Assembly: GCF_900774055.1 (NCBI RefSeq)
Contig: NZ_CAAGSW010000001.1
Span: 451,797-515,796, forward strand
From: Methanococcoides sp. AM1
Lineage (GTDB): Archaea; Halobacteriota; Methanosarcinia; Methanosarcinales; Methanosarcinaceae
Reading direction: 5' to 3'
DNA length: 64,000 nt
Shown: positions 1 to 64,000 of the stretch, in pieces
Layout of the letters: every line of letters begins with the position of its first letter
Position numbering within the stretch: the first letter of the stretch is position 1
Program-made: the position numbers and the translations under genes
Notes under the pieces: model-generated
Database searches by the model: none
What the model was told of the DNA's origin: nothing
The model's input: the letters and a program-made list of their open reading frames with translations, nothing else

Positions 1-46
1 AAAGTCCCTATGAGTCTGGCGCCCCAACCAACTAGGCTATCCGGGC
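1..46 (-). tRNA. tRNA-Met (CAU), 5' part, cut by window edge
   Basis: Read on the minus strand from 46 down, the sequence has an acceptor strand GCCCGGA, T8-A9, a D-arm with GTTGGTTG, and an anticodon arm CCAGA-CT-CAT-A. The expected 3' anticodon strand TCTGG does not follow; G-rich sequence GGGACTTT appears instead. This fits an archaeal intron inserted after position 37, as is common in elongator tRNA-Met. The 3' half lies outside the window. A TATA-like TTTAATAT sits about 30 bases upstream, near 73-80. The anticodon assignment is good; the intron is inferred from only eight bases. Confidence 0.7.
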
Positions 47-130
47 ATTGCAGCACCTAAATGGACATAGTGATATTAAAGCGTATCGATTGACATCAAC
101 ATCCTTTTGAATTTTTAAAAAAGGACCGGA

Positions 131-670
131 TCAGAATCCGGTCGCTTCAGCAAGATCAAATACTGTCGTGCTGTCATCGGTGTTACCCTTGACAAGGAAC
201 ACGAAATTCTCATTGGTCCATACGTAGTGATAACGTGGGACCTGTTCACCATTTAGTGTAATGTGCTTTGTGATAAGCGTTGCATCATGATCATTGAATG
301 ATTCTTCTACGAACCTCTCAACTATAGAATCTGGGAAACCAGCCTTGTAAGTAGTTGCAAACTGTTCTGCAGCCTCATCACTTTCCAACTCAACAGCTGT
401 AATGAAATAGTCCACAGAATCAAGCTGGTATATGCCTTCAGACGCCTGAACGATACCAGATACATCCGCATAGTCTGTTTTTATATCTTCTACCTCAAGA
501 GAACGAGCACCAAGGTATTCGAAACCTTCAGGAACATTTTCCAGCACTACACCATCAACACTGAGATCAGTGTTTGTTATAGGGTCCTCCGGCTCAGCCG
601 GTTCTGTACATCCTGACATTGCAACAAGTAGCAATGCAATGAGAGAAATCATCAATACCTTCATATTCAT
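131..670 (-). CDS. Predicted secreted lipoprotein, unknown function
   Basis: A 179-residue protein with a classical lipoprotein signal peptide: Met-Lys, a hydrophobic stretch (residues 5-18) and a lipobox VAMSGC, so Cys21 would be lipidated and the protein held outside the membrane. The mature part starts with an acidic Pro/Glu linker (EPAEPEDP), usual for archaeal surface lipoproteins. The remaining 150 or so residues look like one small alpha/beta domain, and I do not recognise the family. The start is supported by GAGGT 9 bases upstream. The gene is monocistronic, downstream of and co-directional with the S-layer gene. Confidence 0.8.
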   Translation of the reverse strand: MNMKVLMISLIALLLVAMSGCTEPAEPEDPITNTDLSVDGVVLENVPEGFEYLGARSLEVEDIKTDYADVSGIVQASEGIYQLDSVDYFITAVELESDEAAEQFATTYKAGFPDSIVERFVEESFNDHDATLITKHITLNGEQVPRYHYVWTNENFVFLVKGNTDDSTTVFDLAEATGF

Positions 671-747
671 CTTAAAGACCTCATTGTTCTAAGTTAGAAT
701 GAGATACAATAAGAATATAAGGTATTTTAATTTATCGAAAACCCTGA

Positions 748-784
748 CAAAAAAAAGAAATGTTAGAAGGGTTTGCACCCTTCT
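748..784 (-). terminator. Intrinsic terminator of the S-layer gene
   Basis: On the minus strand a perfect hairpin AGAAGGGT-GCAA-ACCCTTCT (arms 777-784 and 765-772) is followed by a run of eight T (complement of the A-run near 749-756). It lies directly after the S-layer stop codon. Confidence 0.8.
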
Positions 785-798
785 TAAATTTTAGTTAT

Positions 799-2745
799 TT
801 AGTTCCTTCTGACGAAGTATGCTACTGCAAGGAGACCTGCAATTGCGAAGACTGCTTCAAAACCAGGTACTGGCTCATCAACAGGCTCATCAACAGGCTC
901 TGTTACATTGTCTGTTACATTGTCTGTTGGCTCAGTGACATTGTCTGTTGGCTCAGTGACATTGTCTGTTGGCTCTACAGGCTCTACAGGCTCTACAGGC
1001 TCTACAGGCTCTTCATCGTCACCGTCAACTGTTGCTTCGGTGTAGAGATACCACCTGTCGGTGTCCTCGTCTGCCCTGATACCAAGAGTTTCAGTGAGTG
1101 AGAGGGTGTCGTCATCTGGCATATCGAGCTCATTGTCCTCATTGGTCATTGTAATAAGACCATTCAGACCTGTAACAGTAAGTTCTCCGAACTCATCGTC
1201 ATCTTCAAGGACGAGTGGATCATCAGAGATCTGGAAGACACCGTCGATAACACAGAGGCTGTCAACCTGTCCCTGGAATACCTGGTCAACGTGGACCATG
1301 ATCACATCAACGTCTTCGTTGTCATTAAGGTCCATCTGGAAGTACCAGGTCTTCTCATATGCATTGTCGACGCTTGTGCTGAGGATCTTGTCTTCTACGA
1401 AGTCGCCGTCCTTGGTAAGGTCGAGCCATACCTTGTTACCGTCAACATCGATCTGCTTTGGTGTGACTGAATAGCCGTCACCGAGCTCAAGGGATTCACC
1501 GGTTCTAAGAGTGTAACTGGTGTCATCGTCCATGAGGATCTGGGAAAGTGTTGCTACATCGCCTGCAACTACGAAGTATTCCTCAGCAAGGAATCCGATC
1601 TTGTCATAGGTGAAAAGTGTAGCTGTGCTTTCATTTACAGTAAATTCAAATTCTGGTTCCTGATCAGCTACTGGTGCTGAATTGTAGACAACACCAACAT
1701 CCTCAGGAATGTCAGTACCATCGATGTTAAGGGTCAGGTTCTCAGAAGATTCGCCGGTGTCAAGATCTAACCAGAAGCCAGCAAAGCTGTCAGCATCCCA
1801 GGTAAATGGATCAGCTGATGTGACTTCACCACGGATCTCGTAAGTTCCAGGTTCTGTGAACTCAGTAAAGAGATACCACCTGTCGGTGTCCTCGTCTGCC
1901 CTGATACCAATGGTTTCAGTGAGTGAGAGGGTGTCGTCATCTGGCATATCGAGCTCATTGTCCTCATTGGTCATTGTAATAAGACCATTCAGACCTGTAA
2001 CAGTAAGTTCTCCGAACTCATCGTCATCTTCAAGGACGAGTGGATCATCAGAGATCTGGAAGAGACCGTCGATAACACAGAGGCTGTCAACCTGTCCCTG
2101 GAATACCTGGTCAACGTGGACCATGATTACATCAACGTCTTCGTTGTCATTGAGGTCCATCTGGAAGTACCAGGTCTTCTCATATGCATTGTTGACGTCT
2201 GTGCTGAGGATCTTGTCTTCTACGAAGTCGCCGTCCTTGGTAAGGTCGAGCCATACCTTGTTACCGTCAACATCGATCTGCTTTGGTGTGACTGAATAGC
2301 CGTCACCGAGTTCAAGAGATTCACCGGTTCTAAGAGTGTAACTGGTGTCATCGTCCATGAGGATCTTGGAAAGTGTTGCTACATCGCCTGCAACTACGAA
2401 GTATTCCTCAGCAAGGAATCCGATCTTGTCATAGGTGAAAAGTGTAGCTGTGCTTTCATTTACAGTAAATTCAAATTCTGGTTCCTGATCAGCTACTGGT
2501 GCTGCATTGTAGACAACACCAACATCCTCAGGAATGTCAGTACCAGAGATGTTAAGGGTCAGGTTCTCAGAAGATTCGCCGGTGTCAAGATCTAACCAGA
2601 AGCCAGCAAAGTTGCTTGCATTCCATGTGAATGGGTCAGCTGATGTGACTTCACCGCGAATCTCAACGGAATCTGCAGCACTTGCTACTGATACAAAGCT
2701 CAGTACCATGAGAGCAGCCATTGCGATTGCTAAAAATTTGTTCAT
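799..2745 (-). CDS. S-layer protein with two tandem DUF1608-type domains and PGF-CTERM anchor
   Basis: A 648-residue secreted protein, probably the main cell-envelope lattice subunit. It has a Sec signal peptide (residues 1-23), then two almost identical domains of about 273 residues (about 28-300 and 303-575), each starting with EIRGEVTSADPFTW, as in the duplicated S-layer proteins of Methanosarcina. A low-complexity linker of EPV and PTDNVTE repeats (about 578-622) offers several N-x-T glycosylation sequons. The C-terminus is a PGF-CTERM signal (PGF near 627, one hydrophobic helix, basic RRN tail), the target of archaeosortase A, which cleaves and lipid-anchors the protein. A strong ribosome binding site (GGAGG) precedes the ATG. 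A hairpin terminator follows. Confidence 0.92.
   Translation of the reverse strand: MNKFLAIAMAALMVLSFVSVASAADSVEIRGEVTSADPFTWNASNFAGFWLDLDTGESSENLTLNISGTDIPEDVGVVYNAAPVADQEPEFEFTVNESTATLFTYDKIGFLAEEYFVVAGDVATLSKILMDDDTSYTLRTGESLELGDGYSVTPKQIDVDGNKVWLDLTKDGDFVEDKILSTDVNNAYEKTWYFQMDLNDNEDVDVIMVHVDQVFQGQVDSLCVIDGLFQISDDPLVLEDDDEFGELTVTGLNGLITMTNEDNELDMPDDDTLSLTETIGIRADEDTDRWYLFTEFTEPGTYEIRGEVTSADPFTWDADSFAGFWLDLDTGESSENLTLNIDGTDIPEDVGVVYNSAPVADQEPEFEFTVNESTATLFTYDKIGFLAEEYFVVAGDVATLSQILMDDDTSYTLRTGESLELGDGYSVTPKQIDVDGNKVWLDLTKDGDFVEDKILSTSVDNAYEKTWYFQMDLNDNEDVDVIMVHVDQVFQGQVDSLCVIDGVFQISDDPLVLEDDDEFGELTVTGLNGLITMTNEDNELDMPDDDTLSLTETLGIRADEDTDRWYLYTEATVDGDDEEPVEPVEPVEPVEPTDNVTEPTDNVTEPTDNVTDNVTEPVDEPVDEPVPGFEAVFAIAGLLAVAYFVRRN
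1021..2664 (-). repeat. Near-identical 0.8-kb tandem duplication inside the S-layer gene
   Basis: The stretches 1021-1839 and 1846-2664 are direct copies offset by exactly 825 bases (275 codons). Long runs are identical at the nucleotide level, for example the segment containing ggttctaagagtgtaactgg at 1501 and 2326. Only scattered substitutions separate them. Silent sites are also conserved, which suggests a recent duplication or continuing gene conversion. Confidence 0.9.
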
Positions 2746-3262
2746 TATTTTCCTCCATTATTTTAAATATATCAAGAGTGAGAATCAAGATAAACGTATT
2801 AACGTGTATCAGTCCTCCAAACAATGCACGAAGTTTCGTCCATTGCCGAAGGAGATATAATCACCCTCTTAATCCCGTCATATTGGATTACAACTGTCTA
2901 ATAAGTTAATTGCCTATTAAATCTTTTGTGGTCCTATTTAACACATTTATCGCAATGCAAAGGTAAATATCGATGCAAATGACGGTAAATGTCGAAGATT
3001 ATTCAGGGGATTTAATATAAAACGCTCAAAAATCACCTATTATAATTCGTAGATTGTCGATATTGTGAACATCAGCTTTTTTGTTGTTATGACCAATGCT
3101 GTAATATGCAGCTATCCTCAATAAATTTATATGTACAGCGTGTTAATTATTATGATAATAACAGTATAACCTGTTGTGTCATATAATTACCAGTAATAGT
3201 TCAAATGTGTCATAGTTGACAGATAAGAGCTTCAACCCGTGTGCATACTAATATAATGAGGA
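2746..3262. promoter_or_regulatory. Divergent intergenic region: S-layer leader and KaiC promoter
   Basis: About 500 bases without a credible gene. On the minus strand TATA-like elements lie near 2912-2920 (TTTAATA) and 3010-3022 (TTTATATTAAAT). Either would give the S-layer mRNA a leader longer than 100 bases. The right part is AT-rich and should hold the promoter for the KaiC-like gene. I see no clear operator. The short open frames here are not convincing genes. Confidence 0.4.
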
Positions 3263-3274
3263 GTGAAAATATAC

Positions 3275-4060
3275 ATGTTCGAAGGATCAGCCTCTGAAGA
3301 AATATCAATGGAAGATGAAATGAACAGGGTCAAGACCGGCATCCCCGGATTTGATGAACTTTGTGGGGGAGGAATTATCCGCGATCGTACATACCTTATA
3401 TCAGGTACATCCGGTGCAGGAAAAACAAACTTTTCTGTCCAGTACATATATAATGGTATTACAAAATACGGCGAGAACGGTATTATCGTCGCAACAGAAG
3501 AGAGACCAGAACAGATAAGGGAGAATGTACTGAAATTCGGATGGGACCTTCAGGCACTGGAAGATGAAGGTAAACTTATCATCATCGATGCATGTTCCAC
3601 CAAGATCGGTATTCCATCACAGGAAAAATATGTCGATGTCAGGCCTTTTGACACTCGCTCAATGATGGACCAGATAATTGCCAGTCAGGAAGAGATCAAT
3701 GCAAAAAGAGCTCTTATCGACTCTACGACTTCCATCAGTTTCTACCTGCACGATCCTGCAAAGATCCGTGTGGAACTCCTCAAGCTCAGTACGACCCTGG
3801 AAGTTATCGGACTGACCTCAATGATGACATGTGAGATCATAAATGAAAAGGAGCCTGCAAGGTTCGGTGTGGAGACCTTCGTAACAGACGGTACCTTCGT
3901 ACTTCATTACGATATGCGTGAAACGGTCCGCACCCGCACTATTGAAGTATTCAAAATGCGTGGTTCAGACCACAGCAAGAAGCTACACCCATATGATATT
4001 ACTTCAGAAGGCTTTGTGATACACCCACACGAAGAAGTGTATGCACCATCTTCATTCTGA
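3275..4060 (+). CDS. KaiC-like RecA-superfamily ATPase (single domain)
   Basis: About 261 residues with one RecA/KaiC ATPase core. It opens with KTGIPGFDELCGGG, then Walker A GTSGAGKT, then a Walker-B-like hydrophobic strand (RALIDSTTSI). A KMRGSDH motif near the C-terminus is typical of archaeal single-domain KaiC/GvpD-type proteins. These proteins are associated with signal transduction and often regulate taxis or gene expression; the specific role here is unknown. ATG at 3275 is preferred because GAGGAG lies 11 bases upstream; a GTG at 3263 would overlap that ribosome binding site. It stands alone, convergent with a small zinc-ribbon gene. Confidence 0.85.
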   Translation: MFEGSASEEISMEDEMNRVKTGIPGFDELCGGGIIRDRTYLISGTSGAGKTNFSVQYIYNGITKYGENGIIVATEERPEQIRENVLKFGWDLQALEDEGKLIIIDACSTKIGIPSQEKYVDVRPFDTRSMMDQIIASQEEINAKRALIDSTTSISFYLHDPAKIRVELLKLSTTLEVIGLTSMMTCEIINEKEPARFGVETFVTDGTFVLHYDMRETVRTRTIEVFKMRGSDHSKKLHPYDITSEGFVIHPHEEVYAPSSF

Positions 4061-4095
4061 TAAACTATTGTCACTGTAATGGTATAAAGGAAAAA

Positions 4096-4132
4096 TTCGG
4101 GCATCTTTGCAAATATTCTAAAGATGCCTGAA
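4096..4132. terminator. Bidirectional hairpin terminator
   Basis: The arms TTCGGGCATCTTT (4096-4108) and AAAGATGCCTGAA (4120-4132) pair over 13 positions with one G-T pair. They sit between the convergent KaiC-like gene and the small zinc-ribbon gene. A and T runs on both sides fit termination in both directions. Confidence 0.7.
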
Positions 4133-4148
4133 AATACCTGCGAAAATA

Positions 4149-4292
4149 TCAGAGATCGGGATAGGTTTCTTCGTTTCCGCATTCTATACATTTGTAGATT
4201 ACAAGTGCGCGACCAAAATTGTCGTGTCTTTTGACAGTAGGATATCTCCAGCGATTCATCCTTCCTTCACACAATGGACATCTGTAGTTCAT
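4149..4292 (-). CDS. Small zinc-ribbon protein (47 residues)
   Basis: A 47-codon frame starting MNYRCPLCEG and ending EETYPDL. It has two CxxC knuckles, CPLC (residues 5-8) and CIEC (35-38), separated by a basic segment WRYPTVKRHDNFGR, which is the layout of a one-domain zinc ribbon. Such mini-proteins usually bind nucleic acid or protein partners. The paired knuckles, clean stop and convergent terminator make it a likely real gene although no strong ribosome binding site is seen. The function is unknown. Confidence 0.65.
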   Translation of the reverse strand: MNYRCPLCEGRMNRWRYPTVKRHDNFGRALVIYKCIECGNEETYPDL

Positions 4293-4376
4293 TTTACTTC
4301 ACCGATTGATAAATCTAAATTCTTTTTTTAAGCGTGCATTATATTGACCAGAGCCATATATTAGATTTACTCTAAT

Positions 4377-7055
4377 TCATATTCTGCTACTTGCCAGTAT
4401 TTTCTTTATCGCTTCAGCAATAAAGAGTGTTGCAAACGCTGCGGAGATCGGAACGATCCATTCAGCCGGACCCAGAGCTACAAGCTCGAATATATTCCCA
4501 AGATATGGAACATACATCACCGTCAGTGTCAGCAGGAATGTGCTGGCAACACCTGCAAGCATTAATTTGTTAGTGAAAAGACCAACGCTAAAAGCAGATC
4601 TTGTCAGCGACCTGAACACGAATGGAATGAAAAGTATCATACTGACGATTGTCGCAAAGGTCATAGTTCTCGCCCTTTCGATGTTACCCACAGGGTCAGA
4701 GAACAGGAATACAAGGAAGCATACCATACCCATAACCAAAGCAATACTTACCACCAGTAACAGATTTCTTTTCTTGAGTATTCTCTCCCCTGGCTTGCGA
4801 GGTTTTTCATACATCACTTCATCCCTTATCGGATCAAGACCAAGTGCAATTGCAGGCATGATCTCGTCGAACATATTGATGAACAATATCTGCAGCGCCA
4901 GAAGTGGGATCAGGTCAAATCCCAGAAGCGTTATTCCCAGCAATATGAGAATTACCTCGGTAAAGTTCCTTGATACCAGATAGGTTGTGAACTTCTCGAT
5001 GTTCTCATAAATACCACGACCACGTTTTACAGCTTCCACTATTGTCTCGAAATTATCATCCTGCAAGACCATCAGACTGGACTCTTTTGCAACATCAGTA
5101 CCTTTAATTCCCATAGAGATGCCGATGTCAGCTTTCTTCAATGCCGGTGCATCGTTGACGCCATCACCTGTCATTGCAACAACATGACCCCGGTTTTGCA
5201 GTGCCTGCACGATCCTGAGCTTTTGTTCAGGCATGACCCTTGCATAGACACTGACACCTTCAACAACAGAATCAAATTCCTCATCATCAAGGGACAGGAG
5301 CTCACTTCCTGTTATAGCGCCATCATCTATAATGTGCCTGAGCTTACCGTCCATCTGATCCACAGTACCATCATAATCAGCAGACAACCCGATCTTCTTC
5401 CCGATAGCCTTTGCAGTTTCCTCATTGTCCCCGGTTATCATCACGACCCTGATACCTGCCTGATTGCAAAGGGCTATCGCATCCTTCGCCTCTTTCCGTT
5501 CAGGATCAATCATGGCCACAAGCCCAAGGAATGTCAACTTGTTCTCGGAGTCCTCTACAGGCAAACCCTCAGGAAGGTTCCTGTATGATATTCCAAGCAC
5601 ACGGTATGCAGAACGTGCAAGCTCGGTGTTCTGATCTAATATCCTGGCCAGATCATCATCGTTCAGGTCATGGATACCATCATCCCCTTCAATGGATACA
5701 CATTTTTCAAGAACAAATTCCGGTGCACCTTTACAGAAAGCTATCCTACCTTCATCGGTCTTGTGAATGGTAGTCATGAGCTTCCTTTCAGATGTGAACA
5801 TGATCTCATGCAGTTTTTCATACTCAGAATCCAGGTCATCTTTCCAGATATCGGCTTTCGACGCTGCAACGATCAATGAGACTTCAGTAGGGTCACCTAC
5901 CACATCCCACCTGCCCTGTCGCTGGATCATGGAGGAATTGTTGCATAATGCTGCTGCTTTTAATAACATACCAAGAGTGTGGTTCTGCTCAACCTCCACG
6001 TCTTCATTATCTTTTAACAGGAAACCCTCCGGGTCGTATCCTACCCCGGTAAGATCGAAGAACTCCCCCCCGGCAAATATCTTCTGGACGGTCATCTCGT
6101 TCTTTGTCAACGTTCCGGTCTTATCGGTACATATCACCGTTGTGGAACCCAGGGTCTCGACACCAAGCATCTTCCTGACGATCGCATTGTGTTTTGCCAT
6201 TCGGTGCATACCATATGCCAGTGTGATCGTCATGGTCAGAGGCAGACCTTCGGGAACCGCTGCTACTGCCAGTGCAAGAGCTATTATCAGCATCTCTTCA
6301 GTGGGTGCACCAGTAAAGTAACCAAGCATAAAAGTAAGACCTGATGCAACAAGGGCAATAATAGCAAGACTTTTGGCAAGGTCAGATATTTTTTCCTGGA
6401 GAGGTGTCCGGGCCTCGTTCTCCTGTATCATGCCTGCGATCATTCCAAGCCTGCTCTGCATACCCACAGCAGTGACGATCGCCCTGCATTTTCCATGGAC
6501 TATCTGTGTTCCGGAAAAGATAAGATCGCCTGCTCCTTTTTCCACAGACATGCTCTCACCGGTAATAGCGGATTCATCGACTTTAATACCCTGTATCTCA
6601 AAAACAAAGCCATCAGCTGCGATCTTGTCACCGGTTTCCAGGACCATTACGTCCCCTACAACAACATTCCATGTAGGGATCTTGATCACAACCCCGCCTC
6701 TTACAACATGAGTTTCCGTCTGGACCATTTTCTTGAGAGCTTCCATGGCTTTTTCGGCCTTGAACTCCTGAACAAATCCCAGAACTACAACAAAAGCAAT
6801 GATGATCACGATTACCCAGAAATTCACAACCTCATCTATTGTTAATGAGATGATGGCTGCTGCCAGAAGTACCCAGACAATGAAATTCGCGAACTGCCTC
6901 ATTAAAACCTTAAGAGGAGTCACTTTTGTTTTTTCTTCCAGTTCATTAAAACCATATTCAAGCAGCCTGTTTGCTGCTTCTTCTTCTGAAAGGCCCTCTC
7001 TTGAAGTATTCAGGTCCGCAAGAACAGAATCAATATCAGCATTTTCATAATCCAT
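4377..7055 (-). CDS. P-type cation-transporting ATPase (P2, calcium-pump-like)
   Basis: A membrane pump of about 892 residues. Features in order: N-terminal cation-ATPase domain, transmembrane pairs, actuator loop with ITGES (dephosphorylation motif), M4 with PEGLP, phosphorylation motif DKTGTLT (Asp near 311), nucleotide-binding domain with KGAPE, hinge MTGDGVNDAPALK, and a C-terminal bundle of six helices. PEGLP in M4 and overall architecture point to the SERCA/PMR1-like P2 group, so Ca2+ export is the usual prediction. M6 reads NMFDEIMPA where calcium pumps normally have N-x-x-(T/M)-D-G-x-P-A, so ion specificity is not certain. ATG at 7055 is chosen over GTG at 7067 because GGTG lies at correct spacing just before it. 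Monocistronic. Confidence 0.88.
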   Translation of the reverse strand: MDYENADIDSVLADLNTSREGLSEEEAANRLLEYGFNELEEKTKVTPLKVLMRQFANFIVWVLLAAAIISLTIDEVVNFWVIVIIIAFVVVLGFVQEFKAEKAMEALKKMVQTETHVVRGGVVIKIPTWNVVVGDVMVLETGDKIAADGFVFEIQGIKVDESAITGESMSVEKGAGDLIFSGTQIVHGKCRAIVTAVGMQSRLGMIAGMIQENEARTPLQEKISDLAKSLAIIALVASGLTFMLGYFTGAPTEEMLIIALALAVAAVPEGLPLTMTITLAYGMHRMAKHNAIVRKMLGVETLGSTTVICTDKTGTLTKNEMTVQKIFAGGEFFDLTGVGYDPEGFLLKDNEDVEVEQNHTLGMLLKAAALCNNSSMIQRQGRWDVVGDPTEVSLIVAASKADIWKDDLDSEYEKLHEIMFTSERKLMTTIHKTDEGRIAFCKGAPEFVLEKCVSIEGDDGIHDLNDDDLARILDQNTELARSAYRVLGISYRNLPEGLPVEDSENKLTFLGLVAMIDPERKEAKDAIALCNQAGIRVVMITGDNEETAKAIGKKIGLSADYDGTVDQMDGKLRHIIDDGAITGSELLSLDDEEFDSVVEGVSVYARVMPEQKLRIVQALQNRGHVVAMTGDGVNDAPALKKADIGISMGIKGTDVAKESSLMVLQDDNFETIVEAVKRGRGIYENIEKFTTYLVSRNFTEVILILLGITLLGFDLIPLLALQILFINMFDEIMPAIALGLDPIRDEVMYEKPRKPGERILKKRNLLLVVSIALVMGMVCFLVFLFSDPVGNIERARTMTFATIVSMILFIPFVFRSLTRSAFSVGLFTNKLMLAGVASTFLLTLTVMYVPYLGNIFELVALGPAEWIVPISAAFATLFIAEAIKKILASSRI

Positions 7056-7247
7056 CAGGACACCCACTCAGAATAAAATATGTTACAATAGTATTTCTTA
7101 ATTTGCCACCAGAATTAGCAGAAAGACCCGGACTTGTTATTTCAAAATCTCTTTAGCTAAAGCTAAATAACTTAACATCCCATCTTTTTTTACCATTAAT
7201 GAAGTTGATAGAACATCTAATTAAATTAAATTAAATGAGGAACGATT

Positions 7248-7700
7248 ATGCAATGCCAATGTGATTCAGAGGTCAAAGAACGTATAAGTGAATACCTGAA
7301 AAATCATCCATACCTGAATCTTGCTACTGTAAGTCCTGAAGGGAAACCAATGGTTCACAGCATGGGCTTTGCCTCAGCGGGACCTGTTGTTTACTTTGGA
7401 ACAGGCAAGGACACAAGAAAATACCAGAATATAGAAAAGAATCCTTCAGTTGCATTCACTGTTGATGAAGACAGTCTCGATGTGTTCAACATAACAGGTA
7501 TACAGATGGAAGGGAACGCATCTTTTGTTACAGATGAAGCTGAGATGCAGACGTATTTCCAGTTAGTGATGGAAAAATACCCATTTGCAGCAGATATGCC
7601 AAAGAACCCGGATAACAGGATAATAAAAGTCGAACCAACAAAAGCTTTCTTCCTTGATTATAGTGTAGAGTTCGGATTCAGGTACGAAGTCGATTACTGA
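7248..7700 (+). CDS. Pyridoxamine 5'-phosphate oxidase-family flavin-binding protein
   Basis: A 150-residue split-barrel protein. It shows the family hallmarks: an N-terminal helix, the strand LNLATVSPEGKPMVHSM, YFGTGKDTRKYQNI (phosphate/FMN contact), and NPSVAFTVDED followed by an EGNASFVTDE strand. The family binds FMN or F420 and reduces diverse substrates. The short length and absence of a C-terminal PNPOx dimerisation domain argue against true PdxH. The start is supported by GAGG 8 bases upstream. A TTTAGC-TAAA-GCTAAA inverted repeat at 7152-7167 lies in the shared upstream region with the P-type ATPase. Confidence 0.75.
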   Translation: MQCQCDSEVKERISEYLKNHPYLNLATVSPEGKPMVHSMGFASAGPVVYFGTGKDTRKYQNIEKNPSVAFTVDEDSLDVFNITGIQMEGNASFVTDEAEMQTYFQLVMEKYPFAADMPKNPDNRIIKVEPTKAFFLDYSVEFGFRYEVDY

Positions 7701-7776
7701 CTTCGTCCCCTTTTTCACACCATTTTAATTCTACATTTAACATCTGCTATCTCTTTTTCCCTTTGGGGCTTTTAAG

Positions 7777-9072
7777 TTAGCAGCCTCTTTCTTTGCGTTC
7801 CGTAATATCCTGGATAACGCCCTGATAGTTGGTCACAACTCCTTCATCATTGCGCTGGACAAATGTCTTCTCTTCTACCCATCGCTCTTCTCCCGATTTT
7901 GTGCTTATCCGGTATTCCTTGACGAAGACCTTGCCACCTTCCCTGCAAATGTCCGAAAGTTCCATCTGTACCTCAGCCAGGTCCTCAGGATTTATTATGT
8001 TACCATAAAGGATATCCCCTGACAGGAAATCATCAACAGTATATCCGAACTGGGTTATGTTATCTGAAACAAACTCAACGGGCCACAGCTCTTTTTCATC
8101 CTCAAGGTCCGTTCTCCAGAGGAAAGCGACCACAGGGCTGTGATTGACAATAGTCTCAAGTGCTTTTTTCCTGTCCAGCAGTTCAGCCTGCTGTTCCAGT
8201 GCAACTTTGAGTGCGATCTCACTTTCTTTCTGCTTTGTGATATCCTGGACAATTCCCTGGAATTGAGTTGGATTTCCATGCCTGTCCCTCAGAATAAAGG
8301 TCTTCTCATCTACCCACAATAACTTCCCATCTTTTGTTATCACACGATATTCATGAGTATAGTTATCACTTCCATCCTCACACTTTTCTGCAAGTGTATC
8401 CTTTACCATCTCATAATCGTCGGGATGGATCAGGTCACCATAAACAATGCGTCCAAGTACGAAATCCTCAACAGAATAGCCAAGCTTTGAAACATTCTCA
8501 GAAGCATAATCAGCAGGCCAGAAGTCCTCCGCCCTCCACAGGAAAACCATTGTAGAGCTATTGTTAATGATATCTTCCAGGGACCTTTGTTTTTTCAGGG
8601 ATTCCTCGAAGGCCAGATCATTGTACTTTTGTTCTGTTATATCAAAAATAGTACCCTGGTAATGGGTCACTTTCCCAGCATCATCACGCTGGATATAGGT
8701 CCTCTCATCGACCCACCGTACATCGCCGGATTTTAAAATAATCCTGTATTCCTGGTCAAAGAAATCTCCCCCTTGCCTGCAACGCTGTTTTAGAGCTTCT
8801 TCCACCATTTTCAGATCATCCGGATGGACTATGTCGGCATAAAGGAGACGACCGGATACGAAGTCCTCTACTGTGTAACCAAGAAGACTTACGTTGCCTG
8901 AGACATATTCAACTGGCCACTTTTCCTCGGGGGCATCGTCCGCCGTCCATAGAAAAGCAATGACCGGACTATTATCTATTATTCTTTCAAGTGTCTCTTT
9001 TCTGTCAAGAACCTTACCCAATGCACTTTCAGAAACATCGTCATTATTTTTACCTGATATATTAGATCCCAT
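7777..9072 (-). CDS. Triple PAS/PAC-domain protein without an output domain
   Basis: 431 residues made only of three PAS-PAC units (about 25-150, 165-283, 301-428), each ending in the signature QG-x-x-x-DIT-x-(Q/R)-K, joined by short coiled linkers with DRKxxLE. The units resemble each other strongly, suggesting internal duplication. There is no histidine kinase, GAF or HTH domain; translation stops at TAA only three residues after the last PAC. No signal peptide or membrane helix is seen, so it is cytoplasmic. It may sense redox, a ligand or light and act on a partner in trans, or be a remnant of a longer kinase. Confidence 0.82.
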   Translation of the reverse strand: MGSNISGKNNDDVSESALGKVLDRKETLERIIDNSPVIAFLWTADDAPEEKWPVEYVSGNVSLLGYTVEDFVSGRLLYADIVHPDDLKMVEEALKQRCRQGGDFFDQEYRIILKSGDVRWVDERTYIQRDDAGKVTHYQGTIFDITEQKYNDLAFEESLKKQRSLEDIINNSSTMVFLWRAEDFWPADYASENVSKLGYSVEDFVLGRIVYGDLIHPDDYEMVKDTLAEKCEDGSDNYTHEYRVITKDGKLLWVDEKTFILRDRHGNPTQFQGIVQDITKQKESEIALKVALEQQAELLDRKKALETIVNHSPVVAFLWRTDLEDEKELWPVEFVSDNITQFGYTVDDFLSGDILYGNIINPEDLAEVQMELSDICREGGKVFVKEYRISTKSGEERWVEEKTFVQRNDEGVVTNYQGVIQDITERKERGC

Positions 9073-9123
9073 AGATTATCCCCACTAAAATAACACTTTT
9101 AATTTCTTATTTGTCTGATGAAC

Positions 9124-10296
9124 TTAAGTATTGATCGATTTTGTTCTCTCTTTAGATTGTATCGCCATTTTCAGAAGTACAGGAGATACGAAAATAGACA
9201 CTGCGACCATCAGGACAATGGCTGAAAATATATCATCACCTATGATACCCAGTTCCTTTCCAATCGATATCAGAACCAGCTCCACTCCTGCCCTTGGCAT
9301 TACACCTACCCCGAATATCAGACTGTCATAATTGTCAAACCCAATAAGTCGGCCTCCTGCAAATCCTCCGACCAGCTTGCCGGCAAGAGCCAGGAAGACT
9401 ACAGCAAAAGAGAACAGGCCAACCGTTTGTAAAGTGGCGATATTTACAGACAGTCCTATGAACGCAAAAAATATCGGTACAAAAATACCGTATGCAACTC
9501 CGGTTACTTTACTTTGGACATGCTCGATCTTTGCATGTGAGATATCCGAGATCATTACCCCTCCAATGAAAGCTCCTATCACAGCATGAAGACCAAAGAC
9601 CTCCGCAAGATAGGCGGAAAAAAGAGCCACCATTATTACAAATGCAAAGATGGACTCCTTGATGTGCATTTTATGAACATAGGCAAAAAGCACAGGGAAG
9701 AACTTTACCCTGAAAATGAGCATTATTGCCACAAAAGCAACTATCTTTAACAAAATGAACAGTATCTGCACAGCTGAAGGGAACTGGTCATATGTTGCCA
9801 TGGTAACTACAATAGAGAGAAGAAATATGCCGATGATATCATCGAATATCGATGAGCTCAGCATCATGGAACCGGGTTTGCTTGACAGGTAATCCATATC
9901 TATCAATGTCCTGACAACTACCCCGATGCTGGTAGGGCTGAATGCAACTCCCATAAAGACACTCGTCAGAGTGCTGAACTGGAAATACATACCCAGCAGG
10001 AAACCGGCAGAAAAGGCTACAAGTATCTGGGACATACTTGCTATTGATGCTTTTTTGAACGATTCCCTGAGGTCGCGAAGATGTACTTCCTTATAGCCTG
10101 CCGTGAACAAAAGGAAAATAGCTCCCATTTCAGCAAGGAATGTGATGATCTCTGATTCCTGATGTATCAGAAATGTCCCAAGGACCACACCGGAAAGCAA
10201 TTCACCAATGATGGAAGGAAAGCCAACTCTTTCGAACAGTTCACCAAAGACCTTTGCCAGAAGAAGGATCATCAGTATATAGAAGAGAACTTCCAT
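9124..10296 (-). CDS. Kef/NapA-type cation:proton antiporter (CPA2 family)
   Basis: 390 residues, hydrophobic, with about 11-12 predicted membrane helices. Family landmarks are ERVGFPSIIGELLSGVVLG in helix 2, FSPTSIGVVVRTL, the SSSIFDDIIGI segment (the ion-binding DD/D pair of CPA2 antiporters), and GVGVMPRAGVELV near the end. It exchanges Na+ or K+ for protons. There is no TrkA-N domain; instead the upstream CBS gene overlaps it (TAATG) and may supply regulation. The two should be translated together. Confidence 0.87.
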   Translation of the reverse strand: MEVLFYILMILLLAKVFGELFERVGFPSIIGELLSGVVLGTFLIHQESEIITFLAEMGAIFLLFTAGYKEVHLRDLRESFKKASIASMSQILVAFSAGFLLGMYFQFSTLTSVFMGVAFSPTSIGVVVRTLIDMDYLSSKPGSMMLSSSIFDDIIGIFLLSIVVTMATYDQFPSAVQILFILLKIVAFVAIMLIFRVKFFPVLFAYVHKMHIKESIFAFVIMVALFSAYLAEVFGLHAVIGAFIGGVMISDISHAKIEHVQSKVTGVAYGIFVPIFFAFIGLSVNIATLQTVGLFSFAVVFLALAGKLVGGFAGGRLIGFDNYDSLIFGVGVMPRAGVELVLISIGKELGIIGDDIFSAIVLMVAVSIFVSPVLLKMAIQSKERTKSINT

Positions 10297-10784
10297 TACC
10301 CAGAACCTCTTAACTTGTATACCTCTTTAAGGATATCGGGTTTGCATATGATACCTACAAGCTTCCCATCTTCAACAACACAAACACGGTCCATCTTGTG
10401 TTTGAGCATCATGTCAGCTGCCTCACAAAGAGGCTCATTTGAAGACATCGATACCGGATGAGGGATCATTATGTTCTTTGCTGTCTCACCCTGGGCTACC
10501 ACTGCAGCATGATGTGTGTGATCCAGTCTTGGAGTTCTCTCCACAAGAAGGATACGAAGCATTACATCCTGATCGATTATGCCCACAAGTTCATAATTGT
10601 CATTCACCACAGGATATGTATGAAAATGATGCTTGCTAAAAATATTCAGGATCTCATCTAACGGATAATCCTCATGGATCGTTACAACATCTTTTGTCAT
10701 AACCTGTTCTATCAACTTCTTGTTGCAATTTTCAGAAAAAGATCGTCCACATTGTATACAATCTTCATTTCCAGCATCTGTCAC
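10296..10784 (-). CDS. CBS-domain pair protein, coupled to the antiporter
   Basis: 162 residues: a short N-terminal segment with CIQCGRS and one more Cys, then two CBS motifs forming one Bateman module (about 30-90 and 105-160), each with the D-x-x-x-x-G-x-(I/V)-x-x-x-D/R pattern. Bateman modules bind adenine nucleotides and control transporters or enzymes. The stop overlaps the antiporter start (TAATG), so it probably gates or senses for that antiporter. The N-terminal cysteines are not usual for CBS proteins. Confidence 0.85.
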   Translation of the reverse strand: MTDAGNEDCIQCGRSFSENCNKKLIEQVMTKDVVTIHEDYPLDEILNIFSKHHFHTYPVVNDNYELVGIIDQDVMLRILLVERTPRLDHTHHAAVVAQGETAKNIMIPHPVSMSSNEPLCEAADMMLKHKMDRVCVVEDGKLVGIICKPDILKEVYKLRGSG

Positions 10785-10951
10785 AGCTTAACCCCTTGAA
10801 GCTATTTCTGTGGGAAACACCCATGTAAATTATTCATTTCATCCTACAAATATTAGCTGTATCATTAATTATATCCAGAAAGCTACCGGTATAACTGATA
10901 CAAAATGAAAAAAATAGAAAAGAAAAATGAAATAGTCGAGAGGGAGAGGCC

Positions 10952-12277
10952 TTAAAGATCCAATTCGTCCCTTTCAATATTTGCAAGAGAAAGTTGAATG
11001 GCTATTCCACTGCTCTCTGCATATTCGTCAATACGTTTTACAGCATGTTCTACCATTCCACCAGATGTCATTATCAGGGATCTCTTACCACAAAGTGCCA
11101 TCAGTATGGATTTATCGATGACACCGGAAGTTATCTTCAGATCGATGAGGTTATTTTCAGCAAGTGTCTTGCTCTTTTTACCCATTGCACCTATACTGTC
11201 AATATCTTCTTCAGCGACAACTTTACGGAAAGATTCCTCGTCATAAATATCCGTGTTATAGATGACAATACCGCCGGACTTGATGCCATGCCTTGTCATT
11301 TCTGCAATAGCATGCCCTTCCGGATGGATGTGCAGAACCTTTGCATTAACTGCCTCATAAGGACTGCTGATAGCATATTCTCCGTGCATAACACCAAGAT
11401 TAATAATATCGCCTTCTTTTACATCAGGTGATACTTCTATCCACATCAATTCAGGAGGCTTGAAGGAATTTACCAGTTCAGGAACACTTGTTGGGAACCT
11501 GTTACGGATGGCAAGGTTCCTTCTTTCAAGTTCGCTATATATTTCCAGCGTGCGAGGCTGTCTTAGATATGATTTCCTCAAAAGTTCAGCATCTCTGAAA
11601 ACATCTTCAGGCAGGCCTTCGCCTATTATGTTCCCCTCTGTCATGAAATATACGTAATCTGCCCAGCTGTAGGCAAGTTCCACATCATGAGTTGAAATTA
11701 TCATGGTGGTACCATTATGATTTAATTCATTCAGCAGATCAAGGATCTCATCCGCGCCTACAGGATCGAGGTTCGCTAATGGTTCGTCAAGGATCATGAT
11801 CTCGGGGTCCATTGAACAGACACCTGCAATGGCAACCCTCTTTTTCTGTCCTCCACTCAAATGGTGGGGTGGTTTATCCTTGAATTCGGTTATACCGATG
11901 TATTCGAGGGTATGATTGACCTTCTCTTCAACTTCTTCTTTCGAATAACCAAGGTTAGTGGGACCAAAACCTACATCCTGATAGACTGTAGGGGCAAATA
12001 TCTGGTCATCAGAGTTCTGGAAGACAATACCAACACTTTTTCGTACCTCACGCAGGGACTTTGCATCGTATTCCATAGGTTTGCCATGGAAATATACCGC
12101 GCCTTCTTTAGGTTTGAGGGTACCGTTCAACAGCATGAAAAGTGTTGATTTACCGGAACCATTCTTTCCGACAAAGGCTATCTTTTTACCTTTTTTAATC
12201 TTTACATCAACGCCTTTCACAGCCTGGGTCCCATCATGGTAGGAATACTTCAAGCCTTTTGTTTCCAATATCATCAT
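10952..12277 (-). CDS. cbiO: Cobalt ECF transporter ATPase CbiO with a long C-terminal extension
   Basis: 441 residues. The first 230 or so form an ABC ATPase with Walker [11 protein letters not shown]-loop FQNSDDQ, signature LSGGQKKR and Walker B IMILDEP, the set seen in energy-coupling-factor ATPases. It powers cobalt uptake through CbiQ and CbiM. Residues from about 255 to 441 form an extra alpha/beta domain that ordinary CbiO lacks; I do not recognise it. The start has GAGGT immediately upstream. It is the last gene of cbiMNQO, 17 bases after cbiQ. Confidence 0.88.
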
Positions 12278-12294
12278 TTTTACCTCAGAGACCT

Positions 12295-13077
12295 TTAGAA
12301 TATAGAAATATCATTGGTCAGATACCATAACACCAGAATTGCGGAAAAGTAGGTACCTGTGAGTATCAATTCCGTTGCCCTGACGGGCCTTTTTTCCTCA
12401 AAGAAGAGGATTCTTCCATCATAGCAACGTGCACTCATGGAAATGAAGATCTTCTCTCCCTGTTCCCATGATCTTATGAAAAGAGTTGTTGCAAGCATGG
12501 CAAGTGAATTAAGACTGGTTCTCCAGTCCTTGTATCCAAGCCTTACGGACTGTGCATACCTGATACCCCATGCAACCTCAAGAAAAACAAAGATGTAACG
12601 ATACATCATCATTGATAGCTCAATTAAAGAATCAGGTAACTTTGTAGCTTTCAGGACTGAAAACAATTCCACCATAGGCGTTGTCAGTGAAAGGAAGAAC
12701 AGGCATGACATACCGCTGAGTGTCCTTGAAAATACCAGCAATGCCATATCAAGTCCACCTGTGTTTATTCCAAACCTGTAACTAAAAACATCAAACCCGA
12801 ATAGTTCAGTTCCGGAACCAAAGAAAAATGCTATGATGATAACACTTAAGATCACAAAAACAGCAGGAGCAGACAAGAGTTTCAGGTAAAATCCGGCAGG
12901 GATCTTCGCAAAATAAACCGTTGCAAAACTCATACAAAAAGCTACAGTAAAAGGAAGAATGAAGGATTGTGAAGAAACTCCCATTAACAGACCAAAAGTA
13001 ATTATAGTAAGTTTTAGCCAGTTATTTCGGTACCTTAACGGACTTACCAGGGCATAGTCATCAAGAATGTTCGTCAT
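12295..13077 (-). CDS. cbiQ: Cobalt ECF transporter transmembrane protein CbiQ
   Basis: 260 residues, five or so membrane helices with the cytoplasmic coupling helices typical of EcfT/CbiQ. These include [19 protein letters not shown] and a second Arg-rich coupling element [12 protein letters not shown]. The [10 protein letters not shown] segment near the C-terminus matches the conserved A-R-x-Y/F-D-G of CbiQ. It links CbiO to the CbiMN substrate-binding unit. It follows cbiN after about 120 bases that contain a hairpin terminator, so expression relative to cbiMN may be reduced. Confidence 0.9.
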
Positions 13078-13150
13078 ATTATGTTCACGCCGTTAATTTC
13101 GTTTTTATTACTTTGATTCAGTATCATTAGGAACAACAACATAAAAAAGA

Positions 13151-13171
13151 GTGATCCTTAATAAGGATCAC
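13151..13171 (-). terminator. Hairpin terminator or attenuator between cbiN and cbiQ
   Basis: A perfect 9-base-pair hairpin (GTGATCCTT, loop of three, AAGGATCAC). In the direction of transcription it is followed by TCTTTTTTATG, so it has the form of an intrinsic terminator. It lies inside the cbiMNQO cluster, not at its end. Confidence 0.7.
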
Positions 13172-13200
13172 TATAGGGATTGACGGTCAAATAAACAATC

Positions 13201-13503
13201 TTATTCAGACTGTCCTTTGCCCTTGTAATATCCGAAGAAGTAACCAAGGACAATTGCGCCGATAGCAGCCTGAAGTGCAAAGAGAAGACTCTCGGTTTCT
13301 CCTCCAGGAGGTTCGAACTTTACAGAGTTGACCCATGAATCTGCTGTCCACTCTTCGTATTGACCGTCTGTGATCTCAGCGATGACATCTTCTGCCTGAC
13401 CGTCAGCACCACCAAACTCTGAGTCCGGGTTTGCTGCCATTCCATAGAAGAATGATGCTACGAACAAGATAGCTATTACTGCAAATATTGCTTCACCTTT
13501 CAT
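13201..13503 (-). CDS. cbiN: Cobalt transport protein CbiN
   Basis: 100 residues with the CbiN layout: N-terminal membrane helix (about 5-22), an extracytoplasmic loop with GADGQAEDVI and a proline-glycine segment, and a C-terminal membrane helix (about 75-92) followed by a basic tail. CbiN is the small accessory subunit that helps load Co2+ into CbiM. Its start overlaps the cbiM stop by four bases, so the two are translationally coupled. Position and topology make the call firm despite low sequence conservation of the family. Confidence 0.87.
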   Translation of the reverse strand: MKGEAIFAVIAILFVASFFYGMAANPDSEFGGADGQAEDVIAEITDGQYEEWTADSWVNSVKFEPPGGETESLLFALQAAIGAIVLGYFFGYYKGKGQSE

Positions 13504-14195
13504 TGGCTAGCCCCCTTTATTTTATCAAGGACTGATTCTGAAATTACATTGAGCTGTAAAAGCGCATCGCTCTTTACCTGTATCACATACTTGAAGATAA
13601 GAGCTGTCAGTGCACCTTCCATGATAGCCAGAGGAACCTGTGTTGTTGCAAATACCAGCATGAACGCTTTAAGTGATGCTGCAAATCCGCCGACCTCTGC
13701 AGGGAAAGCCAAAGCAAGCTCAACAGAAGTTACGACATAGGTGATCCAGTCTGCAAATGTCGCAGCAAGGAAAACGACTACATAGAAGTTAATGTTAGCC
13801 TTCATACCTACTTTATAGATGACATATGCTGCAACCGGGCCAATGATACCCATTGATGCAACATTTGCACCAAGTGTTGTAAGACCGCCGTGTGCCAGGA
13901 AAATTGCCTGATAAAGTAGTACAATTGTACTCAGGACCGCTGCAATTGCAGGACCGAAAAGAATAGCTGCCATTCCTGTTCCTGTAGGGTGTGAAGAACT
14001 ACCCGTAACAGACGGCATTTTCAAAGATGAAAGTACAAAGATGAATGCTCCCGCTACTGCCAGTAAAGGCAATAGTTCGCGCTTTTCAGCTACAAGTTTG
14101 TTCAACCTGTAGATACCAAAGAATATTATTGGTATAGAGAACACAAACCACAGTTGCCACCATGGTGATGGTAAAAACCCTTCAAATATATGCAT
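13500..14195 (-). CDS. cbiM: Cobalt ECF transporter substrate-binding membrane protein CbiM
   Basis: 231 residues, six to seven membrane helices. The N-terminus MHIFEGFLP matches the family M-H-I-x-(D/E)-G motif whose amino group and His2 coordinate the metal. SHPTGTG is the second conserved motif. CbiM is the substrate-specific component for Co2+. It is the first gene of cbiMN(QO); cobalt is needed for the corrinoid methyltransferases of methylotrophic methanogenesis, made with the cbiD-cbiE products encoded just upstream. A TATA box and palindrome lie about 100-140 bases ahead. Confidence 0.93.
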   Translation of the reverse strand: MHIFEGFLPSPWWQLWFVFSIPIIFFGIYRLNKLVAEKRELLPLLAVAGAFIFVLSSLKMPSVTGSSSHPTGTGMAAILFGPAIAAVLSTIVLLYQAIFLAHGGLTTLGANVASMGIIGPVAAYVIYKVGMKANINFYVVVFLAATFADWITYVVTSVELALAFPAEVGGFAASLKAFMLVFATTQVPLAIMEGALTALIFKYVIQVKSDALLQLNVISESVLDKIKGASQ

Positions 14196-14292
14196 TTTAA
14201 CACTCCATTCCTGATTTATAACAAATTATATCACTAAATGAATTATATATCCAAATCAATATTACTTGATTTAGACACATTTACAATGAAAA

Positions 14293-14336
14293 CTTTATAT
14301 AAATACCTTGAGGTTAAGTGTATAACCTTTTAAGGT
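14293..14336 (-). promoter_or_regulatory. cbiM promoter with a compound palindrome over the BRE
   Basis: On the minus strand a TATA box TTTATATAAA (about 14294-14303) is preceded at the BRE position by a palindromic block. This contains AGGTTA-AGTGTA-TAACCT (14311-14328, perfect 6-base arms), ACCTT-TT-AAGGT (14325-14336) and ACCT-TG-AGGT (14305-14314). The arrangement suggests binding by a dimeric metal- or corrinoid-responsive regulator that blocks TFB. The regulator is not identified. Confidence 0.5.
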
Positions 14337-14412
14337 AAGATTATTTAAAGATTTGTTCCTTTGTTATCAAGAATAGAAAGAACTAGAAGATAAAACAATT
14401 GAAATTACTCAG

Positions 14413-14997
14413 TTATTGCCTTACAACTACAACGCAATGAAGAACTGATTCTGCCTGTGGTGGCTCATCCACAGTTCCACCTGCAATACGCTCCTCAGGA
14501 TAGCCGAAGTTCTCACAAACATAGAGTTTTGCATCCACACCCATTTCTTTCAGCACTTCAGCAACCTCTGCAACACCAAAGGTGTCAGCAGGAAGCATGA
14601 AAATGTCTTTACCCAATTCGATCTCCTGAATGAATGCCTTTTTTGCAGGTGCAGGGTCACGTCCATGTGCCGTTATTGCGGTTATGTTCGAGAGGCTGAC
14701 ACCTAATCGGGAACATGCGACCTGAATAGAAGAGATTCCCGGTATGATCCTGTCCCCCTCCCCGGCAAACTTGCCAAGCCCGGAGAACATGGGATCGCCT
14801 GTGGAAAGAACCACCGCATCATCAGGCAGCTCGTGTAGAGCTTTGTAGTTCTTGATGGTCTTTGCCTCACACTCAATGTAAGGTTCAGCAAGCTCAAGGG
14901 AGCGCTTCGAACCATAGACCACCGATGCATTGCGTATGGCTTCGATAGCTTCCAGTGTCAACATGTTCGGCCCGACACCGACACCTGCGATTATCAT
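14413..14997 (-). CDS. cbiE: Cobalt-precorrin-7 (C5)-methyltransferase CbiE
   Basis: 194 residues of the tetrapyrrole (SAM-dependent) methylase fold. The N-terminus [14 protein letters not shown] is the P-loop-like GxGxG SAM element, and [12 protein letters not shown] is the second conserved motif. It adds the C5 methyl during anaerobic cobalamin synthesis; the partner CbiT (C15 methylation and decarboxylation) is not in the window. The start overlaps the cbiD stop by four bases, so the pair forms an operon. Length is normal for the stand-alone archaeal CbiE. Confidence 0.9.
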
Positions 14998-16016
14998 TTC
15001 TTTTCCCCGCTGTCCATAAGGACGGTGCCGTCCCTGTCCACTACCACAATGCGTGCACCTTTGCCTTTCTCCACCGTTTTTGCAAATGCACGTTTAATAT
15101 GTTCACCTTCAGGTTCCACCTCGATCATCTCAGAGACAGTTGCAAAGCCACTGTCCTTGAGCATATCGGGATCTCCCCATTTCAGGACCAGACCCGGCAA
15201 GCCACAAATCGCTACCTCACCAGTTGTAGAATCAAGGAACTCGGAGATGCGACTTCCGGCAAGAACTACCGTATAATCAGGGAACAGCATTGTAGAATAA
15301 CGGATACCTATACGACCGGTGGTAAGAACGACCTTTGAAGCTTCACGTACGAGATCACTCTTCATTTCACCAAGATGATCGTTCCAGGGCTCAACAAAGC
15401 CCGTGGTCCCGAGAATGGAGATGCCACCCTCGACACCGATACGGCTGTTCAGGGTCTGCTTTGCAATCTCAGAACCTCTTGGAAGGGATAGCTCCACATC
15501 AACGCCTTTGATGCCGATCTCTTCCACAGCCTCTGCAACTGCATCCTTTATCTGCTGCATTGGTTTTGGATTGATAGCAGGATAGCCTTTTTTGGACTGC
15601 AGGCCGCCTCTTGTGACGATACCTATGCCCTCCCCGGCAGTAATATTGATCTTGTCGGATTCAACCGCCCTTGCCTCGAACTCAAGGCCACGGGTGATAT
15701 CAGACTCATGGTCGTTTTTCAGTTTAACGGCAACAGCATAACCATCTTTTGCCTTTACATCCATGACAGCACGAAGTCCTACAGGTGTGGGGACTGAGAC
15801 CTTGTCCACATCCTTCCTGAGTGACAGGACAGCTGCTTTGGCCGCAACGGTAGCAGTGGTTCCTGTGGTATAGCCCCTCTGGAGCACTGAACCATCACTA
15901 AGCACCACCAGCATCCCGCTCTTTATACCCTCTTCAAGCTCATCGCGGGGTATTTTAGATTTATTGATCCACTCTTCCGGGATCTTTGATTTGTTAACAG
16001 GATCGATAATTGACAT
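14994..16016 (-). CDS. cbiD: Cobalt-precorrin-5B (C1)-methyltransferase CbiD
   Basis: 340 residues. The typical opening [16 protein letters not shown] (residues about 48-63) and the later KLKNDHESD and GEGIG segments identify CbiD, which methylates C1 of cobalt-precorrin-5B with SAM in the oxygen-independent route to cobalamin. It precedes cbiE with a four-base overlap. The archaeal protein carries an N-terminal extension of about 30 residues with a repeated NKSKIP motif, which is unusual; the true start may be internal. It follows mutL by 53 bases in the same direction. Confidence 0.92.
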
Positions 16017-16069
16017 TGTCAGTTATTCAATATCTTATAGTTATAAAAGTTACCGACCAACGAGCTAAC

Positions 16070-17953
16070 TTATCCTGTCCTCTTGAACAGTTTGTCAAGT
16101 TCTGCCCGGGTAAAAGATATCATCGTCGGACGGCCGTGAGGACACGTATAAGGATTTTCTGCCATATCCAGCTGCTTCAGAAGGCTCTCCATTTGTCCCA
16201 TGCTGCAACCAGCCCCCGCTTTTATCGCTGCACGGCATGCCATGGTCTTGCAGAGGTTATCGAACATTCCGGTATCATTTTTCACTCTGCCTGTGGAAAG
16301 CAGGTCTATTATAATATCATGGATCAGCTCAGCGCTCTCCATCTTCCCAAGAAGAGCCGGAACAGTAGTGACCACATAGCTGTTAGGACCAAATTCCGAT
16401 ATTCCAAAGCCCATTTCTTCAAGATAGGGTATGTACTCCTCGAGCAGCACTTTTTCCCTGGATGTGAGGTCAAGCGTAACAGGTGTTATAAGCTCCTGCC
16501 AGCCGGAACTGCTGATATCACATATCTGCTCGTACATCACCCTCTCATGTGCAGCATGCTGATCAACTATGACAAGCCCCTTCTCCAGCTCTACAATAAT
16601 ATAAAGCTCATTAACCTGACCTACTATTCTTGCCTTATCAAGACCTGTAGATGCCCTTTCCGGTTTCTTTGGGGTCTTTGACAGTACCCTTTCAGAACGC
16701 TTCAGGCGCTTTTCCGTATCCCTGGCAGTGAAATGATAGGTTTCTTCTTCTTCCTTTATCAGCGGTGAGATCTTTTTCTCAGCAGGTATCGCCAGTTCAA
16801 GCTTCTCTTCAGGAACAAACGCTTCAGCACCATCTTTGGGTATATCTTCCAGTTTTTCTTCAGGTCTATCTTCTACCTTTTCTACAAAAACAGCCTGTAC
16901 CGGCTTTTTCTCCGGCAAACTTATCTCAGGAACCAGCTGCTCGGCCTTCAATGCATTTTCCACAGCAAGAGTGACTGCATCGCAGACCTCACGCTCATGG
17001 CTCATCCTAACATACCTTTTGGCAGGATGGACGTTGACATCCACCTCACTGAGGTCAAGTTCCAGATCAAGGACAGCCACCGGGAAGCGTCCCTTTGGAA
17101 TAAGATTGTAATAACCAAGCCTCACCGCATTGCTGATACTCTTTGAGGATATACCTCGGCCGTTTATGAAAAAGTACTGCAGGTCGGTTCCACTGCGGCT
17201 TAGCTCTGGCTTTGAGATGTAACCGGATATTTTCACGATATCCGACTTGAATTCAACAGGTATCAGCTTTTTTGCAGATTCACTTCCAAGCAGGTAGACA
17301 ATGCTGTCAAAAATATCACCCGATGTCGGGGAACGCACCAGCACCTTGCCATCGCTTATAAGAGTGAGTGAGATCTCCGGATGACCAAACGCATGTCTTG
17401 TAACGACATCAGTGATGTGTGCGAGCTCAGTACGCATGCTTTTAAGGTACTTCTTCCTAGCCGGAGTATTATAGAACAATGATTCTACCGCAATTGTGGT
17501 CCCGGGTGCTGCACCAACCTCCAGCACATTCTCTATTGAACCACCACTGACAACTACCTTTGTTCCGGAGATGCTGCCTTTTTCACGAGTGGTCAGGTAC
17601 ACTTTTGCAACCGCTGCAATGGAAGAGAGAGCCTCTCCCCTGAAACCCAGGGTGAGCACCTTTTCAAGATCATCGATATGCAATATCTTGCTGGTGGCAT
17701 GTTTTGTGAACGCAAGAGTGGAATCCTCCCAGGACATGCCTTTCCCGTTGTCCGTAACTGTGATCAGTTCCGTTCCAGCCCCCTTCACTTCCACTCGAAT
17801 TTCCGTAGCACCCGCATCAATGGAATTATCCAGAAGCTCCTTCACCACCGATGCCGGGCGCTCTACTACCTCGCCTGCAGCTATCTTATTGATGGTAGCC
17901 TCATCCAGCACATGGATCCTCTTGCTGCTCACTTCTGCGCTCGTTTCTGCCAT
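16070..17953 (-). CDS. mutL: DNA mismatch repair protein MutL
   Basis: About 627 residues. The N-terminal GHKL ATPase shows NKIAAGEVVERPASVVKELL and the ATP-lid and GFRGEAL motifs. The C-terminal dimerisation/endonuclease domain has DQHAAHERVMYE (DQHA-x2-E-x4-E metal site), ACR and CPHGRP, so this is a nicking-type MutL. A charged Pro/Glu/Lys linker lies in between. The start is placed at the ATG at 17953: it follows the mutS stop, has GGAGG upstream, and removes an Arg-rich stretch that would overlap mutS. MutSL is uncommon in archaea and is thought to have reached Methanosarcinales from bacteria. Confidence 0.93.
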   Translation of the reverse strand: MAETSAEVSSKRIHVLDEATINKIAAGEVVERPASVVKELLDNSIDAGATEIRVEVKGAGTELITVTDNGKGMSWEDSTLAFTKHATSKILHIDDLEKVLTLGFRGEALSSIAAVAKVYLTTREKGSISGTKVVVSGGSIENVLEVGAAPGTTIAVESLFYNTPARKKYLKSMRTELAHITDVVTRHAFGHPEISLTLISDGKVLVRSPTSGDIFDSIVYLLGSESAKKLIPVEFKSDIVKISGYISKPELSRSGTDLQYFFINGRGISSKSISNAVRLGYYNLIPKGRFPVAVLDLELDLSEVDVNVHPAKRYVRMSHEREVCDAVTLAVENALKAEQLVPEISLPEKKPVQAVFVEKVEDRPEEKLEDIPKDGAEAFVPEEKLELAIPAEKKISPLIKEEEETYHFTARDTEKRLKRSERVLSKTPKKPERASTGLDKARIVGQVNELYIIVELEKGLVIVDQHAAHERVMYEQICDISSSGWQELITPVTLDLTSREKVLLEEYIPYLEEMGFGISEFGPNSYVVTTVPALLGKMESAELIHDIIIDLLSTGRVKNDTGMFDNLCKTMACRAAIKAGAGCSMGQMESLLKQLDMAENPYTCPHGRPTMISFTRAELDKLFKRTG

Positions 17954-17954
17954 A

Positions 17955-20615
17955 TCATTCCTCCGCGTTCTTTCCCGCTCTCTTCTGAAGTTCACAGAGC
18001 TTGTTCAGAGCATCCATGGGTGTCATGTTGTTGACATCAAGCTCCTTAATTTCCTCGACCATAGGGTCCTTCTCAACAGGAGTCGAACCTTCCGGATCGA
18101 AAAGCATAAGTTGTGTATACTGTGCCGACCTTCTTTTTTTGCCACCCTTTGAACTACTTTCCTTGCTGATGGAACTCTCATCCTCGATATCCTGCAGTAT
18201 TTCCCTTGCCCTCTGGGTAACCTTGTGCGGCACACCTGCAAGCCGGGCGACATGTATTCCATAACTTTTGTCCGTGGCCCCGGGAACGATCTTCCGCAGG
18301 AACACGAGGTCATCGCCATCCTCTTTCACTGCAATGTGATAGTTCTTCACCCTTTTCAGGTCGGATGAAATATTTGTAAGCTGGTGGTAATGCGTGGCAA
18401 AAAGTGAGCGTACGCCAACACGCCCTTTGTTGTGAATATACTCGACAACAGCCTTTGCGATACTGTAACCGTCATAGGTGCTGGTACCCCTGCCGATCTC
18501 ATCAAGTAGAACAAGGCTTTTCGGGGTGGCGTTGTTCAGGATGTTCGCAAGCTCCACCATCTCCACCATAAAAGTACTCTGCCCGCTTGCAAGGTCATCA
18601 AAAGCCCCGACCCTTGTGAATACCCTGTCCACGATACCAATGGAAGCATGGGAAGCAGGCACAAATGAACCTGCCTGTGCCATTATTACTATTAGTGAGA
18701 CCTGACGCATGAAAGTGGATTTTCCTGCCATGTTGGGTCCTGTTATCAGCAGGAACTGGTTCTCCACACAGTCCATTTCCGCATCGTTGGGAACGAATCC
18801 ACCGGGAACAGACCTCTCCACTACCGGATGCCTGCCCTCACGTATCAGTAACTTACAATCAGAACTGATGTTGGGCCTGACAAAATTATTGTTCACCGAG
18901 ACCTCTGCGAGGCTAGCAACACAATCCAGTTGCCCTATCAGGCCCGCAACGGTCTGCAACTGTGACGAATAGGAGGCAACGTTCGAAGTGATGTCGGAGA
19001 ATATCTCATACTCCAGTGCTGTGATCTTCTCATCAGCAGAAAGGATGACATTTTCCCATTCTTTCAGTTCCGGGGTATAGAACCTTTCCGCATTCCTCAT
19101 GGTCTGCTTGCGTATGTAATCATCAGGGACCTGTGAGATGTTCGCCTTCGTTACCTCAATGTAATATCCGAATACCTTGTTGTAACCAACTTTAAGTGAC
19201 TTTATTCCGGTCCTGTCACGCTCTTTCTGCTGGAATGAGGCTACCCATGACTTCCCACCTTTGGACATCTCCTTGAGTTCATCCAGGGCCTCGCCATAGC
19301 CTGCTTTTATCATCCCGCCTTCCCTGACACTTACCGGTGGCTCTTCCACTATGGAACTATCTATCAGCTCCACGAGGCTGTCAAGCTGGGCAAATCCCAG
19401 AAGGCCACCCCTGATGCTTTGAAGCATCTCGCAGAGGTCATCTTCCCCAAGGCTTTCCACTAGCAAAGGGACTGACTCAAGGGACCGTTTTAGTGCAATA
19501 AGGTCACGTGCATTGGAGTTGCCATACATGATCCTTCCAATGAGGCGCTCAATATCCTTTACAAAGGAAAGATGGGACCTTACATCGAACCGTATCATGG
19601 TACCGTTTGCCAGCGCCTCCACAGCATCGAGACGGTAGTTGATGGCATCCACATCTATAAGCGGCTTTAACAGCCATTTCTGAAGCAGCCTGCCACCCAT
19701 TGGTGTTTTGGTATCATCCAGAACCTTCAGTATGGAAGTATCGCTTCCTTCCCCGCGCACGTTCTTCACTATCTCAAGATTACGCAAAGTTATGGAATCC
19801 AGAACCATGAACTCAGAATCTGAATACGTCTTCAGCTCACTGACATGCCCGAGCTCCCTCATCTGGGTGATCAATGCATACTCAAGGGCAGCCCCTGCAG
19901 AGGATATCGCGTAGGGCAGGCCATCGCAGCCCATACCCTTAAGGGTTGAGACCTTGAAGTGCTCCCTGAGCCTCTTCTCAGAGATCCCGATATCAAATGC
20001 CTCTTCCTCGAACTCATGCACCACGATCTTGAGCTCGTTGAGCCTGTCAACGATATGCCTGTCAGAATACATTTCGGGAGGCAGGATACATTCCGATGGC
20101 CGCATCCTTGCAGCCTCGCTGGCTATCCTGTCATATGGAGGTGCATCGGCGAACTGGGTTGTCAGGAACTCTCCTGTGGATACATCAAGGAATGAGACAC
20201 CGTAGTTCCCGTCCCCGCCTGAGACAGACATGAGATAATTATTGGATGAATCCGTGAACATCGAACTATCAATGGCAGTGCCCGGTGTTACAACCCTGAC
20301 GACTCCGCGCTTCACAACGCCCTTTGCCTTCTTCGGGTCCTCAAGCTGCTCACAGATGGCTACTTTGTAGCCCTTTTTTATCAGACGCGGGAGGTAGTTG
20401 TCAATGGCATGATAGGGGATGCCTGCAAGAGGCATCTTCTCGCCGTCCCTGTCCTTACCCCGCGTGGTAAGCGTTATTTCAAGTTCCTGCGCAATGGTCT
20501 TTGCATCTTCCCCGAAGGACTCATAGAAATCCCCCATCCTGAAGAAGATCAGTGCATCGCTATGTTGCTGCTTGGCATCATAGTACTGTTTCATTGCAGG
20601 TGTTAATTTATTCAT
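17955..20615 (-). CDS. mutS: DNA mismatch repair protein MutS
   Basis: About 886 residues, MutS1 type. The mismatch-binding domain has the Phe-x-Glu motif (FFRMGDFYESFG near residue 26). Connector, lever and clamp domains follow, then the ABC-type ATPase with Walker A GPNMAGKSTFM, DEIGRGTSTYDG and a C-terminal helix-turn-helix. It recognises mispairs and recruits MutL, encoded directly downstream. The start at 20615 (MNKLTPAMKQYYDAK) is preferred over the longer frame because GGAG lies six bases upstream and family proteins begin here. Confidence 0.94.
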   Translation of the reverse strand: MNKLTPAMKQYYDAKQQHSDALIFFRMGDFYESFGEDAKTIAQELEITLTTRGKDRDGEKMPLAGIPYHAIDNYLPRLIKKGYKVAICEQLEDPKKAKGVVKRGVVRVVTPGTAIDSSMFTDSSNNYLMSVSGGDGNYGVSFLDVSTGEFLTTQFADAPPYDRIASEAARMRPSECILPPEMYSDRHIVDRLNELKIVVHEFEEEAFDIGISEKRLREHFKVSTLKGMGCDGLPYAISSAGAALEYALITQMRELGHVSELKTYSDSEFMVLDSITLRNLEIVKNVRGEGSDTSILKVLDDTKTPMGGRLLQKWLLKPLIDVDAINYRLDAVEALANGTMIRFDVRSHLSFVKDIERLIGRIMYGNSNARDLIALKRSLESVPLLVESLGEDDLCEMLQSIRGGLLGFAQLDSLVELIDSSIVEEPPVSVREGGMIKAGYGEALDELKEMSKGGKSWVASFQQKERDRTGIKSLKVGYNKVFGYYIEVTKANISQVPDDYIRKQTMRNAERFYTPELKEWENVILSADEKITALEYEIFSDITSNVASYSSQLQTVAGLIGQLDCVASLAEVSVNNNFVRPNISSDCKLLIREGRHPVVERSVPGGFVPNDAEMDCVENQFLLITGPNMAGKSTFMRQVSLIVIMAQAGSFVPASHASIGIVDRVFTRVGAFDDLASGQSTFMVEMVELANILNNATPKSLVLLDEIGRGTSTYDGYSIAKAVVEYIHNKGRVGVRSLFATHYHQLTNISSDLKRVKNYHIAVKEDGDDLVFLRKIVPGATDKSYGIHVARLAGVPHKVTQRAREILQDIEDESSISKESSSKGGKKRRSAQYTQLMLFDPEGSTPVEKDPMVEEIKELDVNNMTPMDALNKLCELQKRAGKNAEE

Positions 20616-20778
20616 TCTTGCTCCACGCTGAATTGGTCTGGTGAATTTATCAGTTTGTTGGTATTTTTGTTTTTGCATTGCAGGTATGTCTGCAGGAGAA
20701 TCTGGAAGGAGCAAAAAATGAGAGAAAGAATGATTGGTGGAGAAATGGAAATTTCAGTAAATGGTTAATGTAAAGGTA

Positions 20779-20798
20779 ATGCGGAGAGGGGTCCGCAT
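20779..20798 (-). terminator. Hairpin downstream of the small membrane protein gene
   Basis: ATGCGGA (20779-20785) pairs with TCCGCAT (20792-20798) around a six-base G-rich loop. It lies 17 bases after the stop of the gene at 20816, and a moderately T-rich stretch follows on the minus strand. Probably a terminator separating that gene from mutS. Confidence 0.5.
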
Positions 20799-20815
20799 CA
20801 CCCTTTTAAGTTGTA

Positions 20816-21154
20816 TCATTCCGAGAAAGCCAGGTATCCCGGAACTACAAGGTTTGCTACCGGTACGATCATCAGGACACCGATCCATTTCGACCTACCA
20901 AGGTTGCCTGCCATTTCACCCCAGATGTACATCAATACAAGGATGTTGACGTATGGGATCAGCATACCAAGGAAATACCACAGGGACTTCCTTGCAACCC
21001 TGCACATAAGTACAATATTAAGAATCGGTATCCATGCCATCCAGGCATTCTCCGTGTTGGTTCTGTCTGCGATCCTTTGCAGCGAATAGGAATAGTATAC
21101 ATATAGCCCAAGAGCTACCACAATAAAAATTAACATTAAAGTTTCATCTACCAT
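20816..21154 (-). CDS. Small membrane protein, DUF5684-like
   Basis: 112 residues with three to four membrane helices. The segment NAWMAWIPILNIVLM with a following short helix and a GRSKWIGVL-x-PVANLVVPGYLA end resembles the DUF5684-type family of small polytopic proteins, which has no known biochemical role. The N-terminus is out (short acidic start, first helix 6-24). Monocistronic, located between the alpha-2-macroglobulin gene and mutS. Family assignment is from memory of the pattern and is moderate. Confidence 0.65.
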   Translation of the reverse strand: MVDETLMLIFIVVALGLYVYYSYSLQRIADRTNTENAWMAWIPILNIVLMCRVARKSLWYFLGMLIPYVNILVLMYIWGEMAGNLGRSKWIGVLMIVPVANLVVPGYLAFSE

Positions 21155-21496
21155 TTGTTATCAGTCCATTACTTATTTTGCAAATATCTCAAATATGCTC
21201 ACAAAAATATCCAGGATCGTCCTCAAAAATTCAGCAGTCGCTACTAATTCCTTTCATTCGATCTCCTCAGATACTGGTGTTTCATATGTTTGTTAACAAT
21301 ATAGGCATACTTGTCTATTTTTCGACATGTTGGATACATGTTCACTGTATATAAATTTTGGCTTCAAAATATAATGCATTCAATGTGTTCTCAACAAAAG
21401 TGATAGTACTTGTGATGTTCAAAAAAAGAGAAAAGGAAAAAAGAAAACAGCAGGAAACTCACATCGCCTGCTGCTCTTAAGAAAAAAAGGGAAGGA
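21155..21496. other. Intergenic region, AT-rich, no gene seen
   Basis: About 340 bases between the alpha-2-macroglobulin-like gene and the small membrane protein gene. It holds the terminator at 21420-21473 and presumably the promoter of the small membrane protein near 21340-21360 (ATATAAATT on the plus strand, AATTTATAT on the minus strand). I see no open frame or structured RNA. Confidence 0.5.
21420..21473 (-). terminator. Terminator of the alpha-2-macroglobulin-like gene
   Basis: On the minus strand CAGCAGG (21467-21473) pairs with CCTGCTG (21448-21454), followed by a long T-rich tract (complement of 21420-21446). It sits about 25 bases after the stop codon. Confidence 0.7.
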
Positions 21497-24400
21497 TCAT
21501 GTCACATTGATGTCCATTCCCTTTGCTTCAGCCTTGACATCCGGGTTGTAGTACGAGTAGGCACTGCTCTCCTGTACCATTGCCTTGACAGGGAACATGG
21601 CCCTCATCTGCAGTGAGAAGTTCATTTCCTCCCCGGCCATCATCTCATCGATATAGAGGACGACCTTGCGGCCTGCGATCTCATAGCGGGTGATGATGCC
21701 ATCGTCCTTGAGCGCCTCAAGGCTTGCAGGGACCGGCGTGAAACCTGTTGGTACTGCAATATCCACTATCATCATACCACTGGACTCGACAACTCCCCGG
21801 ATTCCCGGCATTCCGTTGTACTTCAGGCGCACATCGACGTTCACGATGTCATCCACAGCAACATCGGTGGAGTCGTATTCCACATCCAGCTCGATCTCCT
21901 CATGCTCGATGACTTCCGGAAGGATCACATTGAACTTTCTGACAAGCTGGTAGTTGAGCTCTCCACTTCCCTCGAGGGTCATGTTAACGCTTTCCACGCC
22001 CTCCGGAACCTCGATGATGTTGACTACATCGTAGTTCTCGGATGTGACCCTGATGCTCTTAAGTTCCTCACCATCTCCGCTAACGGTTATGGTAGCATCC
22101 ACGTCCCTTCCTGCAACTGCTGCAGCTGTCATCAGTGCCCTGAATGCCATGACGGTATCCTGGGTGCTTGAGAAACCTCCATTGGAATTACGCTGTGCTG
22201 CTATCCATTTGAGTGATGAGCTTGCTGCAGGGTCATTGACCTCTATCAGTGCAAGTGTTGCATAGGCTGTGGTCTCAACGTTCTTGCTTGAGACAGGATA
22301 GATTCCATAGCCTCCGTATTCGTAGGGTTCCGGAACCACGTCATCATAGCCCCAGTACATGCCATTCTCATCTTCCTTTGCCATTGCAAGCAGCTTGGCC
22401 CTTGCCTCGTCTGCCCTCTCGCTCTCAAGCTTTTCAAGAGCAAGCGTTCCAACTGCAAGGGTGTATGGGTCATCCTGAGCATCGAGATTATCCTCGAGAT
22501 ATGTGAGAGCACCGTTCATGACCTCGTCAGTGGCATACCCATACTCATCAAGTGCAAGAGTGATGTATGCCGTCAGAGCATAGGTTCCGCTGACACCGCC
22601 CATCATGTCCTGATGGATAACGAATCCCACGGACTCCCATGAACCGTCCGCCTTCTGGTGTGAGCCGATCCAGTCGGCTGCTTCCCTCAGGATGTTCTCG
22701 TCAATGGTTGTGATATCCCTGGCACCGCTGAACTGTGAAAGCACGAACGCTGTCAGCCAAAGGCTGCCTTCGGGATCGCTTTCACCGAATGCGGAGAAGG
22801 CACCGTCCGAATGCCTGAATGTCAGCTCCCTCTGGTAACCGGTGATTATGTAAGTCTGTGCCTTGGCCTCGATCTCCGGGTTCTGCTGGCCCGTGGCCTT
22901 CAGGTATCTCAGCACTTCCACATCGGTTGAGAACAGCATCATGTTCTGCTCGCCACATCCGTATGGCATGCCCAGAAGGTCATCGACACCGCTGATGGTC
23001 TGTGCCACAATGCTCGGCGTGAAACTAACCATCACCTTGCCGGAATCCGGCACAATATCCACAGGCAGCGTGGCATCAAGTTCAACGGAACCCTCCTTGA
23101 GAATGCCATTGTCCACGATCTCCCTGGTGACACCTTCTGCCTCAACGATAACCGTCTTGCGCACAGCATCAGCCTTCTCTGTGGTCTGTCCTGTCAGCTC
23201 GACCTCCTGGACACCCACTTCCGTAGGCCTGATGGTAAAGCTTGCATGGGTCACACTGTTGGCATCCACACTGACCTTTACGACATCCTCACCCACAAGG
23301 TCGAACCAGTCCGCACCGGAAAGAGTCAGCTGTACTTCCTGAGGTTTGTCAAGATAATTGAAGACCTGCACCTGTACAGGGAACTCTTCCCCGCGGATCA
23401 CAGCATAGGGAAGGTCAGGATCTATGAAGAAATCCTGGAATACTGTCAGGCCTGCTTCGGATATTCCAATACCTTCCGGACTGGAGGATACCGCATGCAA
23501 CCTCCAGGTGGTGATGGAATCCGGTGCGTTCAGGTCAAGGGATGCCAGTCCCTTATCATCCGTCATGATATCAGGCATCCATATCCATGTCTCAGGGAAG
23601 AACTGGCGTACCCTTTCAGGTTCTGCAAGTGTGGCACCAGCACCTGAATCAGTTGGCTCCATAGGGGCTGCCGCTGGAGCTTCCATCATAACTTCTTCTT
23701 CGACCATTTCCATGTCGTCCATTGCAAACATGCGATCGACAAAACCACCATCGGCAACTTCGGCCTGGCCTTTTGGAACATCAAGTCCACCGGATGCCAG
23801 TACTATCAGGCCCGCATCATCAATGACATCGCCTGCAGTCTCCTGATACCAGTAATAATTTGGATGAGCCTCTACCTGTGGCTCCATGAACCTGATCTCA
23901 AGCTCATCAAAGACCTGCTTCAGATTGAGCCTGCCCTCGCTCAGTGCATAGACCGATTCGTCAACTATGGAAAGGCCGATCATTGACTGAGTGCCTGCGT
24001 CCAGTTCCACTGAGACGTTATCTCCGGGAGCCACGGTTTCCTTATCAAATCCTGAGGATAGGTCCACCTGCGTACTGAACTTCACATCGAAAGGCAGGCT
24101 GTCAGCGGAGACCTCATTGTTCGGATTGATCATGTATGCGACCACCTTTGCAGTGGGGCTCATCTGAGGTGTGATCGGGATGCTGATCTGTGCTTCATCG
24201 CTGGTAGCAGAATATACGGTCCTGCCGTTTGCGAACACATCATAGAACACCGTTCCCTTGTTGGTGGAATATACCTTGAAGACGATGTTCTCTCCCACTT
24301 CGGGTGTGCCTTCGCTTACCTGGCTCAGATGCAGGAAACTTGCACTCGGAGAGTATACGGAATTCAGACGATCGGAAGCCTCAACACCTTCCGAGCTGGC

Positions 24401-25708
24401 AGAGATCTCCATCTCCCGGGCATCTTCAGGTACTTCAAGTGTGACAAGAGCAACACCGTTCTCAGTGCTGACGATCTGCTTCTGCTCGTCCCAGTCATAG
24501 TCGTCATCAAGGAAGCTCACAACAAGACTTACATCCTTCTCCAGTGGTTCCCCTCCCGGGTCCTTTGTGACTATAAGAACCTGAAGCGGCATTCCCGGCT
24601 TGATTGAATCAGACTCAGGTATCATCTGGAGAACAAGCTCGTTCTGCGCGATGGTAAGCAGTTCGGTTGTTTCCTCACTGTGCCCTCCGGTGTCAGTTAC
24701 GGTAACATTGAGCATGACACTGCCCTGTCCACCAGCACCAAAGGTACCTGCAACATACTCCGTGGGTGGAAGCTCGAACTCAACAAAACCTTCCTCAAGT
24801 GAGCCGCTAAAAGTTGCATATTCCTCCCAGACACCCACATATCTCATGGCCTTTATCTCAACGTCACCTTCAACATCCTTTCCGAAGAAATACTGTGCAG
24901 AGACCGTTCCTGTGATAGGATCATCCACAAGGAACCAGCTCTTCTCGGCGGAAGTTTCCAGATCGAACTTCGGAAGCACATATTTCTCCACCCTGATGTC
25001 AACCTCTGACATTGATGTGCCGGATGTTGCCTTTATCTTCCAGGTACCAAGGTTAAGCTCGGAGGCCAGCGGGAGATCAAAATATGCAACACCGTATTCA
25101 TTGGTGGTGAGATCATCCTTGAAAATCTTCACACCCTTGGCATCCGAGATTTCCACGGTGGTGTTCTGGACAACAGGCACAAGGTTGTTGTTCAGGGAAA
25201 GAAGACGCACATGGATGGTCTGCCCGGGCTTGTAGATCGGCTTATCTGTCTCTATGAAGATCGGGTTGTTCTGAACGACCTTTATGGTCGTTTCGAAGCC
25301 GGATTCAGCACCCACCGGAGTTGCAGTAAGTGTGTAACTGCCTTCCTCTACCTCCGGGACATCGAACTTAGCAACCGAATTACCGGAATCAGAAGTAGCA
25401 GCTTTTACCAGTGGAATTACCTCACCTGAAGCACTGGTAAGGGTGTATTCAAAACACCGGCTTACAGGAGCATCATCAAGGAAAGCCGACATGGTCACAG
25501 AACTTTCCCCTCCTGAGAAAAGTGCTTTTGGGACCAGTATCAGGAACTCATCCTCTGAGGAATAGGTACCTCCCTCCTCGCAGGATATGGCTTCGTTTGC
25601 AGGAGGATAATCCACATTCTCATCCTGGCCTATACAGCCTGCCATCACAATACATGACAGCAGGAACAATACGATGAACGACTTTTGCACAATTCCGATG
25701 GACCTCAT
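21497..25708 (-). CDS. Alpha-2-macroglobulin-family lipoprotein with intact thioester motif
   Basis: About 1403 residues. A lipoprotein signal (lipobox VMAGC) anchors it outside the membrane. Macroglobulin-like beta domains follow, including IFIETDKPIYKPGQTIHVR, the classic MG2 opening. A disordered, Met/Glu/Ala-rich segment (MVEEEVMMEAPAAAP) occupies the bait-region position. After FPETWIWMPD comes the thioester domain with PYGCGEQNM (Cys near 917), identical to the animal motif, then the alpha/alpha toroid and a C-terminal receptor-binding-like domain. Such proteins trap proteases covalently. No penicillin-binding protein gene is adjacent, unlike in bacteria. ATG at 25708 has GGGAG upstream and is preferred over the longer frame. 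Confidence 0.92.
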   Translation of the reverse strand: MRSIGIVQKSFIVLFLLSCIVMAGCIGQDENVDYPPANEAISCEEGGTYSSEDEFLILVPKALFSGGESSVTMSAFLDDAPVSRCFEYTLTSASGEVIPLVKAATSDSGNSVAKFDVPEVEEGSYTLTATPVGAESGFETTIKVVQNNPIFIETDKPIYKPGQTIHVRLLSLNNNLVPVVQNTTVEISDAKGVKIFKDDLTTNEYGVAYFDLPLASELNLGTWKIKATSGTSMSEVDIRVEKYVLPKFDLETSAEKSWFLVDDPITGTVSAQYFFGKDVEGDVEIKAMRYVGVWEEYATFSGSLEEGFVEFELPPTEYVAGTFGAGGQGSVMLNVTVTDTGGHSEETTELLTIAQNELVLQMIPESDSIKPGMPLQVLIVTKDPGGEPLEKDVSLVVSFLDDDYDWDEQKQIVSTENGVALVTLEVPEDAREMEISASSEGVEASDRLNSVYSPSASFLHLSQVSEGTPEVGENIVFKVYSTNKGTVFYDVFANGRTVYSATSDEAQISIPITPQMSPTAKVVAYMINPNNEVSADSLPFDVKFSTQVDLSSGFDKETVAPGDNVSVELDAGTQSMIGLSIVDESVYALSEGRLNLKQVFDELEIRFMEPQVEAHPNYYWYQETAGDVIDDAGLIVLASGGLDVPKGQAEVADGGFVDRMFAMDDMEMVEEEVMMEAPAAAPMEPTDSGAGATLAEPERVRQFFPETWIWMPDIMTDDKGLASLDLNAPDSITTWRLHAVSSSPEGIGISEAGLTVFQDFFIDPDLPYAVIRGEEFPVQVQVFNYLDKPQEVQLTLSGADWFDLVGEDVVKVSVDANSVTHASFTIRPTEVGVQEVELTGQTTEKADAVRKTVIVEAEGVTREIVDNGILKEGSVELDATLPVDIVPDSGKVMVSFTPSIVAQTISGVDDLLGMPYGCGEQNMMLFSTDVEVLRYLKATGQQNPEIEAKAQTYIITGYQRELTFRHSDGAFSAFGESDPEGSLWLTAFVLSQFSGARDITTIDENILREAADWIGSHQKADGSWESVGFVIHQDMMGGVSGTYALTAYITLALDEYGYATDEVMNGALTYLEDNLDAQDDPYTLAVGTLALEKLESERADEARAKLLAMAKEDENGMYWGYDDVVPEPYEYGGYGIYPVSSKNVETTAYATLALIEVNDPAASSSLKWIAAQRNSNGGFSSTQDTVMAFRALMTAAAVAGRDVDATITVSGDGEELKSIRVTSENYDVVNIIEVPEGVESVNMTLEGSGELNYQLVRKFNVILPEVIEHEEIELDVEYDSTDVAVDDIVNVDVRLKYNGMPGIRGVVESSGMMIVDIAVPTGFTPVPASLEALKDDGIITRYEIAGRKVVLYIDEMMAGEEMNFSLQMRAMFPVKAMVQESSAYSYYNPDVKAEAKGMDINVT

Positions 25709-25713
25709 TTTAG

Positions 25714-25887
25714 CACTCCCGTAGATCAATGTAATTAATTACTATCTAAAGAGAAAATTAGCTCCTATACGGTATATACTTAGCTTAAACTTCGAAACTG
25801 TTCGAAGTTATAGGAGAGATTCAAACGGGAGTGACTTGTATCAAGTATATACGAAGCACAAGTGCTTGTAATCCAGACAGTATATAC
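25714..25887. promoter_or_regulatory. Palindrome-rich upstream region of the alpha-2-macroglobulin gene
   Basis: Several perfect inverted repeats crowd about 170 bases. AACTTCGAA-ACTG-TTCGAAGTT lies at 25788-25809, flanked by CTCCTATA (25762-25769) and TATAGGAG (25809-25816). An outer pair is CACTCCCGT (25714-25722) and ACGGGAGTG (25825-25833). ACTTG-TAT-CAAGT lies at 25834-25846 and AAGCAC-AA-GTGCTT at 25854-25867. GTATATAC occurs three times (25772, 25845, 25880). This could be a multi-site operator or a structured leader. Confidence 0.55.
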
Positions 25888-25962
25888 CCATCTCAAGTTT
25901 AATGCATTGGATAAAGTCACATCAATAGGCAGCAACTACTCTAAAGTAGTTTCATCTAAATC

Positions 25963-26253
25963 TTAGAACGAATTTATGTTCCTTGTTCCATTGATAAGTT
26001 CATTTGCAGCACCGAACGCATTGCTTCCATAAACATTTGTTTCAAAGAACGAAATTACTTCAGTACCTGCTGCAATCAATAAGAAAGCAGAAACAAGCCC
26101 TACCAGTGATAATTGCAGTACATCATCGTTGTTAGTTTCACTACCATAGATTAAGCCAAGAAATGACAATATTGCTATCCATGGAGCTAAACCCACTGCT
26201 ATACATGCAATCATGTAAACTGCGTATAATCCTAATACGAAGATTACTACCAC
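25963..26253 (-). CDS. Small membrane protein, unknown, start uncertain
   Basis: 96 residues from the GTG at 26253, with three membrane helices (about 3-22, 26-40, 46-68) and a C-terminal soluble tail with N-x-T sequons (NGT). I do not recognise the family. The frame is open upstream to 26302, and a perfect ribosome binding site GGTGAT (26293-26298) sits well before the GTG. A non-standard start (ATT near 26287-26289), adding FDFNLFRNPLVVV, is therefore possible. It lies between the terminator of the 456-residue gene and the palindromic region. Confidence 0.55.
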   Translation of the reverse strand: MVVIFVLGLYAVYMIACIAVGLAPWIAILSFLGLIYGSETNNDDVLQLSLVGLVSAFLLIAAGTEVISFFETNVYGSNAFGAANELINGTRNINSF

Positions 26254-26324
26254 TACAAGAGGATTCCTAAAGAGGTTAAAATCAAAAATAAAATCACCTT
26301 CTTATGTTGATATCATACTATCAA

Positions 26325-26350
26325 AAGGATAGTGTAAATGAACTATCCTT
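26325..26350 (-). terminator. Terminator of the winged-helix/456-residue operon
   Basis: A perfect 9-base-pair inverted repeat (AAGGATAGT at 26325-26333, ACTATCCTT at 26342-26350) with an 8-base loop. It begins at the stop codon of the 456-residue gene and is followed on the minus strand by TTTTGATAG. Confidence 0.6.
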
Positions 26351-27719
26351 ATTCACATCCCCATGTGCCATAAAAGGACGGAGAAGAAAATGTTTTGATG
26401 TATTCTTTGCCTGGGTTTATCTCTCCCTTGCGTACATTTTCATTCCATTTGTCGGAGAGTTCGTTCATGGAAGCAATATTATAAGGTTTAGAGAACCGTG
26501 TACGATATGCTCTTGCCTTCGAAGGCTCAAGTTCTTCACTTGAAGCCGTGTTGCGAATACTAGCAAGTGCAGGTAATGATTGCTTATGGCTCTGCAATTT
26601 ATTTATTTCATTTGCATCCCATAGGCGCCTTGCATCAATATTTAAGGCTTTACCATGCATGACACGATTCTTTGAATTGCCACCGCCTCCGTTCTTGAAA
26701 ATGTCCCTTAACGCCAGATTTGGGGTATACGAAGCAAAGCTTGCCCCCATATCAAAAGCAGGCAATCCGATTAACCCGAACCGTGAAAGCCACAATGGTA
26801 AGTGTTCATCCTGAGCGACGTGGGACAGTTCCGTAATAAGTTTTGAGAGCGTAGCGACCTGAGCATCGTTCCCAGAAATCCTTTCGAGATCTCTTACAGA
26901 TAGATAGATCCCGTCAAACCAATTGTAGTCCATGGCCTCTTTGCTTAAAGATACAATCTTCTTCAACTCATCCGAAAAATCATTACGACCAATCATTGAA
27001 GTATTCAGATTGATAGTATAGAGGCAACCCGGAACAGTTTCTCCTTCATCCTCTCTGTCAGAAATAATAGAACCATACCCTAAGTTAACATTGTGGGAAA
27101 GGCCGATACTGGATGGATATTTCTTATTCATTACAGGTAATATTCCCGACAAAAATTTAGCTTTTGCTTGCAATGATAGGTCTATTGATGCATTAATCAA
27201 TAAGCGAAAAAGATGTTCACCCTCGCAATTATTTGCTAGATCTGTCCAAAATGAATATTTTTGATAGCTTCTCTCCACTGAATCTCCCAAATATGATGAC
27301 AATGCTACAGCTTTCTTGTGATCAAAACCAATATTGTCTTTTTGGAGTATCCATTCTATGCTTTCCTTGAACTTTTGAACACCTTCGTCAGCTGCTAACC
27401 ATGTTACCTCGCTTGGGAACGAGATTAATGTGGGGGAATTGTTCACAAGAGATACATATGATGTCTCATCGCGTCCACTATCCAGCTCTACTTTATTTGC
27501 TTTCGCAAGTAGCTGTTTAGTTCTATATCCATTCATCTCAAGTGGTTTCCCAGCAACCAAATCCTGGTTTTTCAGGATAATTTCGATATCTTCAGTTCCA
27601 GCAATATATGGTACAAGCCTGTTAAGAGATACTGGTTCTATGGAATTGTTTATATCAACCAGTTCTCCTAATTGGGCATCTCCAACGATCTTTTCAATAA
27701 TGGTCTCAGTCGTTCTCAT
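26349..27719 (-). CDS. Unrecognised 456-residue protein in an operon with a winged-helix gene
   Basis: A soluble protein of 456 residues; no signal peptide or membrane helix. I do not recognise it. The middle and C-terminal parts alternate short hydrophobic strands and helices. Near residue 270 is WFDGIYLSVRDLER, and near 310-335 is PLWLSRFGLIGLPAFDMGAS, the sort of late beta-strand pattern seen in TIM-barrel enzymes; this is only a suggestion. A basic low-complexity part with NGGGGNSKNRVMHGKAL follows. The start overlaps the stop of the upstream winged-helix gene by four bases, so the two act together. Codon usage looks more AT-rich than that of the neighbouring alpha-2-macroglobulin gene. 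Confidence 0.75.
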   Translation of the reverse strand: MRTTETIIEKIVGDAQLGELVDINNSIEPVSLNRLVPYIAGTEDIEIILKNQDLVAGKPLEMNGYRTKQLLAKANKVELDSGRDETSYVSLVNNSPTLISFPSEVTWLAADEGVQKFKESIEWILQKDNIGFDHKKAVALSSYLGDSVERSYQKYSFWTDLANNCEGEHLFRLLINASIDLSLQAKAKFLSGILPVMNKKYPSSIGLSHNVNLGYGSIISDREDEGETVPGCLYTINLNTSMIGRNDFSDELKKIVSLSKEAMDYNWFDGIYLSVRDLERISGNDAQVATLSKLITELSHVAQDEHLPLWLSRFGLIGLPAFDMGASFASYTPNLALRDIFKNGGGGNSKNRVMHGKALNIDARRLWDANEINKLQSHKQSLPALASIRNTASSEELEPSKARAYRTRFSKPYNIASMNELSDKWNENVRKGEINPGKEYIKTFSSPSFYGTWGCE

Positions 27720-28228
27720 GAAATATTCTCCGAAGCATAGTTGTCAAATTTGATGCTTAGTTCTTCTATAAATTCAATTAGTGAAGGGATATTTTCAAAA
27801 TCTATGAAAATACTACCTTCCACTTTTTCTCCTTCGAGGAGAGTAAATTTTCTTTCCTGTATTTGTAGGCGGGGTGCTCTTTTACCTTCATGGTAAGACA
27901 GTCGGAATATCTGATCTCCAAAGTCACGAGATTCTTGGAGATATTTGTGTATTAATTTCCCGTTGGGGTAATACAAAATACTCTTTGAACCTGGGATTTT
28001 CCTTTTGTAGATCTCTCTCCGAAAAGTAAGTTCTTCAAGCAAATCTCGAACTCTGTTTTCTGAAAGGTTCAGGAACTCTGCAATCGCTTGCACAGTAATC
28101 CCTTCCGGGTACTGCCTGACTATGTTCAATACCAATGAATGCCTGCCAGTGCCTTTTTCGACAGACCCCTCTGGACCTGAAGACCCAACAATATCACCCA
28201 TTGTTATTTCACTTAATCTAGTTACCAT
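27716..28228 (-). CDS. Winged-helix DNA-binding protein, probable autoregulator
   Basis: 170 residues. After a 25-residue leader, residues about 30-105 form a winged helix: HSLVLNIVRQYPEGITVQAIAEFLNLSENRVRDLLEEL (split here as helices 1-3), then a wing with REIYKRKIPGSKSILYYPNG. The C-terminal 65 residues form an unknown alpha/beta part. The start has GAGGG upstream. It is co-translated with the 456-residue gene (four-base overlap), and a palindrome between its TATA box and start suggests self-control. Confidence 0.78.
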   Translation of the reverse strand: MVTRLSEITMGDIVGSSGPEGSVEKGTGRHSLVLNIVRQYPEGITVQAIAEFLNLSENRVRDLLEELTFRREIYKRKIPGSKSILYYPNGKLIHKYLQESRDFGDQIFRLSYHEGKRAPRLQIQERKFTLLEGEKVEGSIFIDFENIPSLIEFIEELSIKFDNYASENIS

Positions 28229-28245
28229 TTTTAATCCCTCGCATA

Positions 28246-28276
28246 ATACATTGTTATGTATGTAACTTATATATAA
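28246..28276 (-). promoter_or_regulatory. Promoter and operator of the winged-helix operon
   Basis: On the minus strand the TATA box TTTATATATAAG (about 28265-28276) is followed by the inverted repeat ATACAT-AACA-ATGTAT (28246-28261) around the expected transcription start, ahead of the ATG at 28228. This is a typical position for a repressor site. Confidence 0.5.
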
Positions 28277-28547
28277 ATATTACTGTGCATTTATAAGTGA
28301 ATTCGTTTTTATTTAATTCATGTTCTTCTTGCAACCCATATAAATCCTTGAGATTGTAACTATATATCACAGCTGAAATTAGCCGAATGGTTGTTATCAA
28401 ATGTGAAATAAAAAATAATCCTTATAGACATATGAAATAGAGCCTGAATCAAGAAGAACAAACAAAAAAGAAGGGAAAAATAAAAGAAGGGAAAAATAAA
28501 AGAAGGGAAAAATAAAAGAAGAAAATGTAGTAAAAACAAAAAGAAGG
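28277..28547. other. AT-rich intergenic stretch, no gene
   Basis: Contains the 16-base tandem repeat described separately and otherwise only AT-rich sequence between the winged-helix operon promoter and the flavoprotein gene. No RNA gene is recognised. Confidence 0.4.
28468..28523. repeat. 16-base purine-rich tandem repeat, three copies
   Basis: AAGAAGGGAAAAATAA is repeated perfectly at 28468, 28484 and 28500, with a partial fourth unit. It lies just past the stop codon of the flavoprotein gene, so in the transcript it is a pyrimidine-rich (T/C) tract, which may aid archaeal termination. Confidence 0.8.
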
Positions 28548-29105
28548 TCAGTCCATCAGATGCACACCTGCTGACTTTGCATTTTCCATAAGTTCAGTGT
28601 CTTTCATAACGTCGCGTGGAAGATCAAATCCTGCAACAACCAGCCCGTCCTTAATCTCCATTCCGAAGAAGGTCTTCAGGGTTTCGGCGAACTCATCGGA
28701 CACGCTCTCATAGGATGCCTTTTCAGGATCACCCTGGGACCTTACGATCATAGCTTTCTTACCCACAGGTATCCTTGGTTTCAGGTCAGCATCAACAAGT
28801 GCGTAACAGCGGTCAAGGAAAAGCCTCATCTGGCCTGAGAACTGCAGGAAATAGATCGGGGCTCCGAAGACGAAACCGTCTGCTTCCTCTATTCTTTTGT
28901 AGACACCGGTCATGTCATCTTTGATCTTGCATTCAGGCATCACATTACAGAAACCGCATCCCTGACAGCCCTTGAAGTTCAGGTCATTAATGTAGATCGT
29001 TTCCGTCTCAGCACCGCTCTCTGCAACGCCTTCAAGCACTTTCTGCACTACAGTATCCGTGTTCCCGTTCTTTCGGGGGCTTCCTACAATACCCAATACT
29101 TTCAT
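28548..29105 (-). CDS. Iron-sulfur flavoprotein (NADPH-dependent FMN reductase family, Isf-like)
   Basis: 185 residues. The flavodoxin-like fold starts MKVLGIVGSPRKNGNTD, the phosphate-binding loop for FMN. The compact cysteine motif C-x2-C-x2-C-x5-C (CQGCGFCNVMPEC, residues about 48-60) is the [4Fe-4S] site of the Isf family known from Methanosarcina, which passes electrons from ferredoxin. FGAPIYFLQFSGQMRLFLDR is the conserved FMN/dimer helix. Monocistronic; divergent from a small acidic-basic protein gene. Confidence 0.88.
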   Translation of the reverse strand: MKVLGIVGSPRKNGNTDTVVQKVLEGVAESGAETETIYINDLNFKGCQGCGFCNVMPECKIKDDMTGVYKRIEEADGFVFGAPIYFLQFSGQMRLFLDRCYALVDADLKPRIPVGKKAMIVRSQGDPEKASYESVSDEFAETLKTFFGMEIKDGLVVAGFDLPRDVMKDTELMENAKSAGVHLMD

Positions 29106-29207
29106 GTTTCCACATCCTAAAGTAATAATACATATGTAGATTTTTTATGCATAAAGTTATCTAAGGATTTCAGCATCTATTTCACAGAACGCAAAAGTGA
29201 GAATAAA

Positions 29208-29399
29208 ATGACAGATGAAAAGTACAGGAACAAAGAGCAGAAGGAAAAGCAAGAGCAAGAACTGCCTGACGATGAAGAGCTCGATGACCTGATGATCAAA
29301 ACAGCAAAGTCGCAGATAAGGTCAGATTACAGGCGCAGCCTCGGATGCGAGAACTCCCGAAGGTGCATGGACCTGCATAAAAGCAAAAAAGATGAATGA
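29208..29399 (+). CDS. Small highly charged protein, unknown
   Basis: 63 residues, nearly half Lys, Glu, Asp and Arg, with an N-terminal helix MTDEKYRNKEQKEKQEQE, an acidic turn PDDEELDD, and a basic C-terminal half containing two Cys (CENSRRC). Soluble and probably partly disordered. Upstream GTGAG is a weak ribosome binding site. Its position in a divergent intergenic space and clean composition favour a real gene, but no family is recognised. Confidence 0.5.
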   Translation: MTDEKYRNKEQKEKQEQELPDDEELDDLMIKTAKSQIRSDYRRSLGCENSRRCMDLHKSKKDE

Positions 29400-29437
29400 A
29401 ACTGCTCATCCGATCTTCAACCAGCACCAGCAACTTT

Positions 29438-30229
29438 TCAGACGACCAGCCTTTTCTTCATCATATTAACCGAGACCACGAAACCTATTGCACAGACAAC
29501 TACTATCCACAGGAGATTTCCCAGCAGGAACCATCCCGGTGTTCCAAAGGTCAGTGCTCTTATTATGATCACAACGTGGGTCAGTGGCAATATTGCCAGT
29601 GCAATGTACTGTATGATCTCAGGCAAAACGTTCAGGGGGAAGAACGTTCCGCTGAAAAGGAACATCGGAGTTATGAACAGCAGTATCGGATAATTGATGG
29701 ACATTATGTTCGGGGTGACCGCTGCAATGGTCATTCCAAGGCATGCGAAGAGTAAGCCTGCAAGGAAAGCGAACGGTATTATCAACAGTGAATGGGGAAA
29801 AGCTATGAGCCCAAACAATGCAATGACAGGAAGCATCAATGTTGCACTTATCGTGCTTCGGGTAGCGCCCCACAGCAGCTCTCCGATTATGACATCCTCG
29901 ATGCTCAAGGGTGTTGCAATAATGGAATCGAAGGTCTTCTGGTAATACATCCTCACATAGGACCCGTAGCTGCATTCGAAAAAGGCACCATACATCACAG
30001 AGACAGAGATCAGTGCCGGAGCTATGAACTTCGCATAGGGGACGCCGTCTATCTCCTCAATGAACAGTCCCAGCCCGAACCCCATTGCGAAAAGGTAGAG
30101 CAGAGGCTCAATGAAAGGCGGAAGGAAATTGAGCTTGACGTTCTTCATGAAAACGTCCTTGTTCCGTCGCCAGACCTTGATCGCACCCGGTGTCAACTCC
30201 GGGATCTTGAAATACATGCCTATGTTCAT
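29438..30229 (-). CDS. ABC-2 type exporter permease
   Basis: 263 residues with six membrane helices and the ABC2-membrane layout of DrrB/NodJ-type transporters: PPFIEPLLYLFAMGFGLG after the first cytoplasmic helix, EDVIIGELLWGATRST, and FPLNVLPEIIQYIALAILPLTH near the end. It forms the channel with the ATPase encoded six bases upstream. Exported substrate unknown; relatives act on drugs, lipids or polysaccharides. Confidence 0.88.
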   Translation of the reverse strand: MNIGMYFKIPELTPGAIKVWRRNKDVFMKNVKLNFLPPFIEPLLYLFAMGFGLGLFIEEIDGVPYAKFIAPALISVSVMYGAFFECSYGSYVRMYYQKTFDSIIATPLSIEDVIIGELLWGATRSTISATLMLPVIALFGLIAFPHSLLIIPFAFLAGLLFACLGMTIAAVTPNIMSINYPILLFITPMFLFSGTFFPLNVLPEIIQYIALAILPLTHVVIIIRALTFGTPGWFLLGNLLWIVVVCAIGFVVSVNMMKKRLVV

Positions 30230-30235
30230 CCGAAC

Positions 30236-31144
30236 TCACTCCCTCAGTTTCCTGCCAGTAAGCTTCAGAAACACATCCTCAAGCGTCGATGCCCTTGCAG
30301 TAACACTGGTAAGCTCACACTCCGATAACAGATGATCTGTCACTTCCTGTGGGTTATCCGTATATATCTGAACTTCATCCCCGAGGATCTCATAGTTCGC
30401 CTGATGATTATCAAGACACGAGATAACATTAGGATCAGCTTCAGTTTCTACTATGGCAGGACCTATGTTCTCACTGATCATTTCTTCAGGACTGCCTTCC
30501 ACCAGTATCTTACCATTATCCATGATCACGAGCCGGTCACACAACTGGGAAGCTTCTTCAAGATAATGCGTGGTAAGCACAATTGTCACTCCTTCCTTCT
30601 TGAGCCCCTTGAGCTTGTCCCACATCAAATGCCTCGACTGCGGGTCCAGCCCCACCGTAGGCTCATCCAGTATCAGCAATCTCGGTCTATTAATCAATGC
30701 CCGCGCCAGCACCAGCCGCCTCTTCATACCCCCGGAAAGCGACTCTGTCATCGTATCACTCTTCTCTTCCAGATGCACGAACTCAAGAAGCTCATCCACT
30801 CTCCTTCTGGCCTCAGCTTCAGGAATGTCAAAATATCGCGAAAAAACAAGGAGGTTCTCATAAACTGTAAAATCAGGATCAAGATTGTTCTCCTGCGGAA
30901 CAACACCCATCCAAAACTTGATCTCACGCTGGTGATCGTTCACATCCATCCCGAAGACCTCCAGCTTGCCCGAGGTCATCGGAGAAATACACTGTATCAT
31001 CCGCATGGTAGTGGTCTTGCCCGCACCATTGGGGCCCAGGAAACCGAACACTTCCCCTTCCTCCACAGAAAAGGCCACAGAATCCACAGCCAGAAAGTCC
31101 CCGAATACCTTCTTCAAATCCTCAGCTACGATAACAGCAGTAAT
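30236..31144 (-). CDS. ABC-2 type exporter ATPase, probable non-AUG start
   Basis: About 302 residues. DrrA/CcmA-like ATPase: Walker A GPNGAGKTT, Q-loop VVPQENNLD, signature LSGGMKRRL, Walker B LLILDEP, H-loop LTTHYLEEA, and a C-terminal domain of about 70 residues usual in this group. An open frame from the TTG at 31117 would remove the first conserved strand. A ribosome binding site GGTGAT (31150-31155) sits five bases before an in-frame ATT (31142-31144), giving TAVIVAEDLKKVFGD, which matches the family N-terminus. The true start is probably that ATT; a small frameshift from a nearby ATG is the alternative. Confidence 0.85.
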   Translation of the reverse strand: MTAVIVAEDLKKVFGDFLAVDSVAFSVEEGEVFGFLGPNGAGKTTTMRMIQCISPMTSGKLEVFGMDVNDHQREIKFWMGVVPQENNLDPDFTVYENLLVFSRYFDIPEAEARRRVDELLEFVHLEEKSDTMTESLSGGMKRRLVLARALINRPRLLILDEPTVGLDPQSRHLMWDKLKGLKKEGVTIVLTTHYLEEASQLCDRLVIMDNGKILVEGSPEEMISENIGPAIVETEADPNVISCLDNHQANYEILGDEVQIYTDNPQEVTDHLLSECELTSVTARASTLEDVFLKLTGRKLRE

Positions 31145-31296
31145 GATACATCACCAGTTCTTGTCTATAATAAATAATTGCGATGAGACTTGATATAGGT
31201 TTCTCGGATATGTAAAATCCTCAACCAAAATATACTGATAATTTAATCTGCCTGCCAGGATTGTGTCTATAGTTCATTTGAAGACTTCTACAGAGC

Positions 31297-31494
31297 TCAT
31301 TCTTCATCAAAAATAAATACATCCTCTATCTTTGAATCAAAAACCTTTGCAATGGTATAGGCTAATTTCAGGGATGGGTTGTACTTTCCCTTTTCCAGAA
31401 ACAGGATCGTTTCTCTCCTGACACCAACCCTTTTCGCAAGCTCTTCCTGAGTGAGATCATACCTAGCCCGGAGTTCCTTGATTCTGGTTTTCAT
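31297..31494 (-). CDS. XRE/Cro-type helix-turn-helix regulator
   Basis: 65 residues, a minimal HTH_3 domain: [20 protein letters not shown] (helices 1-2) then [20 protein letters not shown] (recognition helix 3 and helix 4), ending in an acidic FDEE tail. It overlaps the preceding membrane-protein gene by four bases (ATGA). In archaea this pair is a common unit in which the small regulator is co-expressed with a DUF2178-type membrane protein. Confidence 0.9.
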
Positions 31495-32264
31495 GGATCT
31501 GTCTCATAGCCTTTCTTATCATAATACCATTTGAGGATAGACCATGAGCCCATCGCGATAATAGCTAGAGGCGCACTCACATCCTTGTAAAGTATATCAG
31601 TGGACCAGTCTGTCACTGTAAGGATCGAAATACATATTAAAAGTATCAAGAAGGCATGATAGCCGGCTTTTTCATTAGTTCTTACAGACCTTTCATCACG
31701 TATAAAATATTCCCGGGGCTTTGTAGCAGTGTACAGGAATATTACCGTGAGCATTGATGCCATAATAATGAGTGCTGCACCGCCCCCGTAGAACTGGAAT
31801 TGCCACAAAATCAGACCCAACAAGAACATTCCCAGAATTATAGCACATGTAGCCATCAGCACAATAATCGTGGCTTTTGCCGCTTTTCCTGAAACTTTTT
31901 CTGTCCGCTCATCATGATCAGGCTCCCCGGTTTTTTTGTGCCTGAGGTCGTAAATGAAGGAAATTAAAGCTCCAATAATCAGTAAAACCGGAAATATTAT
32001 TGCCAGCGCTTCACGTGTTTCTGATTTGAACAAACCGAAAGTGTCTCCATAGATTATCATATCCCAGAGAATCAAAGCAGATAGCATCATTAACACAGCA
32101 ATCGTACATATTACGACTATCCCTCTCACTTTTTCTGTCCTTGTCCTTACACCATGTTCATAATATCCGGTTCTTTTACGCCAGATGCTGTATATGGAGT
32201 GAACCATAATTCCTATTGAAATTCCAATAATTCCCGGCACATACCTGACCATATCCGCTTCCAT
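31491..32264 (-). CDS. DUF2178-type membrane protein with internal repeat
   Basis: 257 residues with about eight membrane helices. Three related cytoplasmic motifs each precede a helical pair: [34 protein letters not shown] and [19 protein letters not shown]. The D-E-R-x-x-x-x-x-x-K-A pattern is that of DUF2178 proteins, which usually carry one copy in about 130 residues. This one therefore looks like a duplicated fusion. It is coupled to the XRE regulator by a four-base overlap. Function unknown; a membrane sensor controlling the regulator is an inference. Confidence 0.7.
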
Positions 32265-32578
32265 TTGTCCATCTCCATGAAAGTTATCTAATTCAAACTA
32301 TATGTTAGAGATATGCAACATTAAACATTTATAATTAATGCTATTTTGTTTTTTAATAATGATATGAGAAAATGTAAAGAAGAAGCTGCAGAAGAAAACA
32401 TTCCTGCAAAATGAATCCCAATAATACCAAATGAAAAAGATAATGGAGAATATGCTTTACTTTGCTGGCAAGCCTTCCAATAAGAGGATAAAAGAACACA
32501 AAAATGACGGGATTTAATAAAAGTCCGCTTGAGCAACGCGAAGCGGACGCGGACTGCCGAGTCGCAATTCGGGTTTGA
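32265..32578. other. Intergenic stretch with a strong hairpin, no gene
   Basis: About 310 bases between the DUF2178-type gene and tRNA-Pro. The left part is AT-rich and should hold the promoter of the DUF2178-type gene. The right part holds the hairpin described next. The open frames seen here show no family pattern and are not reported as genes. Confidence 0.45.
32522..32554 (-). other. GC-rich hairpin downstream of tRNA-Pro
   Basis: GTCCGCTT (32523-32530) and AAGCGGAC (32541-32548) are perfect arms with a 10-base loop. An alternative pairing uses AGTCCGC (32522-32528) and GCGGACT (32548-32554). The two structures share the left arm and exclude each other. It lies 25 bases beyond the tRNA 3' end and may act in 3' processing or termination. 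Confidence 0.45.
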
Positions 32579-32653
32579 TGGGGCCGCTGAGATTTGAACT
32601 CAAGTCGCAAGACCCCCAGCCTTGCAGGATGGACCAGGCTACCCTACGGCCCC
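32579..32653 (-). tRNA. tRNA-Pro (GGG)
   Basis: Minus-strand cloverleaf of 75 bases: acceptor GGGGCCG/CGGCCCC, D-arm GGGTAGCCTGGTCCATCC, anticodon stem CAAGG/TCTTG around the loop CTGGGGG (anticodon GGG), and T-arm TTGAG-TTCAAAT-CTCAG. The discriminator is A (32579); CCA is not encoded. No intron. Confidence 0.95.
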
Positions 32654-32733
32654 ACGGGGTCGAACTATAATAAGACTTTTCAGTATATCATTCTTTCTGA
32701 AAAAAAGGTAAAAAAGGGTGTGAAAGTAAAGCT

Positions 32734-33465
32734 TTAAGCTTTCTCCCACTGCTCATATGCATCCACGATCTCCTGTCCTTCAAGGAAGACAAGACCATGA
32801 AGCTGGGCATATTTTATTGCATCTTCTTTAGAGAGGGCCTTGCCGCTGGCATCGTCAAGCATTTCGCAGACCACCATTGCAGGTGTGACATCAGCCATCT
32901 TTGCAATGGCAATGGAGAGTTCGGTCTGTCCCCTGCGCTCATGGACCAACCTGTCAGCTGCACGCAGAAGTGCAACGTGGCCGGGTGTGCGGAATTCGGA
33001 ACCAAAGTCCACATTCTCGCCATCAAGTACCTTTTCGGTGATGTTTGAGAGCTCGTTTATGGTCAGTGCCCTGTCATTATCAGGGATACCTGTGCGTGTT
33101 TTCCTGTGGTTCACCCAGATGGAGAATGAAGAGCGGCTGTCGTAGGCAAGATCGCCACCTCTTTCAACGGTAGTGCCAAGGGCAGGGTAGTTGTCAATTT
33201 CATCACGCAGGATATCGGAAATAAATGGAAGTCCAAGCTTTTCGGAAGAATCGCTATCCAGAGCTACACAGATCAATCCACCGCCGTCCCTGCGCATCCA
33301 GCGGACATCATCAGGAGTGACGGCTCCTGCAGCGATCACAAAATCGGTCTCTCCTTCACGACTGTCGGAATCGAAGATGAAGAACATCTCACCGTTCTGT
33401 GCGGCCTTCAATGCTTTGTTGATGTTATCAGTGTAATTTTCATTGGAACTCATAGGATCACTCAC
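32734..33465 (-). CDS. ribB: 3,4-dihydroxy-2-butanone 4-phosphate synthase RibB
   Basis: About 240 residues. The catalytic loop FDSDSREGETDFVIAA and the later GHVALLRAADRLVHERRGQTE segment, including the R-x-G-x-T-E phosphate site, identify RibB, which converts ribulose 5-phosphate to the four-carbon unit of riboflavin. There is no GTP cyclohydrolase II domain, as is normal in archaea. The start may be the GTG at 33465 or the ATG at 33453; GTGATC lies just before the ATG. It overlaps ribK by eight bases, so kinase and synthase are co-expressed. Confidence 0.93.
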   Translation of the reverse strand: MSDPMSSNENYTDNINKALKAAQNGEMFFIFDSDSREGETDFVIAAGAVTPDDVRWMRRDGGGLICVALDSDSSEKLGLPFISDILRDEIDNYPALGTTVERGGDLAYDSRSSFSIWVNHRKTRTGIPDNDRALTINELSNITEKVLDGENVDFGSEFRTPGHVALLRAADRLVHERRGQTELSIAIAKMADVTPAMVVCEMLDDASGKALSKEDAIKYAQLHGLVFLEGQEIVDAYEQWEKA

Positions 33466-34129
33466 ATGCGCTTCGGTCTTCTATTGTAATCTTTACTTCA
33501 TCCCCGTCCTTGAGATCCAGTGTCTCCCTGAGATGGACAGGGGATATGATCTCCAGCAGATCATGGGGATAATGTGAACGTTCAGGTGTCACCACTGCAC
33601 CGGGGATGCCTTCAACCTCCACAAAATAGCAGTTGCAGCTTCCAAAAGTACGCTGCCCGTTAGTAAAACCGGATATTTGTATCATATTCTTCAGATTTCT
33701 GTTCTTCTGTATGTCTGCACTATGATCGGTAAGTCTCACATTAAGCGTACCCGGATAAGGCACAAAGTCCAGCTTTTCCTCGAACTGGGAACGGTAACCT
33801 TCCTGGGCAATATAATACTGACCTTCACCAAGCCCTGTTATCACATTTCCATACAGCTCCACCTTCTTTTCATCTCCACAGAAGATGTGTCTGTAATCAC
33901 TGTATTCTCTCTCAAGCCATGTGCGACCTTCATCGGTTATGGAGATCATCTGACCTTCAGGAATAATACTACGCTTGATCAGACCTTCCTCTTCAAGCTG
34001 TTTTAACGTTCTTGCAGCTGTCTTGGAACCGGTGGAAGTATATTTGGTAAACTCACTGGAAGAGATCTTAACAGGTCTCTTGAGTGCGCCCAGAAGGGCC
34101 AGGTGTTTCAAGGAATTTATGCGATGCAT
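33458..34129 (-). CDS. ribK: CTP-dependent riboflavin kinase with N-terminal HTH (RbkR type)
   Basis: About 223 residues. Residues 1-80 are a winged-helix domain (HLALLGALKRPVKISSSEFT, TGSKTAARTLKQLEEEGLI). The rest is the archaeal DUF120 riboflavin kinase with GLGEGQYYIAQEGYRSQF and FVPYPGTLNVRL, which phosphorylates riboflavin to FMN with CTP. This fusion is the known bifunctional regulator RbkR, which binds DNA upstream of riboflavin genes. The start is set at the ATG at 34129 (MHRINSLKHL); the longer frame would run through the palindromic operator. It forms an operon with ribB. Confidence 0.92.
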   Translation of the reverse strand: MHRINSLKHLALLGALKRPVKISSSEFTKYTSTGSKTAARTLKQLEEEGLIKRSIIPEGQMISITDEGRTWLEREYSDYRHIFCGDEKKVELYGNVITGLGEGQYYIAQEGYRSQFEEKLDFVPYPGTLNVRLTDHSADIQKNRNLKNMIQISGFTNGQRTFGSCNCYFVEVEGIPGAVVTPERSHYPHDLLEIISPVHLRETLDLKDGDEVKITIEDRSACE

Positions 34130-34150
34130 TTTCAGGACCTTTGTTGGCTC

Positions 34151-34194
34151 AAATATGAGATGCATCTCAAATATGAGATGAAAGGAAATAAATG
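34151..34194 (-). promoter_or_regulatory. Probable RbkR operator and ribKB promoter
   Basis: AAATATGAGATG occurs twice (34151-34162 and 34169-34180). TGAGATGCATCTCA (34156-34169) is a perfect 14-base palindrome, and CATCTCA-AATA-TGAGATG (34163-34180) is an overlapping inverted repeat. A TATA-like TTTATT on the minus strand near 34185-34193 would place the transcription start inside the palindromes, so binding here should block initiation. Confidence 0.65.
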
Positions 34195-34319
34195 TTTTGT
34201 TGAACCGGCCTGTAATTCAGAATGCTTTATAATACAATAAAGATATATTTGGTCTTAGGTTTCAGGTGCTACATGCATAATAGAACACAAGTCATTGCAT
34301 TGTTTCTAAGAGAGGGATA

Positions 34320-35198
34320 ATGGTATACAGATTGTGCAAAGAGGGGGAAAACAGACCAGATACTGACGGCTGGCGTTTGAAGCTCTACAAACTGATCTTT
34401 GAATCCTATTCTCCTTATGGAAAATATTTTGATGTTGCCTTGATTGCAGCAATAGTTCTGAGTGTTGTCGTGGTAATGCTCGACAGTGTCCACTCGATCA
34501 GCAGTGTTCACCATGAAAAGCTCTACATGGCAGAACTAATATTCACCGCCCTTTTTACCATTGAGTATTTCCTGAGGATCATTAGTGTCAAAAGCAAAGT
34601 GCGTTATGCAACCAGTTTTTTTGGGATAATCGATCTTCTTGCCATAATTCCAACTTATTTTAGCATGCTCCTGCCAGGAAGCCAGTATCTGCTAATAATA
34701 AGAGTATTGCGATTGCTAAGGATATTCAGGGTGCTCAAACTCGTCCAGTACCTCTCAGAGGCCGAAATACTGGTACAGGCTCTTAAAGACAGCAGTAAAA
34801 AGATAACTGTTTTCACATTTACTGTCCTGAACCTTGTAATAATATTAGGTTCTCTTATGTATGTCATTGAAGGAGAACAAAACGGATTTACAAGTATCCC
34901 ACGAAGTATCTTCTGGGCTATAACAACACTGACAACTGTGGGATACGGAGACCTCGTACCTGTTACTCCGCTTGGCCAGGTACTGGCATCCGTTGTAATG
35001 TTACTCGGTTACTCCATAATAGCGGTTCCCACAGGCATCATTACCCATTCGATAATTAACAGGAGTATGGAAGCCATGCCTATAGAAATAGGCGAAGAAA
35101 CAAAGGACATTGCATTGAACATCGTGTGCCACAACTGTGGGTTGCAGGGTCACGATACTGATGCTTACTATTGTAAATACTGTGGAGCAAAGCTTTGA
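34320..35198 (+). CDS. Voltage-gated K+ channel (6TM) with C-terminal zinc ribbon
   Basis: 292 residues. It has six membrane helices. S4 carries regularly spaced charges (IIRVLRLLRIFRVLKL), and the pore loop has the K+ selectivity filter in TTLTTVGYGDLVP. This is the KvAP-like archaeal channel architecture. Unusually, the cytoplasmic tail ends in a zinc ribbon with CHNC and CKYC knuckles (last 30 residues), not an RCK domain or coiled coil. The start has GAGAGGG upstream. It is 33 bases ahead of a membrane-anchored helical-repeat gene and probably co-transcribed. Divergent from ribKB. Confidence 0.9.
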   Translation: MVYRLCKEGENRPDTDGWRLKLYKLIFESYSPYGKYFDVALIAAIVLSVVVVMLDSVHSISSVHHEKLYMAELIFTALFTIEYFLRIISVKSKVRYATSFFGIIDLLAIIPTYFSMLLPGSQYLLIIRVLRLLRIFRVLKLVQYLSEAEILVQALKDSSKKITVFTFTVLNLVIILGSLMYVIEGEQNGFTSIPRSIFWAITTLTTVGYGDLVPVTPLGQVLASVVMLLGYSIIAVPTGIITHSIINRSMEAMPIEIGEETKDIALNIVCHNCGLQGHDTDAYYCKYCGAKL

Positions 35199-35231
35199 AA
35201 AAAACCTCAGGATAAAGGATAGTGATAAAAT

Positions 35232-36824
35232 ATGGAGATCCTACTAACCACGATCATCGATACCACTCTGGTAATAGGTCTGACAGCAGCATTCCTGTTC
35301 TCTGATATGATGATACGCCACAACCTGAAAATGGACCTGTCAGGTATTGGTTCAGATCTTGCTATTGGAGCCTTTTCAGTTCAGATATCAATAATAGCAG
35401 CACTGTTGACAGGTGTAGTTACACCAGATATTGCCACCGATGGTATGCTTCTGGCTCTCTTTGGATCCCTATGGGCAACTACTCTCTGGCAAAGTTCGAA
35501 AAGAAATAAGGTCAATTACACGTTTTCATTCATAGCAGGCACCACCATATTTTCTATTTCCATAGCACACCTGCTGGAACTTAATGACCCGTCCTTACTG
35601 GGACTTGTAGTTGCCGTTGCTGTGTTCCTGGCCTATATCGGATCAACTATTACAAAGAACCTCTACAACGAGTCAATCTTAAAAGAGTTCGATGGCATGC
35701 TTAAAAATGTCACTTCCTATAACCTGATAGAGACTTCAACAAAAAACACATCAAGAGATGTAGATGACCCATTGTCCCCGGCTGTTGATAGTATTCGATG
35801 CGCTATCAGGGACAGTGATGAAGAGAAGTTCAGAACAGGATTGCAAAAGATCACCATCATCACAAAGAACCTAATGACAGGCGCAAAGGAAACCACAGAG
35901 ATCACCAGACACGTGGATGCACATTTGCTTGAAATGGGACTCATTGCATTGGAAAATGACAGCAAGGCAACAAAAGATATTGTCAATGCCATTGGTACTA
36001 TCGGAGCTTCAGCCTCAAAACACGGAAGTCAGGCTGGTGCTATCGAATCGCTGGCAACAATGTTATCCCTTTTCGGAGTGGCAAAAAGAAAACACAGAGA
36101 ATATATACAATACCAGTTCGCAGGATCTGCGGGAGATATAGTAAGGACAGCTGCAAACCTGAAACATGAAAGCACCGTGGAAAAGGGTCTGATCATGTTC
36201 AGGGAGATAGGTGACAATGCTGTGTTTTCAGGGGACACATCCACAATGACAGCAGTAAATGAAGAAATGCTGGAACTTGCAAGAATAGCAGCAAATAAAG
36301 AACATGCACCTTATGCCAGATCGATAGTACTCACAATGCGTGATATTGGTACTCAGATCCTGAGACTGGAAAGCAACGAAAGGCAGGATGCTTTCAAAAA
36401 ACTGATGGATTCCTTCAGGAGAATGAGTAAATTCATGCCCTATAGAGATGTGCTGGAGGTAAACTGGGCAATGCGTGACCTTGGAGTTGCAGCCTCACGC
36501 GAGCATTTTGAAAATGAAACCTTAAGGACCATAACAGAAATCGAAGAAATTGGAATTACAGCCCTTAAGAGCGAATCGAATGAAACGGCTGATGAAATGA
36601 TCCAGCAGGTTATCATTTCACTTCAGGAGATATGCATATCTTCAATGCGTTCAGAACTTTCATTAGGTGTTACTGCAGTTGCAAATGCCTTTTCAAGAAT
36701 TGAAAAATATGATGAAGCTGCTATTCTGATACAGGATTCTGTAATGGATATTGGAGAATACAAAACCGGCGAGGAAAAGTTCTATCAGCTTTTTTTACAG
36801 AACTATAGCGGGGAAACGTACTGA
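35232..36824 (+). CDS. Membrane-anchored helical-repeat protein, unknown
   Basis: 530 residues. The N-terminal 145 residues hold four to five membrane helices (MEILLTTIIDTTLVIGLTA, an LAIGAFSVQISIIAALLTG helix and others). The remaining 380 residues are almost entirely alpha-helical, with repeated units such as LLEMGLIALENDSKATKDIV, EMLELARIAANKEHAPYARS and IEEIGITALKSESNETADEM, about 36-45 residues each, resembling a HEAT/armadillo-type solenoid facing the cytoplasm. The repeats contain a recurrent (D/E)-I-G-x-x-A motif. I do not recognise a named family. Its position directly after the K+ channel suggests a channel partner or scaffold. Confidence 0.8.
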   Translation: MEILLTTIIDTTLVIGLTAAFLFSDMMIRHNLKMDLSGIGSDLAIGAFSVQISIIAALLTGVVTPDIATDGMLLALFGSLWATTLWQSSKRNKVNYTFSFIAGTTIFSISIAHLLELNDPSLLGLVVAVAVFLAYIGSTITKNLYNESILKEFDGMLKNVTSYNLIETSTKNTSRDVDDPLSPAVDSIRCAIRDSDEEKFRTGLQKITIITKNLMTGAKETTEITRHVDAHLLEMGLIALENDSKATKDIVNAIGTIGASASKHGSQAGAIESLATMLSLFGVAKRKHREYIQYQFAGSAGDIVRTAANLKHESTVEKGLIMFREIGDNAVFSGDTSTMTAVNEEMLELARIAANKEHAPYARSIVLTMRDIGTQILRLESNERQDAFKKLMDSFRRMSKFMPYRDVLEVNWAMRDLGVAASREHFENETLRTITEIEEIGITALKSESNETADEMIQQVIISLQEICISSMRSELSLGVTAVANAFSRIEKYDEAAILIQDSVMDIGEYKTGEEKFYQLFLQNYSGETY

Positions 36825-36881
36825 CTCTTAATGAACTGTCTGAACGTCGAAGAGTAATGACTTTTGTAACATATTTTGTGA

Positions 36882-37478
36882 TCAACTACAATCAGTAACG
36901 ACTTTTTCAAATTCATCCGGTTTATCGGGATAAAACACAAAACTTTGATCCTTTGTATTCACCTTGAGTAAAGTAGAATGTTTGAGCCTTCTCTCTAGAC
37001 TAAAAGATAATACTGAAAACATAGAAATTAACATAAATTTAGAGACGATTAAAAGAATTAACCCTTCTAGTGGAGCATTCTGCATTTGATATTCTTGAAT
37101 ATCAGAAAATGTACCATAGAAAAGATATCCTAATGTCAGTACCATAATCAGATACAATATACACCGAACCGCAAAGTTATAGTTACTTTTGATCAAGGTT
37201 TCTGCTATGTCTTGTTTATTCAGGATTGTAGAACCAAAAAGGGACCGGTGAATTTTTATCATATCGTTTGTCACCTCCACAGTAGTGCGGTCCCATAGAA
37301 ATAATGCCATAATAACCAGATACCATGTAATATAGCCTAATATCTCAAAAATATCAATGAAAATACCCAGAATCAAAAAGAAATATGCTATCATTAGAAG
37401 ACTGATCATCTTCGCCCAGCTGTAATCTCTGATTATATCCACGCGAACTATTTGTCCCGGGTTGGGTTGCATGTCCAT
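36882..37478 (-). CDS. Membrane protein, unknown, possibly PH-like
   Basis: 198 residues from the ATG at 37478 (GGGGATT upstream; a start 15 bases earlier is possible). Two pairs of membrane helices (about 22-60 and 100-160) enclose a cytoplasmic segment WDRTTVEVTNDMIKIHRSL, whose strand pattern recalls bacterial PH-like membrane proteins. The C-terminus is a short strand-rich tail (NTKDQSFVFYPDKPDEF). No family is recognised. It stands alone, with AT-rich sequence upstream. Confidence 0.65.
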   Translation of the reverse strand: MDMQPNPGQIVRVDIIRDYSWAKMISLLMIAYFFLILGIFIDIFEILGYITWYLVIMALFLWDRTTVEVTNDMIKIHRSLFGSTILNKQDIAETLIKSNYNFAVRCILYLIMVLTLGYLFYGTFSDIQEYQMQNAPLEGLILLIVSKFMLISMFSVLSFSLERRLKHSTLLKVNTKDQSFVFYPDKPDEFEKVVTDCS

Positions 37479-37715
37479 TTTGAATCCCCACATTTTATTA
37501 ACAATGCCCCTCTGCTCTTCATTGTTTTATACAAAAATACTAAAACTTTCTATAATTATTTCATCTTATTTCATTAAAACCAAATTCATATATAAATTTT
37601 ATGACAAAGAGCTGAACTGGAAATCTACGGGATTTTTTGAATTCTCCATTAGAATGCGCTATTTACATCTATGGGAACTATATGTATAGTTTGAAAAATA
37701 AAATAGTATAGTACC

Positions 37716-38117
37716 ATGGAAACCTCGGACGATCTTTCACTTATAGCCCCATGCGGAATGAATTGTGGCATCTGCATAGCTTACCTGAGGGAGAAAAATA
37801 AGTGCCCCGGATGTAGAGGATTAGATGTTACTCGCTCCAAATGCAAACAGATCAAGCACTGTCCTACTTTTGAAAATGGCAGGGCACAATTCTGTTTTGA
37901 GTGTGAAAAGTTCCCCTGCAGCAGATTGAAACACTTAGATGAAAGGTATCGAACCAAATACAATATGAGCATGATCGAAAATCTCGAATATATCAAAAAA
38001 TTTGGTTTAAAAGAATTTGTTGCAAATGAAAAGACGAGATGGACCTGTCCTGAATGTGGAGGAACTATTTGTGTACATGGAGGAGCCTGTTCCAGCTGTG
38101 GAAAAAAGAAAGAATGA
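37716..38117 (+). CDS. DUF3795 zinc-binding protein
   Basis: 133 residues with 15 cysteines. The N-terminus LIAPCGMNCGICIAYLR, then CPGCRG, CKQIKHC and FCFECEKFPCSRLKHLDERYRTKY is the DUF3795 signature, common in methanogens and anaerobes. An extra C-terminal ribbon follows (CPECGG ... CSSCGKKKE). It presumably binds two or more zinc ions or an Fe-S cluster. Function unknown. A TATA-like stretch close to the ATG suggests a short or absent leader. Confidence 0.85.
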   Translation: METSDDLSLIAPCGMNCGICIAYLREKNKCPGCRGLDVTRSKCKQIKHCPTFENGRAQFCFECEKFPCSRLKHLDERYRTKYNMSMIENLEYIKKFGLKEFVANEKTRWTCPECGGTICVHGGACSSCGKKKE

Positions 38118-38241
38118 GTTCTTTGAAATACGCTAATCTGACATTCGACCCTAAGAATATGTTAATCGCTATGGACATAACATATATGTATTTTAATAGT
38201 CTTCTAAACCATACTAAATAATCAATTATATAGGTGTTTTA

Positions 38242-39135
38242 ATGGAACTTAACGGAGTAGAGATCGAAGATACATTCGCAGAGGCCTTTCCAATCAAAAT
38301 GGCCCGTGTACTGATCACAGCCGCAACAATGCGCTGGGCAACAGTTGCAGCTCAGGAAGCAACCGGATTCGGAACATCCGTCATTGGATGCCCTGCTGAA
38401 GCCGGCATTGAGATGTACGTAGACGGCAGTGAGACACCAGACGGCAGACCTGGTGTTTACATACAGATCTACACCTTCGGATACAAGTCACTTGAAGGCC
38501 AGCTTCTGGAGCGCATTGGCCAGTGTATCCTGACAGCACCAACAACCGCAGTGTTCAACGGTTTCCCTGATGCAGAGAAGCAGTTTGACACCGGAAATAA
38601 GCTCAGGTACTTCGCAGACGGAACAGAATCCCAGACAGAGGTCGGCGGCCGCAAGATGCACGTGATCCCAATGATGGAGGGTGACTTCCTTGTAGAAGAT
38701 TCCATTGGTGGAATAGAAGCTATTGCAGGTGGAAATTTCTTCATCTTCGCAGACTCACAGATGAACGCTCTTACAGCAGCAGAAAATGCAGTTGATTCCA
38801 TCCAGGCTGTCGAGGGTGTAGTCACACCATTCCCAGGCGGAATCGTTGCAAGTGGTTCCAAAGCAGGAGCAAACAACTACAAGTTCCTCAAGGCAACAGC
38901 TAACGAGAAGTTCTGCCCAAGCATCAAGGACCAGGTAGAAGGTTCAGAGATCCCTGCAGATGTCAACTGTGTCTATGAGATCGTCATCAACGGTGTAGAT
39001 GCAGACGCGATCAACGAAGCAATGGCAGCAGGTATCGAAGCAGCTGTAACAGTTCCAGGTGTCAAGAAGATCACCGCAGGTAACTACGGCGGAAACCTCG
39101 GACCACACAAATTCAACCTGCACGACCTCTTATAA
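38242..39135 (+). CDS. ftr: Formylmethanofuran:tetrahydromethanopterin formyltransferase
   Basis: 297 residues, the standard length. It matches Ftr throughout: [35 protein letters not shown], a [15 protein letters not shown] segment and the C-terminal [18 protein letters not shown]. It transfers the formyl group between formylmethanofuran and tetrahydro(sarcina/methano)pterin in the cytoplasm, the second step of CO2 reduction, run in reverse for methyl-group oxidation in methylotrophic methanogens. AGGTG lies six bases before the ATG. Monocistronic with its own terminator. The even codon use of preferred codons fits high expression. Confidence 0.97.
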
Positions 39136-39162
39136 GGTCGTTCTTTTTTCTCTTTTCTTTTT
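39123..39162 (+). terminator. Terminator of ftr
   Basis: CGACCT (39123-39128) pairs with AGGTCG (39135-39140) across the stop codon and is followed by T-rich sequence to 39162. Confidence 0.8.
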
Positions 39163-39237
39163 AGGTTTCTTTTAGGATTTCTGCTCAGACTTTTCTAAAC
39201 CATTACATTTAAGTCTTAGAATTTCACAGGTGAAACC

Positions 39238-39834
39238 ATGCAGGAATACCTACGTTCTACTGAGATAATCGACTGGGACCATCCGAAAGTCGAAAAGCTG
39301 GCAAAAGAACTTGCTTTCGGGCTGGACGATGTCGTCGAAATAACAAAGAACTGTTTTGAGTGGGTAAGGGATGAGATATATCACAGTCATGACCACTGCA
39401 TGAACCCTATTACACTGAAAGCTTCAGAGGTACTGGAAGCAGGTACTGGTTATTGTTATGCAAAAAGCCATCTGCTTGCAGCTTTATTGAGAGCAAGTTC
39501 TATTCCCACCGGGCTTTGCTACCAGCGTCTGAGCAGGGATGAAAATGGTGAACCGTTCTGCCTTCACGGATTAAATGCTGTCTACCTGCCTGAGATCGGA
39601 TGGTATCGCATCGATGCAAGAGGGAATAAGAAAAGCGTTGATGCACAGTTCACCCCTCCGGAAGAAAAACTTGCATACGAAATAAAGGTAGAGGGCGAAG
39701 CTGACCTTCCTGAGATATGGGCAGACCCGTTACCTGTTATTATTGATGTGCTGACAAAATATGATAATTATGAAGATGTCTGGGAAAATCTTCCTGATAT
39801 TCCACTGATACAAAAACCATCATCAAAAAGATAA
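39238..39834 (+). CDS. Transglutaminase-like cysteine peptidase-fold protein
   Basis: 198 residues with the transglutaminase-like core. Catalytic Cys lies in GTGYCYAKSHLLAALLRA (about residue 80), His in FCLHGLNAVYLP (about 112), and Asp in WYRIDARGNK (about 126). Members act as proteases, peptide N-glycanases or amidases. There is no signal peptide, so it is cytoplasmic. AGGTGA precedes the ATG. Convergent with the TraB-like gene across a shared hairpin. Confidence 0.85.
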   Translation: MQEYLRSTEIIDWDHPKVEKLAKELAFGLDDVVEITKNCFEWVRDEIYHSHDHCMNPITLKASEVLEAGTGYCYAKSHLLAALLRASSIPTGLCYQRLSRDENGEPFCLHGLNAVYLPEIGWYRIDARGNKKSVDAQFTPPEEKLAYEIKVEGEADLPEIWADPLPVIIDVLTKYDNYEDVWENLPDIPLIQKPSSKR

Positions 39835-39840
39835 TGAGCA

Positions 39841-39862
39841 ATAGGTCACTTCAAAGACCTAT
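39841..39862. terminator. Bidirectional hairpin terminator
   Basis: ATAGGTC (39841-39847) and GACCTAT (39856-39862) form a 7-base-pair stem with an 8-base loop between the convergent transglutaminase-like and TraB-like genes; it overlaps the end of the latter. Confidence 0.55.
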
Positions 39863-41245
39863 CGCTGTAAGACCTGCACTGATCAAGTCTATTGGATTCT
39901 GCCCTGTCACCTGAACCATAACATAAACTCCAAGGAACGTACCTATGGTACTTCCAATATTGGCAAATGCAGCTACCATGATCACTCGGAAGAAATTGTT
40001 CTTCTGAAGCTCTTTGAAACTTTCAAGCTTGACAACTTCCTTAAGGTCTTCAGTGGTAGGTTTCCTCTGTTTAGCTTCCATCAGTCCTGCGAACCATCCT
40101 GCTGCCATCATCGGATTCAGGGATGTGAGCCATGCCACAAGGAAAGCAGTGATGATAGAATACGGATGTCCTTTTGCAAGGGCAGCTCCGAGGGAACTTA
40201 AGATTCCGTTTATGATGAACCACCAGCCAAAAGCCAGAAGCAACAACTCGATCGGTGTACCTGACATTATCAGCAACACGAAGGTTGCAATGGCCAGAGC
40301 GACGATACCAATTCCAATTATCTTCATGAAATTGAAACGCTTCTGGGGAAGTTCAGTAAGTGAGGACATCGGAGGTATGGACTTTGGATCCTTGAGATAT
40401 TTCTCAACACCTGTCTTATGCCCGGCACCAAGAACTGTAACTATCTTCTTATTGCCTCCTTTGGCGATCTTGACGAGATTTCCTGCAATGTAAGCATCTC
40501 TCTCATCGATCAGAACAGCGGCAGCATTCGGAGACGCAGCACGCAGCTCATCTGTGAGCATGGTAACCATGTCCTGATTGGTGATGTTATCAATATCAAT
40601 GTTCTTTGATGAGCCGATCCCTAAAGCAGATGCAACAAGAGTTACAACAATATTCAGTTTTTCAAAGAATCCCATCTTGCTCCAGAAACGCTGCAGGGTC
40701 AACTGGATATCACGATCAACAAGAGCAACTTGTGCTCCACTGGCTTCTGCGGCCTCGATAGCAGTGATCATCTCAGCACCAGGCTGGACACCCATTTCAT
40801 CCCCGATCTTCTTCTGCACATAGGCAAGCAACAGGTGTACAAGGAAATAGTAGATCTTACCACCGCTTAGAATATCCTTGATGGGAATCTCCGAATCCTT
40901 AACTTCACCTTTCAGTGAATCATATCTGCTTTTGCAAAGCTCTACGGCCACTATATCCGGTTTCTCGCGCTCAATGGTATCTTTTACTTCATTGACGCTC
41001 TTTTCTGAAACATGTGCGGTTCCCACGATGATGATCTGGGAAGGTTGGGGAGCGGGCTGAAGAGCATCCGGTTGCTTTACCATGGGAGCAAGAGAAGGCG
41101 TCTGTGAAAAAGTTGCATCGCCCTGGCCTGAATAGGTCGAACCCGATACCGTATCGTAATTATAATTAGAAGCAGCTTTCTGAGAATCCGTGATGAACTG
41201 GTCATCTGATTTCTCTTCTGCTGTTTTGTAGGTCATACTGTCCAT
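39851..41245 (-). CDS. TraB/PrgY-family membrane protein
   Basis: 464 residues. An N-terminal Gln/Pro-rich leader of about 65 residues is followed by the TraB domain: IIVGTAHVSEKSVNEVKDTI, VALVDRDIQLTLQRFW, and VTVLGAGHKTGVEKYL, the GxxH motifs of the EreA/ChaN-like fold. Four membrane helices make up the C-terminal third. TraB of enterococci shuts down peptide pheromone; archaeal roles are unknown, but a membrane-associated hydrolase is likely. It lies nine bases after the site-2 protease gene in the same direction, so both may act on membrane peptides. Confidence 0.88.
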   Translation of the reverse strand: MDSMTYKTAEEKSDDQFITDSQKAASNYNYDTVSGSTYSGQGDATFSQTPSLAPMVKQPDALQPAPQPSQIIIVGTAHVSEKSVNEVKDTIEREKPDIVAVELCKSRYDSLKGEVKDSEIPIKDILSGGKIYYFLVHLLLAYVQKKIGDEMGVQPGAEMITAIEAAEASGAQVALVDRDIQLTLQRFWSKMGFFEKLNIVVTLVASALGIGSSKNIDIDNITNQDMVTMLTDELRAASPNAAAVLIDERDAYIAGNLVKIAKGGNKKIVTVLGAGHKTGVEKYLKDPKSIPPMSSLTELPQKRFNFMKIIGIGIVALAIATFVLLIMSGTPIELLLLAFGWWFIINGILSSLGAALAKGHPYSIITAFLVAWLTSLNPMMAAGWFAGLMEAKQRKPTTEDLKEVVKLESFKELQKNNFFRVIMVAAFANIGSTIGTFLGVYVMVQVTGQNPIDLISAGLTAIGL

Positions 41246-41253
41246 TTTCTACA

Positions 41254-42357
41254 TCACTCGTTCAATAACATCATTGTATGCATCAGGTCGGTCCTGGAAA
41301 GAATACCAGACACAGAACCACTTTCATCGACCACCAATACTCTGCCAATGTTGTTAGAGACCATCAGCTTAAAAGCATCTGCGGCAGTCGCCTCTTTTGG
41401 TATTGTTACAATATCTTTTGTCATAACATCGGACACCAATATACTGTAACGGTCCAGAGGCATTACCTTGCGTACATCTGTAAATGTAATGATACCTTTT
41501 AAAGTGTTGTGTTCTATCACAGGATATCCCATATGTTTCTTTTCGAACATGAACTGGGTCAGGTCATCTATTGTCAATGATGGCTCCACCGAAACTATAT
41601 CCTTTGTCATAACCTCACTGACAGGTACTTTTTCAAGGGTCACTGTAACAGCTGTGGAACGGTCTTCACCTGATGCCCCCATGTAAACAAAGATAGCAAT
41701 AAGGATCAGCCATGGGTTCCAGGGATTTGACAACAGACCCAGAAATCCCAGAAGGAACGCGAACATCTTACCGACACCTGCTGCTGCATGGGTTGCCTGT
41801 ATGTAGGGCATTTTCCCTGCAAACCATGCACGGAGTATACGTCCGCCGTCCATAGGAAAAGCAGGGAGCAGATTGAACATACCAAGGACTATGTTGATGG
41901 AACCTAACATCTGTACCAATCTGAATATGACCGAATCTGCAAACGAAGCAATAGCACTTGCTGCCGCAAAATTAAGCAGAAGCAATGAACCTCCAATAAT
42001 AAAACTGACCAAAGGTCCTGCAAAAGCCATCTTTGCTTCCTGTTTCGGGTCTCTTGGGATCTCCTCCATGGAAGAGACGCCACCTATCAGGAATAAAGTT
42101 ATATCTGTGATCTTAACACCGTACTTCTTTGCAAGATAAGAATGGCCCAGCTCGTGAAGCAGAACACAACCAAAGAGAAGTATAGTTGTCAAAAAAGATA
42201 AGGCGTATCCCAATGATACCGGCACTATGTCACTAAAACCATATGGTGCCGGGTTCATGGCAAAAATGATTGCAAAGAACGGAAGAACTAAAAGAAATGT
42301 TATGTGTATCTTAATAGGGATACCGATAATTGTTCCAATTTTGAAAGAATTTGCCAT
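41254..42357 (-). CDS. Site-2-type membrane metalloprotease with CBS pair
   Basis: About 367 residues. Six membrane helices with the zinc site HELGH (LLHELGHSYLAKKYG, near residue 65) and the second motif NLLPAFPMDGGRIL place it in the SpoIVFB/S2P group, which cuts substrates within the membrane. The C-terminal 115 residues form a CBS pair (VMTKDIVSVEPSLTIDDLT, VMTKDIVTIPKEATAADAF) that should bind adenine nucleotides and regulate activity. The start is set at MANSFKIGTIIGIPIKIH (42357), the family N-terminus; the frame is open for 31 codons more. Probable operon with the TraB-like gene. Confidence 0.88.
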   Translation of the reverse strand: MANSFKIGTIIGIPIKIHITFLLVLPFFAIIFAMNPAPYGFSDIVPVSLGYALSFLTTILLFGCVLLHELGHSYLAKKYGVKITDITLFLIGGVSSMEEIPRDPKQEAKMAFAGPLVSFIIGGSLLLLNFAAASAIASFADSVIFRLVQMLGSINIVLGMFNLLPAFPMDGGRILRAWFAGKMPYIQATHAAAGVGKMFAFLLGFLGLLSNPWNPWLILIAIFVYMGASGEDRSTAVTVTLEKVPVSEVMTKDIVSVEPSLTIDDLTQFMFEKKHMGYPVIEHNTLKGIITFTDVRKVMPLDRYSILVSDVMTKDIVTIPKEATAADAFKLMVSNNIGRVLVVDESGSVSGILSRTDLMHTMMLLNE

Positions 42358-42521
42358 AGATATAAATTTTGGCTTTATTGTATTTAGTATTATCTGGAAA
42401 ACACTTTTAGTGCTCGCATTTAAGATAATGTGATCAATACTTGATAACATGATTTTTTAAAATAATACTTTCACCCCGCTTGGCTTAAGAGTATATATGC
42501 TCATGTCATAGGTAGTATTAG

Positions 42522-42600
42522 CCACGGATTCGATGGACACACGCCTTTACAAGTTTCAAGGCTAGGTGCCATCGAACCATCCCCTCAATCCGTGCAATTT
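42522..42600 (+). ncRNA. Candidate structured non-coding RNA
   Basis: The plus strand folds into nested stems: CACGGATT (about 42525-42532) with AATCCGTG near 42590, then CGATGG with CCATCG, CAC with GTG, and GCCTT with AAGGC around a TACAAGTTTC loop. A TATA box (TATATAT near 42491) lies about 30 bases before the outer stem, and TTTTAAAAC follows it. It is not a tRNA: there is no anticodon arm or T-loop in the right place. Strand and exact ends are inferred; the class is unknown. Confidence 0.5.
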
Positions 42601-42666
42601 TAAAACTTAAACCAAAATTAAATAGAATGAATTGAAAAATTGATCAAAAATAAACTGATCTTTTCA

Positions 42667-43803
42667 TCAGATCAGTTTTTCAAGATCATTCAGGAAAAGT
42701 TCGATCGTACTATTATTAATGTGAGGCATGATCACCAGACGCAGAGCCCGGGGGTTTCGTGTTATTGAAACATGCCAGCCGAATTCATCAAGCAATCTTT
42801 TTCTAATATTATCAGAATCCGGAACCTGAAGCGCTACAATATTCATAACAGGATCAATGACAGTTTCGATGCCAAGCGCTTTAGCACCCGAAACGATATC
42901 TTCTGTTTTTTCCATACATTGATCAATCACATGCCTGTACCCTTCTCTTCCAAGATGTTTCATCACAGCATATGTTGAAGCCACTGCTGCACCACTTCTG
43001 GTACCTGTGAGTGAATATTGTTTACTGATGCTCAGATATGGAGTGTGTATCTCAAGATCATCCAGATATTCAGTTTCACGGAACAGTAATCCTCCTGAAG
43101 GAATAGTGCTCAAGCCCATCTTGTGAGGATCAATGGTCATTGAAGTTACACCTTCAACCTCAAAATCATAACGATAATCCAGATCCATAAATGGAAGGAC
43201 AAAACCACCAAATGCAGCATCAACATGCAAAAAAAGATCTTTCTCAAGAGCAATCTCTGAAAGTTGTTCAATAGGATCTATCTGACCAAATTCTGTTGTT
43301 CCTGCTATACCAACAAGACCTATTGTATTCTCATCTATCAATGATTTTACAACTTTTAGATCAACTTTTAGGAATTTATCAAGTGAAGCTTTCCTTATTT
43401 CTATTCCTGACAGATCAGCAACTTTGTCAAACGAAAAATGTGCAGACTCAGGCATTACAACATTTGGTTTTTTAATATCACGACAGGAATTTACCATGGA
43501 TCTTATTGCCTGTATATTAGATTCGGTTCCACCAGTTGTTAAATAACCGCATTTTTCAGGATCATTGGTATGGTGTAAAAGAGAACCGAACATCCTGAGG
43601 ACTTCTTTTTCAAGACCGTAAGTTCCAGGGAAAAGACCAGGATCTCCCATATTAGCTTCAATGAAATTTGTATGTGCTAAAACTGCAATTTCATGTGGAT
43701 AAGTACACATAGAACTTAGAACACGATCATAACTAGTATCTGCTGATTTAGCGTTTTTTAAGATAGAGAGGATCTCATCTCTGCATATTCCGGTTTTTTC
43801 CAT
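42667..43803 (-). CDS. mfnA: L-tyrosine decarboxylase MfnA (methanofuran pathway)
   Basis: 378 residues, fold-type I PLP decarboxylase. It shows [15 protein letters not shown] (PLP-phosphate/substrate loop), [13 protein letters not shown] (the Asp that contacts the pyridine N) and the PLP lysine in [11 protein letters not shown]. It makes tyramine for methanofuran, the C1 carrier used by Ftr encoded 3.5 kb away; archaeal members can also use aspartate for coenzyme A. Length matches the family. It is divergent from cdc6, bordering the replication origin, and its codons are AT-rich. Confidence 0.92.
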
Positions 43804-44745
43804 GAATTCTCGTTTAATAGAACATATAACCTGTTTAAAACGATTTTGTTCAAAATAAGATAATAGTGGTGATGGTTTTCACTTTTTTGTTAGGATTTTT
43901 GACGTGAAAATGTTATTTACATTAAAAATCACAAATCGGCTTCAAAATTTGAATGTACCTTTTGTTTGAACTTTTTATGATTCTGTTCATTTTTGTTATG
44001 TCCATGATTTTTATTATATTGTTACCTTTTATGACTTTTGAATTTTAATTTAATCGCTAATTCTTTTTTGGCAATAATTTAGATCCTATTTTTGAAGTCA
44101 TTTTTTGCTTTGACATTTTTTTTGTTGCAGTAGGGGGGTCACCCCATCATTTCGACTGGAATATTTTAGTTATTTTTTGTAATCTTATCTTTTTCTTAAG
44201 AAACCTTTATTACCTATTACTCTTATATTCGGAACACCTTGTTTTTTTAACATAATAAAAAATATGTTCTCTTATTTTTTTCTGCATTCCAGTCGAAACC
44301 ATAGGGTCACCCTTCTTTATATAGTTTCCATGAGAAATAGAGGGGTCTAGTTCCAAATGAAACATTTTTTAAAAAAATGTATATAAAGAAAAGGTTTAAC
44401 TAAAAAATAAGATTATTCATTACAACCTGTTTTTGTTATTATTTCTTTAAATTTATAAAGAACTGCAATGGAAATAAAGGGGTTATAACCATAAGGGTTA
44501 ATAAGGTACACTTCCATTGGATCGTGTGGAAAATTTAAGGGTCACATTTTGATATATTCATGTAACATTCAGTTTGCTTATGAATTATTTCAGATGTGAA
44601 TTTGTAGCAGGTAGTACAGTATCATAGTAAATTAATAACAGCTCTAGACCAATTAGCATGACGTTTCTTATTTAGTAGGATCATTGTTATGCTTTAGGTT
44701 TATTTGCTATCCAATCTCATCACACATATATATGGAAGGTTAAAA
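43804..44745. other. Replication origin region (oriC) with origin recognition boxes
   Basis: A 940-base AT-rich gap beside cdc6/orc1. ORB-like elements resembling TTCCAGT(G/C)GAAAC-n-AGGGG are seen: an inverted one at 44133-44162 (on the minus strand ATTCCAGTCGAAATGATGGGGT) and direct ones at 44286-44312 (ATTCCAGTCGAAACCATAGG), 44323-44348 (TTTCCATGAGAAATAGAGGG), 44463-44485 (CAATGGAAATAAAGGGGTT) and 44520-44545 (GTGTGGAAAATTTAAGGGTC). A partial one lies at 44351. The roughly 120 bases between the first two, which face opposite ways, are very AT-rich and are the likely unwinding element. Confidence 0.85.
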
Positions 44746-45981
44746 ATGGAGAACAAATCATTAGATGGCTTATTTGAAGACTTATTACATAATGAATCTC
44801 TTTTTAAGAATAAAGAAGTTTTGAGACCTTCATATACGCCTGCATCCCTTCCTCACAGAACTGAGCAGGTGAACACTCTTGCTACTATTCTTGTTTCGGC
44901 ACTTAGGGGAGATACACCTTCAAACATTCTTATCTATGGAAAAACAGGTACTGGTAAAACAGCTGTTGCTCGCTATGTTGGTATTGAGCTTGAAAGGAAA
45001 AGTGATGGTATCAATATTGATTGTTCTGTCCTGTATCTAAACTGTGAGGTAATTGATACACAATACAGGCTGCTGGCAAACCTTGCAAAACATTTCGGTG
45101 AAGATATTCCTATGACCGGTTGGCCGACTGATCAGGTATTCACAAAGTTCAAAGAAGCTATTGATTCAAAAAAGCAGGTTATAATAATTATTCTTGATGA
45201 GATCGATAAACTTGTGAAGAAAGGTGATGATGTTCTGTACAATCTTTCTCGTATCAATACTGATCTTAAAAATGCGAAGGTCAGTATGATCGGTATTTCT
45301 AATGACCTGAAATTTACGGAATTCCTTGATCCAAGGGTAAAAAGTTCACTTGGGGAAGAAGAGATCATTTTCCCTCCTTATGATGCTGAACAGATCAGTG
45401 ATATCCTGAGGCAAAGAGCATCCATTGCATACAAAGAAGAGGTGCTTGACGAAATGGTAATTCCCCTGTGTTCTGCCTTTGCAGCCCAGGAACATGGTGA
45501 TGCAAGGCGTGCACTTGATCTTTTGAGAGTTGCCGGTGAACTTGCTGAGCGTGAGAATGAAACGCATGTTGGTGAAGTACACGTAAGAATGGCTCAGGAA
45601 AAGATAGAGATCGATCGTATCGTGGAAGTTGTCAGAACTTTACCCACACAGTCAAAATTATCTCTCTATAGTGTCATGCTTTTGAGGAACAATGGCCACA
45701 GGAATGTGACTACAGGGGAAGTATACAACGTTTATCGTCAGTTGTGTGTGAATGTTGATATGGACATCCTGACGCAAAGAAGGGTCACTGACCTGATCTC
45801 GGAACTGGATATGCTGGGTATTCTTAATGCGGTGGTCGTAAGCAAAGGGCGTTATGGAAGAACAAAAGAGATCGTCCTGAGCGTACCGATTGAAAGCACA
45901 CGCCGCGTACTTCTTGAGGATTACAGACTGGGAATGCTTGCAGGTTTCAAACCGGTGATCACAGCACAGATGCATCTTTGA
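44746..45981 (+). CDS. cdc6: Orc1/Cdc6 origin-binding replication initiator
   Basis: 411 residues from the ATG at 44746 (GAAGGT upstream; 14 codons of open frame lie ahead). AAA+ ATPase: Walker A YGKTGTGKTAVA, Walker B IIIILDEIDKL, sensor 1 GISNDLKF, and sensor 2 DARRALDLLRVAGE. A C-terminal winged helix (from about 310) contacts the ORBs. The typical N-terminal PSYTPASLPHRTEQ segment is present. It marks and loads the MCM helicase at the adjacent origin. Confidence 0.95.
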   Translation: MENKSLDGLFEDLLHNESLFKNKEVLRPSYTPASLPHRTEQVNTLATILVSALRGDTPSNILIYGKTGTGKTAVARYVGIELERKSDGINIDCSVLYLNCEVIDTQYRLLANLAKHFGEDIPMTGWPTDQVFTKFKEAIDSKKQVIIIILDEIDKLVKKGDDVLYNLSRINTDLKNAKVSMIGISNDLKFTEFLDPRVKSSLGEEEIIFPPYDAEQISDILRQRASIAYKEEVLDEMVIPLCSAFAAQEHGDARRALDLLRVAGELAERENETHVGEVHVRMAQEKIEIDRIVEVVRTLPTQSKLSLYSVMLLRNNGHRNVTTGEVYNVYRQLCVNVDMDILTQRRVTDLISELDMLGILNAVVVSKGRYGRTKEIVLSVPIESTRRVLLEDYRLGMLAGFKPVITAQMHL

Positions 45982-46058
45982 TGCATCATACGCTTTGTTC
46001 AAAAAGGAAGAAAAAAGGAAAATAAGATTACATTTATAACTGTATTACAACAGGAAAA

Positions 46059-46613
46059 TTATGAAAGCATAAGCCTTAGATGGCCTGCATATGGTATCCT
46101 GTATCTTGCAATTCCAATGACCCATTCTTCTTTTACAGGTTGAAGATAACTTATCTGCCCCTGCTGGTCATAGTACATGTTTGTCCTTTCGTTATCACCT
46201 TTAGTGATGTAACCACTATGTGGTGCAATTGGACCGCTTTCCCACATACTTTCCCCGGCTTCAACAAAGTACATGGCCCTGTGTATGATCGGGGTAACAT
46301 CTTCCTGTCCGTAAGGGCGGTAAAGTATAACGTCACCTTCTTTTTCGAAGGATATGTAATTTGGAGCAGCATCCTGATTAGTTATTATTTGTGTCCTGTC
46401 TATGTTTTCAATGAAAATTATATCCCCGATCTTCATATGGGGTTCCATACTTCCGGATTCAACAGCAACCATAGGTGTCCACATCCCAAATAACGCCTGG
46501 GAAATGACTGCAAATGCCAGAACGGCCAGAATTACAGAAACAATGTCCCTTGAGAGGGATATCCAGAATTTATCACTCGTTCTGAATGTATGGAATGAGG
46601 CTTTTATGTCCAT
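46059..46613 (-). CDS. Signal peptidase I (archaeal/ER type)
   Basis: 184 residues. One N-terminal membrane helix (about 20-40) and an extracytoplasmic catalytic domain. Serine is in VESGSMEPHMKIGD (box B). The ER-type histidine is in TPIIHRAMY (box D), in place of the bacterial lysine, and GDNERTNMYYD is box E. It removes signal peptides from Sec and Tat substrates such as the S-layer protein. Divergent from polD small subunit. Confidence 0.92.
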   Translation of the reverse strand: MDIKASFHTFRTSDKFWISLSRDIVSVILAVLAFAVISQALFGMWTPMVAVESGSMEPHMKIGDIIFIENIDRTQIITNQDAAPNYISFEKEGDVILYRPYGQEDVTPIIHRAMYFVEAGESMWESGPIAPHSGYITKGDNERTNMYYDQQGQISYLQPVKEEWVIGIARYRIPYAGHLRLMLS

Positions 46614-46857
46614 ATTATCTTTGAAATAATAGAATCTGATTAGTTAAAAAATTTGGTATTGATACATTCATTACGTAGCCTATTTATTTTATAGGAGTGC
46701 TTTTGTTTGATGCAAGGGTTGACATACTAATTACAACTTAGTTCCTAAAGATTGAACTAATAGGAAATAATACAGAATTCAATTGTTTGTCAATTGTAAG
46801 AATCGAATGAAATTTTTTAAAAACTGCTAAATTCCACTGGTAATTTCAGGTCCAACA

Positions 46858-48582
46858 ATGAAAGAGATCAATGTTCAGGAAGCTTTTTTAGAAGCCGGGT
46901 ATCAGATCAGCCCTGAAGCTGTAGATCTGATCGCATCTCACAGTTCACCAAAGGACCTGGTTTGTTACATCCTTGGACATATCGATGAGTCGGTGTTTGT
47001 TATTGAAATCGAACACATTGATATTCCGTCCTTTGAATCTGAATATTCGACCGGTCAGAAAGCTGACTCTGGAGCAGCTTCAGAGGCTTCTTCACAGATT
47101 TGTTCACCGGTCTCACAGAATTCAGAGGCTACTTTTGGGGAAGTGCCTTTAGAGCCAGTGATATCACCTTCATCGGATATATCTAAAAATGAATCTAAAG
47201 TTACATGTGAAGTATCTTCATCCACTTTTTCACCCTCAAAAAAATATTCTTCTTCGTTTCCATCTGGTTATGGAAGTAAGAGATCATCGGATACCGGTAT
47301 TCATACCAATTCCAATGGCAATGACAATGTCAACAACATCAATATAATGTCTGATATCACGGACATGTCAACATGTGTTGGCGAATATATGGAATTCGTC
47401 CAGTATTTCAGGAACAGGTATAGCAAGCTCAGTGACATGATCCGTGGAAGGATAACTGCCAGACCAATTGAGAGCCTTAACAAGAACCGCAAGCATGGAA
47501 GCGGGTTAAAGCGGAGCGGAGGTGGTGATTACAGTGAAGTTTCTATCATTGGAATGGTATCCGAGGTAAGGAGTACTGCAAATGGCCATAAGATGCTGCA
47601 GCTGGAAGATCCCACAGGTTCTTTTCTGGTGCTTGTGCATCAGGCGGAGAAAGATCTGTTCGAAGAGGCCAGCAAGATAATTCTGGACGAGGTTATTGGG
47701 ATCACCGGTTCCCTGACCAATGATGGCAGTCTTATTATTGCAAAGAAGTTAATCCTCCCAGACCTTCCGAACATCTCACATAGGAGGGAAGGTACTTGGG
47801 GCAAAGCAGTGTTCACATCTGATGTTCATATCGGAAGCTCGACCTTCCTTGAAAAAGAATGGTGCGGTTTCCTTGATTTTCTCAATGGAAAGTGTGACAA
47901 TGAGCAAATGAGAGAGCTTTCCAAAGATATCCGGTTCCTTGTGATAGCAGGCGATCTGGTCGATGGGATCGGAATTTTTCCGGGGCAGGAACATGAGCTG
48001 GACATTCTTGACATCTATGATCAGTATGCAAAGGCTGCTGAATACTTCAGTCAGGTACCGGAACATATTCAGATAATAATATCACCCGGAAACCACGATG
48101 CAGTCCGTCAGGCAGAGCCACAGCCCCGTTTTCCGGAGCGCATAACTTCTCTTTTTGAGGATAGGATCATTTTTGTGGGAAATCCTGCATTGGTGGACCT
48201 TGATGGTGTTCAGGTCCTGATGTATCATGGGCGTTCCATCGATGACCTGGTGGCATCGGTTCCGGGAGTTTCCTATCAGGAGCCTGAAAAGGCAATGATA
48301 GAGATGTTAAAGCGCAGGCATCTTTCTCCTATATATGGAAGCAGGGTTTCCATTGCACCGGAAAAACAGGACCATTTTGTAATTGATACAATACCCGATA
48401 TCCTTCATTGTGGGCATGTTCATACCATAGGTATTGGAAGATACAAGAATGTCCTTGCGATAAATTCCGGTACATGGCAGTCACAGACAGAGTTCCAGAA
48501 GAGAGTAAATTTAATGCCAACCCCTGCTCAGGTTCCGATCGTGGACCTTTCCACTCTCAGGACAACCCTTCTGCACTTCTGA
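46858..48582 (+). CDS. polB: DNA polymerase D small subunit (DP1, 3'-5' exonuclease)
   Basis: 574 residues. The N-terminal helical domain and a Ser/Asn-rich disordered stretch (about 75-170) come first. An OB fold (YSEVSIIGMVSEVRST) follows, then the calcineurin-like phosphodiesterase domain with FTSDVHIGS, VIAGDLVDGIG, ISPGNHDAVR, YHGRSIDD and CGHVHTIG. All metal-ligand motifs are intact, so the proofreading exonuclease of euryarchaeal PolD should be active. The large subunit is not in the window. CAGGT precedes the ATG. Confidence 0.94.
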   Translation: MKEINVQEAFLEAGYQISPEAVDLIASHSSPKDLVCYILGHIDESVFVIEIEHIDIPSFESEYSTGQKADSGAASEASSQICSPVSQNSEATFGEVPLEPVISPSSDISKNESKVTCEVSSSTFSPSKKYSSSFPSGYGSKRSSDTGIHTNSNGNDNVNNINIMSDITDMSTCVGEYMEFVQYFRNRYSKLSDMIRGRITARPIESLNKNRKHGSGLKRSGGGDYSEVSIIGMVSEVRSTANGHKMLQLEDPTGSFLVLVHQAEKDLFEEASKIILDEVIGITGSLTNDGSLIIAKKLILPDLPNISHRREGTWGKAVFTSDVHIGSSTFLEKEWCGFLDFLNGKCDNEQMRELSKDIRFLVIAGDLVDGIGIFPGQEHELDILDIYDQYAKAAEYFSQVPEHIQIIISPGNHDAVRQAEPQPRFPERITSLFEDRIIFVGNPALVDLDGVQVLMYHGRSIDDLVASVPGVSYQEPEKAMIEMLKRRHLSPIYGSRVSIAPEKQDHFVIDTIPDILHCGHVHTIGIGRYKNVLAINSGTWQSQTEFQKRVNLMPTPAQVPIVDLSTLRTTLLHF

Positions 48583-48739
48583 AATGATACTTTATCTTCC
48601 TGAATACTTCCTGATATTTTCGGAATGAGCATTTTATGATCCTGAAACTAATGGCAAATTTGTCTTGTTCGTATTTCTACAGTGAAAGATGATGACTCAT
48701 TTTTAATTCCGATCACTATATATAGTGCAACAGGAAAGT

Positions 48740-49699
48740 ATGCACCAGATGTCCTCGAAAGATAAGGAAGAACTTATAACAATTCCTGAAATACCTGACT
48801 TTGAGGCCTTGCTGAAAAAGCAGGGATATAGCCTTGCAGGTACTCATTCTGCTGTAAAGACATGCCTTTGGCTTGGTCGTTCCATAAAAGATGAAGGTGA
48901 GTGTTATAAGTCAAGGTTCTATGGTATCACTTCACATTGTTGTCTGCAGATGACACCTACTTTGAGATGCAACCAACGCTGTCTCTTTTGTTGGAGGCCT
49001 ACAGAAGCGGAGGTATCTTTCCCGAAAAATTGGGATTCTCCAGTGGAAATTGTGGGGTCATCAATCAAAGCACAGCGAAAATTAATATCCGGATTTGGTG
49101 GTTCTGCGCCAAGGGAGCGCTGGGAGGAAGCAAACCAGCCCAAACATGTTGCTATATCACTTTCAGGGGAGCCAACCTTGTATCCGTATCTGCCTGAACT
49201 TGTGGAAGAGTACGAAAAACAGGGTTTTACAACTTTTGTCGTAAGTAACGGTACTGTTCCTGATATGATGGAGAGGATCGAACCTTCCCAATTATACATG
49301 AGCCTTGATGCTCCTGACAGGGAAACATATGAGAAGGTCTGCAATCCGAAATCCACCGAACTATGGGGTAATATCAACAGGTCCCTGGAAATACTTGGAA
49401 AGAAGAATAACCGTAAGGCAATACGCATAACTCTTGTGAAGGGCATGAACATGATCGATCCGGCAGGCTATGCACGCCTTATTGAGATAGCAAACCCGGA
49501 CTATGTTGAGGTCAAGGCATATATGCATCTTGGTTTTTCCAGAAGTCGCCTTCCTCGTGAAGCGATGCCTTCACATGAGGAAGTTGTCAGCTTTGCAAAA
49601 GAACTTGCCGAGCATCTTGGATATAGCATTGCAGATGAAGTAGAAGTAAGCCGTATCGCACTGATTTCAAAGGATGGCAAAGTTACCTATCTTGACTAA
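48740..49699 (+). CDS. taw1: 4-demethylwyosine synthase Taw1 (TYW1)
   Basis: About 319 residues. Radical SAM enzyme with the cluster motif CNQRCLFCW (C-x3-C-x2-C). A second set of N-terminal cysteines is consistent with the extra cluster of Taw1. KHVAISLSGEPTLYPYL and YMSLDAPDRETYEKV are conserved in the family. It builds the tricyclic wyosine base on tRNA-Phe G37 from pyruvate. The ATG at 48740 has AGGA five bases upstream. CACTATATATAGTG (48714-48727) is a perfect palindrome overlapping the probable TATA box, so an even later ATG (48749, leaderless) is possible. Confidence 0.93.
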   Translation: MHQMSSKDKEELITIPEIPDFEALLKKQGYSLAGTHSAVKTCLWLGRSIKDEGECYKSRFYGITSHCCLQMTPTLRCNQRCLFCWRPTEAEVSFPKNWDSPVEIVGSSIKAQRKLISGFGGSAPRERWEEANQPKHVAISLSGEPTLYPYLPELVEEYEKQGFTTFVVSNGTVPDMMERIEPSQLYMSLDAPDRETYEKVCNPKSTELWGNINRSLEILGKKNNRKAIRITLVKGMNMIDPAGYARLIEIANPDYVEVKAYMHLGFSRSRLPREAMPSHEEVVSFAKELAEHLGYSIADEVEVSRIALISKDGKVTYLD

Positions 49700-49742
49700 A
49701 GCCTGGTATCAGGGTTCTTGCTGGTTATCACCTCAGTCACAA

Positions 49743-49840
49743 TCTATATTTATATCCTTGTTTACATAGGGTACATCCATTTAGCTAATAGCATCCATGT
49801 TCTGTATGCAGAACATAATCATCAAGATGCTCAACGCATC
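49743..49840 (+). promoter_or_regulatory. prf1 promoter and leader with two hairpins
   Basis: TATA-like CTATATTTATATCC (49744-49757) is followed by GTTCTG-TATG-CAGAAC (49799-49814) and GATGC-TCAAC-GCATC (49826-49840), both before the ATG at 49880. The leader would be about 110 bases, long for an archaeal mRNA. Confidence 0.4.
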
Positions 49841-49879
49841 TATAATCCCAATTGATCCTTATTATGGAGTATTCCCACA

Positions 49880-51124
49880 ATGGTTGACCAATCTTCACAC
49901 CAAAAATACGAGTTTAAAAAGAAACTTGAATCATTAAGGGACAAGCGAGGGCGTGGTACTGAGCTTATCTCTTTGTACATTCCACCTGACAAACAGCTTT
50001 CAGATGTGGTTGCACAGCTCAAGACAGAGCACGGTCAGGCTTCCAACATCAAATCCAAGCTGACCAAGACAAATGTACAGGGTGCCATAGAGTCCATCAT
50101 GTCCAGACTCAGGTATGTGACAGTCCCTGAGAACGGTATCGTTTATTTCACAGGTGCTGTTGATATCGGAGCTAACAAGACAAATATGGAGACAACCATT
50201 ATTGAGCCTCCACAGCCTATTATTACATACAGGTATCACTGTGATTCATCATTCTACCTTGATCCGTTAGAGGAGATGCTAAGGGAAGCAAAGACCTATG
50301 GTCTGCTTGTTCTTGACAGGCGTGAGGCTGCAGTTGGTCTTCTGGTGGGCAAGCACATAGAGCCATACCGTAACCTGACCTCAACTGTACCGGGAAAACA
50401 GAGGAAAGGAGGACAGAGTGCCCACAGGTTCCAGCAGCTCAGGCTTATTGCGATACACGATTTCTACAAGCGTATCGGTGATGCAGCAAGTGAGGTCTTC
50501 CTCACAGTTGACCAGAAGGACTTTGAAGGTGTGCTTATTGGCGGTCCGTCACCGACAAAAGAGGAGTTCGAGTCCGGTCATTTCTTCCACCACGAGATCG
50601 AGAAGAAGGTGCTTGGGCTTTTCGATGTGGCATATACAGACGAGTCCGGTCTTTCAGAACTTGTGAACGCGGCAAGTGAAAGGCTTGAGGACCTTGATCT
50701 CATGGTAGAGAAGAAACTGATGCAGCAGTTCTTCAGGGAATTGGTATCGGATTCAGGCAAAGCGACCTATGGTGAGGACAATGTACGAGAGAATCTCATT
50801 ATCGGTGCTGTCGATATAATGCTCGTATCAGAAGACCTAAGAGCTGAGAGGACGACCGTCAGGTGTACTTCTTGCGATTATGAGAAAAAGACAACCAGTG
50901 AGTTCAAGCCGGGTGATTCGAAGACAAGTCTTGGTAACTGCCCGAAATGTGGTTCCTATCTTGAGGTCGTGGAAAAGGTCGATGTTGTGGATGAACTATC
51001 CGAAATGTGTGACCAGATGAGTACTACGGTAGAGTTCATTTCCACTGACTTTGAAGAAGGTGCACAGCTTCTGAACGCTTTTGGTGGTATCGTTGCTATC
51101 CTGCGTTTCAACACAGGCATCTGA
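49880..51124 (+). CDS. prf1: Peptide chain release factor aRF1
   Basis: 414 residues, normal for aRF1. The stop-codon recognition loop NIKS is in ASNIKSKLTK, and the peptidyl-hydrolysis GGQ is in RKGGQSAHRF. The C-terminal mini-domain has CTSCDYEKK and CPKCGSYLEV (zinc). It ends translation at all three stop codons in most archaea; in pyrrolysine-using relatives its competition with tRNA-Pyl at UAG matters, which is relevant to the amber-containing gene at 61959. It is 13 bases upstream of argS. Confidence 0.96.
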   Translation: MVDQSSHQKYEFKKKLESLRDKRGRGTELISLYIPPDKQLSDVVAQLKTEHGQASNIKSKLTKTNVQGAIESIMSRLRYVTVPENGIVYFTGAVDIGANKTNMETTIIEPPQPIITYRYHCDSSFYLDPLEEMLREAKTYGLLVLDRREAAVGLLVGKHIEPYRNLTSTVPGKQRKGGQSAHRFQQLRLIAIHDFYKRIGDAASEVFLTVDQKDFEGVLIGGPSPTKEEFESGHFFHHEIEKKVLGLFDVAYTDESGLSELVNAASERLEDLDLMVEKKLMQQFFRELVSDSGKATYGEDNVRENLIIGAVDIMLVSEDLRAERTTVRCTSCDYEKKTTSEFKPGDSKTSLGNCPKCGSYLEVVEKVDVVDELSEMCDQMSTTVEFISTDFEEGAQLLNAFGGIVAILRFNTGI

Positions 51125-51146
51125 GGTTAATTAACAGGTGATCATT

Positions 51147-52850
51147 TTGTTTTTAGATTTTATAGAACAAGTTACATTCGTACTGAACGATGCTGTTCGT
51201 TCAGCAGGTTTTGAAGTGAACGATCTGGAGCTTGGCCCTTCCCAGCATGCAGACCTTTCGTCAAGGGTTGCTTTCAGGCTGGCCTCTGTTGCAAAACAGA
51301 GTCCAAAGGACGTTGCTGACAGGATCGCTTCTGAGGTAGTAATACCAGAGGGTTCCTATATTGGTAAGATAGAGGCATTGGGCCCATATCTGAATATCAG
51401 TGCCAGTCGCGATTTCATTGATGCTGTTGTGTCAGGGATCCGGGAGAAAAAAGAGTCTTTCGGAGGCAATTTCTGTGAGGGCAGGATACTGCTTGAGCAT
51501 ACTTCTGCTAACCCAAACGGTCCTCTTCATGTGGGACACATAAGAAATTCCATTATCGGAGATACCCTCGGTCGCATTCTCAAACGTGCAGGATATGATG
51601 TCGAACTGCACTACTATGTAAATGACATGGGCCGCCAGATAGCCATAGTTTCCTGGGCTCTTGAGCATTTCGAGTTCGATGAAAGTTCCAAGCCAGACCA
51701 CGCTATTGCAAATGTTTACATAAAGGCGAACGCAGAACTTGAAGCACACCCCGAAAAGGTTGCTGAGATAGACAGGCTCATGCAGCTTGTTGAGAGCGGT
51801 GATGCGGAGACAATTGAGCGTTTCGATAAGGCTGTAGGCCTTGCAGTTGAAGGTATCAAGGAAACCCTTGGAAAGATGAACGTCTCCCATGACGAGTTCC
51901 CGAAGGAATCAGGTTTCATCAGGTCCGGTGATGTTTCAAGGATAGTGGATGAGATCAAGGCTACAGGACGTACTGAAATTGATAATGGTGCGCTTGTTGT
52001 GGATCTTCTGGATTACGGATTTGAAAAGACTCTCGTTATCCAGCGTTCTGATGGTACTTCACTTTATACAACACGTGATCTTGCATACCATGAATGGAAG
52101 GGTGAGCGTGCTGACAGGATCATCGATATCTTCGGAGCAGACCATAAACTGATCTCCGGTCAGCTCAAGGCCACGTTGAATGCTATAGGCAAAAAAGAAC
52201 CTGAGTTCGTTATCTTTGAGTTCGTTTCATTGCCTGAAGGTTCAATGAGCACAAGGCGCGGCAAGTTCATAAGTGCCGACGAACTGTTCGACCAGGTCAA
52301 GGTCCGGGCACTGGAAGAAGTGGACAAGCGCCGCCCTGAGATGCCTGAAGATTTCAAGAAACAGGTTGCTGACATGGTCGGTATTGGTGCTGTCAGGTAC
52401 GATATCGTGAAGGTCTCACCTGAGAAATCCACGGTCTTCGACTGGAAAGAAGCTCTTGATTTCGAGAAACAGGGCGGTCCTTTCATACAATACTCACATG
52501 CACGTTCTTGCAGTATCCTGCGAAAGGCAAAAGATGAAGGCCTGTGGGATAGCGAGGTAATTATTGACCCTTCACTTCTTGTGGAAGATACTGAGATAGT
52601 TCTTATCAAGAAGATGGGAATGTTCGACAATGTGATTGACCAGTGTGCAAAGGAACTGAAACCTCATATGCTTGCTATCTACGGAAGAGAACTTGCAGAT
52701 GCATTCAACCAGTTCTATCGCTTCGTGTCTGTCCTCAATGCTGAAGAAGAGGATGTCCGTGCAAGCCGTCTGGCTCTTGTGGACTGTGCAAGGATAGTAC
52801 TTGCTAACACTCTGGACACCCTTGGAATGGGTGCACCGGATTCGATGTAA
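51147..52850 (+). CDS. argS: Arginyl-tRNA synthetase
   Basis: About 567 residues, class I. The N-terminal Add-1 domain, the HIGH motif in ANPNGPLHVGHIRNS, and the KMSKS-equivalent SMSTRRGKFI are followed by the anticodon-binding helical domain. The start is the TTG at 51147: the GGTGATC ribosome binding site (51137-51143) lies just before it, and MFLDFIEQVTFVLNDA matches family N-termini. A GTG at 51138 would lie inside the ribosome binding site. It follows prf1 closely and is probably co-transcribed. Confidence 0.96.
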   Translation: MFLDFIEQVTFVLNDAVRSAGFEVNDLELGPSQHADLSSRVAFRLASVAKQSPKDVADRIASEVVIPEGSYIGKIEALGPYLNISASRDFIDAVVSGIREKKESFGGNFCEGRILLEHTSANPNGPLHVGHIRNSIIGDTLGRILKRAGYDVELHYYVNDMGRQIAIVSWALEHFEFDESSKPDHAIANVYIKANAELEAHPEKVAEIDRLMQLVESGDAETIERFDKAVGLAVEGIKETLGKMNVSHDEFPKESGFIRSGDVSRIVDEIKATGRTEIDNGALVVDLLDYGFEKTLVIQRSDGTSLYTTRDLAYHEWKGERADRIIDIFGADHKLISGQLKATLNAIGKKEPEFVIFEFVSLPEGSMSTRRGKFISADELFDQVKVRALEEVDKRRPEMPEDFKKQVADMVGIGAVRYDIVKVSPEKSTVFDWKEALDFEKQGGPFIQYSHARSCSILRKAKDEGLWDSEVIIDPSLLVEDTEIVLIKKMGMFDNVIDQCAKELKPHMLAIYGRELADAFNQFYRFVSVLNAEEEDVRASRLALVDCARIVLANTLDTLGMGAPDSM

Positions 52851-52895
52851 TTCAGGCATGAAGAACATATCAATACAGATTAGGGAGAATGGAAT

Positions 52896-53177
52896 ATGAA
52901 ATTATACATGTACTTTCTTCTGTATCTTCTTTTAGTAAATGCTTATGCTTTCTGGCTGATGTACTCCGACAAAAAGAAGGCCATCAGAAATCAGTATAGG
53001 ATACCGGAAAAGACCCTGTTCACCTGGGCATTGCTGGGAGGGAGCATGGGTTCCATAGCGGGAATGCAGAAGTTCAGGCACAAGACCAGGCATCAGACAT
53101 TCAGGATCGGGATGCCTCTGATATTTATTGTGGAAGGCTATCTCTTCTTTGAATATATTCTGCCTGTACTGCTTTGA
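52896..53177 (+). CDS. DUF1294 membrane protein
   Basis: 93 residues with three membrane helices (about 3-22, 42-58, 70-90). The RIPEKTLFTWALLGGSMGSI and FRHKTRHQTFRIG segments are the DUF1294 signature. The role is unknown; bacterial homologues are sometimes fused to cold-shock domains. GGGAG upstream supports the start. A strong hairpin follows at the stop codon. Confidence 0.88.
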   Translation: MKLYMYFLLYLLLVNAYAFWLMYSDKKKAIRNQYRIPEKTLFTWALLGGSMGSIAGMQKFRHKTRHQTFRIGMPLIFIVEGYLFFEYILPVLL

Positions 53178-53215
53178 GACTACTGGTTCAGATACCTCTA
53201 TCTGAAAAGTAGTCT
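53177..53215 (+). terminator. Long hairpin after the DUF1294 gene
   Basis: Two stacked perfect stems: AGACTACT (53177-53184) with AGTAGTCT (53208-53215), and TTCAGATA (53187-53194) with TATCTGAA (53199-53206) around CCTC. Sixteen base pairs with one small internal loop begin at the stop codon. There is no strong T-run right after, so a processing or stability element is an alternative to termination. Confidence 0.6.
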
Positions 53216-53253
53216 GCAAAGCGTTTTATAAAAAAGGAGTTGATTATTCTATA

Positions 53254-53661
53254 ATGAAGATTAGGATCGAGACTCCCAAATTCAGCTTTTTCAAGTACCA
53301 AAAAGTGGATGATGAGTACAAAAGAGTCCTTTTTTCTCCGATACCTACAATATTCAACTACGGTTTCATTGAAGATACCTTAGGTGATGATGGAATGGAA
53401 GAGGATGCCATTGTACTCGGACCCCGGCTTCCCCAGGGTACTCTGGTAAAACTGACCAATCCCGGTGGGGTGGTAAGGTTTGTGGACGACTCGGTCCGGG
53501 ACGATAAGAAAGTGTTCTATCTCGGGGACAGGTATTCTGAAAGGCTGTTCGGATTGTATTTCAGTATGTATGCACTGTTCAAGCGTTTTCGTTATCTGGC
53601 CTTTGAAAGAAGACTTGCGGAATGCAGGTTCGAAGGCATTGAACTATTCGAGGAAAACTGA
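53254..53661 (+). CDS. Inorganic-pyrophosphatase-like protein, altered active site
   Basis: 135 residues. The segment TIFNYGFIEDTLGDDGMEED aligns with the soluble pyrophosphatase motif (NYG-(Y/F)-IP-x-T-x-x-x-DGDPxD), and VDDSVRDDKKV aligns with the TDE-x-x-x-D-x-K motif, so the two acidic clusters are mostly kept. The central Asp of DGDPxD is Met here (DGMEED), which would remove one catalytic metal ligand. It is also about 40 residues shorter than typical enzymes. It may have changed activity, or serve as a binding protein. It follows the DUF1294 gene in the same direction. Confidence 0.65.
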   Translation: MKIRIETPKFSFFKYQKVDDEYKRVLFSPIPTIFNYGFIEDTLGDDGMEEDAIVLGPRLPQGTLVKLTNPGGVVRFVDDSVRDDKKVFYLGDRYSERLFGLYFSMYALFKRFRYLAFERRLAECRFEGIELFEEN

Positions 53662-53793
53662 GCATCGGTCAGTATATAGATCAGTGTACTGCAAACTAAA
53701 TTGATAACTGAAATCCAAATACTGTTCTACAAAAAAAAGAGATAAGGAAAGTGATGTTCTTTCCCGAAGAAATTCCTTTGATGTTTCTTATCC

Positions 53794-54828
53794 TTAAAGG
53801 ATGTTGATGGTCTGTATATTCTTGACCTTGTTACTGAAAGGTATTCCTTCCTGCTCCAGGTGTTCTTTTATCGTACCCTCAACGATCTTCACAAGCTCTT
53901 CCTTTTCCACATTTGTAACTGCTGAGAGGAACTTCACGTTGCAATCTTTGCCTTTTGTTTCAAAGAACTCTATGTTGGGTATGCTCTCTGAAGATGTGAT
54001 ACTGGCTTTCATGAGGGTTCCGGGGTATTCCAGAGCCATCTTTATATGACCTACGAAATCCGGATTGAGCTTTTTGACCTGATTGCTGATGGAGGTCAAG
54101 ACATCTGTTGCATACTTTTCTGCTTTTTGTTCTTCCAGTTCGCAGTCTTTGATGGTAAGTTCTCCGGAATAGGAACTGACCTCAGAGGCCTCAATGGAGT
54201 TGATAGCTTCCCTTGATTCTCTTTCCTTGCTCTTGCCTGCCAGCAGGTCTATGAGCCTCTGGAACTTCTCATCGGCTTCCTTTGCAGAGAATTCGATAAC
54301 TTCTGCTTCGGGGTTGATCTCCTCCAGGAAATTCCTGACCTCTGCAACCTTTTCTTCCTCTGCGATATCGACCTTGTTGATACAGAGGATCTCAGCATCT
54401 TCTATCTGTGTCAGGATGAACTTCGGTGTCTGCTTTATCTCGGTGTTGAACCTTGTTCCATCAACAATGTTCACGATAGGTGCAAAGCTTAAGTCATCTA
54501 TCTTCATAAGGCTGATATCTTCCTTGATCTGCCTTGGGAATGCGATACCAGTAGGCTCGATAATAATAACGTCAGGGTGGAAGTCATCTGAAAGTTTGGA
54601 AAGGGTGTATTCCATGCTGATCTTGAGAGTACAGCAGATACAGCCGCTTGTAAGTTCTTCGGTGACGATCCCGGTGCTTGAAAGTGTGTCACCGTCAAGT
54701 CCGATCTCACCTATCTCGTTCACGATTATCGCGATCTTGTGGCCGGTTTCGCTCAAATGCTTACCGAGCTTTAACAATGTAGTGGTCTTGCCGCTTCCGA
54801 GAAAGCCGCCTATGATCATTATCTTCAA
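53794..54828 (-). CDS. CobW/G3E-family GTPase (metal insertion or chaperone)
   Basis: 344 residues. P-loop GGFLGSGKTTT, the metal-binding C-x-C-C motif GCICCTLKIS, Walker B/G3 IIIEPTGIAFP and the guanine motif CINKVDIA define the COG0523/CobW group. These bind Zn2+, Co2+ or Ni2+ and hand it to target enzymes using GTP. The C-terminal third has the CobW-C-like strand pattern. Which metal is used cannot be told from sequence. Convergent with the pyrophosphatase-like gene. Confidence 0.88.
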   Translation of the reverse strand: MKIMIIGGFLGSGKTTTLLKLGKHLSETGHKIAIIVNEIGEIGLDGDTLSSTGIVTEELTSGCICCTLKISMEYTLSKLSDDFHPDVIIIEPTGIAFPRQIKEDISLMKIDDLSFAPIVNIVDGTRFNTEIKQTPKFILTQIEDAEILCINKVDIAEEEKVAEVRNFLEEINPEAEVIEFSAKEADEKFQRLIDLLAGKSKERESREAINSIEASEVSSYSGELTIKDCELEEQKAEKYATDVLTSISNQVKKLNPDFVGHIKMALEYPGTLMKASITSSESIPNIEFFETKGKDCNVKFLSAVTNVEKEELVKIVEGTIKEHLEQEGIPFSNKVKNIQTINIL

Positions 54829-54909
54829 TTATCTCACCAGTGGTAGAATGATATTATTTAAGAAAATCACTTTCTTTTAAGCTTCTTTTCAATTTGGGAG
54901 TCTTTACTT

Positions 54910-54941
54910 GTGAACCACTCCTCCCTTTCGGAAGGGGCTTC
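54910..54941 (-). ncRNA. tnpB element right end with candidate omega-RNA hairpin
   Basis: Downstream of tnpB the minus strand reads GAAGCCCCTTCCGAAAGGGA then GGAGTGGTTCAC, a short hairpin (CCCTT-CCGA-AAGGG, 54923-54936) and a right-end motif of the kind seen in IS200/IS605 elements. In TnpB systems the guide RNA scaffold overlaps this end, and the guide is the sequence just beyond it (from 54909 downward). The boundary is inferred from the motif alone. Confidence 0.5.
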
Positions 54942-54981
54942 TTGTTTCATCCGTTTCTCCAGTGAGAATACGTCCACAAGC

Positions 54982-56088
54982 TCAAGCCGTAGTACCTACG
55001 GTGTTAAATGCGATATTTTTGATATTGATGGCAGCGTTAATATCCCGATCATGTACGGTATTGCAGTCGGAGCATGTCCATTTTCTATGATGTAGTTTCA
55101 ATCCAATATTCTTGTAACCACACACATGACACAATTTGGATGATGGTTCGAACTGACCGATCTGGATAACGGTCTTTCCATACCAATCGGCTTTATACTG
55201 GAGTTTCTCAATGAAACTTCCCCATGAAACATCACTGATTGCTTGTGCAAGACAATGGTTTTTCACCATCCCTTTAATATTCAAACTTTCGATTGCTATT
55301 GCTTGGTTTTCGCTTATCAATCTTAAAGAAAGTTTGTGCTGAAAATCGTTACGTTGGTTAACGATTTTTTCATGTAACTTTGCAACTTGTAATTTTTGCT
55401 TGTTCCAGTTATTCGAACCTTTTTGTTTCCGAGATAACCGTTGTTGCAATACCTGTAAATATTGTATTGACATCTTCAGATACTTCTCATTATCGATCTT
55501 TTCACCGTTCGAAAGAATGGCAAAATGGTTTAGCCCGACATCAATTCCCATAACATTATCAATATCCACTTTCTTTGGTACTTCCTGACCGTTCTCAACA
55601 AGGATACTGATGTAATATTTCCCAGTTGTTGTTTTCGAAACCGTTGCAATCTTCATTTTCCCATCAAACATTCGATGTAATCGTGCTTTGATAGGTTCCT
55701 TGATCTTTGGAAGTTTGATCATGTTATTGTCAAAATTTACTGTATAATGCTGTGGGATCTGGAATGATTGTACAGGATTCTTCCTTGACTTAAATTTGGG
55801 AAATCCAGTCTTTTCCTTAAAGAATTTCTTGAACGCTGAATCCATGTTCCCGATTGAACGTTGTAATGATTGAGAATTGACTTCATTCAACCAAACATGT
55901 ATCTTTTTCAGCCCAGGAATCATGTTATTAATATCGAATTCACTCAAGGATCGTTTATCCTTCTCGTATGTAACAAGTTTGTGATTTAATCCCCAGTTAT
56001 AGATGAATCTACAAGCACCAAAATGTTTGTCAAAAATCTCTTTTTGATTCTTATTTGGATATATTCGATACTTATAGGCTTTTAGCAT
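54982..56088 (-). CDS. tnpB: RNA-guided endonuclease TnpB (IS605 OrfB), short C-terminus
   Basis: 368 residues. The N-terminal HTH_OrfB opening AYKYRIYPNKNQ and the WED-like part come first. RuvC motif I is in GIDVGLNHFAI, RuvC II in AIESLNIKGMV, the zinc finger has CHVC and CSDC, and RuvC III is in VHDRDINAAINI. The catalytic D-E-D set is therefore intact. Translation stops at TGA after VGTTA. The frame continues for 25 codons with ACGRILTGETDETRSPF, the usual C-terminal tail of such proteins, so the TGA is a recent nonsense mutation that trims only the tail. Confidence 0.92.
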   Translation of the reverse strand: MLKAYKYRIYPNKNQKEIFDKHFGACRFIYNWGLNHKLVTYEKDKRSLSEFDINNMIPGLKKIHVWLNEVNSQSLQRSIGNMDSAFKKFFKEKTGFPKFKSRKNPVQSFQIPQHYTVNFDNNMIKLPKIKEPIKARLHRMFDGKMKIATVSKTTTGKYYISILVENGQEVPKKVDIDNVMGIDVGLNHFAILSNGEKIDNEKYLKMSIQYLQVLQQRLSRKQKGSNNWNKQKLQVAKLHEKIVNQRNDFQHKLSLRLISENQAIAIESLNIKGMVKNHCLAQAISDVSWGSFIEKLQYKADWYGKTVIQIGQFEPSSKLCHVCGYKNIGLKLHHRKWTCSDCNTVHDRDINAAINIKNIAFNTVGTTA

Positions 56089-56324
56089 ATGTAAAGATTT
56101 TTATGCACTATTGGCATATATATTTAACTTACGGAAGGAGTCTTCTGTGGTCAATAACATAAAACTTGCAGGTTCGATATTGGTTCCTTTTCCCCATCCT
56201 TCTGGGCACCTTATTCACTTTTTCGATTCAAGGTATCCAATAGTCTTTTCCTGAGATCGGCATCCACACTCCCAAAGAAAATAATTCGCTAACATTATAA
56301 ATGATACTCGCACATACGGTAGCT

Positions 56325-57353
56325 ATGAGTGACCTGATCTTTGATGACATTGGCAGTTATCCGCTACCGGAAGGCGTAACAAAGGAGTGGATGGAGAGTG
56401 CATTTTCGAAAAGGGACAGTGATGAGAAGCTTTTTTCTGTCATACGTTCAGCCTTTAGCCAGAAACTTGATGCCGGTGTGCAGGTAGCAACATATCCCCA
56501 GTTTCAGGACATGAACCAGCAGTTCCTGTCAATTATCAATGATCCGGAATGTGTGGAAGAACCTTTCAAGGTCAAAGAGGACAGCGCACGTATCCTTGAG
56601 CTTGATGTTATAGAAGAAGCTGCTGCAGAGTACAGTGATGAGACCGGTGAAAAGCCGGATGTCCGTATCTGTGTGACCGGACCGCTCGAGCTTTATCTTA
56701 AGGACTTCGGGGGTACACAGTACACCGACATCCTGAACCTGCTCGCAGTAAGCATCGACCGTTTCATAAGCAATTCTATCAAGGCTGCAAAGAACTTCAA
56801 CATCAGGACAGTCTCCATTGATGAGCCAAGTATCGGTATCAATCCACAGGTCATGTTCGAGGATGCCGAACTGGTAGAAGCACTGAGCACTGCCACTTAC
56901 TATGCTGGCAGGCAGGATGTTGATGTGGAGATCCATCTTCACTCCCCGCTTCATTACAGGATAGCCTGTGATACACCGGGTATCAATGTCATAGGTGTGG
57001 AGTCTGCAGCAAATCCTTCATATCTCGATCTTATTGACAGGAAGGTTCTGGAAGATACTGACTCTTTCCTGCGTGTGGGTGTTGCAAGGACCGATATCTT
57101 CAACCTTGCATCTGTGCTTAATGAAAAGTACAACACCAATGTCTGGAAGGACACCCAGTATCTGCCTGAGATAGTAACGGAAATGGAAACTCCGGATGTT
57201 ATTGCAAAGCGCCTTGAAAAAGCAGATTCCATATTCGGGGAACGCATCAAATATGTTGGTCCTGATTGTGGTCTTGGTTCATGGCCAACACAGGAGATCG
57301 CAGGACAATTGCTCAGGAATGTAGTTGAAGGGATCGACAAGTTCTCCAAGTAA
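56325..57353 (+). CDS. Methionine-synthase-like protein (core MetE/UROD superfamily)
   Basis: About 342 residues. A cobalamin-independent methionine synthase C-terminal-type TIM barrel: DDIGSYPLP at the start, VRICVTGPLELYLKDF, TVSIDEPSIGI, and GPDCGLGSWP at the end. In methanogens such short proteins transfer a methyl group from a corrinoid or other donor to homocysteine. The late Cys (GPDCGLG) and the Glu in GVESA are present. The expected H-x-C of the zinc site appears as HLHSPLHY, so one ligand seems changed. ATG at 56325 (MSDLIFDD) is preferred; 8 more codons are open upstream. Confidence 0.78.
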   Translation: MSDLIFDDIGSYPLPEGVTKEWMESAFSKRDSDEKLFSVIRSAFSQKLDAGVQVATYPQFQDMNQQFLSIINDPECVEEPFKVKEDSARILELDVIEEAAAEYSDETGEKPDVRICVTGPLELYLKDFGGTQYTDILNLLAVSIDRFISNSIKAAKNFNIRTVSIDEPSIGINPQVMFEDAELVEALSTATYYAGRQDVDVEIHLHSPLHYRIACDTPGINVIGVESAANPSYLDLIDRKVLEDTDSFLRVGVARTDIFNLASVLNEKYNTNVWKDTQYLPEIVTEMETPDVIAKRLEKADSIFGERIKYVGPDCGLGSWPTQEIAGQLLRNVVEGIDKFSK

Positions 57354-57388
57354 GATAATTCAGGGTGCTGAAAACACAAAACAAAAGA

Positions 57389-58459
57389 TCATACCGGGAT
57401 ACTGCTGATCAACAGATGCATCAGGTTGATTACATGTCCTGCTATTTTCGGTGTAAATTGTATTTCTATATATGCAGCAACAAGGAGCATAAAGATCGTA
57501 AATGAGAATATTTTCAACAGGTATCGGGATCTCAGGTAAGCTTCTGTGATATTCTCTATCCTTCTAATGTCTTCTTTTAGATCCTCTTCTTTTTCAGCTT
57601 CGAATAAACGGCCTTTTATGATCTCTTCTGAGTAAACTCTTGTAAATCTGTATGCAATAGATGTTGCTATGAAAATTGCCGGCAGTTCAATTATTCCATG
57701 AGGAAGTATTGAAGCAAGGTAATATATGAAGGCAAAATCAGCTCCTATAAGAATACCAGCAAATCCTATTGTTTGATTTCCCCAGAGTATTCCATTGAAC
57801 AGGAAAAATGCGAGAACCGTTCCTGCTATAAGAGCATTCAGGAACAATGTCAACACAGGAAATATGAGTGGGAGCACTGATGCGATCGCCCTGTAATCCT
57901 CGCCGGTGTAACCGCAATGTTTCCAGATAGAATTTGAGCTATCATTTATCTCATCCCGATCCTTTTTATTTATATCAGGATAAATGTGCAAGGCGACCTT
58001 CTGTACAAATGAAAAAAAGGGTGAAGATAATTTTTCCATATTACAGGAGATCCTGGAATAGAAGGGGTATTTTGAGCGCAATAACAATTCTTTGAAAACG
58101 ATTCTGTGACTGTATGTTATGGCTCCGGCACCGATAGATGTGACGAATATTGCTATTATGTTGAAGAAAAAAACAGAATATAGCGGACCGATATATCTGG
58201 CACCAAAATCCACTTTTGAAGTAGCGGCATCTGAGGTTGAAATAATTGCTTCGTTGACGACATCAACTTCTGAAGTAGCCGCTTGTGCTCTCGAGATCAG
58301 GACAGAACTTACCGATTCAGGGTGTGAAAAGAAGAAAGCAACTACGTAAACAGATATACTGAATACAAAGGCCAGTATCGTAAATATGGTGAATAGTTTC
58401 ACTGACCATATTACATCTTTCCGTTTTATTTTGAATTGGCTGCTTTCTTCCTTTCTCAT
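57389..58459 (-). CDS. SpoIIM/DUF95-type membrane protein
   Basis: 356 residues with about seven membrane helices. The central GIIELPAIFIATSIAYRF is the hallmark of the stage II sporulation protein M (DUF95) family, widespread in non-sporulating archaea and of unknown role. A cytoplasmic loop with DINKKDRDEINDSSNSIW lies between helices 2 and 3, and a coiled segment EAEKEEDLKEDIRRIENI between later ones. Eleven bases downstream of hisG in the same direction. Confidence 0.82.
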   Translation of the reverse strand: MRKEESSQFKIKRKDVIWSVKLFTIFTILAFVFSISVYVVAFFFSHPESVSSVLISRAQAATSEVDVVNEAIISTSDAATSKVDFGARYIGPLYSVFFFNIIAIFVTSIGAGAITYSHRIVFKELLLRSKYPFYSRISCNMEKLSSPFFSFVQKVALHIYPDINKKDRDEINDSSNSIWKHCGYTGEDYRAIASVLPLIFPVLTLFLNALIAGTVLAFFLFNGILWGNQTIGFAGILIGADFAFIYYLASILPHGIIELPAIFIATSIAYRFTRVYSEEIIKGRLFEAEKEEDLKEDIRRIENITEAYLRSRYLLKIFSFTIFMLLVAAYIEIQFTPKIAGHVINLMHLLISSIPV

Positions 58460-58470
58460 TATTGTTCGTT

Positions 58471-59343
58471 TTAGTGAACGATCTTTGAAATATCAAGTTC
58501 AAGAATGTCCTCAGCACCGAGGTCCTTGAGTTTTGGGATCAGGATGTTCACTTCATTCTTGTTCACAACAGATTCTACGGCATAGTAGTCGGAATTGTAA
58601 AGTTGGGAAACAGTTGGTCTTTTGAGTGACGGAAGTGCCTCGATCACAGAGTCCAGCTTATCAGCAGGTACGTTCATATCAATGAGCACTTTCCCACGTG
58701 CTTCGATAACCGCCAGAAGCAGGGTTTTGATCTCTTCTATCTCTTTTCTTTTGGCAGGATCTTCCCAGCTTTCCTTGTTAGCTATGAGCTTTGAAGAAGA
58801 TTCCAGCATAACGTCCACGATCTTAAGTCCGTTCTTGCGTAGAGTGGATCCCGTTTCTGTCAGGTCGACCACGACATCCATAAGGTCAGGAACCTTTGCT
58901 TCGGTCGCACCGTATGAAAAGTGAAGTTCGACCGGAATTCCAAGATCATCGAAGAACTTCTTCGTAATATTTGGGTACTCGGTTGTGACCCTGCTTCCGG
59001 GCCTGATATCTTTGGCACTCTGGATATCGCTGTCCTGTGGAACAGCAATAACGATCTTGACAATACCGGCACCCTGCTTGCTGTAAGGCATATCAGCAAC
59101 CTCTACAACATCTGAACTTGATTCTACCACCCAGTCACGTCCGGAGATACCGAGGTCAAAATAGCCTTCCTCAATATATTTTGGGATTTCCTGTGGGCGC
59201 AGGATCTTTATCTTTTCTATCCTTGGATCATTGATCTTTGGGTTATATTCCCTGGATGTCTTTTTTATCTCAAGGTCTGCCTGCTTGAACAATAATAATG
59301 TCTGCTCTTCTAAACTGCCTTTTGGAATTGCTATGTTGATCAT
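58471..59343 (-). CDS. hisG: ATP phosphoribosyltransferase HisG (long form)
   Basis: About 290 residues. The N-terminus MINIAIPKGSLEEQTL, the GISGRDWV loop, the PRPP-binding DLTETGSTLRKNGL and a C-terminal ACT-like regulatory domain (about 215-290) mark the long, self-sufficient HisG that starts histidine synthesis and is feedback inhibited. The start is the ATG at 59343, three codons into the open frame, with GTGAT upstream. No other his gene is present here. Confidence 0.94.
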   Translation of the reverse strand: MINIAIPKGSLEEQTLLLFKQADLEIKKTSREYNPKINDPRIEKIKILRPQEIPKYIEEGYFDLGISGRDWVVESSSDVVEVADMPYSKQGAGIVKIVIAVPQDSDIQSAKDIRPGSRVTTEYPNITKKFFDDLGIPVELHFSYGATEAKVPDLMDVVVDLTETGSTLRKNGLKIVDVMLESSSKLIANKESWEDPAKRKEIEEIKTLLLAVIEARGKVLIDMNVPADKLDSVIEALPSLKRPTVSQLYNSDYYAVESVVNKNEVNILIPKLKDLGAEDILELDISKIVH

Positions 59344-59588
59344 TTTTATCACTTGTTCGATTTGGACTATATTTGTTCAGACTTTTAAAGATTAAAACTA
59401 TATTTGTCTGATAAACAGTTGTTGTATTTTTAGTGCCTATTTATGTTTATCAGGATTTCACTTAACTTTAACTGTTCTATTTTTATAATCTATAAATAAT
59501 AACTATAATTTTCATCGATGACTTAAAATATATCTCCATACAAATATATCTAAAAGATTCATGGTTTGCTATTAATGAGAGGTCTAAT

Positions 59589-60332
59589 ATGAGGATACAA
59601 TCTGGAATTGAAGGTTTCGATGAACTTGTTCAGGGTGGACTTGTTCCGGAACGCGTTTATCTTTTAAGTGGTCCCCCTGGAAGCGGGAAAACCACTTTTG
59701 GCATGCAGTTCCTTGCGCAGGGGGCTACTTTTGGGGAAGTTGGTCTCTACGTTAGCCTTCTTGAAAGTCCCCAGAACATCATCAATGACATGTCCAATTA
59801 TTCGTTGAATGTGGCAACTTTGATAAAGATGAAGAAGCTTCTTTTTGCAGATCTTGGTCCCAGGATGGAATACGGGTATATGGATGATCTCCATGAAGTC
59901 ATAAGTTCGGATTATGATGTAAGCCACGCATCGGTCGAAGGTGAAGCTCCTTCTCCGGCAATGGTGTTCAAAGAGATAGCTGCTTATGTTCAGGAATACA
60001 ATGTAAAACGGCTTGTTATAGACTCTGTATCTGCTATCCGTTTTTCCACAAAGGACCGCATTTCAGAAGAAAAAGAGATGGGCAGGTTCATCAGGAATCT
60101 GAAGCAGCTTGGATGCACTACTATCCTCCTTTCTGAGATGACAGACCCAAGTGCATATTCAACAGAACAGTTCGCATCACATGGAGTAATGTTCCTTCAT
60201 AACTTCCTTTATGGCAAGAAGATGACCCGTGCATTGCAGATAATAAAGATGCGTGGAACAAAACATGATTGTAATATGATGCAGCTTGAGTTTACTGAGA
60301 AGGGACTTAAAGTATCTTCCTACCTTGAATAA
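59589..60332 (+). CDS. KaiC-like RecA-superfamily ATPase
   Basis: 247 residues, one KaiC domain. RIQSGIEGFDELVQGGLVPE leads into Walker A GPPGSGKTTFG. VKRLVIDSVSAIRF is the Walker B strand, and IIKMRGTKHD is the C-terminal motif. The core resembles the KaiC-like gene at 3275, but they are only distant paralogues. GAGAGGT lies upstream of the ATG. The next gene starts 13 bases after the stop, so they form a unit. Confidence 0.9.
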   Translation: MRIQSGIEGFDELVQGGLVPERVYLLSGPPGSGKTTFGMQFLAQGATFGEVGLYVSLLESPQNIINDMSNYSLNVATLIKMKKLLFADLGPRMEYGYMDDLHEVISSDYDVSHASVEGEAPSPAMVFKEIAAYVQEYNVKRLVIDSVSAIRFSTKDRISEEKEMGRFIRNLKQLGCTTILLSEMTDPSAYSTEQFASHGVMFLHNFLYGKKMTRALQIIKMRGTKHDCNMMQLEFTEKGLKVSSYLE

Positions 60333-60345
60333 TGGTAGTGTGGAA

Positions 60346-60837
60346 ATGGATCTGTTCAAAAAGAATAAGGACAAACCTACCCTTGCTGAAATGAAAAGGG
60401 AAGAAGTTGAAAAGAAGGCCTTTGAGCTTGGTTTTGAGGTAGGTTACCATAAGCACTCGGAGATTGGCTGGGTCAAAGAGAATTTTGTGAAGCTGGAAAG
60501 CCTCGCTAACAGTCTGGGCCTTGGTAATATTGTTTCCGACAAGTATGTTCAGGGCAAAGGCGAAGGTGGTCTTGCAAGGGAAAAGGGCCTTAATATCGGT
60601 TCTGTAACATCTGCACTGAAAAAAGAAGAAGATTTATCTTTATCTGAGGAACTGCTTTTCAAAAAGCCAAAGGAGGAGGCTTCCGTCGGATACAGGGAAT
60701 ATGCCGGAAATGATGCTATTTTTGCTCCTGTGGACCGCCCGGAACTTCTCGACAGTCCCTCATGTACTTCCCTGACCAAAGCTGTTGAACGCCCTGCAAA
60801 TCTTGATGGTTTCAAACCATTAATGCCAAGGAAATAA
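60346..60837 (+). CDS. Unrecognised protein paired with the KaiC-like ATPase
   Basis: 163 residues from the ATG at 60346, after the KaiC-like stop (an earlier start would overlap that gene). The N-terminal half is helical and charged: PTLAEMKREEVEKKAFELGF, then EVGYHKHSEIGWVKENFVKLES. The C-terminal half (from about residue 80) is low in predicted order, rich in Lys, Glu, Pro and Ser. Soluble. No family recognised; it is likely a partner or regulator of the ATPase. Confidence 0.7.
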   Translation: MDLFKKNKDKPTLAEMKREEVEKKAFELGFEVGYHKHSEIGWVKENFVKLESLANSLGLGNIVSDKYVQGKGEGGLAREKGLNIGSVTSALKKEEDLSLSEELLFKKPKEEASVGYREYAGNDAIFAPVDRPELLDSPSCTSLTKAVERPANLDGFKPLMPRK

Positions 60838-60850
60838 AATATAAAAATGT

Positions 60851-60885
60851 GGGATATCAGGCTTTAAGCCTTGTAACCATATCCC
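60851..60885. terminator. Hairpin between convergent genes
   Basis: GGGATAT (60851-60857) pairs with ATATCCC (60879-60885), enclosing GGCTT-T-AAGCC (60860-60870). It spans the end of the EF-Tu-like gene and the gap after the KaiC partner gene. Confidence 0.45.
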
Positions 60886-61901
60886 GCGAATCTCTGTTTA
60901 TCATCCAGATTGCAAATGGTAAACCTGTCTGATTCATTGTAAGCCAGTAACTTTGATCCTAATAGTGTTACAATGCATTCGCCGTCGGTTGTTGTTCTCT
61001 CAACTTCCTCGTCATCCTTTTCTATCTTTTCGACTCTCATCGGGGATGACTGAAGTCCGACAAAGATATGTGGGACATCTCCGATCGTAAAGCCTTTTGA
61101 GAATGGTGAGAACTTACATTTGAGTGTCAGGTCTTCAGTAACATCTTCCTTTTCCGAGAGTATGAAACCTCTCTCTATATCCTTTGACTGTACGTTCTTG
61201 AGTGCAAGTCCGACCCGGGCACCTGCAGGAGCGCTCTTTGTATCTACATCATGCATCTGTATCGAGCGTACTTCTATCGTTTTGTCTGTTGGGAATGCCA
61301 CCAGTTTGTCCTTTGCTTTCAGGGTGCCCTGCATCACAATTCCAAGCACCACACAACCGATACCTGTTACATTGAAGGACTGGTCGATAACAACACGTGT
61401 TGGCAGGTCATTGAGTTCCTCCTGCTCCTTTGCAACTACATCCCCCATATCAAATATCATCTCTTTTAATTCTTCCATTCCTTCGAATGAAGTTGTGGAA
61501 ATTGAGATGTATTCCCAGTTCTCAAGAGAGGTTCCTGCTGTGACCTTTTTAAGTTTTTCCTTCAGCTCATCTAAAGCAAAGGGGTAACTTGTATCTGCTT
61601 TTGTAAGGACGATGATGCCATGCTTGTATCCTAGGAGATCAAGTGCAATGATACATTCGCCTGTATGTGCATCAAGACCTTCAGGAGGTACGCACAAAAG
61701 GACAATGTCCGAAAGATTAAAGGCGGTCACCATAGGTTTGATGGAAGTTGGATAACCGACCGCATCTATGGTCGTCAGGACCTTGTCGTTCTTGGAAAAA
61801 TCGTACATCGTAATGTCCGCTGTGGTTCCTTTTTTCCCAAGTTTTGAAGCAAGGGTGGTTTTGCCGCTTTTTTCGCTTCCGATAATAGTTATTTTTGTCA
61901 T
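60864..61901 (-). CDS. EF-Tu/SelB-like translational GTPase, divergent
   Basis: 345 residues. P-loop GSEKSGKTTL, a D-x-x-G equivalent in TIDAVGYPT, and the base-recognition loop VLTKADT (T for N in NKxD) make a shortened and divergent G domain. Domain 2 (QSFNVTGIGCVVLGIVMQGT) and a domain-3-like barrel follow as in EF-Tu and SelB. No switch I region of normal length is visible. This fits the SelB-like paralogues of Methanosarcinaceae that lack selenocysteine function; a role in a specialised translation step is possible but unproven. Confidence 0.8.
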   Translation of the reverse strand: MTKITIIGSEKSGKTTLASKLGKKGTTADITMYDFSKNDKVLTTIDAVGYPTSIKPMVTAFNLSDIVLLCVPPEGLDAHTGECIIALDLLGYKHGIIVLTKADTSYPFALDELKEKLKKVTAGTSLENWEYISISTTSFEGMEELKEMIFDMGDVVAKEQEELNDLPTRVVIDQSFNVTGIGCVVLGIVMQGTLKAKDKLVAFPTDKTIEVRSIQMHDVDTKSAPAGARVGLALKNVQSKDIERGFILSEKEDVTEDLTLKCKFSPFSKGFTIGDVPHIFVGLQSSPMRVEKIEKDDEEVERTTTDGECIVTLLGSKLLAYNESDRFTICNLDDKQRFAGYGYKA

Positions 61902-61958
61902 ATATGATCACACTTTTAGTGTACAGAAATACCTTTTGTCATATATGCTTTTTTGACA

Positions 61959-63131
61959 TCACCAGAGTTCCCCTTTGAACATGGACAGGGTTTTATCATT
62001 AGTACTCTTGCTAAGCTTTTTCATCTTCACAAGGAATTCATCACCAATCTTTTCCGGTTCCTCGAACATTGTTTCTATTCCCTGTCGCCGGAGGTATTCC
62101 TTGAATTCTGAAAGAGTATCAAGACTTCTAACACGTATCTGCACTTCGTCAGACACTCTTTCACCTTTTTCTATCTCAGTAATGGAGTCTATCATTGGAT
62201 TAAGTATGCTCTCACCAAGCTGAAGGCAGCGCTTTTTGAGATCTTCTTCGTTTTCTCCCCATTCAAAGGCCTGGAAGCCTTCCCGCACCACCCTTGAAAA
62301 AAGATAGTCACGACCCACATCATTATAAAATCTGAACGCATGTCGCAGATCTGCACAATTGCTCTGTGAACAGGTGTATTTTATGGGCGGGATATTCATA
62401 GCGGGGTCTTTGATAACAACGCCTTCATGTTCGATCTTCCCGAGTTCTTTGATAATGGTATGTATCTTCTCAGGAGCCTCTTTTTTTGTAAATTCCCCAA
62501 AAAGCCTGACCTGTGTGAAACCATATTCTTCTGCCATCTTCCTTCTTTCATTTACAGGGAGAGGCTCACCACTGCCCTTATGCCTTATATCGAAGACATA
62601 GAAGTCAAGGGAATCGATATCGTATATGTTCTTGGGCACATAAGGGTTATCGGGTCCGACCATTTCCCCGTGAAGGACCAGGTCCGGGTGGTCATTAAAA
62701 AAATTAATATTCAGCAGGTACCTTGCTTTTTCTGTGGAATAGGGGCAGATATATCCGCCGCGTGTGATGGCGGTTATTTTCCCGTCAAGAGATATGGCCC
62801 GTACATTAAAGCCATTCATTTTCTCTTCCACGCAAACAGTAGCAATATCGGAAAAATGAGAATTGATAGCAGGTTCAAGCAGCATGGCCCGCTTTATCTT
62901 CGGAAAACCCTTGATCAGCTCAAAACAGCCATCCCTTTGCTAGACAACAGTTCCACTTTCGATCTGTGAAAAAGTGGTTTCAAAACGAAAAAGATGCTGG
63001 TATTCTCCCCAGTTCTGCAAAAGCTCACGCTTATCGAGCAGTCTCTGAAGCCTGGAAATGGGTATGCCAAGATACTCTGCCACACCCTCTACGTCCAGTT
63101 CAATATCTTTACCAGCATCACTGGATTGCAT
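61959..63131 (-). CDS. ATP-dependent RNA ligase (Rnl3 family) with an in-frame amber codon
   Basis: The frame is open over 390 codons except for one TAG at 62940-62942. Upstream it gives an N-terminal domain (VEGVAEYLGIPISRLQRLLD, HLFRFETTFSQIESGTVV). Downstream it continues directly with QRDGCFELIKGFPKIKRA and the nucleotidyltransferase core with motif I EEKMNGFNVR (Lys near 104), HGEMVGPDNPY and EHEGVVIKDP. Full length matches archaeal Rnl3 ligases (about 380-390 residues). Rnl3 ligases join or circularise RNA. The TAG is probably decoded as pyrrolysine; the alternative is a nonsense mutation. The start is the ATG at 63131 or the GTG at 63140, which overlaps the upstream CBS gene. Confidence 0.85.
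62940..62942 (-). other. In-frame amber codon, putative pyrrolysine (codon 64)
   Basis: The complement reads ACT GTT GTC TAG CAA AGG GAT in the RNA ligase frame. Conserved family sequence lies on both sides, and no other stop or frameshift is present, so this single codon divides an otherwise complete gene. Confidence 0.75.
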
Positions 63132-63136
63132 AGTTT

Positions 63137-63913
63137 TCACTTTGCAATAGAGTTCACAAGCGTCCTTCTTGTGATGAGCCCGACCATATATCCTTCGAGG
63201 TTTATAACAGGCACACCACCAATGTTCTCCTCAAGCATCATCTCTTTTACTTCTGATACCGGAGTGTTGGTCTGTACGGTCTTTACTCCCCTCTTCATGA
63301 TATCCTCTACAATGAGGTTCTTGATACGGGAATCCTGCTTGTTTCCTGAAACCACATCCCTGAAAGCACGCATTGACTTTGCAATATCCTTCTCTGTAAC
63401 GATTCCCACAAGCTTATCGTCCTCAATAACAGGGAACCTTCCAACATCCTCATCAAGCATCTGATGCCTAACATGGCTTACCCTGTCTCCGGGATGAATA
63501 GTTATCGGGTTACTGTTCATAACCTCGGCAGCATACCCGTCGAATGTTACATTTTGAAGCAGTTCAGCAGGCGTGACCCACCCAAGAACGTTCTCACTGT
63601 CGCTTACTATGATAACGCCACTGTTTTTAGCCATCAATACGACCGCATCATTGAGGTCCATATCAGGCAGGACCTTCACATAGTTGTCTGATACAGCAGT
63701 AGCAACATGAAGTGAAGAAGCTGGTTTTGCACCTTTCTTTCGTGTCCCCAGTTCTTCGGTAAGCCTTCGCATGGTGAGAACACCGACAAGATCATTATCA
63801 TGTGTCACTAACAGGCGACGTGTACTTTTCTTCTCCATCACATCAAGTGCATGTGAGATCGTGTCTGATTTGTCAATTGATGTTGGTTGTACCATTATGT
63901 CTTTTACTTGCAT
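63137..63913 (-). CDS. Four-CBS-domain protein
   Basis: 258 residues made of four CBS motifs (two Bateman modules): [60 protein letters not shown] and [20 protein letters not shown]. No other domain. It should sense adenine nucleotides or SAM-like ligands. The ATG at 63913 has GAGGTGA at ideal spacing; a GTG nine bases earlier lies inside that site. Its stop overlaps a possible GTG start of the RNA ligase (GTGA), so the ligase may depend on its translation. Confidence 0.9.
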
Positions 63914-63931
63914 GTCTGTCACCTCTTTAAC

Positions 63932-64000
63932 TCATGTTCTTAGTCTATACTTTCTTGCTACACCTTTTATCAGGCTGCCTTCATCACATCTGTTCTGCTG
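63932..64000 (-). CDS. C-terminal end of an upstream gene, cut by window edge
   Basis: On the minus strand one frame stays open from the window edge to a TGA at 63932-63934, giving 22 residues ending VARKYRLRT. Another frame is also open for nine codons, so the reading is not certain. No family can be named. It would lie 18 bases before the CBS gene in the same direction. Confidence 0.35.
   Translation of the reverse strand, partial: QQNRCDEGSLIKGVARKYRLRT

What the first reader, a model, noticed from the sequence alone, without database searches (positions are those of the whole stretch)
21497..25708. Archaeal alpha-2-macroglobulin-like lipoprotein with a perfect thioester motif
The thioester site PYGCGEQNM is identical to that of animal alpha-2-macroglobulin, and a flexible bait-like segment precedes the thioester half. 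In bacteria these genes pair with a penicillin-binding protein; archaea have no murein and none is present. A surface-anchored covalent protease trap, perhaps guarding the S-layer, would be an unusual archaeal defence.
Basis: partly seen in the sequence, partly recalled or inferred. Interest (0 to 1): 0.55.

Follow-up and report, generated by a model that had tools for sequence, protein, structure and literature searches.

The report
Animal-type complement-like protein in archaea
A methane-making archaeon carries a cell-surface protein built like the animal immune proteins CD109 and alpha-2-macroglobulin, with the parts needed to be sprung by a protease and then bind it covalently, and its kin in many bacteria suggest that this immune machine may be older than animals.

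Summary
In detail: window 21497-25708(-) encodes a 1403-aa lipobox-bearing alpha-macroglobulin with PYGCGEQNM and a disordered bait-like segment, in a Methanococcoides-type genome. It is not of the E. coli (PBP1c-linked) type: it has the animal domain set (MG2, MG3, MG4, bait domain, MG7, TED, receptor-binding domain) and none of E. coli's bMG domains; best PDB matches are A2M (1.8e-123), A2ML1 and CD109. (1) The acyl-imidazole His of C3, A2ML1 and CD109 is present (H1032; 79 of 81 family rows) where A2M has Asn, so hydroxyl-reactive chemistry is predicted. (2) The bait-release trigger described for A2ML1 (plug Arg730/Phe733/Pro734, channel Tyr214-Pro217, Asp758) is conserved. Relatives occur in Methanosarcinales, an altiarchaeon and five bacterial phyla. 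With an outgroup, AU tests reject rooting inside the three animal sequences used and reject archaea+animals, against a CD109-like origin in animals; sampling is thin. Archaeal macroglobulins as such were published in 2021 (PMC8416519). Most likely function: a membrane-tethered, single-use covalent trap for extracellular proteases. No activity, expression or target is shown; C3-like tagging is not excluded.

The parts
21497..25708 (-). Whole gene: 1403-aa animal-type (CD109-like) thioester alpha-macroglobulin
   Evidence: 11 of 11 genomes of the genus, its own included, have one full-length match (two of them also have a weak 60-residue N-terminal match elsewhere)
25634..25708 (-). Signal peptide with lipobox; lipid-anchor Cys at residue 25
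   Evidence: sequence. A lipobox-like motif in 38 of 46 archaeal rows, some of the others cut short. L017, L018, L020 and L022 have a hydrophobic N-terminus without the Cys
25271..25552 (-). MG1-like domain, residues about 53-146; C43 and C85 may form a disulfide (inferred)
   Evidence: beta strands in the model; Cys census
24989..25261 (-). MG2 domain, residues 150-240
   Evidence: Pfam PF01835 1.3e-21
24971..24982 (-). Channel motif Y243-V-L-P246, counterpart of A2ML1 Tyr214-Pro217
   Evidence: Y 78, V 78, L 77 and P 78 of 78 rows with letters; mechanism from PMC9156758
24815..24985 (-). MG3 domain, residues 242-298
   Evidence: Pfam PF17791 9.3e-10
24392..24607 (-). MG4 domain, residues 368-439
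   Evidence: Pfam PF17789 1e-08
23942..24322 (-). Bait-region domain of Pfam (MG5/MG6), residues 463-589
   Evidence: Pfam PF07703 7.3e-26
23630..23788 (-). Variable, disordered bait-like segment, residues 641-693, rich in Ala, Glu, Met, Gly and Asp with only one Lys and one Arg
   Evidence: lowest identity of 1295 windows; low pLDDT; composition
23594..23608 (-). Plug motif R701-Q-F-F704-P705, counterpart of A2ML1 Arg730-Pro734
   Evidence: R701, F704 and P705 in 81 of 81 rows
23321..23590 (-). A2M domain, residues 707-796, with D730 (counterpart of A2ML1 Asp758)
   Evidence: Pfam PF00207 4.9e-28; D730 in 80 of 81 rows
22130..23011 (-). Thioester domain (TED), residues 900-1193
   Evidence: Pfam PF07678 1.4e-79; matches C3d (1c3d) with rmsd 2.2 A over 275 residues, Z 33.3
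22940..22966 (-). Thioester site PYGCGEQNM; C918 and Q921; C918 is the only Cys after residue 85
22613..22615 (-). H1032, predicted acyl-imidazole (hydroxyl-reactivity) histidine
   Evidence: aligns with His of C3, A2ML1 and CD109 and with Asn of A2M; H in 79 of 81 rows
21527..21787 (-). MG8 / receptor-binding-type domain, residues 1308-1394, with conserved aromatics Y1384, Y1386, Y1387 that may shield the thioester (inferred)
   Evidence: Pfam PF07677 6.4e-17; Tyr counts

Best explanation
The gene makes a membrane-tethered alpha-macroglobulin of the animal (CD109/A2ML1-like) design that works as a single-use covalent trap for extracellular proteases. The lipid anchor holds the N-terminus at the cell membrane (inferred from the lipobox). 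MG domains form a ring, and the stretch after the bait is threaded through a channel between MG2 and MG3 (inferred from conserved plug and channel residues). C918 and Q921 form an internal thioester kept dry under MG8 (inferred). A protease that cuts the exposed, acidic, Met/Ala/Pro-rich bait lets the plug retract, the TED swings out, and H1032 attacks the thioester to give an acyl-imidazole that acylates hydroxyl as well as amine groups on the protease, which ends up covalently held at the surface. Shown here: architecture, motif conservation, purifying selection, variable bait, one copy per genome in the genus, no conserved partner gene seen. Not shown: thioester formation, protease binding, expression, target.
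For: Full animal domain order. Trigger residues described for A2ML1 (PMC9156758) kept: R701, F704 and P705 in 81 of 81, D730 in 80 of 81, Y243 and P246 in 78 of 78 rows with letters; in eight sequences of other macroglobulin types F704 is found in 0 and P705 in 2, though R701 in 6. H1032 in 79 of 81 rows; the equivalent A2ML1 His gives hydroxyl reactivity and aids protease capture in a monomeric inhibitor (PMC7864068, abstract and passages). Bait segment least conserved and disordered. Fold matches: native A2ML1 first (Z 41.5, 681 residues, rmsd 5.8 A), then C3, C5, TEP1 and A2M at Z about 40 and native CD109 at 35.4; CD109 is Foldseek's first match (1.7e-54). One full-length copy in 11 of 11 genomes of the genus, dN/dS 0.06-0.08.
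Against: No activity, expression or target is known. Within the genus the bait is not under positive selection (dN/dS 0.03-0.10 where defined), so there is no sign of a fast arms race. The bait has only two basic residues, so trypsin-like proteases would have few sites. The His is equally what a complement-like tagger needs. The relative placing of the two model halves was not predicted, and pTM is only 0.45 and 0.66.
Confidence: 0.66

Rival explanations
1. Complement-like tagger: once cleaved, the protein acylates glycans or proteins of a nearby cell or virus surface (or the cell's own S-layer glycoprotein) rather than the protease itself.
For: The catalytic His is that of C3 and C4B, where it allows bonding to surface glycans (PMC7864068); the TED matches C3d closely; archaeal surfaces are glycosylated (recalled).
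Against: No anaphylatoxin or C345C domain in the Pfam table; no conserved partner gene in the flanks examined; membrane tethering limits reach (inference); A2ML1 shows that the same His serves protease capture.
Confidence: 0.2
2. Adhesion or envelope linkage: the thioester forms a covalent bond to a partner cell or to the cell's own envelope, as in streptococcal thioester adhesins, and the bait segment is only a linker.
For: A streptococcal surface protein with an internal thioester that binds its host covalently is known (PMC4450167; search listing and start of abstract only).
Against: The bait plug and channel residues are conserved throughout the rows examined, which a plain linker would not need; the architecture is that of protease-triggered proteins.
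Confidence: 0.07
3. Ordinary E. coli-type (type I) bacterial macroglobulin passed to a methanogen, as the 2021 paper suggests for Methanolobus.
For: PMC8416519 describes the Methanolobus psychrophilus protein as closely related to bacterial A2M homologues, citing the E. coli protein. Related bacterial sequences do exist.
Against: None of E. coli YfhM's bMG1, bMG2, bMG3, bMG5, bMG6 and bMG10 domains is found, while MG3, MG4 and A2M_recep, absent from YfhM's table, are. The archaeal protein finds A2M in the PDB at 1.8e-123; YfhM finds A2M at only 1.6e-06. YfhM has no His at the position. No pbpC nearby.
Confidence: 0.03
4. Recent transfer from an animal to archaea.
For: Strong similarity to animal proteins; transfer from animals is the published view for bacterial macroglobulins (passages of PMC9156758, and PMC13069473).
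Against: Archaea plus the three vertebrate rows as one clade is rejected (AU p 1.6e-05) and a root inside the vertebrate rows is rejected (p 1.2e-04 and 2.0e-04) in a 24-row tree; unrooted, archaea and the Planctomycetota/Omnitrophota rows share a 100/100 branch apart from the vertebrates; mutS stands near the gene in 17 of 83 loci, all Methanosarcinaceae.
Confidence: 0.04

Closest known systems
CD109 (animal GPI-anchored thioester protein)
   Same: Domain order, PYGCGEQNM, catalytic His, plug residues; best PDB sequence match of the TED (7e-53) and first Foldseek match of both model halves
   Different: Anchor is an N-terminal lipobox, not a C-terminal GPI tail: the chain ends 9 residues after the receptor-binding domain
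A2ML1 (human monomeric protease inhibitor)
   Same: His for hydroxyl reactivity, plug residues; top structural match, Z 41.5 over 681 residues
   Different: A2ML1 is secreted, not anchored (recalled); no inhibition data for the archaeal protein
Vertebrate A2M
   Same: Thioester loop identical; best full-length PDB sequence match, 1.8e-123
   Different: A2M has Asn where this has His; A2M is a tetramer (PMC12939704, start of abstract)
E. coli ECAM/YfhM (type I bacterial A2M)
   Same: Lipoprotein with CxEQ thioester, MG2, bait domain and TED
   Different: YfhM has six further bMG families, GCLEQ, no His and sits beside pbpC
Archaeal alpha-macroglobulin homologues of Makarova and co-workers 2021 (PMC8416519)
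   Same: The paper reports a Methanolobus psychrophilus macroglobulin, probably of this group (not checked by accession)
   Different: The passages and the section read treat it as bacterial-type and do not mention the His, the bait trigger or an animal-type group; other archaeal types (GCPEQ, VEQ) are distinct
Insect TEP1 and complement C3
   Same: Fold and thioester; His in C3
   Different: No anaphylatoxin or C345C domain of C3 in the Pfam table

Membership tests
Alpha-macroglobulin superfamily | MG domains, bait-region domain and TED in order | tested here: met
   seven Pfam families of this superfamily above cut-off
Alpha-macroglobulin superfamily | CxEQ thioester site | tested here: met
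   GCGEQ at 917-921
Alpha-macroglobulin superfamily | Formed thioester that reacts after bait cleavage | not testable with these tools
   needs protein
Animal-type alpha-macroglobulin (CD109/A2M/C3 design) | MG3, MG4 and A2M_recep present, bMG domains absent | tested here: met
   compared with YfhM
Animal-type alpha-macroglobulin (CD109/A2M/C3 design) | Plug-in-channel residues of the bait trigger | tested here: met
   residues present; that they are threaded in the native protein was not tested
CD109 | His at the acyl-imidazole position | tested here: met
CD109 | C-terminal GPI anchor | tested here: not met
   sequence ends at residue 1403, nine residues after the receptor-binding domain, without a hydrophobic tail; N-terminal lipobox instead. 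So not filed as CD109, only as CD109-like in design
Type I bacterial A2M (ECAM) | bMG1, bMG2, bMG3, bMG5, bMG6, bMG10 domains | tested here: not met
   none (E 0.01); all in YfhM
Type I bacterial A2M (ECAM) | Neighbouring pbpC | tested here: not met
   0 matches in ORFs around 83 loci; no transglycosylase in 30 relative genomes
Complement C3/C4/C5 | Anaphylatoxin and C345C domains | tested here: not met
   neither in the Pfam table at E 0.01
Tetrameric A2M | Asn at the catalytic neighbour | tested here: not met
   His
Tetrameric A2M | Tetramer cage | not testable with these tools
   needs protein

The most novel reading that the evidence does not exclude
The CD109-like, protease-triggered, His-assisted thioester machine behind animal A2M, CD109 and complement did not arise in animals: it is a prokaryotic surface-defence protein, kept today in methanogenic and methanotrophic archaea and in deep bacterial phyla, and animals inherited or acquired it from that pool, perhaps from the Chloroflexota/Actinomycetota side.
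Probability: 0.45. Interest if true: 0.85.

Novelty: new variant of a known kind. Interest (0 to 1): 0.6.

Why it matters
[quoted passage not shown] A CD109-like protein with the trigger residues and the catalytic His, in murein-free archaea and in five bacterial phyla (by record titles), makes the origin of complement-type immunity testable in prokaryotes. It also gives a system with cultured species (Methanococcoides, Methanolobus) for asking what archaea guard against outside the cell.

Tried and rejected
Operon partner: none seen. Across WIN, 80 loci and L152, L153 (83 in all, many on short contigs) the most shared neighbours are an ABC-transporter ATPase cluster (18 loci, four of them bacterial) and mutS (17 loci), i.e. 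conserved gene order of Methanosarcinaceae, not a dedicated partner. The three ORFs between the gene and the FMN reductase (25963-28228) fall in clusters found in no other locus, so they are not part of the system; none has a Pfam match above cut-off, and the two larger ones have no PADLOC match.

Catalogued defence system: 0 PADLOC families for the protein.

Fast-evolving bait as arms race: not supported within the genus, dN/dS of the bait 0.03-0.10, undefined against L033 because synonymous sites are saturated.

Direct measurement of the Cys-Gln distance: not possible, no coordinates are issued. The two model halves were folded apart, so threading of the bait was not modelled. E. coli-type structures are not among the 50 VIA rows shown; this is not evidence that the folds differ.

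Tree caveats. Vertebrates with Chloroflexota/Actinomycetota: 71 in the 75-row tree, 99/99 in the 24-row tree. Prokaryotes as one clade is not rejected (AU p 0.074), so animals may be sister to, not inside, the prokaryotic group. The root moves: archaea and Planctomycetota/Omnitrophota are one clade (98); archaea sit next to Chloroflexota/Actinomycetota plus vertebrates (91/95) with Planctomycetota outside. Archaea alone: 75, 95/89, 93/88. Planctomycetota+Omnitrophota+Hydrogenedentota is one group but not. Outgroup branches are very long (5+5), there are only three or four vertebrate rows and no invertebrate or algal rows, treekit warned of long branches meeting, and the tested groupings were chosen after earlier trees had been seen. 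Rows dropped before the 75-row tree: L053, L085, L087, L109 (cut or aberrant) and 19 near-duplicates. GCGEQNM was one of the two search patterns, so conservation of C918, E920 and Q921 in that set is partly by construction; H1032, R701, F704 and P705 are not in the patterns. Only the best 80 of 195 relatives were held. For the eight other-type sequences the alignment is remote, so single columns there are uncertain.

PbpC check has no positive control inside the set of ORFs searched.

Budd and co-workers 2004 (origin of the transfer-from-animals view) was not held; it is cited only as quoted in other papers. Searches for a prior report of this group; several lists were capped (for example 30 of 137, 8 of 176, 15 of 1,548, 6 of 4,931). 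Besides PMC8416519, passages of two listed papers mention macroglobulin-like proteins in archaea or deep bacteria: a sponge thaumarchaeon (PMC6697440) and Patescibacteria (PMC9793634); neither passage speaks of an animal-type group. bioRxiv and most subscription journals are not held.
Full report
What is there. The minus-strand ORF 21497-25708 is a 1403-residue protein. It starts with a signal sequence and lipobox (C25), then MG-type domains, a Pfam bait-region domain, a variable low-complexity stretch, an A2M/MG7 domain, a thioester domain and a receptor-binding-type MG8 domain; the seven Pfam families of the superfamily are all above cut-off. The thioester site is PYGCGEQNM. C918 is the only cysteine after residue 85.

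Who has it. All 11 genomes of the genus, its own included, have one full-length match; 28 of 60 genomes in that search, own included, match. A named-genome scan found 195 relatives, of which the best 80 were kept: 45 archaeal (Methanococcoides, Methanolobus, Methanomethylovorans, ANME-2, Methanoperedens, one altiarchaeon, others) and 35 bacterial (Planctomycetota, Omnitrophota, Hydrogenedentota, Chloroflexota, Actinomycetota, one unnamed bacterium). Most of the bacterial records are metagenome-assembled, but the set includes chromosome-length records (CP070678, 5.8 Mb; CP070819, 2.1 Mb), which speaks against contamination from animals. In the window's phylum the TED family matches 57 of 392 genomes, 53 above cut-off, but several of these are other types.

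Animal design, not E. coli design. A PDB sequence search ranks A2M (1.8e-123), A2ML1 and CD109 first. E. coli YfhM itself finds A2M at only 1.6e-06 and appears in the list for the archaeal C-terminal half at 1.3e-04. Pfam gives YfhM six bacteria-only bMG families and no MG3, MG4 or A2M_recep; the window protein, M. vulcani L040 and a Chloroflexota relative L092 show the reverse. A Sedimentisphaerales locus (L079) carries a YfhM-like gene close to one of this type, so the two can coexist. Bacterial macroglobulins are divided in the literature into type I (thioester, beside PBP1c in a number of bacteria) and type II (no thioester) (PMC5764988, passages); this group fits neither.

Chemistry. The residue that decides thioester chemistry in this superfamily is His in C3, C4B and A2ML1 and Asn in A2M; with His an acyl-imidazole intermediate forms and hydroxyls are attacked (PMC7864068, abstract and passages). 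The archaeal VIHQDMMGG aligns with C3 VIHQEMIGG, CD109 VIHSELQGG, A2ML1 LLHTAMKGG and A2M LLNNAIKGG. H1032 is kept in 79 of 81 rows; the other two are one truncated row (L087) and one aberrant row (L109). Of eight sequences of other types, none has His there: E. coli Tyr, five GCPEQ-type archaeal rows Asn or Asp, two VEQ-type archaeal rows Asp or a gap.

Trigger. In A2ML1 the stretch after the bait, Arg730-Pro734, plugs a channel lined by Tyr214-Pro217, and its retraction starts the conformational change, with Arg730 then held by Asp758 (PMC9156758, sections 8, 13 and 28 read in full). Counterparts here are R701-P705, Y243-P246 and D730. Counts over the 81 rows: R701 81, F704 81, P705 81, D730 80, and Y243 78, P246 78, L245 77 of 78 with letters. 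In the eight other-type sequences F is present in 0, P in 2 and R in 6. The same paper says key plug residues are kept even in placozoans; their presence in archaea and bacteria fits the same mechanism.

Bait. Residues 641-693 are the least conserved window of 1295 tested from residue 55 on, with 25% gaps and 20% identity, mostly predicted disordered. It is acidic and Met/Ala/Pro-rich with two basic residues, so metalloproteases, elastase- or subtilisin-like proteases are likelier activators than trypsin-like ones (inference). Within the genus it is not under positive selection.

Structure. The C-terminal half (residues 575-1403) was modelled from 43 sequences, pLDDT 76.2, pTM 0.66. Foldseek's best match is native CD109 at 1.7e-54. 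VIA-align puts A2ML1 first (Z 41.5, 681 residues, rmsd 5.8 A), followed by native C3, C5, TEP1 and native A2M at 40.0-40.2; native CD109 has 35.4 (677 residues). The N-terminal half (40-712), pLDDT 77.6, pTM 0.45, matches CD109 at 9.0e-34.

Evolution. In a 75-row tree the GCGEQNM group with the four vertebrate sequences is one side (95) against E. coli, GCPEQ and VEQ types; the Methanosarcinales-altiarchaeal rows (75) group with Planctomycetota, Omnitrophota and Hydrogenedentota (98). In a 41-row, unrooted tree with a site-mixture model archaea are one side of a branch (95/89), next to those bacteria (100/100). In a 24-row tree with a GCPEQ outgroup the vertebrates fall with Chloroflexota/Actinomycetota (99/99), and archaea lie next to that set (91/95). 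AU tests reject archaea+vertebrates (p 1.6e-05) and both rootings inside the vertebrates (1.2e-04, 2.0e-04); prokaryotes as one clade is not rejected (0.074). So the archaeal gene is not a recent animal gift, and the published view that the ancestral, CD109-like member originated in animals (PMC9156758) does not fit easily. Animal sampling is thin, outgroup branches are long and the root differs, so the direction is likely, not proven. Rows from two further archaeal families (f9, f10; L142-L144) fall among the Chloroflexota-type rows with weak support (65 and 51), a possible second acquisition.

Context. The gene stands near mutS (Pfam MutS domains I-V) in 17 of 83 loci, all Methanosarcinaceae, with no conserved partner seen, no pbpC seen and no murein transglycosylase in 30 relatives. 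Eight of 46 archaeal rows lack a recognisable lipobox, some because they are cut; four f2-family proteins have a hydrophobic N-terminus without Cys, so membrane attachment seems kept while its means changes.

Reading. A surface-tethered, single-use, covalent protease trap is the best-supported function (0.66), with complement-like tagging the main rival (0.2). What is known already: macroglobulins in archaea, including one from Methanolobus psychrophilus, called bacterial-type (PMC8416519, section 14 read in full); macroglobulin-like proteins noted in a sponge thaumarchaeon and in Patescibacteria (passages). What is added: the animal-type group, its His chemistry, its bait trigger and the tree tests.

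Noticed in passing
L145, L146, L147, L149, L151: A second archaeal macroglobulin-like type with GCPEQ(T/V)MSPA in open frames of 1700-1990 aa, Asn or Asp at the catalytic position; L145 has a Pfam cohesin match and no MG2 or A2M_BRD hit at E 0.001.
   Followed up: partly
L073, L075, L079 (C-terminal ends): Planctomycetota members end in about 50 extra residues with acidic repeats that look like a dockerin (recalled resemblance; no Pfam hit for L075).
   Followed up: partly
L079: A Sedimentisphaerales locus holds a YfhM-like frame (25% identity over 1295 columns) upstream of the CD109-like gene.
   Followed up: no
window 25963-28228: Three ORFs (96, 456, 170 aa) upstream of the gene fall in clusters found in no other locus examined, M. 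vulcani included; looks like a recent insertion.
   Followed up: partly
L142, L143, L144: Two other archaeal families (f9, f10) carry GCGEQNM/His members that fall among the Chloroflexota-type rows rather than with Methanosarcinales, weakly supported.
   Followed up: partly
L065, L067: Two Methanolobus loci have the gene in a shortened or split frame (1077 aa; 1096+329 aa), possibly pseudogenes or sequencing errors.
   Followed up: no
window 32353-32654: tRNA-Pro(ggg) at 32577-32654 on the minus strand overlaps an 85-aa ORF at 32353-32610 that is probably spurious.
   Followed up: no

Follow-up and report, generated by a model that had tools for sequence, protein, structure and literature searches.

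A conserved in-frame UAG codon, probably read as pyrrolysine, in the RNA ligase gene of Methanococcoides

The gene for an ATP-dependent RNA ligase in Methanococcoides sp. AM1 carries a single in-frame UAG at codon 64, and it is highly probable that one full-length ligase is made because this codon is decoded by pyrrolysyl-tRNA(Pyl) from the cell's own pylTSBCD genes, the codon having arisen neutrally from a tyrosine codon. The gene lies in a 64,000-nucleotide stretch of the genome (the window), and its parts and neighbors are listed in Table 1. Translation of the minus strand over the ligase gene showed the TAG to be the sole interruption of a 390-residue frame. This agrees with the preliminary description, which had reported an Rnl3-type ligase reading continuously except for the TAG, with typical ligase peptides on both sides of it and an intact EEKMNGFNVR motif.

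Table 1 Features of the window around the RNA ligase gene
Feature	Position	Strand	Remarks
CBS-domain protein gene, directly upstream of the ligase	63137..63922	minus	gene order conserved in relatives
ATP-dependent RNA ligase gene, Pab1020/Rnl3 family (TIGR01209)	61959..63131	minus	390 codons plus TGA stop, one TAG read through
N-terminal 63 codons 5' of the TAG	62943..63131	minus	purifying selection, omega 0.39, p 5e-4
TAG within the frame at codon 64, probably read as pyrrolysine	62940..62942	minus	TAG at the same codon in 9 of 11 Methanococcoides
18 codons from the TAG to the sole possible restart ATG, with the GFPKI.RA stretch inside	62886..62939	minus	omega 0.11, p 7e-7
Remaining ligase from the ATG at codon 83, with EEKMNG (K104) and the Lig_C domain	61959..62885	minus	omega 0.13, p 8e-113
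aSelBL (SelB-like elongation factor, once proposed as 'EF-Pyl'), downstream of the ligase	60864..61901	minus	profile matches; PMC3037878, PMC4329189

The read-through protein matched TIGR01209 (RNA ligase, Pab1020 family) over residues 21-390 with 402.7 bits (1.2e-120), above the curated cut-off of 136.9 bits, and the part downstream of the ATG at codon 83 scored lower by itself (357.2 bits). Both Pfam RNA_ligase and Lig_C matched, the latter at 2.3e-42, and the nucleotidyltransferase lysine motif EEKMNG is present with an invariant K104. The nearest solved structure was the Methanothermobacter RNA ligase 5d1o, to which the AlphaFold model of the ligase aligned with a TM of 0.90-0.94; the fold also matched 2vug. 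By profile, motif, C-terminal domain and modeled fold, the protein is assigned to the Rnl3/Pab1020 family, with a predicted activity in RNA ligation or circularization. It shares its full-length family, fold and catalytic motif with the archaeal ligases MthRnl (5d1o), PAB1020 (2vug) and TK1545, but has a UAG where MthRnl carries Tyr and PAB1020 carries Ile. In this confidently predicted model (pLDDT 89), residue 64 falls in strand 62-66, which together with strand 69-73 opens the adenylyltransferase core, and residue 64 is 40 residues in sequence from the catalytic Lys104.

For the nine TAG-bearing species only, omega was estimated with a codon model, using a tree built on fourfold-degenerate sites, and omega = 1 was rejected for the codons 5' of the TAG, for the next 18 codons and for those further 3' (Table 1). 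If the UAG terminated translation, the products would be a peptide of 63 residues plus a truncated ligase starting at Met83, or the gene would be a pseudogene; an ATG indeed stands at codon 83, and the 308 codons that remain include the catalytic Lys. However, no ATG, GTG or TTG occurs in frame between the TAG and codon 83. The 18 codons before Met83 would be untranslated if the ribosome stopped and restarted there, yet they are under strong constraint and hold the invariant residues G75, F76, P77, K78, I79, R81 and A82, and therefore the full-length protein appears to be the selected product. Termination would also remove the core strands 62-66 and 69-73 of the AlphaFold model, and the low omega downstream excludes decay. 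This reading is largely refuted and retains hardly any probability. A pseudogene or split gene was rejected on the purifying selection between the TAG and the next ATG, and the pattern of selection indicates that a full-length ligase is made, neither a pseudogene product nor two polypeptides.

The genome contains pylT, pylS, pylB, pylC and pylD, in this order and followed by mtbA. A pylS gene with an adjoining tRNA-Pyl (CUA anticodon) was found in all 11 Methanococcoides genomes, including the two without a TAG in the ligase. Stop usage was measured for coding-scored ORFs on 864 kb of genome stretches (about 35%), where TAG terminated only five of 634 ORFs (0.8%), TGA 337 and TAA 292; a cruder count without the coding score gave 1.5-2% for TAG and was superseded by the scored one. 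The five TAG-ended ORFs were MtbB, MttB, an FrhB/FdhB-like gene, a hypothetical gene and pylB, and four of the five continue past the TAG. TAG is here close to a dedicated sense codon. The pyl genes, the undecayed ligase frame and the near vacancy of TAG as a terminator bear out the earlier suggestion of a likely non-methyltransferase pyrrolysine protein. The UAG at codon 64 would be decoded by the tRNA-Pyl of the cell's own cluster to give a single full-length ligase, for which we infer both the inserted residue and the efficiency of decoding. Kivenson et al. (Science, 2025) reportedly described archaea in which all TAG codons mean pyrrolysine, along with many new pyrrolysine proteins, and the present genome resembles that code in having TAG nearly vacant as a stop and used as sense in diverse genes.

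The terminal TAG of pylB (L064:8783-10045, minus) is conserved in 11 of 11 Methanococcoides and overlaps the pylC start, and read-through would add 42 residues. UAG may thus still act as a stop somewhere; if UAG usually means pyrrolysine, this gene of pyrrolysine synthesis may itself encode pyrrolysine and an extension.

A C after a stop codon is a leaky context in other organisms, and a C follows the ligase UAG, which would suit decoding of the UAG by an ordinary tRNA for Gln, Tyr or Lys, acting as a near-cognate, instead of tRNA-Pyl. This C, however, belongs to a conserved Gln codon, and the dedicated tRNA with a CUA anticodon in 11 of 11 genomes is expected to out-compete near-cognates, which leaves such reading very unlikely.

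The ligase was searched for in 60 genomes of the order, 11 of which are Methanococcoides, and the copies were aligned at codon 64. The codon is TAG in nine of the 11, with TGC (Cys) in G007 and CAG (Gln) in G002, and every TAG-bearer has kept its downstream frame intact, with no sign of decay. A sequencing error or chance as the source of the TAG was rejected, given nine separate genomes with the TAG at the same codon and the frame intact. No full-length ligase copy outside Methanococcoides in the 60 genomes had an in-frame stop, and codon 64 in the copies read there was mostly Tyr (TAT/TAC), otherwise Cys, Val, Leu or Ile. In a relative of another genus the ligase copy (G015:C1:18288-19441) is disrupted by several stop codons, with each of the three types represented, and the copy in G028, of the same genus as G015, is intact.

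The gene tree placed TAG-bearing species in both halves of Methanococcoides, and synonymous divergence between the two TAG-bearing clades is near saturation (dS about 1.9-2.5 downstream of the TAG). The codon model reconstructed TAG as the ancestral state of one clade, with a posterior near 1. The simplest history would be a single gain, from a tyrosine codon, followed by two losses. In a lineage that hardly ever ends genes with TAG, TAT or TAC would have changed to TAG by one base change, presumably neutral and most likely once, before the known Methanococcoides species diverged. Codon 64, a tolerant site in the opening strand of the adenylyltransferase domain, would have accepted pyrrolysine, which at least two lineages later exchanged for Cys or Gln. 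Pyrrolysine in the ligase is probably a structural filler and not catalytic, because the site is tolerant and was later replaced by Cys and Gln.

Selection at the site was assessed in a codon model with TAG treated as a 62nd sense codon. The omega of codon 64 was 0.54, exceeding about 91% of columns, and the test for selection for pyrrolysine in this model was not significant against omega = 1 (LR 1.05, p 0.31). The TAG in nine of 11 species represents slightly more persistence than a free site might give (by the same point estimate), and weak selection for pyrrolysine may be acting. The site is not kept as UAG wherever pyl genes occur, as seen from the Cys and Gln of two pylS-bearing congeners. 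A PYLIS-like mRNA structure was not found 3' of the UAG, where fold energies were like those of shuffled sequences in three species (z 0.47, -0.98 and 0.61); such structures are present in some genes only and are not required for UAG decoding (PMC9499178). A special role of pyrrolysine in the ligase is not supported by these comparisons. The TAG has been kept across the genus despite the large synonymous divergence, as would be expected if pyrrolysine were selected for a chemical role, e.g., contact with RNA. However, Cys and Gln replace it within the genus and Tyr, Leu, Val, Ile or Cys stands outside, the codon is in the least constrained 9% of columns, and its distance in sequence from Lys104 also argues against such a role, which we regard as very improbable.

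The preliminary description had offered the alternative that the UAG tunes the ligase level, with a methylamine-linked supply of pyrrolysine tying RNA ligation to the growth substrate. The UAG would then be a regulatory gate, at which pyrrolysyl-tRNA and the release factor compete to set the amount of ligase, and its location near the 5' end, its conservation in most of the genus, the mtbA gene adjoining the pyl cluster and the CAA or CAG that follows the TAG in every TAG-bearer could be taken in this sense. The near-neutral evolution of codon 64, the two congeners with pylS and tRNA-Pyl but no TAG, and the ordinary mRNA fold speak against tuning. The following codon also encodes Gln in most TAG-free relatives and is hence explained by the protein; a leaky-stop context UAG-CAA was rejected on this ground. 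We consider a regulatory gate unlikely, and the link to the substrate meets the same counter-evidence, together with the sense codons one step from TAG in three genes described below. There is similarly little likelihood that the ligase, and hence circular or processed RNAs, came to depend on pyrrolysine in such a way that weak selection kept the dependence genus-long and methylamine metabolism controls RNA ligation.

Other genes of the same genome carry an in-frame TAG. An FrhB/FdhB-family gene with a YHS domain (L112:11945-13117, plus strand) has a TAG at codon 345 of 390, and the Pfam domain extends past it. Within Methanococcoides, each of the six species in one clade has the TAG, and the two species read from the other clade have TAT (Tyr); the stop was absent from all four copies found in that other clade. 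This gene is likely a second conserved non-methyltransferase pyrrolysine protein. A hypothetical, probably disordered protein (L081:15753-17051, plus strand) has, in this species alone, a TAG as codon 162, followed by 270 codons, and three relatives have AAG (Lys) there; the comparison points to a recent in-frame TAG. All three non-methyltransferase TAGs examined align with sense codons one step from TAG, i.e., TAY for the ligase in sister genera, TAT and AAG. The FrhB-like and hypothetical genes would, by analogy, represent single-step changes at tolerant positions, a neutral route as proposed for Thg1.

The order of CBS-domain protein, RNA ligase and aSelBL genes (60864-63922, minus) is conserved in nearly all relatives read, with the TAG present or absent, and the CBS-domain gene and the ligase are probably on one transcript. 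The pairing of the ligase, then termed 'ATP-dependent DNA ligase', with the elongation factor-like gene has been recorded earlier, and aSelBL is distributed more widely than pyrrolysine use (PMC3037878). The Methanosarcina mazei homologue of aSelBL binds Cys-tRNA (PMC4329189). A special tie between the ligase TAG and the former 'EF-Pyl' was rejected, and no link is claimed, because the same order occurs in TAG-free genera, aSelBL extends beyond pyrrolysine users and the M. mazei homologue binds Cys-tRNA.

The closest parallel among known systems is Thg1 (tRNAHis guanylyltransferase) of Methanosarcina acetivorans, for which, as relayed in PMC2933860, an in-frame UAG was described with pyrrolysine seen in the protein but not needed for activity, and a neutral origin was proposed (Heinemann et al. 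2009). The ligase is likewise an RNA-processing, non-methyltransferase enzyme with an in-frame UAG in a pyl-bearing methanogen. By this account the amber codon of Thg1 occurs in one species and its pyrrolysine was observed, whereas the ligase UAG is common to nine of 11 species and is known here from genes. The methylamine methyltransferases MtmB, MtbB and MttB of the same genomes also have a single in-frame UAG, and the present screen picked up two of them, MtbB and MttB. Their pyrrolysine is catalytic and nearly all methylamine enzymes retain it, unlike the ligase site, at which Tyr, Cys, Gln, Leu, Val and Ile are tolerated. The ligase would be an addition to the known pyrrolysine proteins, and the survey of Kivenson et al. 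may already include it. Besides methyltransferases, the accepted pyrrolysine proteins are transposases and Thg1 only (review PMC8211752), and the main text of the in-frame amber surveys of 2005, 2007 and 2013 (PMC1242214, PMC1914089 and PMC3639795) does not name the ligase.

The genus-wide UAG of the ligase, together with the FrhB/FdhB-like case, provides a clean test case in nature for the way in which ordinary genes acquire a sense-reassigned stop, and illustrates a route by which tyrosine or lysine codons would drift to TAG at tolerant sites. If the UAG is read as pyrrolysine, ligase synthesis would depend on pyrrolysine supply as a by-product, the exploitation of which by the cell is unsupported. 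The homologue in Thermococcus kodakarensis can be knocked out and is needed for C/D box sRNA circularization (PMC9014305). Loss of pylT in Methanococcoides would accordingly remove the RNA ligase and, because that homologue is needed for circularization, is predicted to cause loss of circular C/D box sRNAs.
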